DNA of 64,000 nt, taken from the NCBI GenBank assembly GCA_039545315.1, contig BCIM01000003.1, positions 1,251,637-1,315,636 on the forward strand, read 5' to 3'. The DNA is from Kondoa malvinella. Its lineage: Eukaryota; Basidiomycota; Agaricostilbomycetes; Agaricostilbales; Kondoaceae. Of the stretch, positions 1 to 64,000 are shown one piece after another (positions within the stretch are counted from its first letter, which is position 1; every line of letters begins with the position of its first letter). Below the pieces are notes generated by a model that did no database searches, was not told the origin of the DNA, and was given only the letters and a program-made list of their open reading frames with translations. The translations under genes and the position numbers were made by a program.

Positions 1-1433
1 CTTCCATGTGAGGCATCAGAATTTGTATCTCGCTGCTGGTGCGTCTCTCTGGATCACTCAGTACCGAGCTGATAAGGGCGAATGCAGTAACGAAGAACAA
101 CACGTCTGCTGCGCTGGTCTTTGAATTCTGCTACAGAGTCATTTCTATCGGTCGCAGCTATTTCGGTAAATTGGACGAAGAAGCAGTCAAGAACAACTTT
201 GTTCTCATCTATGAACTTCTTGATGAAATCCTCGACTTTGGCTATCCACAAAACTCGGAAGCCGACACGCTCAAAATGTACATAACGACAGAAGGAGTGA
301 AATCAGAAGCTGCAGTGAGGGAAGATTCAGCCAAGATTACAATACAAGCTACGGGCGCTACCTCTTGGAGGAAATCAGATGTCAAGTATAGGAAAAACGA
401 AGCTTTCGTAGATGTGATTGAGACTGTCAATTTACTCATGAGCAGTAAAGGGACTGTTTTGAGGGCGGATGTGGATGGCCAAGTGCTTATGCGGGCTTAT
501 TTAAGCGGAACACCGGAATGCAAGTTTGGTTTGAACGATAAGCTTGTCTTGGATCGAGCGGGTCAAAGTGGGAGCAAGAGGAAAGGTATTAGCGCGGAAG
601 GTGAAGCTGGGGATCCTCAAAGCGTCGAGTTGGACGACTGCCAGTTTCATCAATGCGTCAAGCTCGGCCGCTTCGATTCCGATCGGACAATTTCTTTCAT
701 TCCGCCTGATGGAGAATTTGAGCTTATGAAGTGAGGGGGTTTTTTTTTTGAAAGAGGCCTCTTTGACCTGGTGCTGACGAAGCTCTCATAGATACCGAAC
801 AACAACAAACGTCAATCTCCCATTCAGAGTACATCCAATCGTGGAAGAAATTGGCAAATCTTCAGTCGAATACTCGATTCACATCAAGGCCAATTTTGAC
901 GGCAAGCTCAATGCTAACAATGTCGTGCTCAAGATCCCCACGCCGCTGAACACGACCAAAGTAGACTGCAAAGTCCAAATAGGCAAAGCCAAGTACATTC
1001 CTGGTGATAATCACATCCTATGGAAGTCAGTCATTGCTTTGGCTACTGTCGATGCGCGACTGAGCCGAGTCTTGATGGACAGGATTCCTCGATTCCAAGG
1101 AATGACAGAAACGACCTTCACAGCAGTCGCTTCCCTCTCGTCTACCACACATCGAAAAGCCTGGTCGCGGCCACCCATCAATTTGGATTTCCAAGTACTT
1201 ATGTTTACATCTTCTGGCTTGATGGTCAGATTCCTGAAGGTCTTTGCAAAAGAAGGGTATTCGAGCGTGAAATGGGTCAGGTCAGTCATGGCATCCATCT
1301 AGGCTGATCGTCAGTCTAATAGGATGGCATGAAATGACAGGTATCTAACGAAGGCAAATGGGTCGTATCAAATAGTCAGTGCTTGTCTTATGTCCTCTCA
1401 TTGCATGACTGATTTCGATGATAGCGATTTTAA
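1..1433 (+). CDS. APM4: AP-2 complex subunit mu (clathrin adaptor), 5' end outside window
   Basis: Medium chain of the AP-2 adaptor, which recognises Yxx-phi cargo signals and PIP2 at the plasma membrane during clathrin-mediated endocytosis. The visible part begins in the longin-like region (HVRHQNLYL, then [12 protein letters not shown]), passes [20 protein letters not shown] and covers the whole mu-homology domain: [71 protein letters not shown]. It ends [16 protein letters not shown], as fungal mu2 proteins do. Reading across introns at about 39-87, 731-791, 1026-1082, 1281-1340 and 1375-1424 restores one continuous frame; the last exon is only 9 nt (1425-1433). The first coding exon(s) lie left of the window. 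AP-1 mu is the alternative, but the [13 protein letters not shown] segment fits AP-2 better. Confidence 0.93.
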
Positions 1434-1545
1434 CGAATCAAGTGCTAGGACACGGCTCTATTATTGTACAATACATGGTCTTGTGAACGAAATGAAATAC
1501 CCAGCATCTACATACATCAGGACCAGCCTGAACCCTCGTCTCGCT

Positions 1546-2421
1546 CAGAACAAACTCCCTGCTGGTCTGTCGCAAGCAATCAGGATAGTGTAAAAAGGAC
1601 GAACAGGACACGCACAAACTCTGCGTCTTGCCTAATTTCCGTTTCGTAGGCATGAACCTCCTCGTCTGTTCTACCTGCATGTCGGTATCTAATTGTAATG
1701 TCCCAGCATTGAAAGCCAATTCTTGAGATTCCGTCTCTTCTTCTATCCGATCCTCATGCGTGCGTTTCTTACTCGGTGATAAAGCAGGTGCTAGCTGAGG
1801 GGTAGACGAGGTATGCGGTGCAGCGAGTGAAGGTGTACCATCCATGTCCACGTCTGTGAATGACAATCCGCCAGTCGCGTCAAAAGGATTGTCGTTAGCT
1901 GCGTATCTGGCATTGTATTCAGATTGGATGTCGGAATTGTTCCACCTGTTCTTCGTGTTCAGCATTGCTTTGTCGACTAAAGTGGTTGAACCTTACATGG
2001 GCATAAGCTCCCTCTGCCCTTTCAAACGCTGCTGTTCCAGCAAGACGCGTTCACCTTCAATAGCCTGCCTAGCAATCTCCAGATCATCTTGTGTTGTATT
2101 GAAAACGACAGGTAAAGATTGCGTCCTGCCTAGAGAGCGATTACTGAATGATTTGTGTCCATGATTCACGCCTTGAAGCAATATTGCGTATAAGCACTGG
2201 ATGCAAGACAGAGAGAGAGAGAGAAGAGACGTACTGAAGCGCGCGTTACGTGCTCGCGCAGCTATCGCAGATCTATCGTCTGGCGAATAATAGGCAGCAG
2301 ATTGTGGGATGTACGAGTCGACAGGCGCTTCTGGTGTCGTTTCCCTTCTTGCCCTTTTTTCCTCCATTCCCGTTTGGCCCTCTTGAGCTGTGCTTGACGG
2401 TGTGTACGCGTCAAAGTGCAT
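1546..2421 (-). CDS. Hypothetical disordered protein
   Basis: I do not recognise this protein. It starts at ATG 2421 and reads through three likely introns: a GA-rich one near 2177-2232, one near 1966-1992, and one near 1570-1610, after which the frame closes at 1546. The product is about 220 residues, polar and largely disordered: an N-terminal basic patch (EEKRARRETTP), one probable helix/coiled coil (DDLEIARQAIEGERVLLEQQ), then NARYAANDNPFDATGG, an SPSKKRTHEDRIEEE stretch and a basic tail (RRFMPTKRKLGK) ending TQSLPAGSLF. The SPSKKR and TKRKLGK motifs could be nuclear localisation signals (inference). It converges on APM4 with 112 nt between stops and diverges from MCMBP with 30 nt between starts. 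Confidence 0.6.
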
Positions 2422-2451
2422 GAATCATTTGAGATCTGTCATCAAGCCGCC
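2422..2451. promoter_or_regulatory. 30-bp divergent start-codon gap
   Basis: Only 30 bp separate the ATG of the disordered protein (minus) from the ATG of the MCM-binding protein (plus). Promoter and 5' UTR of each gene must therefore overlap the coding region of the other, or one start lies further in than drawn. No TATA-like element is visible in the gap. Confidence 0.4.
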
Positions 2452-4351
2452 ATGAGTGATTTGCTAGACAAGCCGCTGAGCGTATTGCATGATCTGTACA
2501 CTGCCAACACGACACAAGAGGATTACCCTTCGTTCGCGCGGAATCACCTAAGTCCCAAAATCATTGCGTCCGTCAAAGTACGCGCTGGTCTGTCTGGAAC
2601 TTGAAAGTTTCAAGGGCTGATATGAGCTGAACAGGACATACCTTTATTGAATTCCATCGCTCAAGCGGATCTTGACAAGTACAAACACAAGCTATGCAGA
2701 TTCCGATGCATGATCCAAGATACTACTTGGGCTTCAGAAGTCTACGCGAGCACTTCTACATTACCTTCTGGCGCGAAGAGATCGAATGCATTCCATGATG
2801 GGTTAGAAGACGACAGCGTACCGGATATGCAAGGGTTACAAGAACGGAGTGTGTTGTTCGCTGTTGAACCGCCTGCGGAGACTGCTTGGGCTAGAGAGGT
2901 CAGTACGCTCTTTTGGAGGACCAGATCAAGCCAACTAGTGCTCAGGTCTATGCGGGCGACACGAGTCTAGCGAGTTTGAGCATGAGCGAAGAGAAGCCAG
3001 CTTGGAGCAACAAGTTCCCTTTACCAGAAAAGGCTGGGATAGCCGCTTTGGTCAAAGTGAGCCTCTTTGTTGTCGCAGTAGTTTTGCTCTGAACTTTGTT
3101 CAGGTCTATGATCAAGAAGAATCGCTCAGAGCTACAGATGTAGTCGAAGTCATTGGCGTGCTCGACTTCACAGAGTAGGCTTCTTTTGCTCTTCGCTTCT
3201 ATGCTGATGAGAGAATTCAGGTTCGCAGATCCTTCACTGGATCCAGAAAAGACAGATGCGCTGCCGCTGGTTCCATCTATACACGTCCTGCAATACTCGA
3301 AACCGGAACTGCAGCTAGGCGAAGCCCCCTCAATTGAACAATGGCCAGCTCTGCGTTCTAGTCTGATAGAATACCTCGCGTCGCACTTGGCCGGAGACAG
3401 ATTAGCAGCGGAATTCCTCTTATTGAGCATGTTATCGAGAGTGTGGGTCGTCCCATCTTCGTGCATCAATTGATACTGAACATGATTCGGCAGACATCTA
3501 CGGAAAGCCGGTGCGCTCCTAGGCTACCTACCAATCAACCTCTGCTTCACTTCAGACTCGACCCAAGACCTCTCTACCCTCAGTAGTGCACTTTCCAATC
3601 TTCTACCATCCTTCCACGAACTCGAAATGACTCTACCTACTTTGAATGACAAGACGCCCTACGCACCAACAAGCAAAAGCGAGTCCTTGCATGCCGGTGT
3701 CTTACAGTTACCTTCCAACACTTTCTTACTATTGAACGAAACTTCAATGAAAGAAGGACAATTAACAGAAACTGGAGTAAAGAAGTTACAAATCGTCAAT
3801 AAAGTGCTAGGAGAACAGAAATTGGCTTACAGTTTCCCCTTTTCGGAATTTGAATTCGAGACTGATTTTGGGGTTGTGGTGAGTAGTAGAGGAAAGAGTT
3901 TGTTGCCTGTATAGTCCCACTGTTGTATTGTCTGGAACGAGCTGATTTGTTTGTGGATTAGGTGAAATGTGTTGTTCCAGTGGTGGAGAATAAAGTGGAT
4001 GCAGTAAAGCCTGGACAAGAAATGGAGAAATGGAGAGCTATGTTGGTCAAGATGAGAGCGTGTGACGCTACGGTCGCAGAGGACGTTTCTGCTGTAAGCT
4101 TTCTCGCCTATGCTATAATAGCAAGCTAATCTCTCCGACAGCACATCGAGGAGGACTTTATCGAGCTCCGTAAGAAAGGAGGTAACGCGATAGGACACGA
4201 AGACCTCATGTTAAGAATGACTATTGCGCGTTTGCTTGCGCTCAGTCATGGGAAGACTGGGCTGGATTTGGAGACGTATCGTCTGGCAGCTGCATTAGAT
4301 GATAAGAGGAGAGCTAGGCTAGCTGCTACGACACTGGGTAGTAAGGACTGA
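2452..4351 (+). CDS. mcb1: Mini-chromosome maintenance complex-binding protein (MCMBP)
   Basis: MCMBP binds MCM2-7 and acts in assembly, stability or unloading of the replicative helicase in the nucleus. The joined exons follow the family from end to end: PLSVLHDLYTANT at the N-terminus, HKLCRFRCMIQDT, the PLPEKAGIAALVKVYDQ-like block after 3000, the P-loop-like middle with GDRLAAEFLLLSMLSRV, AGVLQLPSNTFLLLNET, KEGQLTETGVKKLQIVN, VVVSSRGKSLLPV, and a C-terminal helix HGKTGLDLETYRLAAALDD. The start MSDLLDKPLSVL is the first ATG of the conserved N-terminal block. About eight introns of 45-60 nt are needed. The stop at 4351 converges with the GNAT gene (130 nt between stops). Confidence 0.9.
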
Positions 4352-4481
4352 TGCAATGCATCCGTTTTCATGTTTTTCTGGTCACTCTAGGCGTTCGACA
4401 TCATTAGTCTTTGCAGCTGGACTTCCGGCCGCAGGCGACATGTATACTGATGGAACAGCAGAACAACACACCCATCCTGCA

Positions 4482-5391
4482 TCAAGCGGGACGAGGTTGC
4501 GCTGGAGGGCGGTATTGAGCAGTGAACCCATCCGGCGCAGCTTCTTCAAGTCCTTTCGAGTGCATCTTGAATGGCACTGTTTCAAAGCCGCGACTTTCGT
4601 ATAGCTGTGACGTACGTGAGTACACATTATATCTGCTAGGGTTGATTGTAACGCACCCTTTGACCTGCTTTACTGGGTTCGAGCCAACAAGGGCAGCCGG
4701 CATATTCGGCTTTAGGCGCGTCAATGACTGAGAGAGAGTGGTCCAATAAGCGAGCTCCCACACGCTGCCCTTGCGCTTTCGGATCGATAGCGAGGACTTC
4801 GAGATACCTAAGACAGAGTGAGCGAAGGTGTTTGAATGCAGCAGAGACGAATCTACCAAGCTCCGTGCTTGTCGCCCTTCTCAGTAAGCCATCGATCTTG
4901 ACCAGCTTGCGCTTCTACTTTGTAGTTGTTGTACATTTTGTTGTTCTGCATTCGCGGAAATCAGTCAAAAAGCTTCCCACACTTGAGACAGACAAACCAA
5001 GCCCTGATAACTTTCGAATTCCTCCTTGCTCATCGTCTCTACATTGGCTAGCTTTGGTCCGTAGCCTGGTTTCCTCCAGTACATGATGCCGACAATGTCT
5101 CCGTGAGCGTTGGTTGCCTTGAAACCAACATAGGTCGCTTCTTTGGCAGGCGTAGATGCAAACATGCGTCGCATGCGAGCTGCTGTTCGCTGGCATCGTA
5201 CTTGCATCGAAGGGCGAGGTTCAGGTTCCAGCTGTTCAAAACATATCAGTGCATGATTATCGCAACGCTAAGCGACTCCTCACAATACGTTTCAAGATAC
5301 CAGCCGGATCGAAAGCAGCTATTTGTACAGCAGCTATCTTTGTGAGGTCTTCATCCGGGCTGATCTTCAAAATTTCTATGTCTGTTGCCAT
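4482..5391 (-). CDS. GNAT-family N-acetyltransferase
   Basis: Predicted acetyl-CoA-dependent N-acetyltransferase of the fungal small-molecule GNAT type; substrate unknown. Exons joined from the minus strand read MATDIEILKISPDEDLTKIA, then RMRRMFASTPAKEATYVGFK, DIVGIMYWRKPGYG, a variable loop, the core YLEVLAIDPKAQGQRVGARL and the C-terminal LEPSKAGQRLYESRGFE. The acetyl-CoA pyrophosphate-binding Q/R-x-x-G-x-G/A motif is QGQRVG, and LYESRGFE is the usual beta6-beta7 element. At least four introns are needed; the junction giving GDKHGAW-YLEVL removes an in-frame stop. Length is about 220 residues, normal for the family. Confidence 0.85.
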
Positions 5392-5874
5392 GCTTGAGCA
5401 AGTACAACGATGTCGAACAGGCAAAAAGCAGCAAGTCTTATCGACGGCCACGTATATATGTTCCCCAGAGACGTGTCTTGACACGTAGGCGCCGTATCAC
5501 CTTGGTCATCGTTACAAAAGTGCAACTACTGGCATACGAGCTGCTGTGCTAGCTTGACCATTCTCCCGTTTCTTCCATCGATGCAGCATGGCCTGGCCGA
5601 CTTAGTATCGCTGAATGACCAGACTCGTACGCTTCAGAATACATGAAACAGGCCTATAAGAGGAAAGGGCGGACTTTGCTTTTCGCTCACAAACAGTCCT
5701 GTGGCAGAAGATCCGTACTCAAAGACAGTGCGCTATTCTACTCTCGGCTGATTTGCTACAGACAGGCAACTCTTGCAATCCTTTCCCTTTGTGCTTGTTC
5801 GGCAATTGCTAGAATTTATCGTCTTCTTTGTCTCATTTACCATCGACGAAGCTTCGGAATTGAACAGATCTACT
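5392..5874. other. Intergenic, divergent promoter region
   Basis: This 483-bp spacer lies between the divergent GNAT gene and the hypothetical gene at 5875. Only short unconserved ORFs are present. The right half is pyrimidine-rich (ctcttgcaatcctttccctttg near 5768), as is common in fungal promoters. No RNA gene or repeat was seen. Confidence 0.5.
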
Positions 5875-6489
5875 ATGTCATTCACTGCTCCTCCTATGGG
5901 AGCAGATAAGCACGCAGCAAATACAATGCTCCCTATGCGGCCATCTCAAGAGACTCGCCTAACCGCGAACTTCGACGCAAGACAGCGGGCCGCCTCGCAG
6001 GTCACAGCAACCATCTTAGCCAAACAGAAGGCAGCGGTAGCCGCAGTGTCAGCAGCCTTTCCGGGCAAATGGGGCTTTCCTCAACATATCGAACGCAAGC
6101 CTCATGATGTAGAGCAGTACGTGGAAGCTTTCCCCTTTTCAGCTTCTTTGATTATGGTTGCGATCAAAGATGGAACAAGATGAATGCGGCGCAGAGACAG
6201 GCCTTCGTCAAGCATAATGGCGCAATATATCTGGAGATGATTCAGGGCAGCAGGTCAGAGTTGAAGGCACCTCACGGCTGGCGACACGTAGGTCTCTGTA
6301 TCTTGGCACTCCAAGATCAGCTACTGACAATGTAAATAGTCGGAACACCACAACTGGGTCTATGTCTGCCCAACGCATCCGAAATCCCTCTATCTCCAGG
6401 ACGGAATCTACAAATACCAGGACCACGGCTCTGAACCTGCCGTCTACCATTACTGCTCCAAGCCTCCTGAACCGTACGTTCCGCAATAA
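5875..6489 (+). CDS. Hypothetical protein with C-terminal His/Cys/aromatic block
   Basis: Not recognised. Two introns (about 6119-6179 and 6290-6340) join three exons into roughly 165 residues. The N-terminal half is Ala/Gln-rich and probably helical (ARQRAASQVTATILAKQ, AVAAVSAAF). The second part reads WNKMNAAQRQAFVKHNGAIY and SELKAPHGWRH, followed by a compact C-terminus EHHNWVYVCPTHPKSLYLQD with further YKYQDHG and YHYCSKPPEPY. Two Cys and several His (VCPTH ... DHG ... YHYC) could bind a metal (inference). There is no signal peptide or membrane segment. The frame closes cleanly at TAA 6489 and the donors are canonical, so I believe it is a real gene. Confidence 0.65.
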
Positions 6490-6868
6490 GGTTGTTTTCT
6501 GGTATACCATTGCAATATTACTGTCTCGGCGATTCAACGGCGTTGCAAGCTTTGGACCTGGACTCGCTGCTTCTCTTTGCACTACCCTCGTACAAGGACG
6601 GGCTGCTACCGAACGCCTACGTCCATCTCACGATATGCTGTGCATGTTGATCACCGCTCATGCCGCTTGGTGGAAAGATTGGATGAAGCAAGAACCCCTT
6701 GATTAGCTTTACCTGTCTGGCCTCGAGGCGTTCGCGGATCTGCTTTTTGTTCGTGTGGTTCTCTCGTCTCTTTCTTTCTCTGTTTCCTATCCTGCTCTCA
6801 TAGAATCTCCTTTTTCCCACTAAGACGCTAAACCAGCAAACCACATTCTTTCATACTTGCCTTTCAGC
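6490..6868. other. Intergenic / promoter of the secreted Cys-rich gene
   Basis: 379 bp separate the preceding stop from the next start. The last 120 bp are strongly CT-rich (about 6760-6865), as is usual upstream of highly expressed fungal genes. Nothing else was recognised. Confidence 0.45.
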
Positions 6869-9708
6869 ATGCGTCTAGCTGCTATACTCTCAATCATTTC
6901 GCTTGCCGTCCAATGTCAGGCTTTGATTGGACACAACGACAGCGAACCTCACGCGCGTCTGTCTCATTCACGTCGCAACACGATCAGCTCTCGAGCCTGT
7001 ACTCGACACAGCCAATGTGCCAATCGAACGCGACCACAATACTCCAACTATGTCTGTCAGACCGACGGTACTTGCGGAGTGAGTCTTCAGATTATACTCG
7101 AATTCTATCACTGGCTCATTTCGCGCAGTTCAATTGTCTGATCGGATACATCGGTAGTAACTGTCAAGCATGTACCACCAGTAAGAGCTCTTCGCATCCG
7201 TGCACTCGCAGCACTGATCTTCCAACAACAGATTCACAATGCACTACTTCCGTTGCGAACGCCAGCGGAAGTTGCCCGGCTGATGGTGGTCCTTGTTCTT
7301 TCGCCTGCAAGAGTGGCTTCAAAAAATCTGACGACGGCAAGAAATGCCTACCCTTCTGTACCAACGTCTCGCAATGCCCCACGAACGGTCCCAAAAACAG
7401 CTTTGCGACTTGTGGCACTGATGGTCACTGTAAATTCATTTGCCTGATCCCTTGAGCTCGACTGAAAGTAGTCTATCTAGGCGGTTTCCAGTGTTCGCCC
7501 GAATTCCGAATGAACGGCAATGGCGAGTGAGTACAATCTTTCAGACGCCGTATCCAGCGCTGATCAACTTCCAGGTGTCTACCTTTCTGCTCTGAAGCTG
7601 CGAAATGCCCTTCCGGACCTGTCAATTCTATTCCAAGCTGTTCCGTCCATGGAGTTTGCTCGTTCTGTATGACCTTCACTTTTGCAGCCTCCTCAAATAC
7701 TAATGACAACAACACAGCGTGCAAGCCTGACTTTCAGCTCTCGACGGACGGCCAATCTTGCGTTCAGACCGGATGCAGATCAGCTACCGAGTGTCCAGCT
7801 GGACCAGCGAATACCTTTACTACTTGCGGAGACGACAGGAAATGTACGAAGCATTTCTTTCTGTTCTATACTAGCTCACTCTGGTGTCGTCTAGGCGGCT
7901 TTCAATGCAATGCAGAGTTTAGGATGAACGGCGACGGAGTGTGAGTCCGCTTGAATCCAATTACAAGTGCTTGCTTAGTCATTAATTCAGCTGCCTACCT
8001 TTCTGCTCCGCTGCCAGCAAGTGCCCTGCCGGACCAACCAATTCTGAGCCTACTTGCTCTGAACATGGCGTGTGCTCATTCTGTCGGTAGTCCCTCCTAG
8101 CTTATACACAACCTGACTGGTATCGAACAGCCTGCCAAAGCGGCTTCGAGCTTTCCGAAGATGGCAAATCTTGCAATCAAGCTGGATGTACGTCACCTCA
8201 AGACGATTGTCTGGATGGACCCGACAACTCTTATCCCATCTGCGGTGCCGACCGGAAATGTAAGACATACCCACGCTGATACGATTAGAGCTCACCTCTA
8301 TCTGCATATTCAGGCTCTTACGGGTGTCAATTCCAATTCCAATTGACCGACGATTGACTGTATGTTACATTTGCCCTGTCGAATTCGTACCCTGACGAGA
8401 CATTATACAGCTGTCTACCTTTCTGCACTGCTCCCGACTTTTGTCCTGATGGCCCTCAATACTCTACGCCTACATGCTCACCCGGCGGTAAATGCGGCTT
8501 CTGTGAGTCGCCTTTTCCCCTTTGCCTAGGACACTGATAGATTGGAGTCACACTCAGCTTGTGAAGACGGATATGCTTTGTCCACCGATGAGAAGACCTG
8601 CGAGCAGATTGGATGCAGGCTCAACACCGAATGCCCAAGTCCCGATGCCAACGGTTCTGCAGTCTGCACTGACCGCAGTTGCTCAATTAGTATGTCGGCC
8701 ATCTCTGGCTAGGCACATTAGCTGACTAGATCGGCCAGAATGCGACGAAGGTTATGAAGAGCGAGACGGTCAATGCGAACCTTTGTGCGATTATGAAACT
8801 CAAGACTACGTCTATGGCTCGTGTGCTCCCAAGTGCGATGCTGGCGAAGAACGCGATGATTATGGCTTCTGCCCTATAGGTCAGCACCCAGTCTCGATGA
8901 ATCCTCTTTGTGTCGGTCTCTGATCCATAAAGCAGATTGTGGCGAAGGTTTCTACTCTGATCAAGGTCAATGCAGTCCACTTTGCGACTATGAGAAAGAG
9001 GAATACATCAATGGCGAATGCAAACCTCTTTGTTCTGCTGGCTACAAGCGAAACAGCGCAGGAACTTGCGAGCCCTTCTGCACTCAGAACTCGCAATGTA
9101 CTCCTTGGGCGAATGCCGTTTCGCCAAGATGTAATCAAGCGACCGGGTTAGTGCTGCTCTAATAGGCAAAGGCGAGACTGATCAGAACTTGCTTTAGTCA
9201 ATGCGAACAAACTTGCGACTTCTTCCGCGGCTATCGCGTGAACAGCGCAAACACTGCCTGCGAATTCTTCTGCACCAGCGATTCCTTCTGTCCCTCTTTA
9301 GCCAACGGCGGCTCGTTCTGCAACCGACAGACCGGCAAGTGTTCAGCATCATGCAACACGAGTCTCGGAGGCTTTCGCTACACTTCTTCATCCGATCCAA
9401 GTCAGCCTGGTCAATGTACCTGCTCAGGGACACCGAATATTGCTTGGTCAGTGAGAAGCTCTTGTGATGTCAGTTTTGTATTCACATTTTCTTTGATCGG
9501 CAGCTCAAGCTCGAATGGTCCTCAAAGCTACTGTTGTCCGGCAGGTACTACTTGCAGGCGAGACCCGTACGCTTTCGTCGCTATTCTTGCGTCACCAAAG
9601 CTGATTTGGAGTAACAGAATTGGTCATCCGGGATCTTTACAATCTTTTGTAAGCCTAAATGAGTACCTGTTCTGGGAATATCGCTTACAATTCTCGCAGT
9701 GCGTCTAA
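6869..9708 (+). CDS. Secreted cysteine-rich modular repeat protein
   Basis: Likely an exported extracellular or cell-wall protein of about 600 residues; function unknown. It starts with a clear signal peptide (MRLAAILSIISLAVQCQA). The mature part has repeated Cys modules of two alternating types: type A with CLPFC, a C-x5-C, then C, G, C (CLPFCTNVSQCPTNGPKNS; CLPFCSEAAKCPSGPVNS; CLPFCSAASKCPAGPTNS; CLPFCTAPDFCPDGPQYS) and type B of the form ACxxGFxLSxDGxSC. After 8740 come shorter EGF-like units (QCEPLCDYE, QCSPLCDYE, CKPLCSAGYKRNSAGTCEPFC) and a Gly/Ser tail with YCCPAGTTCRR. About 15 introns fall mostly at module edges, with recurring GGFQC and MNGNG/MNGDG sequences at the joins, so the gene grew by exon duplication. 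The stop is at 9708 after a 9-nt last exon. No GPI signal or transmembrane segment is evident. Confidence 0.8.
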
Positions 9709-10153
9709 TCAACATCTTTCAGTCTCGGGACGCGGTCAATTTCTTAGGGAGGGTGATCTGGGTTCGTCAAGCAGGGACAGTATTTCGTGATAGCTCTAGT
9801 GCTTCAAGACATGCCATAGCAAGCTAGTCGCCATCTTCCATTATAAATAACGCGTGAACAAGATACAGTCAAAGAGCCGTCTTTCACTCATCTGGGCATA
9901 TTGATGATTTTGCGAGAGCAACACGATCACAATGGACTCTGAGCTGCGCGAAATTGTCATTGATTCTGTTACAAGCGAAGCGCTTCCGAACTCTATAACG
10001 AGTCTGAGATGGAGCAATGTGTGTCGAGAACGCAAACCGCAGGCAGAAGCCACAGACGCAGGAGAGCAGATGTGTGCTTCCGTACGCTCTTCGTGAACGG
10101 GCACTGTCAAAGCGAGAAAACAGCCAACATAGCTTGGATAAGACAGCCATGAT
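9709..10153. other. Intergenic region before APC10
   Basis: 445 bp with no recognised gene. It contains an ATG at 9932 with about 30 open codons that could be a 5' exon or uORF of the APC10 transcript; I see no conserved residues in it. Confidence 0.35.
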
Positions 10154-11050
10154 ATGACAGCGCCAGTTGCCAATTGCGTGGATTTGAGCGGTAGAGCAGT
10201 CTGTCTGCAGCATAAAGGAGTCCGTCTGACTCTTTTCTTACACGCAGATCACTCGGATCATCGAGATGTCGGTTCGCTAGCAGCTTGGTCGGTTTCGTCA
10301 AGCAAGCCGGGATATGGTGTCGAGCAATTGATTGAGCCGACACTGGACACGCTCTGGCAGTACGTCTGCTTCCCAAAGGGCCTAGTATATGGCTAAAGTC
10401 GTCGAGCAGAAGTGAGGGACCGCAGCCGCACTTGGTCAACATTCAGTTCCGAAAGCGGATGTCCATCTGTGTGAGTACGCTCGTAAGCAGCACAAATTAT
10501 CTGGCTGAGCTGCGTGTGCAGCAAATCTCAATGTTCGTTGATGTGACGACAGACGACTCTTATACACCTCAGAAGCTGTCGCTGCGGGCCGGCAGCAGCT
10601 TCTCGGATCTGCAAGAGGTATAATGCTGTAGATCTACTACACCTTTAAGCTCATGTCCTTCCGCAGGTCAAGGTCGTAGATTTGGATCAGCCCAGAGGTT
10701 GGCAGCACTTCAAGCTAGGCAATGCTGTGGATGCTGAGGAGGACGAAGCAATCAACTACAACGACCCTGATGCGTGAGTACATATCGCTCAGGCTATTCG
10801 TCCTCTAATCTCGCATAGATTTGCTGTTCGCGCTCAGCTGATCCAGATTGTAATTCTCGCAAATCATCTGAACGGCAAAGACACGCATGTGCGGAATATC
10901 AGAATCTTTGCACCCAAAGAGTCAGCTTTCCGCTCTGAAAACACAAAGAAGGACTGATCGTGTGACAGACCCATCACGAGCATCTTGACGGACGACGATC
11001 TGCCGCCATTTACCTCGCCTATATTTACCATGCATCGTGCTATACGGTAA
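10154..11050 (+). CDS. APC10: Anaphase-promoting complex subunit 10 (DOC domain)
   Basis: Processivity subunit of the APC/C ubiquitin ligase; with Cdc20/Cdh1 it helps form the D-box receptor. The DOC/galactose-binding-like fold is clear: DVGSLAAWSVSSSKPGYGVEQL, TLDTLWQSEGPQPHLVNIQF, FVDVTTDDSYTPQKLSLRAG, FSDLQEVKVVDLDQPRGWQH, QLIQIVILANHLNGKDTHVR and NIRIFAPKEP. The C-terminus MHRAIR matches the IR tail that docks APC10 on the TPR subunits. Introns near 10191-10247, 10360-10410, 10471-10522, 10621-10666, 10775-10818 and 10920-10969 restore the frame. The ATG at 10154 gives a short N-terminus like the human one; ATG 9932 is a less likely alternative. Length is about 200 residues. Confidence 0.9.
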
Positions 11051-11125
11051 CCTGGATTGCATAGCTATATGCAACAGAAGAGATGGCAACAGGGCCAAAT
11101 CTGATCGAGCAAAGCAAATGTACAT

Positions 11126-14100
11126 TCACTTGAGAGACATTAACCGTACAACAAGCGGCAACAATGCCACTGAATCTGAGCTCGCTGTATAGCTGACACA
11201 GTCTGTATGAATCGCCATGTTATGGTTGAAGTGTGCCTCGAACTTCTGGAGTGTTGAGTCTGCCTTGCTAAAGTTGATCTCTGACCAGTCGCCGCCGACT
11301 TGTTCAAGATCGCTCATGGCCTGTATTATCGCGTTACTGAAAAAGTTGCCAAAGCCAATGAACATGTTGCAGGTGGTGACAATCTTGTGCTGCATCTGAG
11401 ACATTGCAAAGCATAATGAGCAAATTGTGCACGCGTGAAGGAAGACCTGTCTCACCCTAAGTAGTCTCGAGTTGGTCAACATGCACTCATTCAAGCACGC
11501 ATCCAGAAAGTCCGAATGGTCTTTGAGCAGTCCATCAACTGTATCTGCCTTTGCCATCTTCTCCAGCAAGGAGCGCCAATTCGTCTCGAGAACCTCTGAC
11601 ACAGCAAAGCCATACATCTCCTTGACGAATTGCAGCATCTTTGTCCGCAGTGCTATTGACCGATTCTTCCACCTTTCGAGTTCAGGATAAGGGGATAGCT
11701 TTCGCCATGAAGGTGTTTTGGTTTGTTCTACCCAAAGCATGGTGAGCGTCTGTTCTAGATGCTTGAGCCGGAGTAGATGCCGGAAGATGAATTGGTATTT
11801 GAGAATCGTCTTGCGCGAGATGATGAGCGACAGCGGGAAGGTGACATGGTAATCCAGCGTCAGAGCGTCGATACCTAGCAGCGACAGTAAGAACTAGTCA
11901 AGCGACAGCATGACCACATACCGAGCAGCTCCTTTCGCTCTTCCTTGCCAGCAGCTTCTTCCCGCCTCATATCCTCTGCGTCGAGCGCATCACCGGGTCC
12001 ATCGTTCGGCTCATAGCCTTTGACGCTCACAACACGCATCAAGAGATCCGTAAGCGAATCAGCCATCAGAGCGACTTTGACATCTTCCTTGAAGGGGTCA
12101 CCGGAAGATGAGCTGCTTGGGTTCCGGATAGCGAGATCAAGTAAGCTCTGCAGCTTGGTGATGGAGACGTTCTTTGCCTTTTTACCGAGTTCATGAGAGG
12201 CGAGATCGAGAAAGTGGGTGAAGGAATCGCCTTGATCGAGAAAGAATTGATGCTTGATGGATTGTAAGCGGGGGATGAGCTGTTGATCTTGTACAAGAAG
12301 TTGTAACAAAGTACGGTTCGCGTATGTATACGCTGTATCGATGCGGTTGTAGAAGCTGCCAATCGGGTTAGTCTTTGAGCTAAACATCACAATTTCCTAC
12401 ACACCTTTCGTCGTCTATCCGCACGAGACCATCGCTTGCGACAACTTGAGGCGGGACTTTGACTTCCCTCCCACATTCTCGTATCACGTTCAGATACTTG
12501 CCAGCAAGCAATATCTTCCCTCTCCAAGGCTCCAGGAAATCCGGTACGACCGCACCTCCACCCAATCCCTTCTCTCTAGCCAATTTCCTACTGCTGACAT
12601 AACCACTTGCCGCAGATTTATTTCCACCCTGTTTATTGCTACTCGCATCCCGTAAAGTATACCTCCGCTCCCAATATTCATCTTCATAATCGCTTTCTAG
12701 CAGACCGCGCGAGATGGACTTTGTTTCTTTGATCAGGAACTCTTCATGCGGATCCACGAGAGCACCGTGACTGATCCATTGAACAAGCATATTCATATAC
12801 GGTTGGCTAGCTTTGAGTAACAGAGTCGAATAAAGTACAACAGCAGATGGATCGCCAGAATGAAGCTGTAAGCGTTCATAGATGACAGAGAGCGTTTCGC
12901 CGCCTTTGACTGGACCACCTGATCGCCAAACAGCAGCCAAATCGGCATCGGAAGAAGAATGTTTTAGGCCGTTGGGTTTGTTCATTTCCGACATGACGGC
13001 TTTGAGACCTTCTGCGCCTGGACCTGCGTAATCTGATTCATCATCTGATCCAAGTTGAGATCCGGATGCTGAAGAGGAGGAAGAAGGAGCAGGTTCTATG
13101 GGTGATGCCAATAGTTCGACGGTGAGTTGATGGATGAGTGAAAAAGTATGTAAAGTCGGGTGAATATGGTACCAAAAGCGCTGAAGTGTGAAGGAGGGTG
13201 AAGTGTTGAATTGATGTTCGATTTGCGCTAGAAGAGTAAGGTATTCGCGTAGAATGTCGCGAATGGCAGCGCATAGAGCGTGATTGATGAGACCGAATTG
13301 TAAATGTGATTGTTGGCTGACGAATGCTTCTATGGCAGTGTAGTGTGTTGCGAGAGGTAAGATACGCTCAGTCATGTTGCGCAGCGAGGGATCCAAAGCC
13401 GGCGAAATGACGAAACGGGCACCACTCAAGCGATCCAATTCGTCTTCAGGTGCATATTCTGGGTCAAATTCAATCAAGTCGCCTTCTATGCCCTGTTGTG
13501 GAGATAAGGATCTGCATTTCCAGACAGAGCAAGCGAAAGCACGGACCATTAGTACGAAGAGCAAATCTTCAACCAGCATTGCCTCTTGCATTTCTATGCT
13601 CACACCTTGTAGATCCAGCAGATCATCGTCTTGAGAGTCGACATCGGGCTCGACATCAGGTTCAAGCCAAAGATCATCTTGAAGCTTTGTCTCTTTGAGG
13701 CCGCTCGGCTTGTTTAGTGATTTGCGCAAGATGTTGGCTCGAGGAGAAGGCGGAGGTATTCTAGAGTTGAGAGGAGCAGCTATAAAGGCTTGTGTAGCGA
13801 TAAAGGAAGCCTCTTGTACAGGTTGTAGCTCTGGAACAGCTCTCGCTTTGCCTTTATCTCGAGGCATCCTAGTCGTGGGTCTCGCTCTCTCCTCGCTCGC
13901 AGCATCCTCCATGTTTGATCTAGATTGTCTATGAGATGTTGCTGCGGCTGAAGGAGGTCTGGCAAGGTGTGCATTGTTGCTCGCGATAGTTGAGGCATCA
14001 CTTGATTTCCGCGTCGCAGATTGCAAATTCAAAGATATTTTGTCAAGTTGCTTTGCAGACAATCCACCAAAGCGTGCGTTAGATCCCTTGAGCAGTCCAG

Positions 14101-14206
14101 GTGTAGCGAGGATGTTGTCTCTATTGATGCTCGACGCGACAGACGCTGGTCTTTCTCTGCCTGAATGCATACTGGATCTTGACGACGGCCTCTCTCTCGT
14201 CGACAT
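11126..14206 (-). CDS. Gamma-tubulin complex component 2 (GCP2/Spc97/Alp4)
   Basis: Subunit of the gamma-tubulin small complex that nucleates microtubules at the spindle pole body. The N-terminal ~190 residues are Ser/Arg-rich and disordered. The GRIP1 region starts at MLVEDLLFVLM-GIEGDLIEF, with LPLATHYTAIEAFVSQQSHL, ALCAAIRDILREYLTLLAQIE, VLYSTLLLKASQPYMNMLVQW, FLEPWRGKILLAGKYLNVIR. GRIP2 follows: ALTLDYHVTFPLSLIISRKT, ILKYQFIFRHLL, HLEQTLTMLWVEQ, MLQFVKEMYGFAVSEVLETN, DFLDACLNECMLTN and the end LLPLVVRLMSL. The first ATG in frame is 14206; a longer frame upstream has no ATG. The C-terminal block is cut by at least five introns. It converges with APC10 (75 nt between stops). Length is about 900 residues, usual for GCP2. 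Confidence 0.9.
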
Positions 14207-14458
14207 GCTTGAAATGATGCTGTAGCGGTTGCTGGTCAACTTTGGACGCGGTGCATGAAACCTTCTTGACTTCTCCCTTCATTCAGCCTCCAATAGGTGT
14301 TTGTTGTTGTGGTGCTTCGCTCACTTGGAACAAACAGTCACTTGTATACCCACCCTTTCGCCTGTCCTTACTGATACCACGCAATGCTTCGAGACGCGTA
14401 AAATATATACCTGTTTTGACGACAATCTCACGAACGCCTGTATAACACGATTGCCAAG
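14207..14458. promoter_or_regulatory. Divergent promoter of GCP2 and the GAR-domain gene
   Basis: 252 bp separate the start codons of two microtubule-related genes transcribed away from each other. A shared promoter could co-regulate a microtubule nucleator and a microtubule-binding protein (inference). No specific factor-binding motif stands out by eye. Confidence 0.4.
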
Positions 14459-17400
14459 ATGGCCTCTTTGCAAGTCAAAGACCTTAGAGATCTGTCGGTC
14501 ATCACCATCCTGTCGGTGGAAGGATCGCTGAATCAAAGGCGGATTACAGGGCAACCTTCTCAAAACAGCAAAGCAAAATACAAGACTTTATATGTTCTCT
14601 CAAGGCTCTGGGCACTCTGAGACCTCTAGTACCTGCTCCACCTGCTCGTAGCACAATCACAAAAGCCAAATTAGGCGTATGGATGGCAGAAATTGATGCC
14701 CTACACGTCGAACTCGATCAGCTGGAGACGGGCGATCTAGGCAGATTGAGGCATTTGGCCAAAGTCGCTTCGGAGAAGACTGATGGTTTGGCTCCTCAAG
14801 AGGTTGATCTGGTCGAATTGGTCCTCCAAACACTCTTTAGCTTGGATCAGCTGTTTCACCTCATGCGCTCAAGATCTAGAAACCTTGACCTGCTCACTCT
14901 CAGGATCCAGTGCGTCCATTGTTGTATCTTCAGATCAAACGTGATAGGTATTCCAGATGGGATGAACAATGCGCAGCCATTGAGAAAGAAGCGACAGCTT
15001 TAACGCTAGACGTACCCAAATTCATACGTAAAGCTCGCTGGGTCATACCGGACGAGGCCACACTACAACGATCTCGTCGGACCTCTGGTCATTCACCTAC
15101 CAAATCACCCAGTCTATTAGGACCAACAGCTCGGAATTCCCCTCTAGGCGGTGGTCAAACTTCTTCCATCATGGCTCGAAGAATGCGTCAAGACATCCTT
15201 CTTCTTGATCAAGCTCGTCATAATCAACGCATACATTCTCTATCTCATGCTTTGGTTCCTGCAGCTGGCAAGACGCTAGACAAGATGATTGATCTTTCAC
15301 CTGTGCGATTGCCGGATTCGTTCTTGGACGTGCAGGAAAAACTAGAGGATGAGACTGCAGCTTATACACGTGGTTTGGCATCGTTCTTGAGTGGGCTGGT
15401 AGGGCAGTGGAAAGCGGCAGATGAGATTTATTGGTCCGCGATTGAAAATGTGGAGATGAAGGCTGAAGAGGTGCAGCGAGAAGTCTCTGCTGCGCTATTG
15501 AGGGAGCCGGATGAAGAGATGGCAGGCTTCTTTCAGGCTCAGTATATCGAGCTGGACAACCTTCTCCGACGCTTGCACAAACAGACCGATCTCATTGCTC
15601 GCCCTCAGCATCCCTCTTCGCCTGAACAACCATCTGAAACTGAAGCTCTAATCATATGTCTAAACCAGGCGCTTGAAAAGGCAGCGACTAGTCTATCGAA
15701 ATTGTCCGACCTGATCAAGACCTATCGAGGCGCAGCATCAGCTTTGAACAAATGCATCAAGTACAAAGCAGCCTGTGAAGCCGGTACAGAAACTTTCAAT
15801 GCTCTCAGTCGATCTCTCGCCAGCACTTTTTCAACTTTACCAGCACTAAACAACGAAAGCTGCGTCGAACAAACAGACCCGCAAGAACCGTTTACCTTCA
15901 CCAAACTTTCTCAGATTTCTGCTCGGGTTCGCGCTGAGACGGCTGAAGCTCAAGTCCTCAACAAAGACGCCAGTGCTGCTCTTGTCGAACTGTGGAAAGT
16001 CAGCGGCGTGGATCCGAATGTCAAGCGCTCTTTGCGTGATGGAGCTCAATTGCTTTTGGATGCTTCGAATCGCGCCAACGGGCTTGTCAAGCAATCAGAT
16101 CAGACTCGTTTGATTCTTGATCTCGTCCGTAACTTTCAGAGAACGGTTGAAGGTTGCTTTGAGGAGATCCGAATTGCGAGAGAAGGGTTGCGAAAGGAGG
16201 TCAGCAAGGCGTATTGGTCCCCTGAGAAGGGCAAGAGCAGGGATGTGGTCGATATACGAGCCTCTCTGGACCGTCTACGGAACCTGATTGATGATCGACT
16301 GCTGCCGCCTATGATGCAAGCTGATGCCCTTGAATTGAAGACTCTACATCCTCGACTTTTCAGCTACCTTGAGTTGGGCGCTTCCAGAATCCGGGAAAAG
16401 TTCGAAGGCGTCTTACAGCTCATGAATCAACATCGAAACGCCTGTGTGCAAGCCGAAGAAGCGAATCAAGTGATGCAGACCATCCTGTCAGCTCAAGAGG
16501 GACTAGCCCAGCTCTTCTCCCGCGCCGCCGATATCGTTCGACGCGACCACATTTCGCAGGATGAGCTCGCTTCATTCGAGCAAGACCTGTCTGCTCAAAC
16601 TACTGCTGTCAACAATATGTCCGATACGCATCGCCGAGTTAGCATGATAGCAACCCAGACAGCCTCGACACATCCGGATGCAATACTGCCGCTCGCTACT
16701 GCTTCAGCTTCATTTGCCCTCAAAGTGATCTTGAAGCCGGTCGCTGGTAGTTCTCCTCCTGGGCAAAACCTCTCTGACATGGAACTACATGACGAAGTAG
16801 TCAGAAGTGCTATCAACTCTCGCCATCTGCACTTGGCCTCGCAAGTGAAGGAGTGTCAAGAGCTGATCGATCGACTGCGAAGACTGAAGACCATCACCGA
16901 TTTCGATACGGATGTCTCAGCGATACGACAGCTACAAAAGTCTCTCTTGTGCTCGTTTGAGCGTACATGCGCAGACTCCGCAACATCGCTCGATCGCGCG
17001 CTCACAACGCTCGGAGATCTAGCTACGCAAGCCAATGAATGCTTAGCTAGTCTTGTGACTGCTCAGGCTCGCTTTGACGAGCTTGCCAAAGCTATCCCTT
17101 CGCGTCATTCCGCAAGCAACTTTCCCGACGAACGTTCCGTCGTCATCGACTCCAGACGGTTAGAGCTAGACGGCTTGTCGACGGAAGGCAGAAAGCTTCT
17201 ATCCGATATCAAAGCACAGCAGCAGGAGATTGAAGCGAAGCTCTCAGCGGAAGAGCGGGATTTCCAAGCTAGACTATCAGCGGAAAAGCAGGAGCAAGAA
17301 GACAGCGCTCGACAAGAAAGAGAAGCAGTTGCCACAGCAACAAAGCTCGAACAAGACCGAGCAGATCAGATCCTAGCTCTTGCTAGCCTAGCTGAGCAGG

Positions 17401-20400
17401 CCGGCCAATTGCATGAGCGAATTGAAGACCAGGCTAGCGAGCTCGCCTTCATCAGGGAAGGGATCAATGGCCTGACTGTAAGCTACATTGTTCATTCTCA
17501 GATCGTTGTTTGACTCTCTACGGCAGCATTCGTCCGAAGAAGAACAGCTCCAGCAGCTGGAAGATCGCTTGGCAACTGTTCAGGCTTCAACTGAAGCTAT
17601 AACCCTCCTAAAGCAACAACTGGATCAAGCCCTATCTTCAGACATCATCCTAGTAGCTGCAGCCTCTCATACAGAGAAGCACTCCTCGATTTCAGCCTCA
17701 TGTATTCGAGTATCCGAAGCATCGCAGGATCTACGAGCTAGCCATCATGAAGCTCGAGCGGCGCTATCAGCAGCATGGCAGATAGTCGTGGCATTCAAGC
17801 AACAACAACAAGACATTGCTGCCATGAAGACCGAACGACAGCGCAAGGAGAATCTTCTCAACGAAGTTTGCGAACATCGGGAGTTCCTGTACGGCCTGCT
17901 TGGCCCCATCGAGGAATCGATATCCAAACCCGATTTGCTTATGTCCGGCACTCAAGAATGGTCTGCCCAATATGAATCGCTTACAAAGTCTTTGGACGAA
18001 GCTGCAAAATCGTTCCGACAATTTCACAGCAAGCTGAGCACTTATCAAACAGAAATTAGCTCGGATCAAGCCGAAAGTCGTGACAAGCTGGAAGAGCTAT
18101 TGGCATCGCGTGACGAGATCGCTCTTAGGCTTAAGAACCATCAGCAAGCTTTCAAAGATATACCTAGCCGCCGCAAGACTGCTCTAGCCGATCAAGAGAC
18201 CCGGCGAGCAAACGAAGCGCGAGAGTTAGAGTTTGCAAGGCGGAAGGCAGAAGCTTTGGCTGCACAAGAAGCGGCTTGGGCTCAACAGTTCGAAGAGACC
18301 GTCGACGAGATCAAGGGCGTACACGAGCTCTGTGTTGCCTGTCAATCTACTCTCACAGACTTGGCCGCTTTCTATGTCAAGGAAGAGTACTACGCAGACT
18401 TGGCAACTCCAACAGAACTTCTTGAAGACAAATTGGAGACAGTCCGCACGCTTCAGGGACGATGTCTTGATCTTCAACAAGCCCTTCAGATGCTGCGCAC
18501 AGAGAAACCAGCCAGTTCAGCAGCGGTCGATACATCAGATATTTCCCTCAAACTAGCGGAATCTATAGCTGTCTTATCTGCTGTCAACAATGAGGGTCAA
18601 GCTTTCCGAGAACGAATCTCCTTCCTCTCCAGCATCAAGCCTACTACGAGTCCATCGGTAAACTCGGATGACCCTTTTAGCGACGCTGGTCTGCCCAAAA
18701 GCTCAAGCCAACCTTCGATCCGGCTGCAAGCGGAAAACGCGAATCCGTGTGCAGCCGCAGGCTCTTTGTACAGACTCAACTCGTTACGTGAACACCTTGG
18801 CGAGCTGGATGTCGATCAAGTTACAAGTTTGAAGAGGTCTGTGGGATACACATCCCTTCCCAACATCGACGAAGCCAGCAAGCTCGAACGCCAATTGTCC
18901 CTTGTCGCCTCGCAATTCAGTAGTCTTCGTGCCGATGGCTTAGTGTCTGACCAAGAAGACTCGCTGACGGAAGAATTGCAGAACAAGACCCGTCAAGTTG
19001 CGCAGTATACTCGACTGGCTCGCTTCAAGATGCAAGCAGATACTTGTAATACCATGTATGTGACAGCTTTGATTGCGTTCTCTCCCATATCTGATGGTCT
19101 ACAGATTGAGCGACTTGCTTGAAGCGATCGATAATCACTCTTACACAAGCACGCCGAATATCGGCTCTGATACAGTCAATCCTCATGAAGCTACTCAGAG
19201 CTATACTGTCCTACATGAAGCACTGCGAGGTGCCTCACTAGCTATGAGCGATTTGGATGAGGCCTCTCGACCCGTGCAAGACGATGAGCGAGTTGCCCTG
19301 AGCTTGAAACGCATCGATACAGGTCAGCGGTAGCGAGATTTCCGCTTGTGCTTGCTGACATGTATAGTACAGTGTGGCAAGAGATGAGCAGTCTAGCGGC
19401 TGAAAAGCTTCAAGATGAGCCAACAGAAAGTCACAAGAAGACGCCCTCAGTCGACTCTGGCTGTTCGGTCACCACCAGATCGGTTTCTGATAGTCGGTCA
19501 ATCTATAGAGCGAGGGTACCTCTGGTCGAGAAAAGGTCGATTTCAGCCTCTACATCCATGTCCCGGATTCCGACACTCTCGACTCGAACACGAACCCTCA
19601 GTCAAAAGTCATCTTTACGACAATCGCAATCAATGCGCTCTTTCGCATCCGTCAGCGAGATTGATGAGTTTGGACAGATGAAATCGTCACGACCGCCTTC
19701 AAGCAGAAGTGCAGCTGCCAACTCTATAGCTACTCCGATACGTAGACGATATGGCTCCATTGGAGTGAAGCCGACGAATGCAGCGCTTTCTCCATCTTCA
19801 ACCCTCAGCTCGTCAACTGGGTCGATAAGGAAATCTTCTTCGATCAGAAGTGTATCGCAACTCAGCGCCAGTGCTAGCATGCGACGCAGTTCATCAGCTA
19901 AAAGTTTGCACGAAGTACCAAAGACATTCTACAAGGCAAGCAAGCACCGGACGCTGGACAAGGAGATTGCCCGGATAGTGAGTGGGATTTGTCAAGTCCA
20001 TTCGCCTACTGACCCCGTGTAGGTCAACGATATACCGGTAGAGATACCTATCGCTCCTCATCGTGACGACTATCAGGACAGCAGCGGCCGATATGTGATT
20101 GCCGGCAAACTGTATTACTGCAGAATTCTCCGCTCTTCTGCTGTTATGGTCAGGTGAGATTACAGCAGCAATACTATATGAGCTGTGACTGACATCTTGC
20201 GCAGGGTCGGCGGAGGGTGGACGAATCTGGACGACTTTTTGCACAATCACTTTGCGCATCTGTACAAAGATCGGCAGGATGCGCCTGGAACCATCAAGAA
20301 GAGCTCGCCTGGGCTCAGCAGTGCTCGTGTTAGTGTTGGAAGAAGAGTCTCTGGCCCGAGCGATGCTGCTGCTCTGGCAATGCTCATCCCAAGCAACGAC

Positions 20401-20427
20401 GGTTCGCCAGGCACGCGATGGAGATGA
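14459..20427 (+). CDS. Giant coiled-coil protein, tentative Kar9-like N-terminus, C-terminal GAR (GAS2-related) domain
   Basis: Predicted microtubule-associated scaffold of about 1,850 residues. The N-terminus reads MASLQVKDLRDLATF, then a helical block with VPAPPARSTITKAKLGVWMA, FSLDQLFHLMRSRSRNLDLL and ALTLDVPKFIRKARWV, resembling fungal Kar9 cortical/spindle-orientation proteins (tentative). A long spectrin-like or coiled-coil central region follows (about residues 250-1450), including a charged DFQARLSAEKQEQEDSARQE stretch. Next is a Ser/Arg-rich basic region (19500-19900) like those that bind microtubules or EB1. The C-terminus holds the GAR core YCRILRSSAVMVRVGGGW-TNLDDFL, diagnostic for GAS2/spectraplakin microtubule-binding domains. 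Introns near 14503-14567, 14909-14956, 17479-17526, 19058-19106, 19331-19371, 19979-20023 and 20156-20205 join the frames. An SxIP-like EB1 motif is possible in SMSRIPTLS (near 19560). Confidence 0.8.
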
Positions 20428-20595
20428 ATGGACTCTTTGGTATTTGTGATTTGTGCTAGGGCTTGAGATGCTGTTCAGTTCAGTCTTGTTGTATTTAACT
20501 TTATTAGGCATGTGATCGAAATGGCTCCGGGCATCAAGATCATGATCTGCATGTCGGTCTTGACCGCTCTTGTCCAAAACTGCCATATAACAAAA

Positions 20596-21424
20596 ATGTC
20601 GTCGTTCATGGATTCCTACAACTACAGCTTGATGGCTGTTCCTGCCAGCTGGCTCGTTGCGAGTGAGTTGAAATTCGAAATCTGATCGTCATTTTCGCAT
20701 GAACTGATATTGGCACTCTCACTACTAGTGAGTGCTCATTTCTATGCCATTTCGTCGGTTTCCTTTCCCGGCCACCTGCGTTCATTGTCCTGAACGCGCT
20801 GCAGTCTCATGGGCAAGCAGTTCCACAATTCTGCGTATGTGAAATGCTTGCTTGTATGCGTACGGATCATGTCTGAACTGTCTTGCAGCCCGCGCCAGTC
20901 TTTGGCAGCTATTCAGCGCATCGAAAAGCCCTCTGCGGTTCAAAGGCAAATCATGCGAGCAGAGGCTGCGAACGTAAGCCATGTTGTATCGCACCAAGTC
21001 TGCGCGCCGAATTGATGTCGGTTCAGATGAACGGATTCGAGGGCATGGGTCTCTTTGCCGCTGGTCAGTCTCGCTTGTCGTAGGCAATGCTCATGCTCAT
21101 GCGCATCCTCACAGGTGTTGTCGCGATGAACATCGCCAAGGTATGCTCTTCCGTAGTCGTCGGTGTTTTCGCTCATGTGTTTCAGCTGCCCGCCTCTACT
21201 GCCAACACGCTCACTTTCAGCTACCTGGGCAGCCGAGTGTTGTTCAACCTGTTGTACATCTTTGTCGAGTCAGACTCTCTTGCCAACCTTCGCAGTATCG
21301 TCTACGTTGGCGGCATCGGTCTCGTCTGTGAGCCATAGCCTTGCCAGCCACCCGTGTCTTACTAATCCCTGGTGAAGCTACCATGTTCATCAAGGCTGGT
21401 ATGGCCATGCAGAATGTGTGGTAA
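20596..21424 (+). CDS. MAPEG-family membrane protein
   Basis: Membrane-associated protein of eicosanoid/glutathione metabolism type, a four-helix microsomal protein often with glutathione transferase or peroxidase activity. Joined exons read MSSFMDSYNYSLMAVPASWL, SAHFYAISLMGKQFHNSAPR, QSLAAIQRIEKPSAVQRQIM, RAEAANMNGFEGMGLFAAGV, AMNIAKLPASTANTLTFSYL, GSRVLFNLLYIF, LANLRSIVYVGGIGLV and the end FIKAGMAMQNVW. The family hallmarks are R-A-x-x-A-x-x-N-x-x-E-x-x-x-x-F plus the later SRVLFNLLYI. About six introns are needed. Start: ATG 20596 fits the usual short N-terminus; an in-frame ATG at 20521 would add 25 residues, including a hydrophobic run. It converges with the CipC-like gene. Confidence 0.85.
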
Positions 21425-21639
21425 AAAGGTGACTTTCAAGATGTTGCTGCTTATAATTTTGCTCATCGTAAATTGCCGTCAGGACCAAATGCAGATTGTA
21501 TTGCTCGCACAATTGCAGAATATCATCTATTGACGAAACTCGCACATCAATGCAGCGAAGCTGAACGCGCAGCATCATAAAAATGTCATCCTTGCATAGC
21601 TTGCTAATCATAAAGGCATCCAACGTGCCGATCTGAGCA

Positions 21640-22375
21640 TCAATAATTGCCCTGTCCGAATTGGTTGTCGGCAACCTGTCTTCGAATGAGTACGTTTCGC
21701 GACTGATACGAACGAAACTGACCTGGTAAGCTTGCTCTCTTCCTCGGTGCTTGGCTTGCTCTCGGTCGACAAAGTCGAGACCCGAAGCGGCATGAGTATA
21801 GCAAGAGACGATCGTTTGCATCATTTACCCTTAGTTTCGACCTCGCGATCCACAAAGGCACCTGTGTCAACGTGAGCAGCACGCTTGAGAGTGGATATCT
21901 GTTTGCATACCGACGAAGCCAGCCAGGATGTCCTTGGCCTAGATAAAGTGTCAAGAGCGAGCGAATAGCTTTCTTTAAGGCCTACCTCAGTGTACGTCTC
22001 TGGCTGGCCTTGGTTTTGACACTAGAGGGAGACCGATGAGTCTGATATCGTCTGCTCAACGTCAAGGTGGACGTACATGAGCTTGATAAGCCTCTGTGAA
22101 TACATTCAGCATTGCGGTCCAAGCAGATTTGATAGCCTCACTCTCAGCTTCAAAGGCAGCGGCTCCCGCAATCAACTCGTGTGAGAACTAAAAAGGACAG
22201 CTTTAGCCAGGTTACTTGTCAAGATGAAGGAGGTTGACCTTTGACTTGTGTTCCTGCGAACCATCGTGTTGCTGGAATTGCTGATAAGCTTGATCCTGTT
22301 CGGAGTCGTCTGTGCGCATATCAGCTACGAGTGACAGAGGGATGGACCGAAGAGCGTACGATGAAAGAAGCCCAT
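21640..22375 (-). CDS. CipC-like protein (DUF3759) with an apparent non-AG 3' splice site
   Basis: Member of the fungal CipC/DUF3759 family, known as stress- or antibiotic-induced proteins of unknown biochemical role. Exons read MGFFHHDSEQDQAYQQFQQH, DGSQEHKSK-FSHELIAGAAAFEAE, AMLNVFTEAYQAH, QGQPETYTE-AKDILAGFVG, AFVDREVETKG, LDFVDREQAKHRGREQAYQ and VADNQFGQGNY. The FSHELIAGAAAFEA, AKDILAGF and ETKGLDFVDREQAK blocks are diagnostic. Seven introns interrupt about 130 codons. Six have GT-AG ends, but the one between ETKG and LDFV (21782-21828, 47 nt) has a good GTAAAT donor and ends in GG, with no AG before the conserved exon. Either an unusual acceptor is used, or this is a sequence error or a mutation. 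Confidence 0.8.
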
Positions 22376-22869
22376 GCTTGCTGATAATGATCTGGACTAG
22401 AGCGCACGGGAAGTGGTAGTAGAGGACACAAGGGTGCGATATGCCTTATATAGCTTGAGAAGAGGCGCTGCCAGGCCTCGTGCGGCCTTTAATAAGACAG
22501 CGGCCAGACAGATTTAGACACAGTGACACAACAGAGGTATCGAGACGCGGCCGATACAACGGTCACCCAATCGTTCTGGATATGGCAATCAGGGAGACTG
22601 AAGGGCAGTTCTCTTGTGTCTAGCTTGATTGCGCCAACATCTGAGCGAACTGCGAAAGACATTATCACTTGAACAGCGACGAGATCCAAGCACGTTTGAC
22701 AAGTTCAGGCAGCCAATGAGCAGGCCAGATAGACTTGGCTTGAGCAGTCTGTCTTCTAGATCTCTTCTGACCGCTCTCTTGTCGAATGTCTCCCGTCAAA
22801 GGCCAAATTCTTTAACACGTCGCTCTTCTGCTCTGCTGTGTTCGGCTGGCCGCTATCCAGAAGGGCATC

Positions 22870-23357
22870 TCACTCCTCTGCCAGCTTCATGTGGGTATTC
22901 CTTGCTCTCGAATCTGGTATACAACGACTCGTCTTCAGCGGATGACCTGTCGACGCGAGCGAAACATAAATCTTCATGCCCACTATCCACACATGGAGCA
23001 GGGAGACTTGACATTCATTGCAAATCGACTGTACTAACAAAAGATCGCCATCTACCCAGGGAAACAAGAAGACGATTGAAAGGCTGTGTAGACCATAGAC
23101 AAGGTGCCATGTGATCTGTAGACCGATTAATGGTTGTATGGCCTGTGCAATGCTCATCAGCTCGTCATATGTAATCATCCTTGATAGCGAGACTGACCTG
23201 ACTCGGAAGCTGTCCAGCGTATAATGCTGTAGCCATCTGTTGCATGTTACTCAAGGACCGCTACAGATCTGAACCGATAGGACACTATAGCGAAAGGCTT
23301 CATTAGTTGAAGAGATGAGCAGCCGAGCTGACGACTCACCCAAGCCCGTGCAGTCAT
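22870..23357 (-). CDS. Weak gene model, unknown protein with hydrophobic segment
   Basis: A possible three-exon gene: ATG 23357 (MTARAW), intron with donor gtgagtcg and acceptor before an ATGGCTACAGC exon (MATALYAGQLPSQ), then a 55-nt intron and a last exon with AIQPLIGLQITWHLVYG and HSLSIVFLFPWVDGDLLLVQ. Both introns have canonical ends and typical length, and the frame stays open to TGA 22870. The hydrophobic stretch could be a membrane segment or just composition. No family was recognised and no residue pattern looks conserved, so this may not be a gene. Confidence 0.25.
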
Positions 23358-23528
23358 GTTGACATGGCCCTACGCTTCAGATACTCATTGTATTGTTCGG
23401 AACGTAAAAGTAGTCGTAAAGTCTGGCGCTTGATGCTGTTGACCAAAGTCGCGCACTTCCAGCTCTTGACCATTGCTCCGCTACTCATAAGTCCCAGTCA
23501 CTCGCCTTCTCAGCTCGGACATACCCGG

Positions 23529-23586
23529 CAGCTGCTAATCATCGACCTTCCATCATCCAGCTGCTCATCATCGACCTTCCATCATT
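23529..23586. repeat. 29-bp direct tandem duplication
   Basis: Two adjacent 29-bp units beginning CAGCTGCT(A/C)ATCATCGACC, identical apart from two positions, followed by the first 7 bases of a third. The repeat lies in a CT-rich region without a confident gene. Confidence 0.75.
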
Positions 23587-24327
23587 CAGCTGCCTACATC
23601 TTTGCTCTCCGCTTGCGAACTCCGCCTGCGACTCGTACATTACAGACCAATTCACGCTCCACCTGTACCATGCTGAACTATCGCTCTTCTCTCGGCAATG
23701 CACGTCGGGTAAGCTACAGTGCTGGTCTGCTAATTGTACTTGCAGGACTATATTCTCTTGAGTACAGCCGGAGACAAGTCTTGTATCGAACAGCGGCTAA
23801 GGCGGGCGGATGCTGGAACGATAGCTTGTTGTGTTGTGTTGTCTTGACTTGACTGCTTTTGCGGAGACGAGAACGTCTCGAGGTCAAGAGCGGGTACGCC
23901 CTGTACTCCAAGCGTGTACGCCTGGAGGCATAGAAAGTGTATACACCTTGTCGGAGCTGACCAAAGAGACGAGCTATTGCAATGACTTTTCAAAGACTAT
24001 TGAGCAACTTGATGTTGCCTAGAGGCGTAGCTGGATTTGAGCATAAATCCACAGATATGGAGACAGAGAGCGTACCGCATGGGACTCCTATGTTCACCGT
24101 GGTCAGACGGGATCTCGCAGTCATGCGACAGACTCACTTTCTCGACAGAAGTAGCATGCTATTCGGTTTTGTATTAGAGGTCGGAGAAATCGTGGCATCG
24201 CTGTTGTTAAAGCTAACAGTAGACTGCTTGACACAGGTGCTGACGGCCGCGAGGTCCGTCATCAAATGACAGAAAAGCGTTGGGCAACAGAACCGGAGCA
24301 AATAAGGCGGGGAGCAAATAAAAGAGC

Positions 24328-24332
24328 AAAAA
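24328..24332 (-). terminator. Pol III terminator (T5) behind the tRNA-Trp-like gene
   Basis: On the minus strand five T residues follow the discriminator base of the tRNA-like gene after three bases, the usual place for RNA polymerase III termination. It supports the view that the tRNA gene is, or recently was, transcribed. Confidence 0.6.
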
Positions 24333-24335
24333 TCC

Positions 24336-24484
24336 TGAACCACATGTGATTTGAACACATAACCTTCTGGACGTTCTCCGATAAATCGGGTCGACTGGAA
24401 TCAGACCTGGCGGGAAATTGTGAGTCTAACTTCTACCGTCAGACATGATGATTAGCTTACGCGCTACCGTTGCGCCAGCGGTCC
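24336..24484 (-). tRNA. tRNA-Trp (CCA)-like gene with two interruptions
   Basis: On the minus strand the 5' acceptor strand GGACCGC pairs with GTGGTTC plus discriminator A. Then come TG, a D-arm GCGC-AACGGTA-GCGC typical of tRNA-Trp, an anticodon segment TCTGATTCCAG carrying CCA, variable AGGTT, and a T-arm ATGTG-TTCAAAT-CACAT. Removing 24406-24459 (54 nt) and 24372-24394 (23 nt) leaves exactly 72 nt. The 23-nt piece sits at the canonical 37/38 position and contains a CCGA-TTTA-TCGG hairpin. The 54-nt piece sits at 26/27, begins GTAAGC and ends CCGCCAG when phased by one base, so it looks like a spliceosomal intron. A mismatch at 31-39 (A-C) leaves room for a pseudogene. Confidence 0.6.
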
Positions 24485-24576
24485 CCGTCACTGCCACGGC
24501 ATCGTACCCGTTATAATGCAAAGTCAGAGGAGACGAGGCCGCGGAGAAAAAAGGAAAAAAAAAAGTTAAACGGTCA

Positions 24577-24620
24577 GATGTGCTTGCCAATCGAGAATAT
24601 CGTTCATCGTTCATCGTGCT
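24577..24620 (+). repeat. Dispersed repeat, copy 1 (core only)
   Basis: Core TTGCCAATCGAGAATATCG followed by a doubled CGTTCAT. The same core returns at 24907 and 25053. The flanks of this copy differ from the other two. Confidence 0.7.
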
Positions 24621-24840
24621 GTTCTCGAGTAATGGTCCGACGGGCAGAAAGAGACAGCAGTAGAGTTCCTTGCGCTTCACAATTGGAACATTACACAAGG
24701 TCTTTTACCAGTTCTAACAGCTGGAAGTTTTCCCTGTTCCTCTGGATCTGCAAGCTGGGCGCAACCCCAGTCAGAGTCATGCTACCTCTTCAGCGCCGCC
24801 TGCGGCTAGGTACTGCAAAGTATACGGATGCTGTAGAATC

Positions 24841-24941
24841 GGTGTGATTGGGCCGGGGCGGGATTTTGATCTTGTACCGAAGCTTCTCGCTATATGCTTG
24901 AAGCGATGCCAATCGAGAATATCGTTCATCGTTCATCGTGC
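24841..24941 (+). repeat. Dispersed repeat, copy 2
   Basis: About 100 bp: GGGCCGGGGCGGGATTTTG, then TTGTACCGAAGCTTCT, TATATGCTTGAAGCGA and the GCCAATCGAGAATATCG core with doubled CGTTCAT. About 80-85% identical to copy 3, which lies 146 bp downstream. Confidence 0.75.
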
Positions 24942-24984
24942 GGAAATGGTAGAGGGGAAGGCCATAGACTGTGCGCGAGGAGGG

Positions 24985-25085
24985 TGGAGTGATAGGGCCG
25001 GAGTGGGATATTTAGTCTTGTACCGAAGCTTCTAGCCATATGCTGAAAGCGATGCCAATCGAGAATATCGTTCATTGTTCATCTC
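24985..25085 (+). repeat. Dispersed repeat, copy 3
   Basis: Diverged copy of the unit at 24841 (GGGCCGGAGTGGGATATTTA, TTGTACCGAAGCTTCT, then the same core with CGTTCAT-TGTTCAT). It abuts the retroelement-like relic, so the repeats may be remains of its end or target region (inference). Confidence 0.75.
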
Positions 25086-25402
25086 TCAAGCCTAGCCTGG
25101 GCAAATGCAAGCTTGTGTCCGGTACTGCACTTCGAACCCTAACCGGAGAAGATATCGACGCGAAAGCAAAGACGAAGCAAAGGAACCTCACGAGATCGCT
25201 CCGCCAAAACTCTGGATTTTGCGATGAAGTAGAAACGGAGCGCCACCTCTTTGTAGAATGCAAACGTTTGTAGACCTTCACAATCAAGAACAGCAAAGAA
25301 ATCAAGCGACTCCCAAAGATTGAAAAAGCAGAAGAAGACGAAAAATCGGCTCTAACAGATGATCAGCTTGACCTTCTGTATTACACAGATACTCACACAT
25401 GA
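25040..25402 (+). pseudogene. Relic resembling the C-terminal Cys/His region of a retroelement protein
   Basis: An open frame ending ... LRQNSGFCDEVETERHLFVE-CKRL is stopped by TAG at 25271-25273. The same frame then continues for 43 codons (TFTIKNSKEIKRLPKIEKAE ... DDQLDLLYYTDTHT) to TGA 25402. The C-x-x-x-ETxxHLFxEC pattern resembles the zinc-binding segment that ends many non-LTR reverse transcriptases. There is no start context, no reverse-transcriptase core motif and an in-frame stop, so I read it as a decayed fragment. The family assignment is inference from a short motif. Confidence 0.4.
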
Positions 25403-26504
25403 GTCCTCCTGAAATGATGAAAAATGCAGGTCGTGAAAGGGCTTTACATCATCAACAGCTCACATCTTCGAATGCAGAGAGCAGACTTAGAGAAGGTGGA
25501 AAACAGCCGGCGAAATGTGAGAAACGGCAGAGGGACACACCATAGACAGTGTCTGCCAGGCGAGCGCGGCCTTGGTGTAGAAAGCATCAAGAACCAACTC
25601 GACCGATTGGCAGAGCTTCGTGATGTCGCTGCCCTAGCGCTAGAGAAGTGATAGAGGTATACTGCTCGCGACTCGATCAAATAGGCCGATCGCGAGAAAG
25701 TCTGAAGTTTGAGGGCATGCGATGTCCGCGAAAGCTGCACGCTCGCAAATATTCGCCGAATTTTACTATCAACGGAGCGAACCATGACATGACAAGACTG
25801 ATAGACGACGAGCAACTACTGCAGAAGACGAGAGTAGAGAAGCGAAGAAAGGAAGGAGAGCCTGGAAAGGCAGAGATTGGCTCGGACTCGGAGGAGGAGC
25901 AGCAGACAAATGACTTGCTCAGATGCCTCCGAGCCTGGCGTGATACTGCGTATGGAGCCGACTGCTAGGCAGCTATAGCCTAGTGCAGTGGAGCTTCATT
26001 GCTCCGTCGTCTGCTATCGGGTAGAAGTCCCGCTGCATGCTTGTCGCGCAACCGTGACAAGCGCAACAATGCAACAATTCTCCATAGAGAACCTTTGCTT
26101 TGACTACTGCCCAATCGAGAGGACTGAACTCTTCCAGGTGCTGTCCGCTGTGCTCTAGAGACGACGCGTCGATATCAAGGATATGTCGACTCATGCATAT
26201 GACCCGACGTCCAGCTGTTTGTGATACCTCGCTTTGAGCCACGACTATGCAAATCAGATATCATGCTATCCATCGAGGACACGATACGCCCAAGAACCTT
26301 GCTCGTCGAAGGTCGCTCTTTTGCCCAGAAGCCCTTTGTTCTTCAGCTCATCACTGGCGTCGCTCAAGCCTATCTTTCTCTTCCAGAGCTCACGATTGAT
26401 TTTCCGTGCTGACCTATTTGCCTCGTCGACATTGGCCATATCGAGCTCGCTTCAATCCAAATTACCCGTCCTTCTTTCTTAGCTTTACTCTCAAATACCC
26501 AAGC
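25403..26504. other. Gene-poor region with short polar ORFs
   Basis: Two adjacent short plus-strand frames (25424-25651 and 25648-25968) encode polar, Lys/Glu-rich sequence (VESIKNQLDRLAELRDVAAL; KTRVEKRRKEGEPGKAE). They overlap at ATGA, but neither shows a conserved domain, and their setting next to the relic suggests decayed mobile-element sequence. From 25970 to 26504 I see nothing; the last 60 bp are CT-rich promoter-like DNA of the next gene. Confidence 0.35.
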
Positions 26505-27180
26505 ATGGCGATGATAACCGGGTCTCGCAATGCTAGGCAACCTGTCAAGGCTAGAGCAACGACATTTCGCGAGGAAATCATAGAGCTGCTTGAGAGCAAG
26601 GATAAAGAGGCGCTCAACGACACCGAATGGCCATTACTGGCCAATTGCTTCATCAACTATCTTCGAAACCTCAGACCGAAACGTCCTGACGACGCGACTA
26701 AAGCTGCAAATGCAATTATTTTCTTGCGAGTAAGAAAAATGTTTCTGCTCATTGACCATCGACTAACCCTCGGGCAGGCCTTCTGTCGGGACGTTCAGAT
26801 CCCTGAGAGCATCAAGAAGCTATCACTAGAAGAGCACAATATGGTCATGAAGGAGTACCTTGTCTTGCATTTTTCGACAACATCGGCTTTATATTCATCT
26901 GGATCGTGGGCGCAAGCAGCTATCGACCTCTGTCAGAGACTTCGTAGGGAAATCATAGAAGCTCGGGAGTGCGTAAACTTTCGGTCTCCCGCTCGTCTAG
27001 TATTCTGATCTCTCATATAGGCTTGCACCCTTTCTTGTGACAGTCAACGCAATCCTGGCCCATAAAAAGTCTTTGGCAGTCTCATCAAATGAAACCCACC
27101 TAGTAAAGCAATATCGTGCCGCGGGAGCTTCAGCACCGAAAGCTGTTTTGAAACTGATGACTGCAAGGAAGGGCGGTTAA
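26505..27180 (+). CDS. Hypothetical helical protein
   Basis: Not recognised. ATG 26505 begins MAMITGSRNARQPVKARATT. Introns near 26731-26778 (donor gtaaga) and 26969-27019 (donor gtgcgt) keep one frame to TAA 27180, giving about 190 residues. The sequence is mostly alpha-helical: FREEIIELLESKDKEALND, WPLLANCFINYLRNL, SIKKLSLEEHNMVMKEYLVL, AAIDLCQRLRREIIEARE, PFLVTVNAILAHKKSLA, and a basic tail KAVLKLMTARKGG. No signal peptide, membrane span or known motif. The regular splice sites and balanced composition support a real gene. Confidence 0.6.
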
Positions 27181-27602
27181 TCATTGGTATGCTGCCTCAC
27201 ATCAAACCATCTGGACTGCGGCTGACAACACTTCAGGAAGACGGACAAGCATCTTAGAGCAATCATGCAATTCTCCTCTATGTTTCCGTGCTTTGCACAG
27301 CTCATGGCTTTTGCCTTGTAATACACAATACGTATGCGCTGATTTACCATCTCAGCGTCCATTCATCAAGCTGTCTGACTTGCTGACTTGCTCCTGACGC
27401 GTAATGACCACTTCAACATTACCCCGTGTTTGAATTCCAATATGAAGCTTCTGAAAGCTCAACATAAGATCGCGTCTACTCAGTCAGCCACAATCAGCTT
27501 TTCGTAGCATACAAAGACACATTGAGCTTTACAACAAGTCGAGAACATGTTCACCCTGGACAGCTTAGTGTCCGACGTCCAACATCGTAGAGACCGAATT
27601 GG
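27181..27602. other. Intergenic
   Basis: 422 bp between two plus-strand genes. No ORF, RNA or repeat that I can support. Confidence 0.5.
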
Positions 27603-28459
27603 ATGTCAGCATGGGCTAGCTTCGATGACTTGCCCACCGAGGTGAGATATCTGGCCATGTCGTAAGGAAGTCGCTCATGCGCATCATCAGCTCATTTTGG
27701 AGATCCATCTGCTTTCCTGCTCTTCTGCTCTACCCTGTTTGAACAAGCACTATGCAGCAATCTTTCGATCAGCCTCAGACTCTTATCGCATGGAATACCT
27801 GAGGCGAAAAGTCAAAACGAGAGACTCGAGTAAAATGCTAGAACGAGCTACACGCTTTCCGCTATGCACTTTGGACATCTTGGAGAAGCTTTATAGCACC
27901 TTGGACAAGACCAACAACAGATCTTTCCCTATGCCGAGAAGGTTCTTTAAGCATCTCTCTTCGGAAAGCGATTCTCCTTTGCCTGACTTCAAATACATAC
28001 AAGCGCTGCTAAACTATGGTGCATACGTTAACGCTCATCAAGGGTTTGCCGTCTACTCCGCGGTCAACGCAGACAATATGGAACTCTTGGAACTTCTCTA
28101 TACCAAGATAATCGACCCGAATCTCAATCAAGGGGTTGCTTTAAAGACGGCTGTGAAGCAGAATAATAAGCGGATGGTAGAATATATATTGGAGGCTTCA
28201 AGCGATAAGGAACGTTTCAATCTACCAATTATGAATTCTGTCAAAACAGCTGCCTTGCGTATAGCAGCTCAAGGTTAGTTTCATCTGCTTTAGATCACAG
28301 TCCCATTCTGATACAGAATCCTAGGCGGACATTGGGATATCTTTGACCTGCTCATTGCTGATGGTATGTTGTCCAGTAAAGGTTGTACGGTGGGCTGAGA
28401 TCGCAAGCAAAGGCGCTGAACCCGATATCAAGACGTTGCAACTCATGCCTAGCGACTGA
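27603..28459 (+). CDS. F-box-like / ankyrin-repeat protein
   Basis: The short first exon MSAWASFDDLPTE joins LILEIHLLSCSSALPCLNKH-YAAIF, an F-box-like N-terminus (LPxE-x-x-x-x-I, later L-N-K) that would bind Skp1 in an SCF ubiquitin ligase. Ankyrin-type repeats follow: FKYIQALLNYGAYVNAHQG, AVYSAVNADNMELLELLY, GVALKTAVKQNNKRMVEYIL, TAALRIAAQGGHWDIFDLLIAD-G, and the end AEPDIKTLQLMPSD. Four exons; the last two junctions (GG in AAQGGHW and DGAEPD) are fixed by ankyrin periodicity. Length is about 235 residues. Substrate unknown; the F-box assignment is less sure than the repeats. Confidence 0.7.
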
Positions 28460-28803
28460 TGGCTTCGCAAAACGTCAAGAGTGTAGCAGCAAGGACGATT
28501 GTCTATCCAAGACCTCGTTCCGACTCACTTCTATCACCAAGAATTCTTGAGGCGATGATGGTCAGTTCAGTTGACATTGTATCAACTTTCGCAAGGTATG
28601 CGGGATCATTGTTCTGTTCGTTCACTTCATTGACATCTTCCTTGCCAGAGTATGCAAGCCGCTCTTGGATCCGGTACCAGAGAAGTAGCAGGGCTGTATC
28701 TAGTAGGGTTCGTTGAGGCGTGCGCGTGAATCCGGCAGACGCGGCAAGGCAATGAGGCAATGATGCGTTTGTTCGGGTCGAATATCTCTTGCATAAAACC
28801 ACC
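28460..28803. other. Intergenic
   Basis: 344 bp. Short open frames occur on both strands but none looks conserved or has matching splice sites. Confidence 0.45.
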
Positions 28804-29828
28804 ATGAGTTTCAAACAAGACAAGACTAATGTCGGGTCGCTTCCTGGACCTGCTGCAATGATAGCTACGCGACTTGCAGACCCGCTGTTGCAACACTACC
28901 TCTTGACAAGTGGCCTTGCAGCAAAAGGGCTCTCAGCTATTGGCATACGCTCCGCTGCTTTCACAGTCAAGACCATTACTGGATCAGCTGCTGATCGGCT
29001 TTCTATTGGCGGTCTCAATGAGCAAACCAGTCTGGTTCTGGCAATGATGGGATTAGCGAGCGCTAGACATGTTTGTCGTTCTGCCTTGCGCGGCACCGAA
29101 CTGATACTTGTTCGGATAGGTCTACTGGACGACTGTGACTAGAGGCTACTACTTTCCTCTTGGTGCAGGCTTGGGCGTCGGTATCTACGTGCGTTGATTC
29201 CGACAAAGCTGATCTACTGGAGCTCACTTCCCATCTGTAGAATGCCATCCTGTCCACTTTCAACACCCTCGTGCTAGTCTACCAAGTCTCTCGCTTCCCT
29301 CTCGAAGCGCAATCGTTGGGCTGGAAGCAATACGTCGGCGCTGGTCTCTTTGCGCTGGGCATGGCTTTAGAGTTCGGCTCGGAGGAAACTCGTCGTCAGT
29401 TCAAGGCCAAGCCAGAGAACAAGGGCAAAGTCGACAGCACCGGTCTCTTTGGTGTCGTTCGTCATCCCAATTATGCAGGTACGTGTGCAATGCCCAGCTG
29501 TTCACTGCGTACTTATGGCGTTGGCGTCCATAGGATACGCTCTTTGGCGCACTGGGATAACTCTCGCTACTGGCAATATGACGTGCGTGTGTCCATGCAG
29601 AGGGGCTCAAAAGGCTAATCATTGAGATTAGCGCAACTGTTGCCATGTTCTTGGGTCAAATTGGCTTCTTTTCTCTGTCTATCCCGGCGTTGGCCAACGA
29701 CATGCAAGACAGATACCGAGAGAAATGGACTGTGAGTTCTGCCTACTACGCCTCGGCCCAAGATCTGAACGACGGCGCAGGTTTACACACAACAAGTCCC
29801 ATACAAGCTGATCCCTGGCATTTACTGA
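28804..29828 (+). CDS. DUF1295 / steroid-reductase-like membrane protein
   Basis: Multi-span membrane protein of the DUF1295 family (3-oxo-5-alpha-steroid 4-dehydrogenase / isoprenylcysteine methyltransferase-like fold). Exons read MSFKQDKTNVGSLPGPAAMI, NEQTSLVLAMMGLASARH, VYWTTVTRGYYFPLGAGLGV, ILSTFNTLVLVYQVSRFP, YVGAGLFALGMALEFGSEET, GLFGVVRHPNYAGYALWRTG, SATVAMFLGQIGFFSLSIPA and DRYREKWTVYTQQVPYKLIP-GIY. The VRHPNYAG-Y block and the C-terminal EKW...Y...VPYKLIPGIY are the family signature, likely for cofactor binding. Five or so introns. Position 28804 is the first ATG that fits; the substrate is unknown. Confidence 0.8.
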
Positions 29829-30357
29829 AAGCGCGAGAAGTGCTAGTATGGACTATTACCATGCATCAATATATCGCAAAGGCAAACTCGAAGCCAACCA
29901 ATCCCTCAAGCGCTGCAACATGGCAGTTTTGCCTCTGCTCGGATCTTCTATCTAGGTCTCTGCCTTGACCACATCGGTATGCAGAGTCGGCCGGGTGACT
30001 GTACAAGAGAAGAAGCATACACAGCAGACGCGTGGCTCTTTTGTTCAGCTCCCTCTTTTCTATCTTTGCGCTCGGTACCTGCCTCGCTTCTATACATACT
30101 CATCTGCTCTTCCTGGTCTTCAACGCGTCTATGCTTCGGCTACAGCGCGAGTCTGGCACAGGCTGACGAGACAAAAGATAAGACCAACGGTTTTGCAATC
30201 GGCCCACGCGTTTTGTTGTGTTTTGATCCATCGCGCTTTGCATTCCTTCGCTTCTTCTTCCGCAACCAGTCACTCTTTCAATCAAGCTTAATTTCAACAA
30301 TAACCAGTCCACTCATTTAACACCTTCACACTCGTTTCAACTCTAACCAAAAAAAAA
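29829..30357. other. Intergenic / promoter of the small secreted protein
   Basis: 529 bp. The right part is CT-rich and is followed by an A-tract (nine A) directly before the ATG at 30358, a favourable start context in fungi and a sign of strong expression. No other feature was seen. Confidence 0.45.
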
Positions 30358-31184
30358 ATGCTCTTCAAATTCGCGTCGCTCGTGCCTTTCCTCGCCATCA
30401 GCGCTATCGCTGCCAACATCAGCGTTCGAGCCCCTAAGGATAACTCTCAGCTCACTTGCGGCGAGGGAACTGCGGATGACTTCAACACAGGATTGTCTGT
30501 CTTGTCTTATTCAGCTGCTGCGATTGGCTGATGTTTGCATTCGCGACTGCTTAGCAATGATGGCAACAATGACGCTTTCAACGATGGCTTCCAATACGCT
30601 ACTACAAGCGGCAGGGCGCCTGATGTGTATAACGGCGCTTTCAATGACGGTGTAGTTGCGTGAGTCGAGGAGAAATTGCTTGGTGGCAGCTCTGAATCTG
30701 CTTTCTACAGCGGTCAGACTGGCAGCGGCTTCATGTCACCTGCGCCATATGTGATCCCCATTGATGCTATGGATGCTCCTTCCCGCACTGCGTATGTCGC
30801 ATTTCTCTAAGCCCGCTTACCCTGACTGACACGACTGTCACTCAGCACTACATGCAATGACATGTACAACATGGGTTACGCTTCCGTGAGTCTGCAGCTC
30901 TATAGTAGCCAGATTGAGGCTCATCGCTCATGATTGCCTCAGGGATACACTGCTACCAGACAAGACGAGGGCTACAACGCTGCTCTACAAGCTGCCTACC
31001 GCCAAGGTTTCAACGCAGGTTACGCTACTGTCGACGGTGCTCCTCCAGCACCCTCTGGTGGATTCCAACGCCGCATGCGCGAAGTGAGCATCTTTCCTCT
31101 TTTCCCCTATATGCGTTCTTAACCTCGTTTCAACAGCGCCGGGCCGTCCACAAGATCCTAGCCGATCACCAGGAAGTCTGGTAG
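30358..31184 (+). CDS. Small secreted protein with Asn-Gly/aromatic repeats (effector-like)
   Basis: Unknown secreted protein of about 190 residues. The N-terminal MLFKFASLVPFLAISAIAAN is a signal peptide. The mature chain repeats a motif of aromatic plus N/D-x-G-F/Y/V: NDAFNDGFQYATT, VYNGAFNDGVVA, MYNMGYAS, DEGYNAALQAAYRQGFNAGY. It ends with dibasic clusters (QRRMRERR), which resemble Kex2 processing sites, before AVHKILADHQEVW. Two Cys are visible (LTCGEG, TTCNDM), perhaps one disulfide. Five introns of about 50 nt. Small size, export signal and lack of a known domain are what one sees in candidate effectors or cell-surface peptides; the role is inference. Confidence 0.7.
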
Positions 31185-31611
31185 ATGTCTACACTTCCTT
31201 CTTCCCACCGTACCAACATGATCAAAATTACGACTTGACGACTAGAGAATATACTGACGGGCTTATAGTATAAGTAACAGGGTATTTCTGTAATAACACC
31301 AGGGCTTTATAGTAGCTTGAACCAAAGCTGTTTAAACACCTTTGCCTTCTGTCCGCGCTGGTCAACTTGCCTTGCCTTGACACTTCGATCTCGCTGATCC
31401 TGACGCAATTCCTTGACTAACGACGCTGCACACAAGCAATCTTATCTCTTCTATTAGTTACATCATGGCAAGCTAGCAGCTCTGCGGCGAAACTACATTC
31501 TGACGCATATTTCCAGTCAGTAGGCAGACCAGCCAATAACTTTGGCTCGATCATCGCAAGTGCTCCAGGTAAAGCTCTACCAGATCCTTGTATAAGTACA
31601 GCTGACATCAG
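31185..31611. other. Spacer expected to hold the first exon of COX19
   Basis: 427 bp without an assigned gene. The COX19 frame stays open leftward to about 31428 but contains no ATG, so its first exon or start must be here or the model is incomplete. A 63-codon minus-strand ORF (31417-31608) also covers it and was not accepted. Confidence 0.35.
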
Positions 31612-31929
31612 AGATGGGGCAGACCGCGGATCCTTTCCTCTCGATCACGATGGTAAAAGCTTGTCGTGCCCTTCAAAGTCTCTTTCTCAAATCCTCCTTT
31701 TAGGCGAATGCAAAGAATTCATGAAGAAATACTTGATCTGCTTGAAAGCCAACAAGAATGATAATGGCAAATGCAGAGAGTTGGGTAAAGATTATCTAGG
31801 TTGTCGAATGGACAAGTTTCGTTGAATCCCTTTAATCTTCAACGTTTAACTGATGCACATGGTCACAGAGGTCTGATGGAACGAGTCGCATGGGAAGATT
31901 TAGGCTTTGCAGAACCTAAACCGAAATAG
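31612..31929 (+). CDS. COX19: Cytochrome c oxidase assembly protein COX19 (start unresolved)
   Basis: Twin CX9C protein of the mitochondrial intermembrane space needed for copper delivery to cytochrome c oxidase; imported by the Mia40 route. Three exon pieces give [57 protein letters not shown]. Both CX9C pairs are intact: [10 protein letters not shown] and [11 protein letters not shown]. Introns near 31652-31703 and 31815-31868 are fixed by the conserved frame. The frame upstream of [10 protein letters not shown] has no ATG; the ATG at 31614 is in the wrong frame. A short 5' exon must lie upstream. The stop at 31929 is 12 bp from the convergent DCP1 stop. Confidence 0.85.
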
Positions 31930-31941
31930 TTTCCCTGCCCG

Positions 31942-33205
31942 TCACGATTTCCCTTCAGAGGCGTATTGGTTGTACAAGGCGTCCACGAATTGATCATCCG
32001 TCTATTTTCAACAGTGAGCTACTCCATAAACCATTTTGTAGCTCCACTTACATGTATTCGCGTTAATAGATCTCGCACGAAAGATCGCTTATCCAATCCA
32101 GATGGTATACCGAGTGGTGTGAAGGTGTTGGCTGTAGTCATGGTCGGTCTCGCCTCGTCGTGAACAGGCGGAGGAGGTATTCTGGCTGTAGCTGAAGGTC
32201 GCTGAAGTATAGTCACGGGAGGAACGTCTGTTGGTTTCGCAGTGGGTAGACCCAGCATTGCTTTGAGGGCGTCTTCGCCATTAGCTGGCTTGGCTGTTGT
32301 CGAGCTGCCGTTGGGTATTGTAGACTACCAAGTCTTTGAGCTTCTTGCAATGCTACAGATCCAATGCACTCACACTCGATGTCGCAGCTGCCTGTTTTGA
32401 TCGAGTAGGCTGTTCCTTCTGCGCACTGCTGAATATAGAGTCCAACAGAGAAGCAGCGTTCGGCTGTGGAGATTGTGTCTGTGTTGGTATAGGATGCGCC
32501 CGCGCGACAGGTGCAGCGGAAGAGAAGAGCATATCTAGGCTGATGTTCTGGCCTATCGATCCAGGTATCACTAGTTCAGCTTCCACTTCCTGTATTGGCG
32601 GTTGTGATGCTCGACTAAGCCTGCATGATACCGATAAGACTGGTTTCGACAGACAAGAAAGCTGGACATACTCCAACATCCTTTGACCTATTCTTTCCCG
32701 CTGATCTGCTTCAAAGACCCACATGCCATATACTTTATCTGCTATAGTACAGGCCCATAAGAGCGGATTCCTGATTGAGTAAAAATGGTCAAACATACGA
32801 TCACTCTGCGACGAAAAGATGATGAATTCCGGAGTGATTTCAAGCTCTGATTCATCCGCTAGGTTCTCGCAAAAGTTCTCCAACCCATGTCTGTTGAGTA
32901 TGAAGAATCCATAGAAAGGCGCGCGTTTCCTTTCACCAGATGTCAGACTTTAACGCATGACAAGTCGTAAAGACAGAGAGGAGATGAACCGTTTGAAGAG
33001 AAACATGGTGCCTTCTATTCCAGTTTTGGTCTATACAAGGTCATGCTCAGATGCGCGAAAACGATGCAAGCGCGAGATTCACCCATTCGTCGGAATGACG
33101 ATAAAGCACGACGTAGCTCGCAGAGTCTACTATTTCTGTTATCGAGCTATCATGTCGCTTCAGGACGCTGAGATTCAGTGCTTGAGCAGCTTGAGCTTGC
33201 GCCAT
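31942..33205 (-). CDS. DCP1: mRNA-decapping enzyme subunit 1 (DCP1)
   Basis: EVH1-domain activator of the DCP2 decapping enzyme, found in P-bodies. Exons read MAQAQAAQALNLSVLKRHDS, SITEIVDSASYVVLYRHSDE, W-TKTGIEGTMFLFKR, LTSGERKRAPFYGFFILNRH, GLENFCENLADESELEIT and DKVYGMWVFEADQRERIGQR-MLE. FYGFFILNRxGxxNF and the W-F-ExxxR-R motifs are typical of the EVH1 fold that contacts DCP2. A Pro/Gln-rich linker follows (SLDMLFSSAAPVARAHPIPT; DALKAMLGLPTAK), then the C-terminal trimerisation helix DKRSFVRDLLTRIHTDDQFV-DALYNQY. The intron giving SQSDP-DKVYG removes an apparent hydrophobic stretch. Length is about 300 residues. Confidence 0.88.
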
Positions 33206-33371
33206 GAGGTGTACAGAATCGCAGGTTGATGACGGTCGGAAGTAAACAACGTCAAAGCTGGAGAAGCCCAAGGGCCAGACACAGCGACGGAGAAACAAAT
33301 TTCATTCAAGCTAGCAATGGGCATAACACCATCCAAGCGATAGTAGCGACACCGAGGCCCAAAATTCCAAT

Positions 33372-34861
33372 CTAGTATCTATCCCGGTCATCGCGGCTGG
33401 ACCTTGGAGGAGGCACAGGCGAGCGTTCTCTTGCAGGCGCAGGTGAGCGAGATCGCTCTCTTCCAGAAGCAGATCTTGCAGGTGGTGGAGAGCGCGAGCG
33501 TCTTCGGTCAGACGAGCGACTGTAGCTTCCTGCATCCCGACGTTCGTAACCTCCTCTGCTGTCCCGGTCATCCCTTCTGTAGCTGCTGCGGCGGTCATCG
33601 TAGTCGTCGCGGCGAGAGTAGCTGCGGTCTCCTCCTCGGTCGTAATCGTCCCTGCGAGGCGGAGGAGGTGCTGCATAGCCGCCGACGCCAGCGGACTTTG
33701 GAGTTCATCAGTAAAGACCGATACCAACTCGCAAATTGACTGACGGCAGCGTCCGAGACTGAAACAGTCGCGCCGTTGATCTGACCACCGTCAAGAGTCT
33801 TGATGGCAGCATCAAAGTCGTCCTTGTTGGGGTATTCGATGGTACTGTGACCAGCGCAGACGCACATCAGACGGATCTGAATAGCGTTGGACCGACCTAC
33901 CCTTCAGATGGGTTCATGCGGTCGACATCGGCGTATGAAACTTGACCGGCGGCTCTTGCAAAGTCTTTGAGATCCTATAGGCACCAAAGACCAAAAAACG
34001 ATATGAGGCTCCATCCAAACGACCAAAGCGAGGGAGAATTTGAAGGATCCAAAAACCAAGGGAAAACGGCATGATATACCATCTCGACTTGTCCAAAGCT
34101 TATACGCAGACTGCCTCTACTATGGTCCAAGCGGGCGACAGCTTCCAGCAAAGGCCAAACGAGTCCAGCTAGGTATGTTCTCGAGCAAGAATCCAAGCCG
34201 GAAAGCATGAACAGTAGGCCCGCGAGGCCAAAGATCCAGACAACGAAGGAAAAGAGGTAGTTTGAGGAAAGTTTTAGCGAACCTGCCAGCTTGTGCCATC
34301 AGGCAAGTTGCGAACGACAATTCGATGACCAGATCCACGAGGACCAAAACGCATCCTGTTGAAAACAAGAAAACAGGGTTAGACCATACAGATATCCTAT
34401 AACGAATGAATAGGTACGAGACTGACGGCCCACGATCGTTTCTGTCCCGTGGAGGACCATCGAAAGAGCGAGGGCTCTTTGCGAATTCGACGAGCAGACG
34501 GTCGCCCATAAAGTCTTTACCGTTGCAGTCGCGTACGGCATCTTCAGCGTCCTGTCCGGTCACAACCTGATGAGCTGGAATGACCAGCTACAAAAGACGC
34601 GAACGAACCCTCGCATCGTCAAATTCGATGAAACCGAACCCAGCCATGAGACGAATGTCATTGATACGGCCAAAAGCTGCAGCATATATTTGAGTACATG
34701 GGAACCTAGCCAGGGTAGACAGACAGACTCACGCTTGAAGAAATCTTCGATATCAGCCCGCTGGAATTACCGCATGAGCATTCGATCTCGCCTATTCATG
34801 CTTTGGCAACACGTACCTGGGCTGAACCAGAGATGTGGCCAAGATAAAGTCTACGAGACAT
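33372..34861 (-). CDS. SR-family splicing factor with two RRMs
   Basis: SR protein resembling S. pombe Srp2 / metazoan SRSF1-like factors, a nuclear pre-mRNA splicing regulator. RRM1: [68 protein letters not shown] (RNP2 LYLGHI, RNP1-like GFGFIEF). RRM2: [33 protein letters not shown], then EYPNKDDFDAAIKTLDGGQI-NGATVSV. The heptad SWQDLKD is the SR pseudo-RRM signature. The C-terminal RS-type tail is rich in DYDDR, RRSRSPPPARS and RERSRSPAPARERS and ends RDDRDRY. About six introns, several inside RRM1, which is unusually finely split. Confidence 0.88.
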
Positions 34862-37015
34862 TTTTGAACATTCGTTTTTAAAGAAGAGATTGCCTGCTTC
34901 AAGCAAGTTTGGAAATCGCCGGGCAACACATCCGACGTTGTTAATTTCTCGAGCCTCCTCTCAGAGACTGCCGAGCCTCTCGCAGCCTGAGATAGCATGT
35001 CATTGCAATGGTACCGCACCTCCTGGTCCTTATGTCTGCGGAATATTGACAAGCAGTCAAGCATCGCTTGCGCATTGCCGGAGAGCTGTACGTCGTACTA
35101 TACTCGCTCTACGGTGGAGTGTACTGCTCTGCAATGACCTTTCGTTCGCTTACGGTTTCCATCTGCGTCTTCATCCATCCGCTGGACTATTGCATTCCAT
35201 CCGTTAGATTTTCGCACTCCAGCTGTCTTTGCTTGTCCCGTTGCGGCTCTAGCAATAGCATCGGCAGCGTGCTTGTCCCAGTCAGGTCATTGAGATGCAC
35301 TGTGGCAGTAGCAGAGTGATTGTTTGAGCCAGACTGTTTCGAGCATTGATCTTCTTAGGCCGCTTGCATGGCATAGAAATGCATGAAAGCCCGTCTTTGC
35401 ACAGGGTATGAGAAACAGCACTGGAAACGATAGTGAGCAGGCTATGCCTTGAGTCTGCCACTCCAGATGCGAACCAAAGGTGCGAAGATAAATGGCATAG
35501 TACAGCTTAGAGAAATTGTTATAGCTCAGCGAGTCTCTCGAATGCTCTTTGCTAAGCGACGTAGTAGGAAACCAGACGAAACTGAAACACAAGACAAAAC
35601 TAGACAAGCTCGTTCTGTCCCGTTCTGGTTTGATGTCTTCCGCCATACGAGATTCCTCGTATCTGACTTTGGAGTATACAGTACAGGCAGCAGCTCTGAT
35701 ACATTGCAATTGATTGACATGAGGACAGGAAGGGGGGAAGATCGAGGGTATTCGCAAGGTTGACAAGCCGTTCAGACAAATAGAACTGGCGTCGGGCTCG
35801 CCGAGTTGGGCAAAGTACTGAGAGCTCCTGTTAAGGCCATAATAATGACGCTTTTGACGAACATTGCTGCCAGTGTTTCGTCGCGAAGTCGGTAGATGAA
35901 ACGCCTATGCTCTGAGCTGTGCATAACGACGCACTCATCAAGCAGAAGACAAGAATGGCGTAGGCTAGCTGTAGGCGATCGGTGAAGACATGCATGACCA
36001 GACAATATGACGAGTTGAAAATATCGTTGCTCCAGGCGAGCAGGCTTTCCGAGCACGCGCGATGCGTTGTACTGAGCGAGGACATCTTTTTGCTCAGTCT
36101 TAGCAGCATTTGGGATCATTCTGAGAGTTCTGCGAAGCCGGACGTCGAGGAATGCAAAAGAGAGAATTCTAGTTCCTTTGCCAGCTGAACACGAGACGAT
36201 ACCATGTCGAGAGAGCACAAGAAAAGAGATACCAGGAACAGCGGCATATCCACGAATGCTCCCTATGACTTTGAACAGTCGCAATTTGCCAGCAGTGCGA
36301 GGGTCGACTTCAATCTCACAGAACGGGCGATATGGCAACACACTGGCGCTCAGTACTCTTGCTGAAATGCAGTCATCCATCGCAGGAGCTCGCAATGATC
36401 GAAGTTCGCTCGAGAATCAGCAAAACAACAACACACAAAGAGCAGAAGATGATTGCCAAAGTCCTCTACGCGCTTTCTGGCTGCACTGAGCAGTACAGTC
36501 TACTAGAGGGACCACATGTGGCTTGCAGAATGCAAGAAAGCGAAAGGGCAAATGACGCGGATTTCGACATGTCATCAAGCAGCATGAAGACTCGTCCCGT
36601 CAGACAAGCTGCTTGTGCTCAGTGGAAGCGGCTTTCTACAGCAAAGATAAAACTAGATGAGGAACAAAGAATAGATCCAAAAGAGGATGGAAGCGCATGA
36701 GATTTGGTTCGAGGTCGAGCAACCTTGTCTTTGTTTCCAATCTTCCATTGAGGCGAGTCCGCTTCTAGGTCCTCGTAAATGCTCATATGCTCATCCTATG
36801 TCCATCAGATCATATCATCTTGGACGCTCATCTTGGCCCTCTGCAAGACTTCCGACAGATTTGGCCAAATCATCAACAGCACCCTTACCAACCTCGCTGT
36901 GGTCTGCTCGGAGCTCTTATAGCACGCGTAGAGAGATTATAGTGAGTCTCGTCTCATACAAAGCTTGTGTTCTGCGCTCAATGGCCAGTAGGAAGGAGCG
37001 GAGCTGGCTGCATGA
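34862..37015. other. Gene-poor stretch of 2.15 kb
   Basis: Between the SR gene and the orphan gene I found only one weak minus-strand ORF (35772-36380). Other frames of 60-160 codons occur on both strands without conserved motifs. The region may hold a fast-evolving or non-coding transcript. Confidence 0.35.
35772..36380 (-). CDS. Weak single-exon ORF, unknown
   Basis: A 202-codon open frame from ATG 36380 (MDDCISARVLSASVLPYRPF) with mixed composition and a few hydrophobic runs (VIGSIRGYAAVPGISFLVLS; MFVKSVIIMALTGALSTLP). In a genome where nearly every gene is multi-exonic, a single-exon ORF of this size is suspicious. No motif was recognised and it may be chance. Confidence 0.2.
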   Translation of the reverse strand: MDDCISARVLSASVLPYRPFCEIEVDPRTAGKLRLFKVIGSIRGYAAVPGISFLVLSRHGIVSCSAGKGTRILSFAFLDVRLRRTLRMIPNAAKTEQKDVLAQYNASRVLGKPARLEQRYFQLVILSGHACLHRSPTASLRHSCLLLDECVVMHSSEHRRFIYRLRDETLAAMFVKSVIIMALTGALSTLPNSASPTPVLFV

Positions 37016-40000
37016 ATGTCGTTCACCTATCATAGCAAGCGCAAGCAAAGCGACGACTTAGATCCTATTCCTCGTGTGAGTCTATAAGCTCAAGGATGCA
37101 GACATGCGCTTATTGCTTCAATCAGCCAAGCAAGATCCTCAAGCTCGACCATGCCGTTCTCAAACAAGCTCCCGCCATCAATGTACAAGTAGCGCAGACG
37201 AACTCCAGCAGCTTTGAGCCAGAAGGAGACCCCCGTCCACTGAAACAGCCTGATGACGACGATGAAGATTTATACGAAACCTCGTCCGATGAAGAGACAG
37301 ATTCTTTCGATGATACTTCTGCTGATGATGGCGAGATGGACTGCGATAGCCAAGAAGAAGGTGATTATGAGGATGAGATGGAAGGCAGCGAACATGTCGG
37401 CGAAGCACTGTCTGAGGATGGCGAAGAAGACGAAAGTTCGGTTGATGATGCAGAACATGAAGATTCTTCCTCAGACATTGATCCCCAAGATCTTCAATAC
37501 ATTGAAGAGGCTCTCCTTCAACTAGAGGATCCACCTGCGAACTTGTCGTCCTTATCAAAAGATCAAATCACTCTCGAACACGATCCAGACAAGATCATCG
37601 ATAATGCCTGTGCTTCAATCATACAGCGCAATAGGCTCGAGTACACTGATCAGCAACTTCAGAATATATGTTCAGTCTTTCTAAATCCTACCTTTGCTTC
37701 CCGTACAGCGGATGATTCGTTCGAGAAGGAAGACGAGCGTATACAGAAGCAAATGAAAGCGACTTTCCAAGCGTCATCAGAGGCAGACAAGGCGAAGATC
37801 CAGGGTGCTGTGCAGTCAGTATACTAGCAGAATGTCTACAACTCGCTGACAGCCGAATCTTGCAAACAGGTGCAGAGATCCTCGCACTGGAGGCGCCATC
37901 ATTTTAGACAACTGGGGCATCGGTAAAGAACACGCATGGAAACTGTATCCAGCTGTATCGAAAGAAGAAGCCTTTCAACAGTACAAGAAGGATCATATGA
38001 ATGGGCAGCCTCTCGTCTACCAGCCTTTCGAGCTTCTAGAGACCGGAGAGTCTTTCACCACCTTACAAAAGGAATCCGCAAGGATGATTCAACCAGGAGT
38101 GAGCCTTATCCAGCTGAATCTACGGTCTTTCACTAAGTATTGCGAGCAGATCATGAACTGCAATATTATTCCGTTGCTATTCGACAACAATGAAACTGGC
38201 AAACGACCCGCAAGTAGTCTAGGAAAGCCTCTTAGAGACCTCATTCTCGACCACCAAATCAACTTCTTCGACACGCTTCATGGGCTGGATGGTCGGCGAT
38301 TTTGTATGATGAGTGGGCAAGACGTACCAATGATTTTAGCCGATATTCAAGATAGTGGTCTAGCAAATTTCGACATCAAGTCCTTCTCCTGGTCATCTCC
38401 CATCGGCTTTGGTCAAAGCATTGTCAGGACTGGAGCGATTCTGCACCGGCGAGACGATGTCAACTTCGCGTCTTGCTCGGTTCTTATCGGTGGAACCTCG
38501 AGCTCTGCTTCTGCGCATGCTCGAGATCTAATGCAGAGAGTCCAAGAGGTATGCGCATCCGCATGCGCTTGAAAGTGCAACGTCTGACTGATTCTAAAGG
38601 ATGTCAGTCGGAACCTGCTCAAGTCCGTGGCCTTGAAAGCAGGCTGGATCAAGAGTCCGATGACTGAAGCACAAGCTCACTTTGCTGTTCGGCAAACTCA
38701 AACTAGCGGTTCTGACCAACTACAAACTCGTTCATTCATTGAAGAGCTAGCTTGCAATCTGCACGCTACCGCTCGGGAAGAAGCTCAGCAGAACTACTCC
38801 GCCTCAGATATCTGCATTGCTTTGAAATCTACACAGAGTCTACAAAGGATCAAGAGTCTTGAAAAAAGATATTCTGTCGACTTTCCACAACTTTGGGCTG
38901 AACACGCAAGGCTTTTCCGCGTGCAACGGATCGTCAAAATTATGCAGATTATCGGGACAGATACCTGTAAGTCCTCTGTACGCCTAATATAGACTGTATT
39001 GATGACTCGTAACAGCTAACAAGAGTATGTTATTTAACCTTAATGCTGATCATTCCGCTGACGTTTGGCTACAGCTCGCACGCATGGACCGGCATGTCTG
39101 CAATTCTTCCAGCGATATCCTCAATGGAGCTTGCAAGACAATCCATTCAGCTATCCAGACGGAGATTTCCAGACGTTTGAAACCTTGCGCGTACTATCGA
39201 CTAGATCTGCTGCTCGTTTTTGCGCTGCTACGGGTTCACGTGAACAGAAGCTCGAGAAATGGCTGAAGAGTCATCACTACTACTTGAGGTCTCCCGAAGA
39301 GCGCAATATACTGTGTAAGTGATCAGGCTGTCTGCGAGCAAGTGTTTGACATTGTGACACAGCCTCAGCCTTTGCGGTGTACAAGGAGACTCGATATACA
39401 ATCCAGTCTGATCAGTTCAAGGAGGCGATCGACACCATCATCTCAATCACTAGTAATCAGCAGCATGCTTTGTCGAGTGCAGAAACATTGCAGGAGAAGA
39501 TCGCAGTTATTGATTCCCTTCTCATGCGCAAGAAACGCCAGCAAGACTACCAGGCACGGTACGCCGCAGTTCCAGCCAACAAGCAGAAGCAGAAAGACGG
39601 CGCCGCACGGCGCGAGGCACTTCCAGTCAACAAGCAGAAGAGGAGAGATCGGGCCGCACTTCCAGCCAACAAGCAGAAGAAGAAAGACCGCAACGCACGG
39701 TACGCCGCAATTCCAGCCAACAAGCAGAAGAAGAAAGACCGCGACGCACTTCCAGTCAACAAGCAGAAGGCGAAAGATCGCGCAGCACTTCCAGTCAACA
39801 AGCAGAAGAGGAGAGATCGTGCCGCACTTCGAGCGAATCATGAGAAGATTAAGAAGAGGCAGAGGGAGCATCGTGCCCGACCAGATGGGGAAGAGAGGGA
39901 CAAGAAGAGTAAAAAACAGTATCGCGCGCGACTTGTCAACGACCAGCTCACTCAGAGAGAAAGGGGATTGAAGGCACTTTTGAAAGCACATCATGCGAAA

Positions 40001-41030
40001 GAACAGGCCGATTTTGCTTCTAAGGTATGTACCTCCACCGGAATGATAAGCTGCGAGCGTGTAGCTGAAATGCCGACGCACAGAATCATGAACAAATGGT
40101 ATATGAGTTACCTGCACCTGTTGCACCAGCGCCTCATCTTGATCTACCTGCTCCACAAACATATCCGATACCGCACGTCGATTTCTGTCGGCCCGAGTCC
40201 CCTGTAACGTCAACATTCCAGCTGCGCGAACAAGCCGTGAACAACTACCAACCACAGCAATTACTTCATCCACAACATATGTCTTCCTACCTACCGCACT
40301 CCCCGCCTTTTCATCTATTGCATCCGCCTGAGCGTCGGGAACCTGGTTCAGCCTTCCCTTTGTCTTTGCCCGGTTTCCCGAACTCAGCACACCGTGGGCA
40401 TCTGATTGGTCACCAACAAGCTGCACAGAATTCAAGCCTTTCTTCGTCTCAACATAGCCGTATACCCAGCTCGAATACAACAAGGTCACGAGATAACCTA
40501 GCGCCTTTGCAACACTTTCAGCCAGCACATCTACCCATAGATCACTCACAGCAGCAGCAGAACTATTCTCATTTGGCCAGTGCTACAGCTCGAGTACCTC
40601 AAGCAGCTACAGCCCGCCTCCGCTCTTCTAAATCCGTCGTGCAAGATGCATTACGGCACCTTCCCCCGAGATCTGTGGTGACCGCCGGGCAGAAGTTAGG
40701 TTTGCAGAATGAGGTTCAATATATGCAAACGTTGGTGAAGCAGCCGCTAATCAACGAGATATTGGGCATGCAAGACGTCAGGGCTTATGTTCAAGGTACA
40801 TGCTCTCCATACAGCGCACCCCAATAAAACCTGCTGAGGCTTTTCCGTGTACTTTAGCATTACAAGCAAACCAGAAAATAGTCCTGGCGCATGAGCCCAA
40901 AAAGCTGAACAAAATTTTCAAGCTAGCAGAAGCCACTACTGCGACCAAGAATACCGCTGGTTGCGTGGTATTACTGCGATTGGTAGCTGTGGTGAGCAAA
41001 TCTGTGCATTCGCAGAGAAGTAAAGGCTAA
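37016..41030 (+). CDS. Large orphan protein: acidic tract, globular core, Lys-rich tandem repeat, Gln/Pro-rich tail
   Basis: I do not recognise this ~1,200-residue protein. ATG 37016 (MSFTYHSKRKQSDDLDPIPR) splices over a 54-nt intron to PSKILKLDHAVLKQAP. Regions in order: a strongly acidic tract (37240-37480, DDDDEDLYETSSDEETDS and more); a conserved-looking core CRDPRTGGAIILDNWGIGKE-HAWKLYPAVSKEEAF, QPLVYQPFELLETGESFTTL, INFFDTLHGLDGRRFCMMSG, SFSWSSPIGFGQSIVRTG; helices RIKSLEKRYSVDFPQLWAEH; HGPACLQFFQRYPQWSLQDN; a Lys-rich repeat (PANKQKKKDR type, 39556-39830); a Pro/Gln/His-rich stretch; and a C-terminal helix block QKIVLAHEPKKLNKIFKLAE. Acidic and basic tracts suggest a nuclear or nucleic-acid-linked protein (inference). 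Nine or so introns; reading frames join across all of them, so I keep it as one gene. Confidence 0.7.
39556..39830 (+). repeat. Coding minisatellite in the orphan gene
   Basis: Six copies of the core CCAG(C/T)CAACAAGCAGAAG in 39 to 51-bp spacing, followed by a degenerate copy. In protein: alternating 17- and 13-residue units (NARYAAIPANKQKKKDR, DALPVNKQKAKDR). All unit lengths are multiples of three, and the repeat carries no stop in several frames, which produces long false ORFs on both strands. Confidence 0.85.
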
Positions 41031-41372
41031 AGCGACTGTAGCTACTCATATGCCTTGATCAACGAGGCTGATGTTATTACTGCCAATACACGCGGCATTT
41101 CATTGATCCATTCAGCAGCGTGAGCGGTGATAGATTCACAGCGCTGTCCTTCTTATAGCTATACATCTTGTACACTTCTTGCAATGCCAAACACAGCTTC
41201 GACAGACCCATGAGCGGTGCTTGCTTATCACAGACTTAACAATGTCGCTATGTCCGGTACGTCGAAAGGCTTCAATCTGCCGGAATACACACTCTAACGC
41301 CAGGGCCAAGAGGCTGCAATTACCCAAATAAATGATCCAAAATCCTTCTCTAGCATGCTGCATAACCTGGTG
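41031..41372. other. Convergent spacer
   Basis: 342 bp between the stops of the orphan gene (plus) and the tetraspanin-like gene (minus). No gene or repeat seen. Confidence 0.45.
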
Positions 41373-42451
41373 TCAGTGTCTTCTCCTGTCGGTGACAGAT
41401 ACACTATGAGCTTCAGAGGAACACATGAGCTGGACACCTACATCAATCTTCCTATACCGATGTGTCTCTTTCCTAGAATTGATGAGACAGCTGTTTGCCA
41501 GAAAGAGGGCAGATTCTATCGCTGCGTAGCCAAACATGACTGTGAAAAGGTTGCCGAGCCATAGACTGTCCCAGGATTAGCCGGGTACCTTATAAGAGGG
41601 AGATGCACATACTCGGCATTGTCTAAGATCGGCACTGAGCAGTTCTCTACTGCTGTGGTATTCTGCCAACGAGGTCAGGCCTGGTCACACCACTGGACTT
41701 AGCGGACTCACTGTGCCAGCAGCAACGTTTGAGCAGAAGCCTCCTCTTGCAAAGAAGAGGCCGTCATTGGTTGCGTCAAAGTAGCCGCAGCATTCCTAGA
41801 GCTTGACGTTAGTGGAGGAAAGCAGCATAGGTATTTCGACCGACAAGACTATCTTGTAGTAGCTGTTGGCCGGAAGGAGAGAGGTCACTCCAGATTCTGA
41901 AATACATGTCAGCCAATGGTCCGAACATGCAATCTATATAAACTCACTTGCTGAATGCAACGCGCTTTGCTGCATGTCAGCTTGTCACATCTATAGAAGG
42001 GTACACAGCGTACCTGTTCGAGCTGTGATACAAACATGGTGGTAAACATGACAACACGTTAGACCAGCATATCCACTCACTGTCGAATACCAGACGAGCA
42101 ATCCGATGACCGTGGTAGCGAGGACATTGACGATAATAGACCAGTTAAAGATGACCAGTCCATCCCATTTCCTCTCCCTCAACACGCCATAAAGCGATAA
42201 CCCGAATGAAATGAGACAAATCGCGCCCAACACCATACATCCTGCCAGTGTCTTCTTCTCCAGAATAAGCCTTCGTAAAGCCATATCGTCTCCATTATTG
42301 CTGAGCCATAAAGTGACTGACGCAGCAAATTGAGCAAGACCCGCTAGAAAATCGCGCATGACGACTGACTTGGGAAAATAAAGCCTAGCAATCCGATAGC
42401 GAATAAAAGACAGTCTAAAGTCCACCAAACGATTGTGAGATTGCGTGCCAT
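41373..42451 (-). CDS. Tetraspanin-like membrane protein
   Basis: Four-pass membrane protein with a tetraspanin plan. TM1: LTIVWWTLDCLLFAIGLLGF-IFP. TM2: LAGCMVLGAICLISFGLSLY. TM3: WSIIVNVLATTVIGLLVWYS. Large extracellular loop: IWSDLSPSGQQLLQDSL, then ECCGYFDATNDGLFFARGGF-CSN with the hallmark CCG, later NCSVPILD. TM4: LWLGNLFTVMFGYAAIESAL-FLANSCL, followed by a cytosolic tail RKETHRYRKID. ATG 42451 (MARNLTIVWW). About seven introns; two exons in the loop are only 9 and 17 nt and are fixed by phase. In fungi tetraspanins (Pls1, Tsp2, Tsp3) act in polarised growth and appressorium function. The C-terminal 25 residues are less certain. Confidence 0.75.
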
Positions 42452-42800
42452 TCTGTTGCTTTGTGTAGTGTGTGGGAAATGCTAAGAACGTCGCTCGGTG
42501 TATGTTTTGAAAAATGGAGGGAAGAACCAGAAAGCGAGCCCAGCGTCGAGCTGTAGCTGTGTACGGACCGGCCGTGTGTAGGATATCTGAAATAACAAAG
42601 TGATGATAGTAAGGGAAGAAAAGGTCAGTTGCGGCGACAAGCCAAGACGCGTTCGGACCTTTTTGTCGCTTAGATGTCATGAAACTGTTACAAGGAAGTC
42701 TGCATAGTACAAGATGGACCGAGAAGGCAGGCTCTCGCGATGCATCGACCAGAAGGGAAGATTTCACAAACAGTCATACAATGTTGTACACGTACAAAGT

Positions 42801-45572
42801 CTACGAGAAGGCCATCTCCTTAGAGATTGCAGACAGCCTCGCACGCATGCTCTCCTCTTCAGCCAACGCGGCTTCAAGCGTTTCTGCTTCTGCCTGAAAT
42901 GACGCGTGCATCTGTTCAGAACCTAGCTTCTCCAGCTTCCATTTACCCTCGTCGCCAGTGAGCGATAAGAGGTGTGAGTGGTACTTGAACAGACTTGGTC
43001 GATGCGAGATGGTAACCAGAGCTGTTCCGCTTGTTAGACGCGACGTAAGGTGACAGTGAGCACATACTGATGCCCATATCCTTGGCAGCTTGATAGATGA
43101 GGCCTTCGACATCTGTAGAGACTGCACTTGTAGACTCGTCCAACACGGCGAATTGAGGTCGGGCATAAAACAGGCGTGCCATTTGCATCTATCTGCGCAT
43201 CAGCATGAAGCCTTCGGTCAATTTGAAAGCTCACCCTTTGCTTTTCACCACCAGCTTCAATCTCGTTAGTGATCGGCCACTTTGACGCGTGAGCGGACTT
43301 ACAAAGAACGTCCTTCCACTCCTTGATAGTATCGAATCCACCCTCTCGGTCAGGTAAGTATGCCAGCTGTGCGAGCCTGAGTTCCGGTGTAGTGGAGCCA
43401 ATGCGTACTCACGTGAACCAGCTCCAAGATCTTGACTAGATCTTCATCTGTTCCACCGGACGACTTGAATTGCGGGTAGCTATCTGCTTGCAATACTCAG
43501 CTACCAGGTAATTTCCTTCAAGCAGGAAGAACGTACGAGGGTAGATGACCTGGTCTCTCAAACTGCCCAAGCTCAAGTATGCTTAAAGCACAGAATCAGC
43601 CAACGATATTTCGTAGCAAAGTAAGAACGCACGTCTTTGAGGAAGGAAAAAGATCTCTCCTTTACCTGGTCGACGGACGATTCCTTCGAAGACGGGCCAA
43701 AGACCTGCCAATACGCGGGCGATCGAAGTTTTTCCACTGTTAAACATTAGATGACGCTAAATATTGATGCTAGACAGCTGACCTTCCGTTCGGACCAGTA
43801 ATCTATTGCAGCGTGAGGCAGATCGGGTATCATCAAGCGAGGGACATACGAGAATATGTTGGCCTTCCGCAACAGTAAAAGACAGGTCCGCTACCAGCTC
43901 ATCACCCTTTCGTCCAGGTGCAGGAGCAACCACTGGCGCATGATTAAAGTCTACACCACAATTGGGCTGATCGACCAAAACGCCATTCACGCTGCCTAAC
44001 GAGTAAAGCGGTTCTTTGGCAGGTTGGAATTGGTTAATGTTGAGGCTGTGCAAAGTAGAGAGGAGAGAATAGACGCGATGGGTGTACCCTGCTAATTCGG
44101 CTAGTTCTTTGTTGCTAAACATGATGCGACCACCGGCATCTGCGAGGGAGAGGAGTAATCGTCGGTTGGAGATGTAGCTTTCTGTTCGAGCGGCTACTTG
44201 AGTCCCGTCGGAGCCTCTTGCAACTCGTCCAGCGGTGAGTCCGAAGAAGACAGGGATGGAGATGAGGCAGTAACCAGAGGCGGACCATAGGTACTTGACG
44301 ATCAGATCTTCAGTCATAGTGTAGAGAATTCTGATTTTCAGCACGGAATTGACATGTCGGATCAAGCGCAGACTATTCTTGATCAACAACGAGAAGAGAG
44401 AAAGGGCAAAAGGGACTCACTATGTCCGAGTAAGAATGTCCTTCTCTAACCTCTCGCCATCATAGAACGCAATCTCTTCCGAATTGACAATCAACCTAGA
44501 GTGCGCATTCCTAAAATCGCCTTCCAGCCTAGCTTCCGCCGCTGCCAATTTCCCAAACGGCGGTGTAACCTTTCGCAACACCCAAGCAGTAGCAAGATAG
44601 CTCAAGAACAACCCAGCTGAACCTTTCTTGCCTATCGATCTGCCTAATTGGATATTGAACAGTATGGAATCGAGAATCGGTTTTGAAAGGTTCGAGTAGA
44701 GTGAAGAGAGGGATTCGCAGAACCTCGCTAAATCAGTGGTGAGGTATTGATCTACACCTTCTAGTCGGTTATCCAAGTTGAGGGCTTTGTAGTAATTGCG
44801 CGAATCATTGAGGTAAAGGTCGTGCGTGTACCGAGTCAATCGAGTTCGGAAGGAAATGGCGAGTTTGGAAGAGAGGAAGCGAATCATTGAATTGGTGTAC
44901 ATGCTCGGTAAGGCCAAGGCGAACCAAAGCCCTAAGCCACGTAGGAAACCTGGTCCATCTGCTGATACCAAGTCACGGACTAGTCGACCATCGAGCCGGG
45001 CAACGAGTAGTGAGAGGTAGGTTCGTAAGAGGAGGAATGATGTATGCAGAGTGAATAGAAAGACTTCTTTGCTGTTGGCTCGGGGAACGATGATCATCAT
45101 GATCGCGCGAAGTTGTCGAAAGAATTCAGCATTGATGCCTACTCTTCTGCCTGTTATGGACGGAGGTTGTTTTAGGAATGAGCCTCGATGGATAGCGAAC
45201 GTTGCTGAGGCATTCGCAAACCTAAGTCATGACTCTGCCGACACATGCTGTGGGCTTACCTGGCTTGGTAGGCTTGATCAACACCTTGCTGACGCGCCCA
45301 CGCTGCATGCTAGCATACGCCTCAGTGCAGTGCACAGCGTCAACAAGTAGACAGACTCACTCTGCAATCAGAAGTTCGCGTCCTCTCTCTGTCTCGACAA
45401 AGAATTCCTTGACGCTTGCAAGCAATGCTGGAGTGTTTAAGGGCGTCATTGCCTTGGGTCGCATGGTAGACAAGCGATTCCGTAGCAGATAGAGGACAAG
45501 TGGAATCACAGCAGCTGAATAGACCAGGCTCTTCTGGCTTGCAGGCAGCTTGCCTCGCATAGAGGTAGCCAT
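42801..45572 (-). CDS. Peroxisomal ABC half-transporter, subfamily D (Pxa1/Pxa2/ALDP-like)
   Basis: ABCD half-transporter importing (very) long-chain acyl-CoA into peroxisomes for beta-oxidation; works as a dimer. N-terminus [18 protein letters not shown] with a hydrophobic segment [90 protein letters not shown], and the EAA-like [21 protein letters not shown]: Walker [20 protein letters not shown], signature LSGGEKQR (restored across an intron), Walker B with [21 protein letters not shown]-loop [16 protein letters not shown]. It ends in a Glu-rich helix. About 12 introns; ~740 residues, the normal half-transporter length. Confidence 0.9.
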
Positions 45573-45752
45573 AGCGGCCTTGCCTTCGGTTTTGCTGTGT
45601 TGTGCCGCTGCCCTCCCAGCTTGGGCCCACGCACTTCACCGAGAGATCGACGTCACGGATTTACAGGTCTTCTTCTTCTTCCAGGCCGACCATCTGCTGT
45701 CTGACAAGTCCTCCAGCATCTTTGAAGACTCTGTCTATCCACGAGAGCAGCC
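45573..45752. promoter_or_regulatory. Short divergent promoter
   Basis: 180 bp separate the starts of the ABCD transporter and the C2-domain protein. Both act in lipid handling, so shared control is possible (inference). It contains a CTT-repeat (about 45668-45680). Confidence 0.4.
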
Positions 45753-48700
45753 ATGGCAGACAATACTGCGCCTGAACCGATTCCCTACATGCCAACGAGT
45801 TTGTCAATTTCTGCTGCATGGAAAGCACTGCTGAGCTAAATTCACCGAGTAGGCGCTGCTGAATTGAGCCCACCAAGATACGAACACGAAGGTGGTGCCC
45901 TGCCAGACTCGAGCGTCAACGCCCAACCTTATCAATTACCTTCAATTCCGCATGAAAGTCCTGCTTTGGACCCTTTTCCTCCCTCTACTCAGTCATTTGA
46001 CCCATCTACTGTGCCTCAGAAGGATCACTATGATACTGAGCCAGAGAAATTCGTTTCTTCGCAGGAGAGAAGCTCTTACAATCCTATTGCGCCTATGCCC
46101 GTGCGTTCTTTTCGATCGCTATACTGTGACATTGTATACTCAGCAGTAGATAGGGAGCTACGGCTGATACGCCCAATGTGACCACTACGTCAACTCAACA
46201 CAAAGCAGGTGAAGGCTACAGTTCGCACAACAAGATTCCTACCGTCGCTGGATACCGAGAAGATCGCAAGCGATTAGAAGAGGAAGAGCGACAGTTTGAA
46301 GAAGAGGAACGCAAGCGAAAGATGGACGAAGAACGCAGGCAAACACAAAAGCAGGGTGATGAGCAGGCCAGAGACGCCGAAGAACAGGGCGAGGGTCAGA
46401 CTGATCAAGAGGAAGATCATCACGAGTCTAGCAAGAAGGGCACTATCAAGTCTGATCGCAAGAAGAATGCTGGTAGTGAAGAAAAGGATGTAAGTTGCCT
46501 TGGATGCTATTTGTTACCAAGGCTGATGATGCACGCAGGAAATGATGAATCGTATGGCACCCAAGAAGAAGGAGAAGCCGAATCAAGTCGGAGCGGAACG
46601 TCATGGTCCTCGTAATGTCGTTGATCCAGTCACCGGTCGCAGAGTCATCGTTCAAGATGCAGACTATCATGGTCAGTCGATTCACCATCTCCTTTAGCAA
46701 TACCTGATCTGTCTACAGACGAATACGATCAATCCGCCCTCGACCCAAGTAACCCGAAAGATGGCCCAGCAGAAACCAAACCTGGTGGACAAGGTCCAGA
46801 AATGTCCAGCAAGAACGTCGGTCCCGTTCCAGCTCGACCAGGCAACATCAACCTCCAAACTTTCCCACCTCCAGTCGAATCCGAATCACTCAAAAACATT
46901 ACCCTCGCTATTGAGCAAATCACTATCGCAGGTGCTGTTGGTCTGGTCATTGTTTGGTGGTTCGTTGCGTTTGGCAGTGGTTATGTGAGATTCTTCTGGC
47001 GCACTGGCTTGCTGGCGGCCTTTGGTGTTGTGCTTTGGATGGCTGCTGGTGTGACTGCTAGGAATGTGGAACATGAATTGGAGCGCGTGAGAATGCAGAT
47101 GCACAAACAGCGGGCCGATCAATTCTCTCCTCCTGTGCGTTCTCTCATCCTTCTTTTCGTATATACATTGCTAATGAATTGTCGCGACAGACGCCCGAAT
47201 CAGTAGAATGGATCAATTCCTTCTTGGAAATCTGCTGGAAGTTGGTCTCGCCAGACATGTTCATTGGCACAGTCGATATGGTCGAAGATGTTATGCAAGC
47301 TTCTCTACCTGCTGTCGTCAATGCAGTCAAGATCAGCGATTACGGTCAGGGCACGAACCCCGTCCGAATCGTTAGCATGTCCGTTTATTCCCTTTTAGGG
47401 TTCAGTCGGAGCTGATGACCTTGCAGGCGCGCTTTGCCTGACAAGCCTACCGATGATGACTACCCTAAAGAAGAGTGGATCGATCAAGGTCAAAAACCGG
47501 AGAAATCAGATGAAGAGAAAGAAGCTCGTCGGAATGAGGACCTGGCGAAATCCCAAGAAGAAAGTGGGTAATCTTAATCTCGATTCATCATAAATTGCTG
47601 ACGCTGAGCAGAGGACATGGATCAATCGGGCGAATACGTTAACTACGAAGTCTCCCTCGCTTACAATGCCAAGCCTGGTCAGACCCTGCGCGAAAGCAAC
47701 ATTCACCTTTTACTTCAATTCTTCCTCGGCGCGTACGACCTCTTCAATTTGCCTGTACCTATTTGGGCTTCGGTAGAAGGTTTCGCTGCAACGGCTCGTC
47801 TTCGTATTCAGATGGTTCCTGAAGCTCCTTACATTCGTAATGTGAGTGTACAAGGATATACATGAGTTGAGCTGATCGTGCTTTCATCAGCTTACCTTCA
47901 CTCTGATGGGTGTACCGAAAGTCGATGTGCATGTCACTCCGATGACTAGAGCCTTCCCCAACGTGCTTGATCTACCAATCATTAGTGGTTTCGTGCAGAG
48001 CTCGATTGCGGTCAGTGTTGGACGATTGTACAATCAGCTTGACTGATTACGTGCTCGCTGAAACTTGACAGGCTGCTGCTGCTGAATGTAGGCGCCCGTA
48101 GCGTCCATGTCTTACATACTCACGTGCTCTTTAGACGTCGCTCCAAAGTCGATGACCCTCAACATGGCTCAGATGCTTAGCGGTGGGGGTATCAAGAAAG
48201 ATACCAAGTGAGTCAGCCACCGTTTCTACATCAGCATCTCTCATCCCAGCACTTACAGGGCACTCGGTGTGCTTGCCATTACTATTCATCACGCGACTGG
48301 TCTCTCAGCACAAGACCGCGGTGGAAAATCTGACCCTTACCTTGTTTTGGCGTACGCCAAATTCGGCAAGCCCCTCTACTCTAGCAGAATCATTCTGGGT
48401 GACTGTAAGGCCTTATATCTGAGCTGTGGATCTAGTTGACGTGCAACAGTGAATCCTGTATGGGAAGAAACTGCTTTCCTTTTGCTTTCCGATGATGAAG
48501 TCAAAGCTGGCGAGAACTTGGCTGTCATGCTCTGGGACAGCGACAAGAGAACTTCTGATGACCTCATTGGCCGAGTGCAAGTTCCGGTTGTCGAGTTGAT
48601 GTTGAAGCCCAATCAAGTACATGACCGACATGATGATCTGATGGGATTCGAAGATGCTGGTATGTCATTGTGATCAGTACCTAGTTGAAGCTCATGCATG

Positions 48701-50615
48701 GCTAGATGACATGAAGGGCAAGCTCTCCTGGAGTGTTGCTTTCTATGACAAAGCACCTTTCAATGAGCGCCTAAACCGACAAGTCAATCACGAGCTACCT
48801 GCAGAGATCCGAAACCGCCCAGAGCTGCAAGACAAGAGCTCGACCAAGGCAGACACCAAGAGCGAAAGCGATGCTCTGAACATTCCTCCTGATCCATCCT
48901 ACCCTGCTGGTATCTTGTCTATCATTGTTCATCAGATCGTAAGCTTTTGACCTCGTATATCGGCGCACCTCTAACCTTGGTTTGCAGAACAATCTCGAGA
49001 ACCGAAATCTCAAGGGCACAACTGGCGGCAACCGGGAAGGCCACACTGGACAAGACACCAAAGCGCCGGATGAGAACGTGGACAAAGTTCCTTCAGCTTA
49101 CTGCGAGATCGTTGTGAACGATGATCTGATCTACAAGACTCGTACCAAGCAGTACACTACGATGCCCTTTTATGAGGTAAGGTTCTTCATATGTCGTCCA
49201 GTACAGCTCTGAGCCATAATTTCAGGCAGGAACGGAATGCTTTGTCCGAGACTGGCGCTCGACTGTTGTGCGAGTTGTCACCAGAGATGATCGCGTACGG
49301 GAGCACGTGAGTCATATGATACGCCCAGTATCAGATGCTGACAGTCTCCAGGACCCTATCATGGGTGTCGTGACCTTGCCGCTGGCCAAGATTCTTGCCA
49401 ATAGCTCCCAAGTGACCAAGCTATACGCTATGCAGGACGGTGTTGGTTTCGGTCGCGTTAACATCTCAGTACTGTTCCGAAGTGTCGAAGCGAAGCTACC
49501 AAGGAACTACCTCGGATGGGACACCGGGTAAGTCTGACGCTTCCATTTTGCTCGATCTAACTGACGCTGCCGGTCAGTACCCTGGAAATCCTGTCCAACA
49601 TCCGCTTCGAGCCAGAGCAAGGTGCAGCAGACCATGACATTAGCGCAAAGACTCTCAAGGTTTCTGTCTCCACTTCTGATGCACAACACAAGATCAAAGC
49701 GAAGGCTGCACACAAAGAAGGCGAGGCTATCAACTGGCATCTTGATGAGCTTGTCCGTCTACCCGTATACGACCGGTACTCCTCCGCACTTGTCTTTGAA
49801 CTCGATCCTGGAACCAAAATTCTTGGAATTGGCGGTGATCCCGACGCTGTTGCATCTTTATGGTTTCAAGATCTGGTCGACGATGAAGAGACTGAAGTGC
49901 GCATACCTGTTGTCGCTGGCAAGGACATTGACTTGCTTCGCCAAAATGTCCTCAATGAGAATTGCAAAAAGACACACGAGTATGACATTGTCGGCCATCT
50001 CATCTGCACCGTCAAGCTTGATAGCGGTCTAGATGAAGATCATTATGCGTACGTTCATCAAATACAGGGGTCAGCAGACAGTTCCTCATGGGATTGGTGT
50101 TATAGATTCGCCGACACTCAGCAGAAGAGGCATGAGATGGAGCAGTACCACAATGCGGAGTGAGTCTACTATGTTAGATCCAGATCAAAACTGATGTCAT
50201 GCTGCGAAGGGGAATGGCTGAGATCGCTAAGCAGAATGCACATGCCAATGACGACGGCGTGATCGAGTAGGTCGACCGTTTACTATGGCGAAGCGTGTTC
50301 ATTCCGGTTGCTACAGCAAACAGGAGAAAAAAAAGATAGACGAAGCGCACAAGCAAGAGCTACGTTCAAGACAGTACGTCCACTAAGCCCACGGTTGAAA
50401 ACACTCTGACCTTGCTCGTAGTCGCGGTATCTACCAGTCAGGCGTTGTTCGCTCGACAAAGTGGTCCAAGGACGGCTTGAAAGACCGCATGTCGCGAATG
50501 AAGAACAAGATGACAGGCAACACCAAGACAGAAAGTTAGTGTCCCCCCTTTTGATCGCTGTCTCGTTGATTGATTGTCAATGCCCGTTTCAGAATCCGTA
50601 GAGACTGAAGCATGA
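45753..50615 (+). CDS. C2-domain membrane tether, Mug190 / tricalbin type
   Basis: ER-anchored lipid-transfer tether like fungal Mug190 and extended synaptotagmins. The N-terminal part is disordered and charged (RLEEEERQFEEEERKRKMDE). Two adjacent membrane segments follow (ITIAGAVGLVIVWWFVAFGS; FFWRTGLLAAFGVVLWMAAG). The SMP lipid-binding domain runs from SVEWINSFLEICWKLVSPDM through VNAVKISDYGQGTNPVRIVS to VEGFAATARLRIQMVPEAPY and SGFVQSSIAAA. C2A: GVLAITIHHATGLSAQDRGG-KSDPYLVLAYAKFGKPLYSS, LNPVWEETAFLLL. C2B: GILSIIVHQINNLENRNLKG, SAYCEIVVNDDLIYKTRTK. A third beta-rich region and a basic tail (STKWSKDGLKDRMSRMKNKM) end the protein. About 16 introns; ~1,350 residues. Lipid transfer between ER and another membrane is inferred from the family. 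Confidence 0.87.
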
Positions 50616-50801
50616 TTGCCTCGTTAGGGTTGGACATTGTACAAAGAGCTTCATGCACGAATAACGAAACACGTAATCCTTGATTCTTAGTCTCTGCTCA
50701 TCAATGCCGCAAGCTCGACGAAGTAACAATTCTATGGCATCCGCCTGACCGTTTCAAAAGTACAATACAAGAACACCTATTATGTATATAGAAGGAATGG
50801 G

Positions 50802-53262
50802 TCAATTTACAGCTGCTTTCTTTGCAGGTTGTTCGCTTGTCGCACTCTCTTCCAACTTTCTCTTAGCTGAAAGCGGAGCAGGCTGGGCTTGCACGTTTGG
50901 TGAGCGGACAGGAGGAGTAGCGGCTTTCTTGCTTCGCTTGAGCTTTTCTTTGAACTGCATTGACATATTAGCGAGGATGACAAAGAGAAGCAGTAGTCAC
51001 ATACATGCTGAACAATATAGCTCTGCAAGATGCTCAATGCCTTTGTCGCCCCTAGTCTACTCAGCTGCGTAATCTGTTCTGGTTTCATTTGACCAAAGAT
51101 AGCTGGAGCGAGAATCAGAGTGCCCTCATGAAGGACAATAGGCGGATCTTTGAGCAGCTGCGCGGCTACTTCATCAGTCGCTGTGTTGGTAGGTTGAGGT
51201 GCTGGAGGTTTGTAGGTAGGCGGTATCGGCCCAACGAGAATCTTGACAGGATGGACATTCACCTGTTTGGGTTGAGCGCCAGGCTGTGCAGAGGTAGAGG
51301 CTTGAGGATTAGGTCTTTGAGCAGGGGCAGCAGAGGTAGAAGCGACAGGTTGTGCGGATGTTGAAGGCATAGGTCGAGCGGAAGTAGATGCTATCGGTGT
51401 CGCATTGACGGGGCCAGTCGTTGATTTTGATGGACCATTAGTAGCAGGAGCGATAGCGACTTTGTCAGGAGCTTTACCGATTTGTGGTGTAGCCTTTGCA
51501 GTAGTGATCTTGAGGCTTTGTTTAGGCGTTGCTTTCGCTGGAGCAGTACGAGCAGGTGGCTTCTTTTGGACTGGAGCGGGAGCTGGTTTGGCAGGTGGAC
51601 CTTCGTCGTCTTCGTCCTCCGAAATACCATCAAACACCAACCCGACCGACTCATCATACACCCAAAAGTTGCCTTTACCTGGTTCATCTGACCTACGAGG
51701 CGTTTTGACAAAACCTTTGTTGGTACTTAGATGTTGTTGAACCGAATTCTGATCAGGCCATTAGTGTGTACTAACTGAGTAGTTGGTGCTAGACTTACCA
51801 GCCAGCCGACTTTATCTCTATTCGCATCGTACCAAGGGTAAACATTGGCAATCCAATCTTGTATAACAGCAGAAGTCAACTTCTTGTCCGAATTATAGTG
51901 CATGCATTGTCCAATAAGCGAAGGGAAGGAGTAGGGAGGTTTGATTGAGCCATCGACGTATTCATTTGTCGGTTTCCGAAGCGGCCAAATGGTATAAGTG
52001 TTAGCATCAATGACCATGTCGTCGCCGTCCGGTGGCGGTAGTCTCCGTTTGCCTTTTGTTCGTTTGACTGGTGGTTTAGCTGGCTTTGTGGCTGCTTTCT
52101 GGGCGGTTGAAGTAGGGGCGGCAGGTTTGGTTTGCTGTTTCTTTATTGCTGCGCCACTCTTCGGCGGTGAACCTCCAATTGCAGGCGACGCGCGAGCAGA
52201 AGATACACTAGCGGCGGCTGGTACCTTGCCAACTGTTCCAGCGAGACTTTGCGTCTTGTTGGAAGAAGAGGTTGGATTTAGTTCGAGAAGCTCAATTTCG
52301 TGATCATGAGCGAGGCGCTTGTCCGGTAGACCAGTAGTAGCTTGAGTCGACCCGTCAGCAATCGATTCCAAGTCTTCTTCGTCAGAGATCTTGACTTCAC
52401 CGTCCGATGAAGATTCTTCGCTCGAGTGAAATGATGATTGACGCGTTGGTTGACGAAGGACAGAATCAGGCAAGACAAAGTAGAAGATGTGTTCGGCGAT
52501 TTGTATCTTGGTTCTGAGTAATTCAACAATCAGTTTTACGTACGTATGGACTTCTTGAAAAGCTGACCTATGGGTCAAAGCGATGACATCTCCTTTAGCA
52601 CGCCAACGACCTTCCACTACTAATCCATTTCGTCCTCTCACTTCTAAAGCCCAACAATTCCAACCATTGTGGAAGAAGCACCTCGCATGATCTCTTGACA
52701 CTGCTTTGATAGGACCCAAATCCACATCAACATGTACGTTCGGATCATCATTCGGTGGAACAGATTGTAGCTCTTGTTCCATCTTTGCTTTCTGCAATGG
52801 AGCTTGAGCAGAGTAGGCAGGCGGCGGATCTGAAGGCGTCACGGAACGAGATCTCGCTTTCTTCTCTGTAACACTTTCGGGTTCCACCGGCTCATCTTTC
52901 GGTTCTGTTGGTCCGGCAGATGTCGAACGGGTAGCAGAGACGGGTTGCAAGCGAGGTGAAATGAAAGAATTCTCTGCTGTGATGGCTTTCGTTGATATTG
53001 CTGGGGATGCCCTGCTTGCGTTGGCCGTGCAGCGAGCGGCAGGGACGACCATGGGTGCTAGACGACCAATAGTCACTGATCTCGTCTTGATGTAGAAATT
53101 GTAATAAGGGAATTCTAATGCGCAAAATGCGCTGATCTTGCTGTCGTCTTCTACCGAAGCTGCAGCAGGGTGCTCGACATGGCCGTTCATAGCCGGAGCA
53201 GGCGGCAGGTAGGACGTAGAAGCCATAGGCCTTTGCTGATGAAACGTGGCTGCTGTTGTCAT
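50802..53262 (-). CDS. Fhl1-like transcription factor (FHA + forkhead)
   Basis: FHA/forkhead factor of the Fhl1 type, which in yeast controls ribosomal-protein genes with Ifh1. The FHA begins AFCALEFPYYNFYIKTRSVT-IGR, is broken by ~115 low-complexity residues, and resumes at DLGPIKAVSRDHARCFFHNG, WALEVRGRNGLVVEG, IALTHRTKIQIAEHIFYFVL. After an acidic/Ser linker (SSEESSSDGEVKISDEEDLE) and a Pro/Ala/Lys linker comes the forkhead domain: KPPYSFPSLIGQCMHYNSDK, TSAVIQDWIANVYPWY, VGWQNSVQQHLSTNKGFVKT-PRR, GKGNFWVYD. A Pro/Ala/Thr-rich tail ends in a basic segment (KEKLKRSKKAATPPVRSPN). ATG 53262. Four or five introns; ~750 residues. Confidence 0.85.
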
Positions 53263-53649
53263 GTTATGTTTGCAAGGAAAGGCATTTTGAGAGGGAAAGG
53301 CAAAGTCGCTCGAAGCCTCTAGTAGACGGCCTTCATCCTCACGACTTGCTGTGGCCTTGTATGTGGTAATTAAGTGTATTGCCTTGAGCGGGTATTGGCT
53401 TGCTCGATGTCACGGCTCAAGTTGGCAACTTGTGAAAAATCAATACACAGTCACAAATCGCTCAAAGAGCAATACTAAATAGCTGTGTACGTCTATGCAT
53501 GATTTGCGAATGATTCCCTAGACCTCTGCTCAAACCGATCAGAATTTTCACCTTTTCGGTCAATGGTATTCCGGCTTCTCACAAAGAGCGAACAGTGCAT
53601 CCCAGAGCACAGATTTGTCCACAATAGAATGGTGGTAGATCCGAGTCGT
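53263..53649. other. Intergenic
   Basis: 387 bp between the start of the Fhl1-like gene and the stop of UTP14 (both minus). Contains the Fhl1-like promoter; no specific site recognised. Confidence 0.45.
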
Positions 53650-56600
53650 CTATAAGCGCTTGGCGATAGGATCAATGATGCTGCCGGGCTTGATGAGCAC
53701 CTTCGGTCGTGTGTGAGCTCGAAGGGCAGCAGTCGTCTGGAATTCAGGACCGAGGGGTTGTCTGAGCGCATATTCATGCTGAGTTGCACTGGTGTAAGGG
53801 TAAGGCAGATCCTTGGCGAGGTATTTCGTCGCTTTCTTATCGCGCTTCTCGTTGATGATGACATGTGACAGGCCAGCATCCATTCGCTCTTCTGTCGCAA
53901 TGCCTGGAACGTGTTTGATGTACTTTTTGGCCTGTCTGTTCTTCTTGACGCCCTTGCCACCCCAGCTGCCCCACCCGGGAATCGTTTCGTCAACGTCTTG
54001 AGGTGCATCAGCTTCAATCTCTTTTCGCTTTGCTTCTTGAAAGTCCTGCATAAAAGTATGGGTCTTGTCAATCGAGAAAGCAGATTGAAAAGCGCATACG
54101 GAAACGACATTATCATTTGCGAAAGCTCGCTTGACCAGATCTCGCTGCTGGAACGCAGTCGTCTTTCGCTGAGGTACCAGAGCAGGCTCATCCGCAGGTA
54201 ACTGATCGTCATCTTCATCCGAGTCCTGCTCTGACTTCTGTCCCGACTTTTCGAGAGCAGCCGCAGCAGCAGCAGCCGCTTTTGCCTTTTTGTTCATCTT
54301 CGGCTTCTTTTGTGCGGGAGTTGGCTTGCCAAGCACGTTGTCGAGATCAATGACTACTTGCTGTTCGTCTTGCTCCTTCTCTTTGGCAGCTGTTGACTTT
54401 TTCTGTTGCTTTTTGGCTTTGGATGCGACCTTTTCTGCGCCTGTCGATGTCGTCGAGGTGTCATTCTTGGTGCGGGATTGCTTGCCAGAAATTTCCGCTT
54501 GTAGCCAAGGATTGGTAGAAGAGTCGTCCTTTGTAGTCGGAGCTGTAACAGGCGCTGCTTGAGAAAGAGGTAGTGCCTTGGAAACCTTGGTCTTATGCTC
54601 CTTTGTCCGGGAAGTCTCGGCAGGGGTTTGCTGATTTTCAGTTTCGTTCGACGCCTATACAGACAGTCAGCGCAGTCAACAAGAAAGGCATGCGACCTAC
54701 TCTAGCAGCTGCTGAAGGAGCAAAGACCATTCTGCCAACGTTGCTGTCAACGCGATTACCGACAACACCAGACTGGTCCAAGATGTCTTCTTCGTCTTCC
54801 CCATCGAGCTCTCTTCTGAATTCTGCTTCGAGGTCATCGGCTTTAGCTTGTTCTCGAGCCATACCAGCTTGCATGAACTTCATCCCCATCAGACCAGATT
54901 TCTTGCCTGCTTGAGTAGCTTCGGCCTTCTTTGCTTCCTGAAGATCAAAGGAAGCAAGCTCGTCGAAAGCGCGATCGCGAATGGCTTCCTCGTCGTCTTC
55001 TGCATTGCTGTCTTGGGACGCTTCATCGGAATCTTCATCGCTCTTGTCGCCTTTGCCAAGCACTCGCCTCTTGAGCCTTTCTTCCTTCTGCATGCGCTCC
55101 CTTTCGGCTACTCTATGCTCATCCTCTTCTAATCCAGAGATACCTTGAGACGCGACCTGCGAAAACCGACCATTCTTTGTGCTATGTCGCAAGCCAGCTC
55201 GCTCCCTCGCTCGATCGACTTCCATCTTCTCCCTCATCTCAGCTGCTCTGCTACCGCCATCAACCTCATCCAGCTGCTCCATCTCATCCAAGCTCAGCTG
55301 ATTCTTTTCCCCTCTGCGAGCGGCCTCTTTCCTCGCTAAACGCCTATACGTCTTGCTCTTGATCTTCGCTACCCTTTTTGCCTTCTTCTCAGCACGGAAC
55401 ATCAATTCCCTTTGCTCCCTCAAGGCATTCGTTCTCGCTTGCTGATCTTCCGCGCTCATCCTACCCATCTCCCTAGCTTCGACTTTACCCAACGTCCTAG
55501 CATCATCCATCTCTTCCTTATTCAACAGACCCATCACATCCCTCTCCATGATGGAAGAAGATTTGAATTTACTACCCCATTCAGCAGTAGTTTGATGCAC
55601 ATTCTTGTTTGTACTGCTGATGGTTGGTCCAGCAGATCCAGGCTGAGCAAGAGGTAAACTGATACGATGATCGCCGAATTCATTGTTGCGCGAACCGATA
55701 CCCCGAACGGTAGACATGGTATCTTGCCAAGTAGCTAATTCAGTATCGAGCTTTTCTTCCGCTGCTGCACGATCGATGCGAGCTTGTTGACGGAGTTCGA
55801 GTGGTGCAGGCAGTGGTCCGGCGGATTTGAGGACGGAAGTATTCTTGTTGGATTTAGAAGGGAGGAGGGGTTGAAGGGATTTGCGCATAGAAGCTTGTTG
55901 CGCTGCTGGAAGAGCTGAAAGAAGGTCTTCGATCTTGACCTTTTGAGCTGCAAGATATGATCAATTTCAGGAACCTGACAGAAAGAAAAGAGGCTTACAT
56001 TCGCCTTGAAGACCCATAGAAGCGAATTGGTTTTCTTCCCAAGCTTCCGTTTGCTCGGGCATGATCTTTCGACGCTTCTTCGAGGACGTTGAGCCATCGC
56101 CTTCGAGTGGACGCTTGTTCTGGGGCAAGGCATCGATGAGAGACTGGAGCTTCTCAGCCGCTTCTCCAACGTCTTCTTCTTCTGATAATGATAGATCATC
56201 CTCCTCGTCTGATGCGCTGCCAGATTCGGAACCTTCTGAGCCAGAATCTTCAGGCATGGATTCGGTAGGACGATCAAGCATGGTCGACAGGTCAACATAG
56301 TCTTGACCATCTGCAGAGTTCTCTGGCTCGCTGTCTTCATTCAGATCAATCTCTCTGCCTTTCGACTTGGTGGGTGCTTTCTGAGGCTAGAAGTACTTTC
56401 AGCTATGCAATACAGCTCAATATCCCAATCTCTACCTTCTGTTTCGGCTTGGGTCTGTTAGCAGGCCATTCTTGATCTTCTTCGCCAGAAGTATCGGCCA
56501 TATCAGAATCAATCTCTTCGTCCTGGCTTGAATGAAATTCGACATCGTCGCCTCCAAGCGTGTATTGCGGTCTCTCATCTGGCTCATCGTCGTCTTCTAC

Positions 56601-56795
56601 AGCTCGACCTTTGCCTTTTCCTTCTTGAGCATCTCCTTTGATGCGTTGATTGGCCTTGCCTTTGCGAGTATTGTCGTAGGCATAGACGTCGAGGACTTCT
56701 GCTTTATTTGGCTTCTTTGACTTGGGCGCTGCTTTCTTGGATGCAACTGGCCGCTTTGAGCCCTTTTGCAGAGCTGGTCTGCCTGTTCTTGCCAT
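53650..56795 (-). CDS. UTP14: U3 snoRNP-associated protein UTP14
   Basis: SSU-processome component that activates the Dhr1 helicase during 18S rRNA maturation in the nucleolus. The N-terminus is basic (MARTGRPALQKGSKRPVASK), followed by acidic low-complexity stretches. Family blocks: ENQFASMGL, LPAPLELRQQARIDRAAAEE, ATWQDTMSTVRG, TSKSNKNTS-like linker, MSAEDQQARTNALREQRELM, FRAEKKAKRVAKIKSKTYRR (the KIKSKxYRR signature), RAGLRHSTKNGRFSQ, SGLMGMKFMQAGMAREQ, RDLVKRAFANDNVV, then the C-terminal domain ETIPGWGSWGGKGVKKNRQA, MDAGLSHVIINEKRDKKATK, YLAKDLPYPYTSATQHEYAL-RQPLGPEF. ATG 56795; the frame upstream has only a TTG. About five introns; ~960 residues. Confidence 0.93.
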
Positions 56796-57609
56796 CGTGG
56801 ATGCGGACAAGAAAATTCAACTTCTCTTGTTTCTGGACCATGACAGCCTGGAAGGATATACCACTTTGCAGAGCTACGATACAACATACCAGATATCTTG
56901 ATACCACGTAAATATGACATTCTGGAGCAGCCACGTCGCAATCTGTTCAAAAGTAGCGAATTTGCGTCTGCTTATCATCCTGCCCTGCTCTCTGTCCCTA
57001 TCTTGCCTATGCGCACGGGAGAAGAGCTTCGAGGCGCTATACTGCCATTGCCATAATGCCACTTATACATCTGGAAGCCGGGCCTTGCATGAAACGTTAG
57101 ACTCTGCCTTCCGCAACTTATATTGCATGTGCTGTTCTCCGTATTCTCCTAATCCTGTTCGCTATATGTGCGCAGCCAAGGCTTGACCGCTTTAAAGCTT
57201 GGTGTACGCCTTAAGGCATCGGGTCGTGCCTTCTCTGCTACTGGAACCGCTCTGTACTTCTTGCTCGTCATAATCAGCAGAATGAGCATACTCAATCGTT
57301 CGAAGACTTGCTCCGACTGACTCAACCGCACTTATGACTGCCCGAAGGCTAACGCCAGCGCCTGCTTCGCCGTGCGGAAGTAGAGTACAGTAGTCTATGC
57401 AACTCTGATTAGTGTTCGTATCGACTGATTTGGCCATCATCGGCTAGCGATCAGAACCCCTTTGTCCTGGGCGAACGGCCTGGCAGCGAATCGCTATTCG
57501 ACTTCTTCTTTCTGCAACGTACCGACTCTTCAAAGCGGGAATCAGCCCAATACCGTTACCTATTGCAGTCCTTCTCGAATCCCTCAGCAGCCGCTACAGT
57601 AATACTGTT
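56796..57609. other. Intergenic, divergent promoters
   Basis: 814 bp between UTP14 (minus) and the zinc-finger-like gene (plus). It includes an 82-codon minus ORF (57192-57440) with no conserved feature, not called. Otherwise nothing recognised. Confidence 0.4.
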
Positions 57610-58827
57610 ATGTCTAACTTTAAGAGAACAGTCTCGGTCAGTTGCCCTACAGTCTCACCAAGCCTATGCTGATCGTAAGACTTCATAGGAAGAGGACTCA
57701 GCCCGTCTCTTTGGTATATACAAGTCACCAGCGCCTTCGCGTTCACCAACGCCAACGCCAACGACCACTGTACAGCCTCATCAAGCCAGTAGCGCGAGCA
57801 TATCCAGTGGAATTCATCCGAATACTGCCGCTACCGTAAGCTTAGTGCCATTACTGCTAGCTGTCTGACTTCTATCGTGTCCAGCTTCATAACATCGGTA
57901 CTACCGCTTCCGGCGGAGCGAATACATCAGCGAGTCGACTACAACCGTTGTCAAATGATCGACGCTGTGACCCACATCAAGAGTTGCCTAGCCAAAGAGG
58001 AAAGGGCATTTGGCCTGGCTGGCGAGCTCCCGAGGGACCCTACCGCTCTCCCTATGCTCCTGCCATACCTGACGTGCCCTTCGGAAAAACCTTCACATCC
58101 CTGCAATATGCGTTCTGGAAGCTGGCTCCTCCAGGCAGGATGACAGACCGCCAGGTGAGTCCTTGCAGAATCATAAGCTCAGAAGGCTGACATCTTCTTC
58201 AGCATGTCGATGTGGGTCCTCGTTTAGGCAACAGCCACGCAGCTCATTTAACGTATAGGCCGGCCAGCATGCGCAATGCCTACTCTGCCTTGACGACGGA
58301 AAGATCAATGTACTGCCATACGGTACCATTAACGAACAAAAGCAAGGTCATAGAAAAGAGCATAACTACGCAGACCCGTGTTGGAGGTGGGTCACAATGA
58401 CTCGGCGTAAAGTGAGCTCTTGTTGCTATGTAGATGTCTTATGACCGATTCTGACTGACAGTGGGTCTTTGTAAGCCGGGGAATTCCTGGTCGAGAAGAC
58501 ATGCGCAGCAAAACGGTAATTTTCATGCTTCGCTCGCGGTAGCCGTTTGTCTAAAATCCCCTTTAGGAAAGATGCTTTACGAAGTGCAATAGGTGTGGTG
58601 CTCTAGGACCATCCAGAACACTTTGGGAAAAACATGGTGCTAAAGGGTGCTGCGCTGGAACATCAACCGACCCGGCAGCGCACCAGTACTTTGTAGCTGT
58701 CCTTGTCGAGGTAAGCGGTCTTTTTCACTCGGAAGGTTACGCAATTTGATAGCTCTCCCAGCGCACTGATGATCGCGAATTTGCGAATCTGCAGGAGTGG
58801 GAATTGAGGACACCAGCTGTGGAGTAG
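57610..58827 (+). CDS. Unknown protein with two zinc-finger-like Cys/His clusters
   Basis: Not matched to a named family. ATG 57610 (MSNFKRTVS) splices to EEDSARLFGIYKSPAPSRSP, a Thr/Pro/Ser-rich stretch, then LQPLSNDRRCDPHQELPSQR, GIWPGWRAPEGPYRSPYAPA, VPFGKTFTSLQYAFWKLAPP. Cluster 1: QHAQCLLCLDDGKINVLPYG ... GHRKEHNYADPCWRW (C-x2-C, then H-x4-H and C). Cluster 2: CNRCGALGPSRTLWEKHGAK-GC, i.e. C-x2-C-x12-H-x4-C, a classic C2HC zinc finger. It ends LSQRTDDREFANLQEWELRT-PAVE. Seven introns; the one at about 58210-58258 is fixed because it removes an in-frame stop and opens cluster 1. About 285 residues. DNA or RNA binding is possible (inference). Confidence 0.65.
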
Positions 58828-59116
58828 CCGGCGCCAGAGCAGCATTCTTGATTCCATGAGTGGTCTGCTTTGTATGCACTAGCTCCAGCTGTGCAATCTC
58901 GTTGTACATTGTATATGGCTGTCTAGACTCAAAATTAGATGCTCGTACGCTGATCGATACTAGACGAAGTAGACATTGCAACGGTTTCCTTTGTAAGACG
59001 GTAGCAGAAGAACAGCTATGAGAGTTGGGGCTGTTCATCAATTGAGCAGAAGCTATGTCAAGTTGTCAAAGGCATACATTGCGACAATCGCCTAGTGTGC
59101 ATACATAATGCAGTCT

Positions 59117-60242
59117 CACTCAAAATGCGCGCCAAACATCAATGCGCCTTTGACTCGGCGAGGATAGAAGCCTGCAAAACAGATCAGCCGAAGACTTGAC
59201 AAGCAGGCTAGACTTCTACCTGAAAAACATTTGGAGTCGCCCATCTGCACAGCTCTTGAGCAAGGTAAAACGCGAAAGGCAACAACAGACTCACAAAGTC
59301 ATCAGCAACACCCAGACGCAAATAATCCTCGTTCTTTTCCCACTCTTGGTCCAGCTTCCTCGCCAAGTCAAAGCTGAGCATGTCCAGATCATCTTCATCG
59401 CCGTCACTTTGTTGCATCAATGCCTCCATCTTTCCGTCCATCTGCATCATTTTCCAATTCTCTTTCATAACGTATCCGATTCTGTGCAAATAGTTCTTAG
59501 CATTGATCAATCAGAATGTAGAAGACTCACCCCATGGTCAAAGTTTGGACACAGTCGAGCAAAGTCACGCCTTCGGAATTTTTGATCGGCCACCCGAAAC
59601 CAGCGTACTCATCGGCATACTCGAACGTGGTCAATGCTGGAGAGGAGCATTGGAAAGCGGCCAAAGGCAAGTGATCAATCAAGCGAACTTCCGGGATGTC
59701 GTCGGGGTTCTCGTCCTTAGGATCTTGAGGTGGACTTTTCTTGCTTTGGATGAAATCTTGCTTTTCGAAATAGATGCTGGCTTCGGTCCAATCATGGTAG
59801 TACATCATCTGGAGATTGTTGAGAAGCTTGTGCAAGGCCAGCTTGGCGTCCGGTCGGGAAGTCATTTCAGGAGTGAGGAAAGATTTGACTTCTTCATCAC
59901 CTGATAATACAGGATCAGTTTGAGTGGCAGAAGTGAATTAGAGAGCAACTGACCAACAGGCAGCTTCAAGAAAGTATGACATTTCTTGACTTTGCAAGTC
60001 TTTAAATGAGCACACATGGAAGCGACGAGGGTTCGGTAGTTGGGAACGCGCTCTTTGACATTCTCTTTGCCTTGTTCAGCCAGAGGACGAGACAATTTGC
60101 GTCGATGACAAGCGACTTTCATGAATTCCTCGTCGAATAATGCGCGAAAGGATTTCGAAGTTTGGGCAAGCGCATTGATGGAAGAAAGGCTCAAGTGAGG
60201 ACGTAGCATGAGCAACAGCTCGTTTGGGATGGTTGATAGCAT
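59117..60242 (-). CDS. F-box protein
   Basis: Probable SCF substrate receptor. ATG 60242 starts MLSTIPNELLLMLRPHLSLS-SINALAQTSKSFRALF, a typical F-box (P-x-E-L at residue 5, then L, S, L, T, S, F). Further exons: LVASMCAHLKTCKVKKCHTF-LKLPV, GDEEVKSFLTPEMTSRPDAK, LNNLQMMYYHDWTEASIYFE, EVRLIDHLPLAAFQCSSPAL, YAGFGWPIKNSEGVTLLDCV, NWKMMQMDGKMEALMQQSD, a Glu/Asp stretch, KLDQEWEKNEDYLRLGVADD-F, and the last exons MGDSKCFSGFYPRRVKGALM-FGAHFE ending at 59117. Five introns. The C-terminal part has no repeat I recognise, so the substrate is unknown. An ORF extending upstream of 60242 lacks conserved sequence. Confidence 0.7.
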
Positions 60243-60695
60243 GCTGTTGAGATACTTGGGGCGAATTACGTACGACACAAAGATGGTGGTCTGAGGGCAA
60301 GAGAGATGAAGACAGAAAGTGAAGAGAATGACAGCAGATATGATTGCAGACAAAAGCGACGCAGTAGCCCTGGAGTCAGATCGCAAGACTTTGGCCCTGT
60401 TGTAGAGCGAAAACGCGAAAGCCACTAATAGCACGCATTGACCCTCTATACATCAGGCATCATTGATCTTGCTGCGCGCTCTACAGGGAGGGGCGACGCT
60501 GTTGTGCTTTCACCTCTTGCCAAGTTGCCTATTTGCGGCCTTGACATGTCTGACATGTTTCTGACAGATTATCGCTTGACCACGGACTGCGAACTCTAGC
60601 AATTTGCAGATATTCGACATCCAGCCGCGAAAGTCTAAGGCTGAGCCCTCCTGCACGCGAAATCGTCCAAGGACATCATTGTTGTTTAACAAGCC
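60243..60695. other. Intergenic, divergent promoters
   Basis: 453 bp between the F-box gene (minus) and the S1/P1 nuclease gene (plus). No recognised site. Confidence 0.45.
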
Positions 60696-62344
60696 ATGAA
60701 AGGGTTGAACGTCATTGCGTTGCTGCTCAGCACTCTGAGCCTCGTACATGCCTGGGGAGTCGTGGGTGAGTAGCAGACAGCTGTGCGAAATCTGTACTGA
60801 AGATTGTACAGGCCATGAAGCCGTTGCTACCATTGCGCAAGTATGCAACGAGCGCGAATTCTGTCAACACAGATCTAAGCTCTCTTATAGATTTACATGT
60901 ATCCGTCAGCCGTAGAGAAGCTCAAAGACATCTTGCCTGTCTGGACGAAAGGTCGTCTAAGTCCTATTGCTGCTTGGCCAGACAGGGTTCGGTATCAGGT
61001 GAGCTCCGTGCAATTTGTTTGTTAAGGAGCTAATATCTTTGACAGATGCCCTGGAGCGGTAAGCTCTCGTCAAGCTATTGCCATCACTCACTCATGTGCT
61101 AAGGTCAATTGCATTACATCTCTCCTGCTAATGATCATCCGCCAAATGCTTGCTCTTTCAGCGACTTCAAGAATGACCGCAATGTCCTCTCTGCTATCGC
61201 TGTGCGTTTTCCTGTCATTTACTTTGAAACATCTAAAGTCTCCGCAGAATTACACAATGCGCTTCCAAGAGACCTACGAGTTAGCTTCTCCCTCTGCCTT
61301 TGGGCTAGACTGACGCAGATTCAGTGACATCGACCTGCGCTTCTTGACCCACTTTGTAGGTGATGTCCATCAGCCTCTGCATCTCATGGAGCGGGAACGA
61401 GGTATGTCTCCGCTTTTACCTCTGCGACTCCTCTGATGTCGTTTCAGGCGGGAATGGCGATCCTGTCACTTTCGAGCACCGTCATTTCAGTTTGCATGGT
61501 GTTTGGGACACGCAAATCATCGCGAGGAGTGTGAGAGAATTGTGTGTCTCCCGCTATCCTTTTTATGCTTGTCTGAGGAAGAATGGGCAGGCACAATTAC
61601 ACGTCTCCTTTGCCCAGTCACAAGATTGAAGATGCCCTGCGTGGATCCATCTGTGAATCCCATCCTGCTTCTATCTCGTACCTGCTGACATTTTCACAGA
61701 TGATTCTTACGTACGCTGGATTGTGGTTGAAGGCATTGAGCGGTACGTCGACTGAACTTAGCCGATCTCAGTGCTCAATTTTAGCAGATGGTGGAGGGAA
61801 GACGTACCTGATTGGCTCACTTGTTCCGCTCACGCCCAAATAATCGGGAATCAACAAGTCTTTTCCTCTTCGCCTAGCACTACTCTGGCTACTTGCTTCG
61901 AAGAATGGGCTAAGCCGATTCACGATATTACATGCCAATACGTCTTCCCTGAGGTGAGTCTTATGTCACTTGTTGCACGCGTTGCTGAGTTCGCGTAGAA
62001 TTATGACCCACATGAAACTCCTTTGCGCGAGATTGGCGGACCCGATTGTAATCCTTTTGAATCTCGTGTATGCCTGGCTAAATTGGCATGTAGACTACGG
62101 CAAGATCCGTCAAGACAAGTTGATTGAAGGATTGCTCGCTCAAGCTGGGTAAGCTTCTTTCTCCTCTATTTGATGTAGCTCATCGCTTCATAGTCTTCGT
62201 CTCGCCGCGCTGCTCAATTATATCCTAGCTGACGAGGAAGACTTAGCTATGGGAACTTTGTTTGATTGGAAGCCAGAGTCAAGGTCGATCGAACAGTCGT
62301 GGCAGTGGAAGATGTTTGGCTCAAAGGGTCTGTTGTTCTTGTGA
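60696..62344 (+). CDS. Secreted S1/P1-type zinc nuclease
   Basis: Extracellular single-strand-specific nuclease / 3'-nucleotidase with a tri-zinc site. Signal peptide MKGLNVIALLLSTLSLVHA, then mature W as first residue (WGVVGHEAVATIAQ), giving the N-terminal Trp and the next His as ligands. Further ligands: D in AAWPDRVRYQMPWSG, H in GQLHYISPANDHPPNACSF, H/D/H in FLTHFVGDVHQPLHLMERE, H/D in FSLHGVWDTQIIARS. NVLSAIANYTMRF is also conserved. The C-terminal exons read WAKPIHDITCQYVFPENYDP, IGGPDYYGKIRQDKLIEGLL, AQAGLRLAALLNYILADEED, and a tail ending MFGSKGLLFL. About 12 short introns; the junction PDY-YGKIR uses a 46-nt GT-AG intron. Likely nutrient (phosphate/nucleoside) scavenging. Confidence 0.88.
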
Positions 62345-62472
62345 AAGCTGTATTAGTACTTTGCATGGTCGTCGGGATTTGTACAATGAAAGTTTACAAC
62401 CTTACACGAGCCCCGCTGACTCCCTGAACAGGAAGTAGAAAGTTACTGAGCCTTAATCCTATGCCATCAATT

Positions 62473-64000
62473 TCAAGAAATCTTCCGCATGATACAGCCT
62501 ACATCCGGCGCGATAGCTTCAAATCGCAGACCCACGACTTTGCCCTTGTCTATCTGGAATGTCAGGTCGCCGTCTGGCGAGGGCACGATCGATCTTCTTT
62601 GCACGTCAACGGTCTTGCCATCAGGTAGGTTGGTTTGAAACCTAGCTTGTGCTCTGAAGGTACTTTCTGATATGGGAATAAGGGCTAGATAGGTAGTACT
62701 TGACGTTAAGTCAGCGGAGTTGACAAGGCGTTTGGATCGCGCTCACCAAATTCCGATGTGCGGCCAATCAGGCGACAGCAGGTACAGCTGAGGCGTAAAG
62801 CCCTTCTGATATGTGTGCAAATCAGAGCTGGACGCGATCTTGTCTAGTAGTGCATGACCGATCTTCGTCGCATTGATATTCGCCCGGCAAGTGACGAGAG
62901 CTCGGTTGCCTTCGTTCGTTTCGTATAATCCACAATACTGAACAAAGTCGGCAAGTTCTCTTGTCTCCTTGTACTGGGACTCGATGGGCGCTTCCTCGCT
63001 CACAAAGAGTTTTTCTTTCCGCAACCTCGCATCCCAGTCAACCTGCTCCAACCGCAGAATGTCCTCGAAGATACGAAAGGTCACGATGGTAGCCAACGAG
63101 TTGCCCGTAGTAGCGCATGTGGTGAAAGCCATGATGCCGACGCCGTCTTCCGGTGCAAGCGTAAACTGAGCTGCAATCCCGGCACCACTACCCGGATGAT
63201 CGTATAGAGTGTGTCCTCGATAGCTGCTCTTGCTTACAGCTGCGCAGTACGCGATTGGGTGAGCATCGGTCCCTTGCAGTGCAGCTGCTTCAGGTGGAAT
63301 TCTGCAAATACCAAGGGAGAAGTCGTTATGATACGAGAAAATGACGTTGAGTTGTTCAGGGGAGACCAACAGAGTGGATGCAGAACCGGGCTGGGTCCGT
63401 TGGACCAAGAAAGAAAGCCATTTAGTTGCATCGAGACAGGACATGAAGACTCCGCCCGGTGCATGAAAAGCTGAGTTGTCCTTTTCCTTGATCCACTGTA
63501 TCATCGGACCAATTTGGTGAAAGTCTGCAGTGCTTGAAATAGCTGGCGCTGCAACTGAAGCTGGATCATAAGTAGCAGTCGACATCGCCAGTGGATCGAA
63601 AATGCGCTTCTTCACAAAGTCTACGAAAGGTAGGCCGGACAGTCTAGTGATGATCTCGCCTAATACGGAGAACATGGCGTTGGAGTAGACGAGGGAGTTT
63701 CTGAATTCGCCTGACTGCTCGGAATGGGCCAGCATGCGTCTCGACTCTTCGGCGGTCTGTTGAAGTAGGCTTGTAGGTGCAAAAGTTTGCCTGTTTCAGG
63801 TCTCAGCCATAGTGCTGGTCGACAATGATACACTGACCACTTGGTAGTCCCGCACCGATGAGCCTAGGAACAAGGTCAGGGTGATGCTGGTGCTTATTCG
63901 ACTAGCACTGACCAGCAAATCTAGAATAGTAGCTTCCTCGGACACTTTTTGGTCCATAACCTTGAATTCCGGAATGATCTCTTGAACCCTCGTGTCCCAT
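62473..64000 (-). CDS. Beta-lactamase class C / esterase-family protein, 5' end outside window
   Basis: Serine hydrolase of the beta-lactamase/transpeptidase-like fold; in fungi such proteins are usually esterases or peptidases of unknown substrate. Visible from WDTRVQEIIPEFKVMDQKVS-EEATILDLLAHRCG (the LLxHxxG helix), then LVYSNAMFSVLGEIITRLSG with the Y-S-N catalytic motif, FVDFVKKRIFDPLAMSTATY, HAPGGVFMSCLDATKWLSFL, LVSPEQLNVIF, SYRGHTLYDHPGSGAGIAAQ-F (HxGxxxG-like third motif HPGSGAG), VGIMAFTTC. A C-terminal beta domain follows over one intron (TYLALIPISESTFRAQARFQ ... VVGLRFEAIAPDVGCIMRKI-S), stop 62473. The Ser-x-x-Lys motif must lie beyond the right edge. Confidence 0.85.

Follow-up and report, generated by a model that had tools for sequence, protein, structure and literature searches.

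The window, by which we mean the whole 64,000-nt stretch of DNA that was analysed (C3:1251637-1315636 of a probably fungal 19.09-Mb genome in 20 contigs), carries at 24484-24336 on the minus strand a tRNA-Trp(CCA) gene that, as read from the sequence, is interrupted by two pieces. In two protein searches with this genome the top matches bore no organism label, and one Utp14 match (P0097), out of at least 120, is assigned to Trametes sanguinea. The gene and its surroundings consist of the following parts:

24461..24484, minus strand: tRNA-Trp exon 1, positions 1-25, with the 5' strand of the acceptor, T8 G9 and the complete D-arm (sequence and structure scoring)
24407..24460, minus strand: 54-nt intron of spliceosomal type at 25/26, GTAAGC...CCGCCAG (GT/AG ends, +5 G, length)
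24336..24406, minus strand: tRNA-Trp exon 2 region, starting at G26, with the CCA anticodon arm, the canonical-site intron, the T-arm, the 3' strand of the acceptor and A73 (sequence; tRNA-Trp(cca) by ARAGORN on the joined form)
24396..24398, minus strand: anticodon CCA (sequence; ARAGORN on the joined form)
24372..24394, minus strand: 23-nt tRNA intron at the canonical site (37/38), not GT..AG (sequence, boundary set by hand)
24328..24332, minus strand: T5, a run resembling a Pol III terminator (TTTTTGC; sequence)

As the initial annotation had proposed, removal of 54 nt and 23 nt leaves a 72-nt cloverleaf with the anticodon CCA, in which all four stems, including the acceptor (7 bp, with two G-U pairs), the D-stem (4 bp) and the T-stem (5 bp), are paired save for A31 facing C39, the sole mismatch in the joined form and one that had also been noted. 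The gene ends with A73 at 24336, and the T5 run placed by the annotation three bases downstream lies at 24332-24328 on the minus strand. The 54-nt piece (GTAAGCTAATCATCATGTCTGACGGTAGAAGTTAGACTCACAATTTCCCGCCAG; 24460-24407, minus strand) begins with GTAAGC and ends with CCGCCAG as described, and only its site has to be corrected: the GT-AG register is 25/26, and the one-base-shifted 26/27 that had been given reads TA...GG. By eye, this piece contains CTCAC near its 3' end, with the A 14 nt from the end; farther from that end, at 32 nt, it also has a CTGAC. The 23-nt piece sits at the normal 37/38 site, as annotated, if its boundary is placed manually such that position 38 (T), positions 39-43 (CCAGA) and a 5-nt variable loop come next; scripted scoring and ARAGORN preferred an intron of 12 nt accompanied by a long variable arm.

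As it stands the gene is missed by ARAGORN and by Rfam, and in the joined form it is called tRNA-Trp(cca) by ARAGORN. Among 3403 possible deletions in the gene, four tie for the best cloverleaf and exactly one of the four, the 54-nt deletion, is GT...AG. An alternative 55-nt GT..AG cut, which came up in the GTNNG..AG deletion scan described below, reads as tRNA-Met(cat). The A31-C39 mismatch (window 24401/24370, minus strand) also occurs in the joined form of a Leu(CAA) gene (L091), and a C-to-U change at position 39 would, speculatively, be one remedy in both.

The Trp gene is one of at least 11 tRNA genes that carry a GT...AG insert away from the canonical site. In the ten further genes the inserts lie at seven sites (13/14, 15/16, 25/26, 32/33, 51/52, 52/53 and 53/54):

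Cys-GCA (L126): insert at 13/14
Gly-CCC (L090): insert at 15/16
Arg-UCU (L063): insert at 15/16
Ile-UAU (L105): insert at 15/16
Leu-UAA (L059): insert at 25/26
Thr-CGU (L030): insert at 32/33
Leu-CAA (L091): insert at 32/33
Gly-UCC (L029): insert at 51/52
Arg-UCG (L033): insert at 52/53
Pro-CGG (L135): insert at 53/54

L029 and L030 were Rfam tRNA matches, Arg-UCG was recognised by eye at a match to a D-arm pattern, and the others came from structure scans; 60 of the 101 B-box places on the reading list were read. Another 28 tRNA genes (L001-L028) are conventional, either uninterrupted or with the usual single intron close to the anticodon, and off-site inserts are thus present in 11 of the 39 tRNA genes recognised, a partial census that includes no Met, His, Tyr or Asp gene. 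An intron at the canonical site accompanies the off-site insert in 10 of the 11 interrupted genes, as scored, and is 4-32 nt long. Runs of T4 or longer occur within about 25 nt downstream of the other ten genes. When tRNAs were sought by structure only, 17 hits, a figure that covers both ordinary and interrupted genes, were obtained in 238 kb and none in any of eight dinucleotide-preserving shuffles. For the shuffle comparison, for the GTNNG..AG scan and for the analysis of mRNA-type intron lengths, overlapping loci were dropped, the Gly-UCC locus L029 among them, and 108 sources were kept.

Three incomplete structures were excluded from the count of 11. One (about 1480-1580, plus strand, of the locus L040, on G000:C2) is a 5' part that resembles Arg(UCU) and lies some 0.6 kb upstream of the Arg-UCU gene; it comprises a D-arm, the 5' strand of an anticodon arm and, at about 24/25, the piece GTGAGC..CTGATTACAATTTGCAG, a matching 3' part was not seen there, and it is either a fragment or a gene that is split further. 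The second lies on the minus strand of L126 (B box at G000:C12:51051-51028) and is a tRNA-Cys-like 3' half with a perfect T-arm and T5, divergent from the intact Cys gene, which it partly overlaps; a 5' half belonging to it was not found. The third (L044; G000:C5:293654-293638, minus strand) is an Ala-like 5' half in which similarity is lost after the anticodon loop; it sits 6 kb from the oppositely oriented Ala(TGC) gene L017, and GACAATTTCTGTCCAG is found near both. Two smaller features of the census are that the terminator-like run downstream of many tRNA genes often reads TTTTTGC, with GC after the T-run, and that Thr-CGU, once freed of its GT..AG piece, has an anticodon loop four bases too long, the extra bases (TGTC) being read by ARAGORN as a canonical-site intron of 4 nt, which is unusually short.

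The boundaries of the inserts were examined on structure alone. All deletions of 30-70 nt in each gene were scored for the tRNA structure they leave, which gave 2-12 tied optima per gene, with 7 or 12 in three genes and 4 in Trp. A GT..AG deletion is among the tied optima in 8 of the 11 genes, for which the probability by chance is about 3e-11, and the next commonest pair of dinucleotides is found at the optima of two; in the remaining three genes the GT..AG cut falls below the optimum by 0.5 (Gly-UCC), 1.5 (Leu-CAA) and 2 (Gly-CCC) score units. After joining, ARAGORN reports a tRNA for all 11 genes and the expected anticodon for nine, the two that it misreads both being Leu, and before joining it reports a tRNA for three, of which a single one has the anticodon expected. 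The joined forms are not flawless: in the D-loop of Gly(CCC) one G of the usual pair is missing, and Arg(UCG) has T53-A61 instead of G53-C61.

A second approach left no room for selection by eye. Throughout the 238 kb, each stretch of 45-58 nt with the form GTNNG..AG was removed in turn (6353 deletions) and the products were submitted to ARAGORN, which called a tRNA spanning the junction 17 times. The calls fall at 11 places, namely the ten interrupted genes in the scanned set, without exception, and a Glu gene, at which a trivial effect at the 3' end is involved. Seven control pairs of dinucleotides gave 0-5 places and no new one, the control places being interrupted genes with another boundary or conventional Glu and Ser genes cut near the start, the D-arm or the end. 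For some interrupted genes the GTNNG..AG scan returned further alternative readings.

The inserts resemble the mRNA introns of this genome in length and in motifs. They measure 47, 48, 49, 49, 49, 50, 50, 51, 52, 54 and 55 nt. Across the sources kept, mRNA-type pairs of the form GTRNGY..CTRAY..YAG peak at 44-55 nt, with 20-54 per 1000 sites in each 4-nt bin, as compared with 2.5-9.8 per 1000 sites per bin over the same range for three controls that lack GT; with GTYNGY as a fourth control the peak is smaller (10-21), which fits a weaker 5' site. The 54-nt piece of the Trp gene falls inside this peak, in keeping with the annotated likeness of its length to that of the mRNA introns. G is present at +5 in all 11 inserts, GTNNGY in 9 of 11 (12.6% of random GT sites). 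Seven of the 11 have CTRAY no more than 25 nt from the 3' end, a feature shared by 5.1% of random 50-mers. The A of CTRAY lies 12-14 nt from the end in six genes and 21 nt from it in Cys, and in 161 putative mRNA introns this distance peaks at 11-13 nt. Together with one-letter variants recognised by eye, namely the CTCAC of Trp, CTTAT in Arg-UCU (12 nt) and CTCAT in Arg-UCG (11 nt), a branch-point-like CTNAY motif stands 11-14 nt from the end in 9 of 11 inserts; the Gly(CCC) insert, which ends in AAG, has neither CTRAY nor a near variant. Because the host mRNA introns used here are putative and were called by motif, so that every one of them contains CTRAY by selection, it is the peaks in length and distance that carry the argument. 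A search for mRNA introns by coding potential with two scripts returned 0 and 1 candidates.

Some inserts share short strings. ACAATTT occurs in the 3' parts of four (those of L059, L029 and L040 and the one at 24407-24460 of the window), that is, in 4 of 12 tRNA inserts with L040 included as compared with 0 of 160 putative mRNA introns; the Leu-UAA and Gly-UCC inserts have the longer string CTGACAATTTC in common, and the Trp and Ile inserts the 11-mer TGTCTGACGGT. We considered whether the tRNA genes might have an introner-like repeat family of their own and rejected this: the pattern GACAATTTCN{1,6}CAG is found 32 times genome-wide as compared with 10 times for the reversed pattern, and because GACAATTTC followed by CAG has these 32 occurrences throughout the genome, an element of the ACAATTT type is not special to tRNA genes.

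Combining the anatomy of the Trp gene with the recurrence, lengths and signals of the inserts, we suggest that the tRNA-Trp(CCA) gene very likely encodes a Pol III precursor with two introns, one a spliceosomal intron of the U2 type and the other an ordinary tRNA intron, and that this arrangement is repeated in no fewer than ten further genes. The suggestion of the initial annotation that a spliceosomal intron may have landed in a Pol III gene is thereby strongly supported, given that ten further tRNA genes have a similar insert.

An alternative is that the off-site inserts are cut out by the tRNA endonuclease at non-canonical structures resembling a bulge-helix-bulge, with GT-AG being incidental or secondary. 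Non-canonical endonuclease introns do exist, and 25/26 and 53/54 are known archaeal sites according to the accessible part of a review by Yoshihisa (PMC4090602). The genome also encodes the endonuclease family (PF01974), with a match at one place over the cut-off (43.4 bits) and at a second place two adjacent pieces below it, matches that fit the presence of canonical-site introns. We nevertheless regard this alternative as unlikely, since an endonuclease would have no need of GT/AG among the structural optima of 8 of 11 genes, of the invariant +5 G or of a branch-point-like motif at mRNA spacing, and since the inserts are uniformly 47-55 nt long whereas the canonical-site introns of the same genes, as scored, range over 0-32 nt. 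A full central helix of 4 bp is found in none of the 11 off-site inserts but, by the same simple test, in only 2 of 9 canonical-site introns, so that the test is a weak one.

Alternatively, the interrupted genes could be pseudogenes, that is, tRNA copies broken by insertions and left unprocessed. The A31-C39 mismatch and the half-gene fragments in this genome (L040, L044 and the minus strand of L126) would agree with decay, and insertions in the D-arm or T-arm of eukaryotic tRNA genes have been supposed to mark pseudogenes, mostly where one gene among many synonymous ones is affected (PMC4090602, accessible part). Here, however, searches by similarity and by pattern of the 19.1-Mb, 20-contig assembly found no intact, intron-normal tRNA-Trp(CCA) gene elsewhere, the outcome of the count of such genes that the initial annotation had called for, and none of the 11 anticodons is represented among the 28 conventional genes by the anticodon calls of ARAGORN. 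A BLAST search of the genome with the 201-nt Trp locus gave one match, the locus itself; the Trp D-arm string has one exact occurrence genome-wide and none with one mismatch; and the continuous string across positions 22-36, as expected of an intron-free gene, has no match in the genome with 0 or 1 mismatch. With two mismatches the continuous string spanning the D-arm and the anticodon arm matches 25 places genome-wide. In the standard nuclear code UGG is read only by CCA, and a nuclear genome needs one tRNA-Trp(CCA). Because of this requirement, and because no other copy was found, the gene in the window is probably essential and therefore processed. The arms of the interrupted genes are, moreover, otherwise largely intact and their splice signals are kept. 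The decayed copy that the initial annotation had named as its alternative is accordingly disfavoured for Trp, whose joined form shows no defect other than A31-C39, and for the genes as a group we consider decay very improbable.

That observers have merely read GT..AG ends into arbitrary insertions is hardly credible: although in four genes the junction could be placed several bases away and Arg-UCG was first spotted by eye, GT..AG optima in 8 of 11 genes exceed chance by far, the scan without choice by eye re-finds the ten genes in its set, and the structure scan is empty in eight shuffles.

Returning to the reading with two introns, we propose the following scheme for the Trp gene: (i) Pol III would transcribe the gene from its internal boxes, with T5 as terminator, (ii) the spliceosome would remove the 54-nt GT...AG intron at 25/26 by way of a branch point near its 3' end, and (iii) the tRNA splicing endonuclease and a ligase would remove the 23-nt intron at 37/38, steps (ii) and (iii) taking place in either order. 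Because at least ten other genes, with inserts at seven sites, show this arrangement, spliceosomal introns would have spread through tRNA genes, and the inserts may have been gained by insertion, for example by reverse splicing. By this reading of the DNA, the production of several isoacceptors probably requires the spliceosome. The insert splits the A box in Cys, Arg-UCU, Ile and Gly-CCC and the B box in Pro, and inserts that split a box could harm transcription by Pol III. By eye, the terminal AG of the intron seems in some genes partly to rebuild the promoter box, as in Arg-UCU, where ...CTAG is followed by TGGTAG, and in Pro, where ...CCAG is followed by TTCAATTCC. Overall, we consider it likely that U2-type introns have colonised many tRNA genes (11 of the 39 recognised), Pol III boxes included, and that the reading of UGG and other codons in this organism would need two splicing machineries.

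The U6 gene of Schizosaccharomyces pombe, described by Tani and Ohshima, has an mRNA-type intron that is thought to stem from reverse splicing (PMC10484740, accessible part). Fission-yeast U6 is the closest precedent: as in that gene, an mRNA-type intron lies within a gene for RNA polymerase III, and unlike U6, which is itself part of the spliceosome, the hosts here are tRNAs and the introns occupy many genes and many sites. In the genome analysed here one U6 gene was reported (L147; G000:C14:428362-428477), and it has no intron. Fungal nuclear rRNA genes offer another parallel in which an intron of spliceosomal type resides in a structural RNA; judging by the title of a 1993 paper cited in PMC11782384, Rogers and others reportedly described a messenger RNA intron in nuclear 18S rDNA. 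These rRNA genes are Pol I genes, unlike the tRNA hosts.

Non-canonical introns in tRNA genes are themselves not new. According to the accessible part of the same review (PMC4090602), archaea, the nucleomorphs of cryptophytes and chlorarachniophytes and Cyanidioschyzon merolae have introns in the D-arm or T-arm, those of archaea also at 25/26 or 53/54, and some of these genes have a canonical-site intron as well, as do ten of our eleven by the scoring used here. The introns of archaea and Cyanidioschyzon are tied to a bulge-helix-bulge and those of the Guillardia nucleomorph are very short (3-24 nt), whereas the inserts described here are 47-55 nt long, have GT..AG ends and contain a branch-point-like motif. 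They also differ from canonical eukaryotic introns at 37/38, which are not GT..AG, vary in length and are substrates of the endonuclease. Introns are present in 132 of 143 tRNA genes of Cryptococcus neoformans (PMC4090602, accessible part), and the stem "spliceosom" is absent from the main text of that review. For tRNA genes, the accessible part of PMC11782384 names archaeal and group I introns and no spliceosomal one, and a 2026 review of non-canonical splicing, in the part accessible, ascribes tRNA splicing to protein enzymes and not to the spliceosome (PMC13149111). Our search of the open-access literature, with most subscription papers and preprints outside its scope, listed no paper that describes tRNA genes with spliceosomal introns. 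The type of intron is thus known, and its residence in many tRNA genes looks new.

In teaching, the introns of tRNAs and those of mRNAs are kept strictly apart, each kind with its own enzymes. If the interrupted genes are matured into tRNAs by the spliceosome, one practical consequence is that tRNA gene finders can overlook whole isoacceptors; ARAGORN and Rfam both miss the Trp gene. Because the sequence and structure of mature tRNAs are so well known, the sites of insertion can be fixed almost to the base, and for this reason the gain of introns and the constraints on it become directly testable. If the interpretation given here is true, Pol III transcripts besides U6 can be substrates of the spliceosome and the supply of tRNAs would be coupled to mRNA splicing; the inserts would then form a new class of tRNA intron, and they would offer a natural experiment on how non-coding Pol III genes acquire introns.
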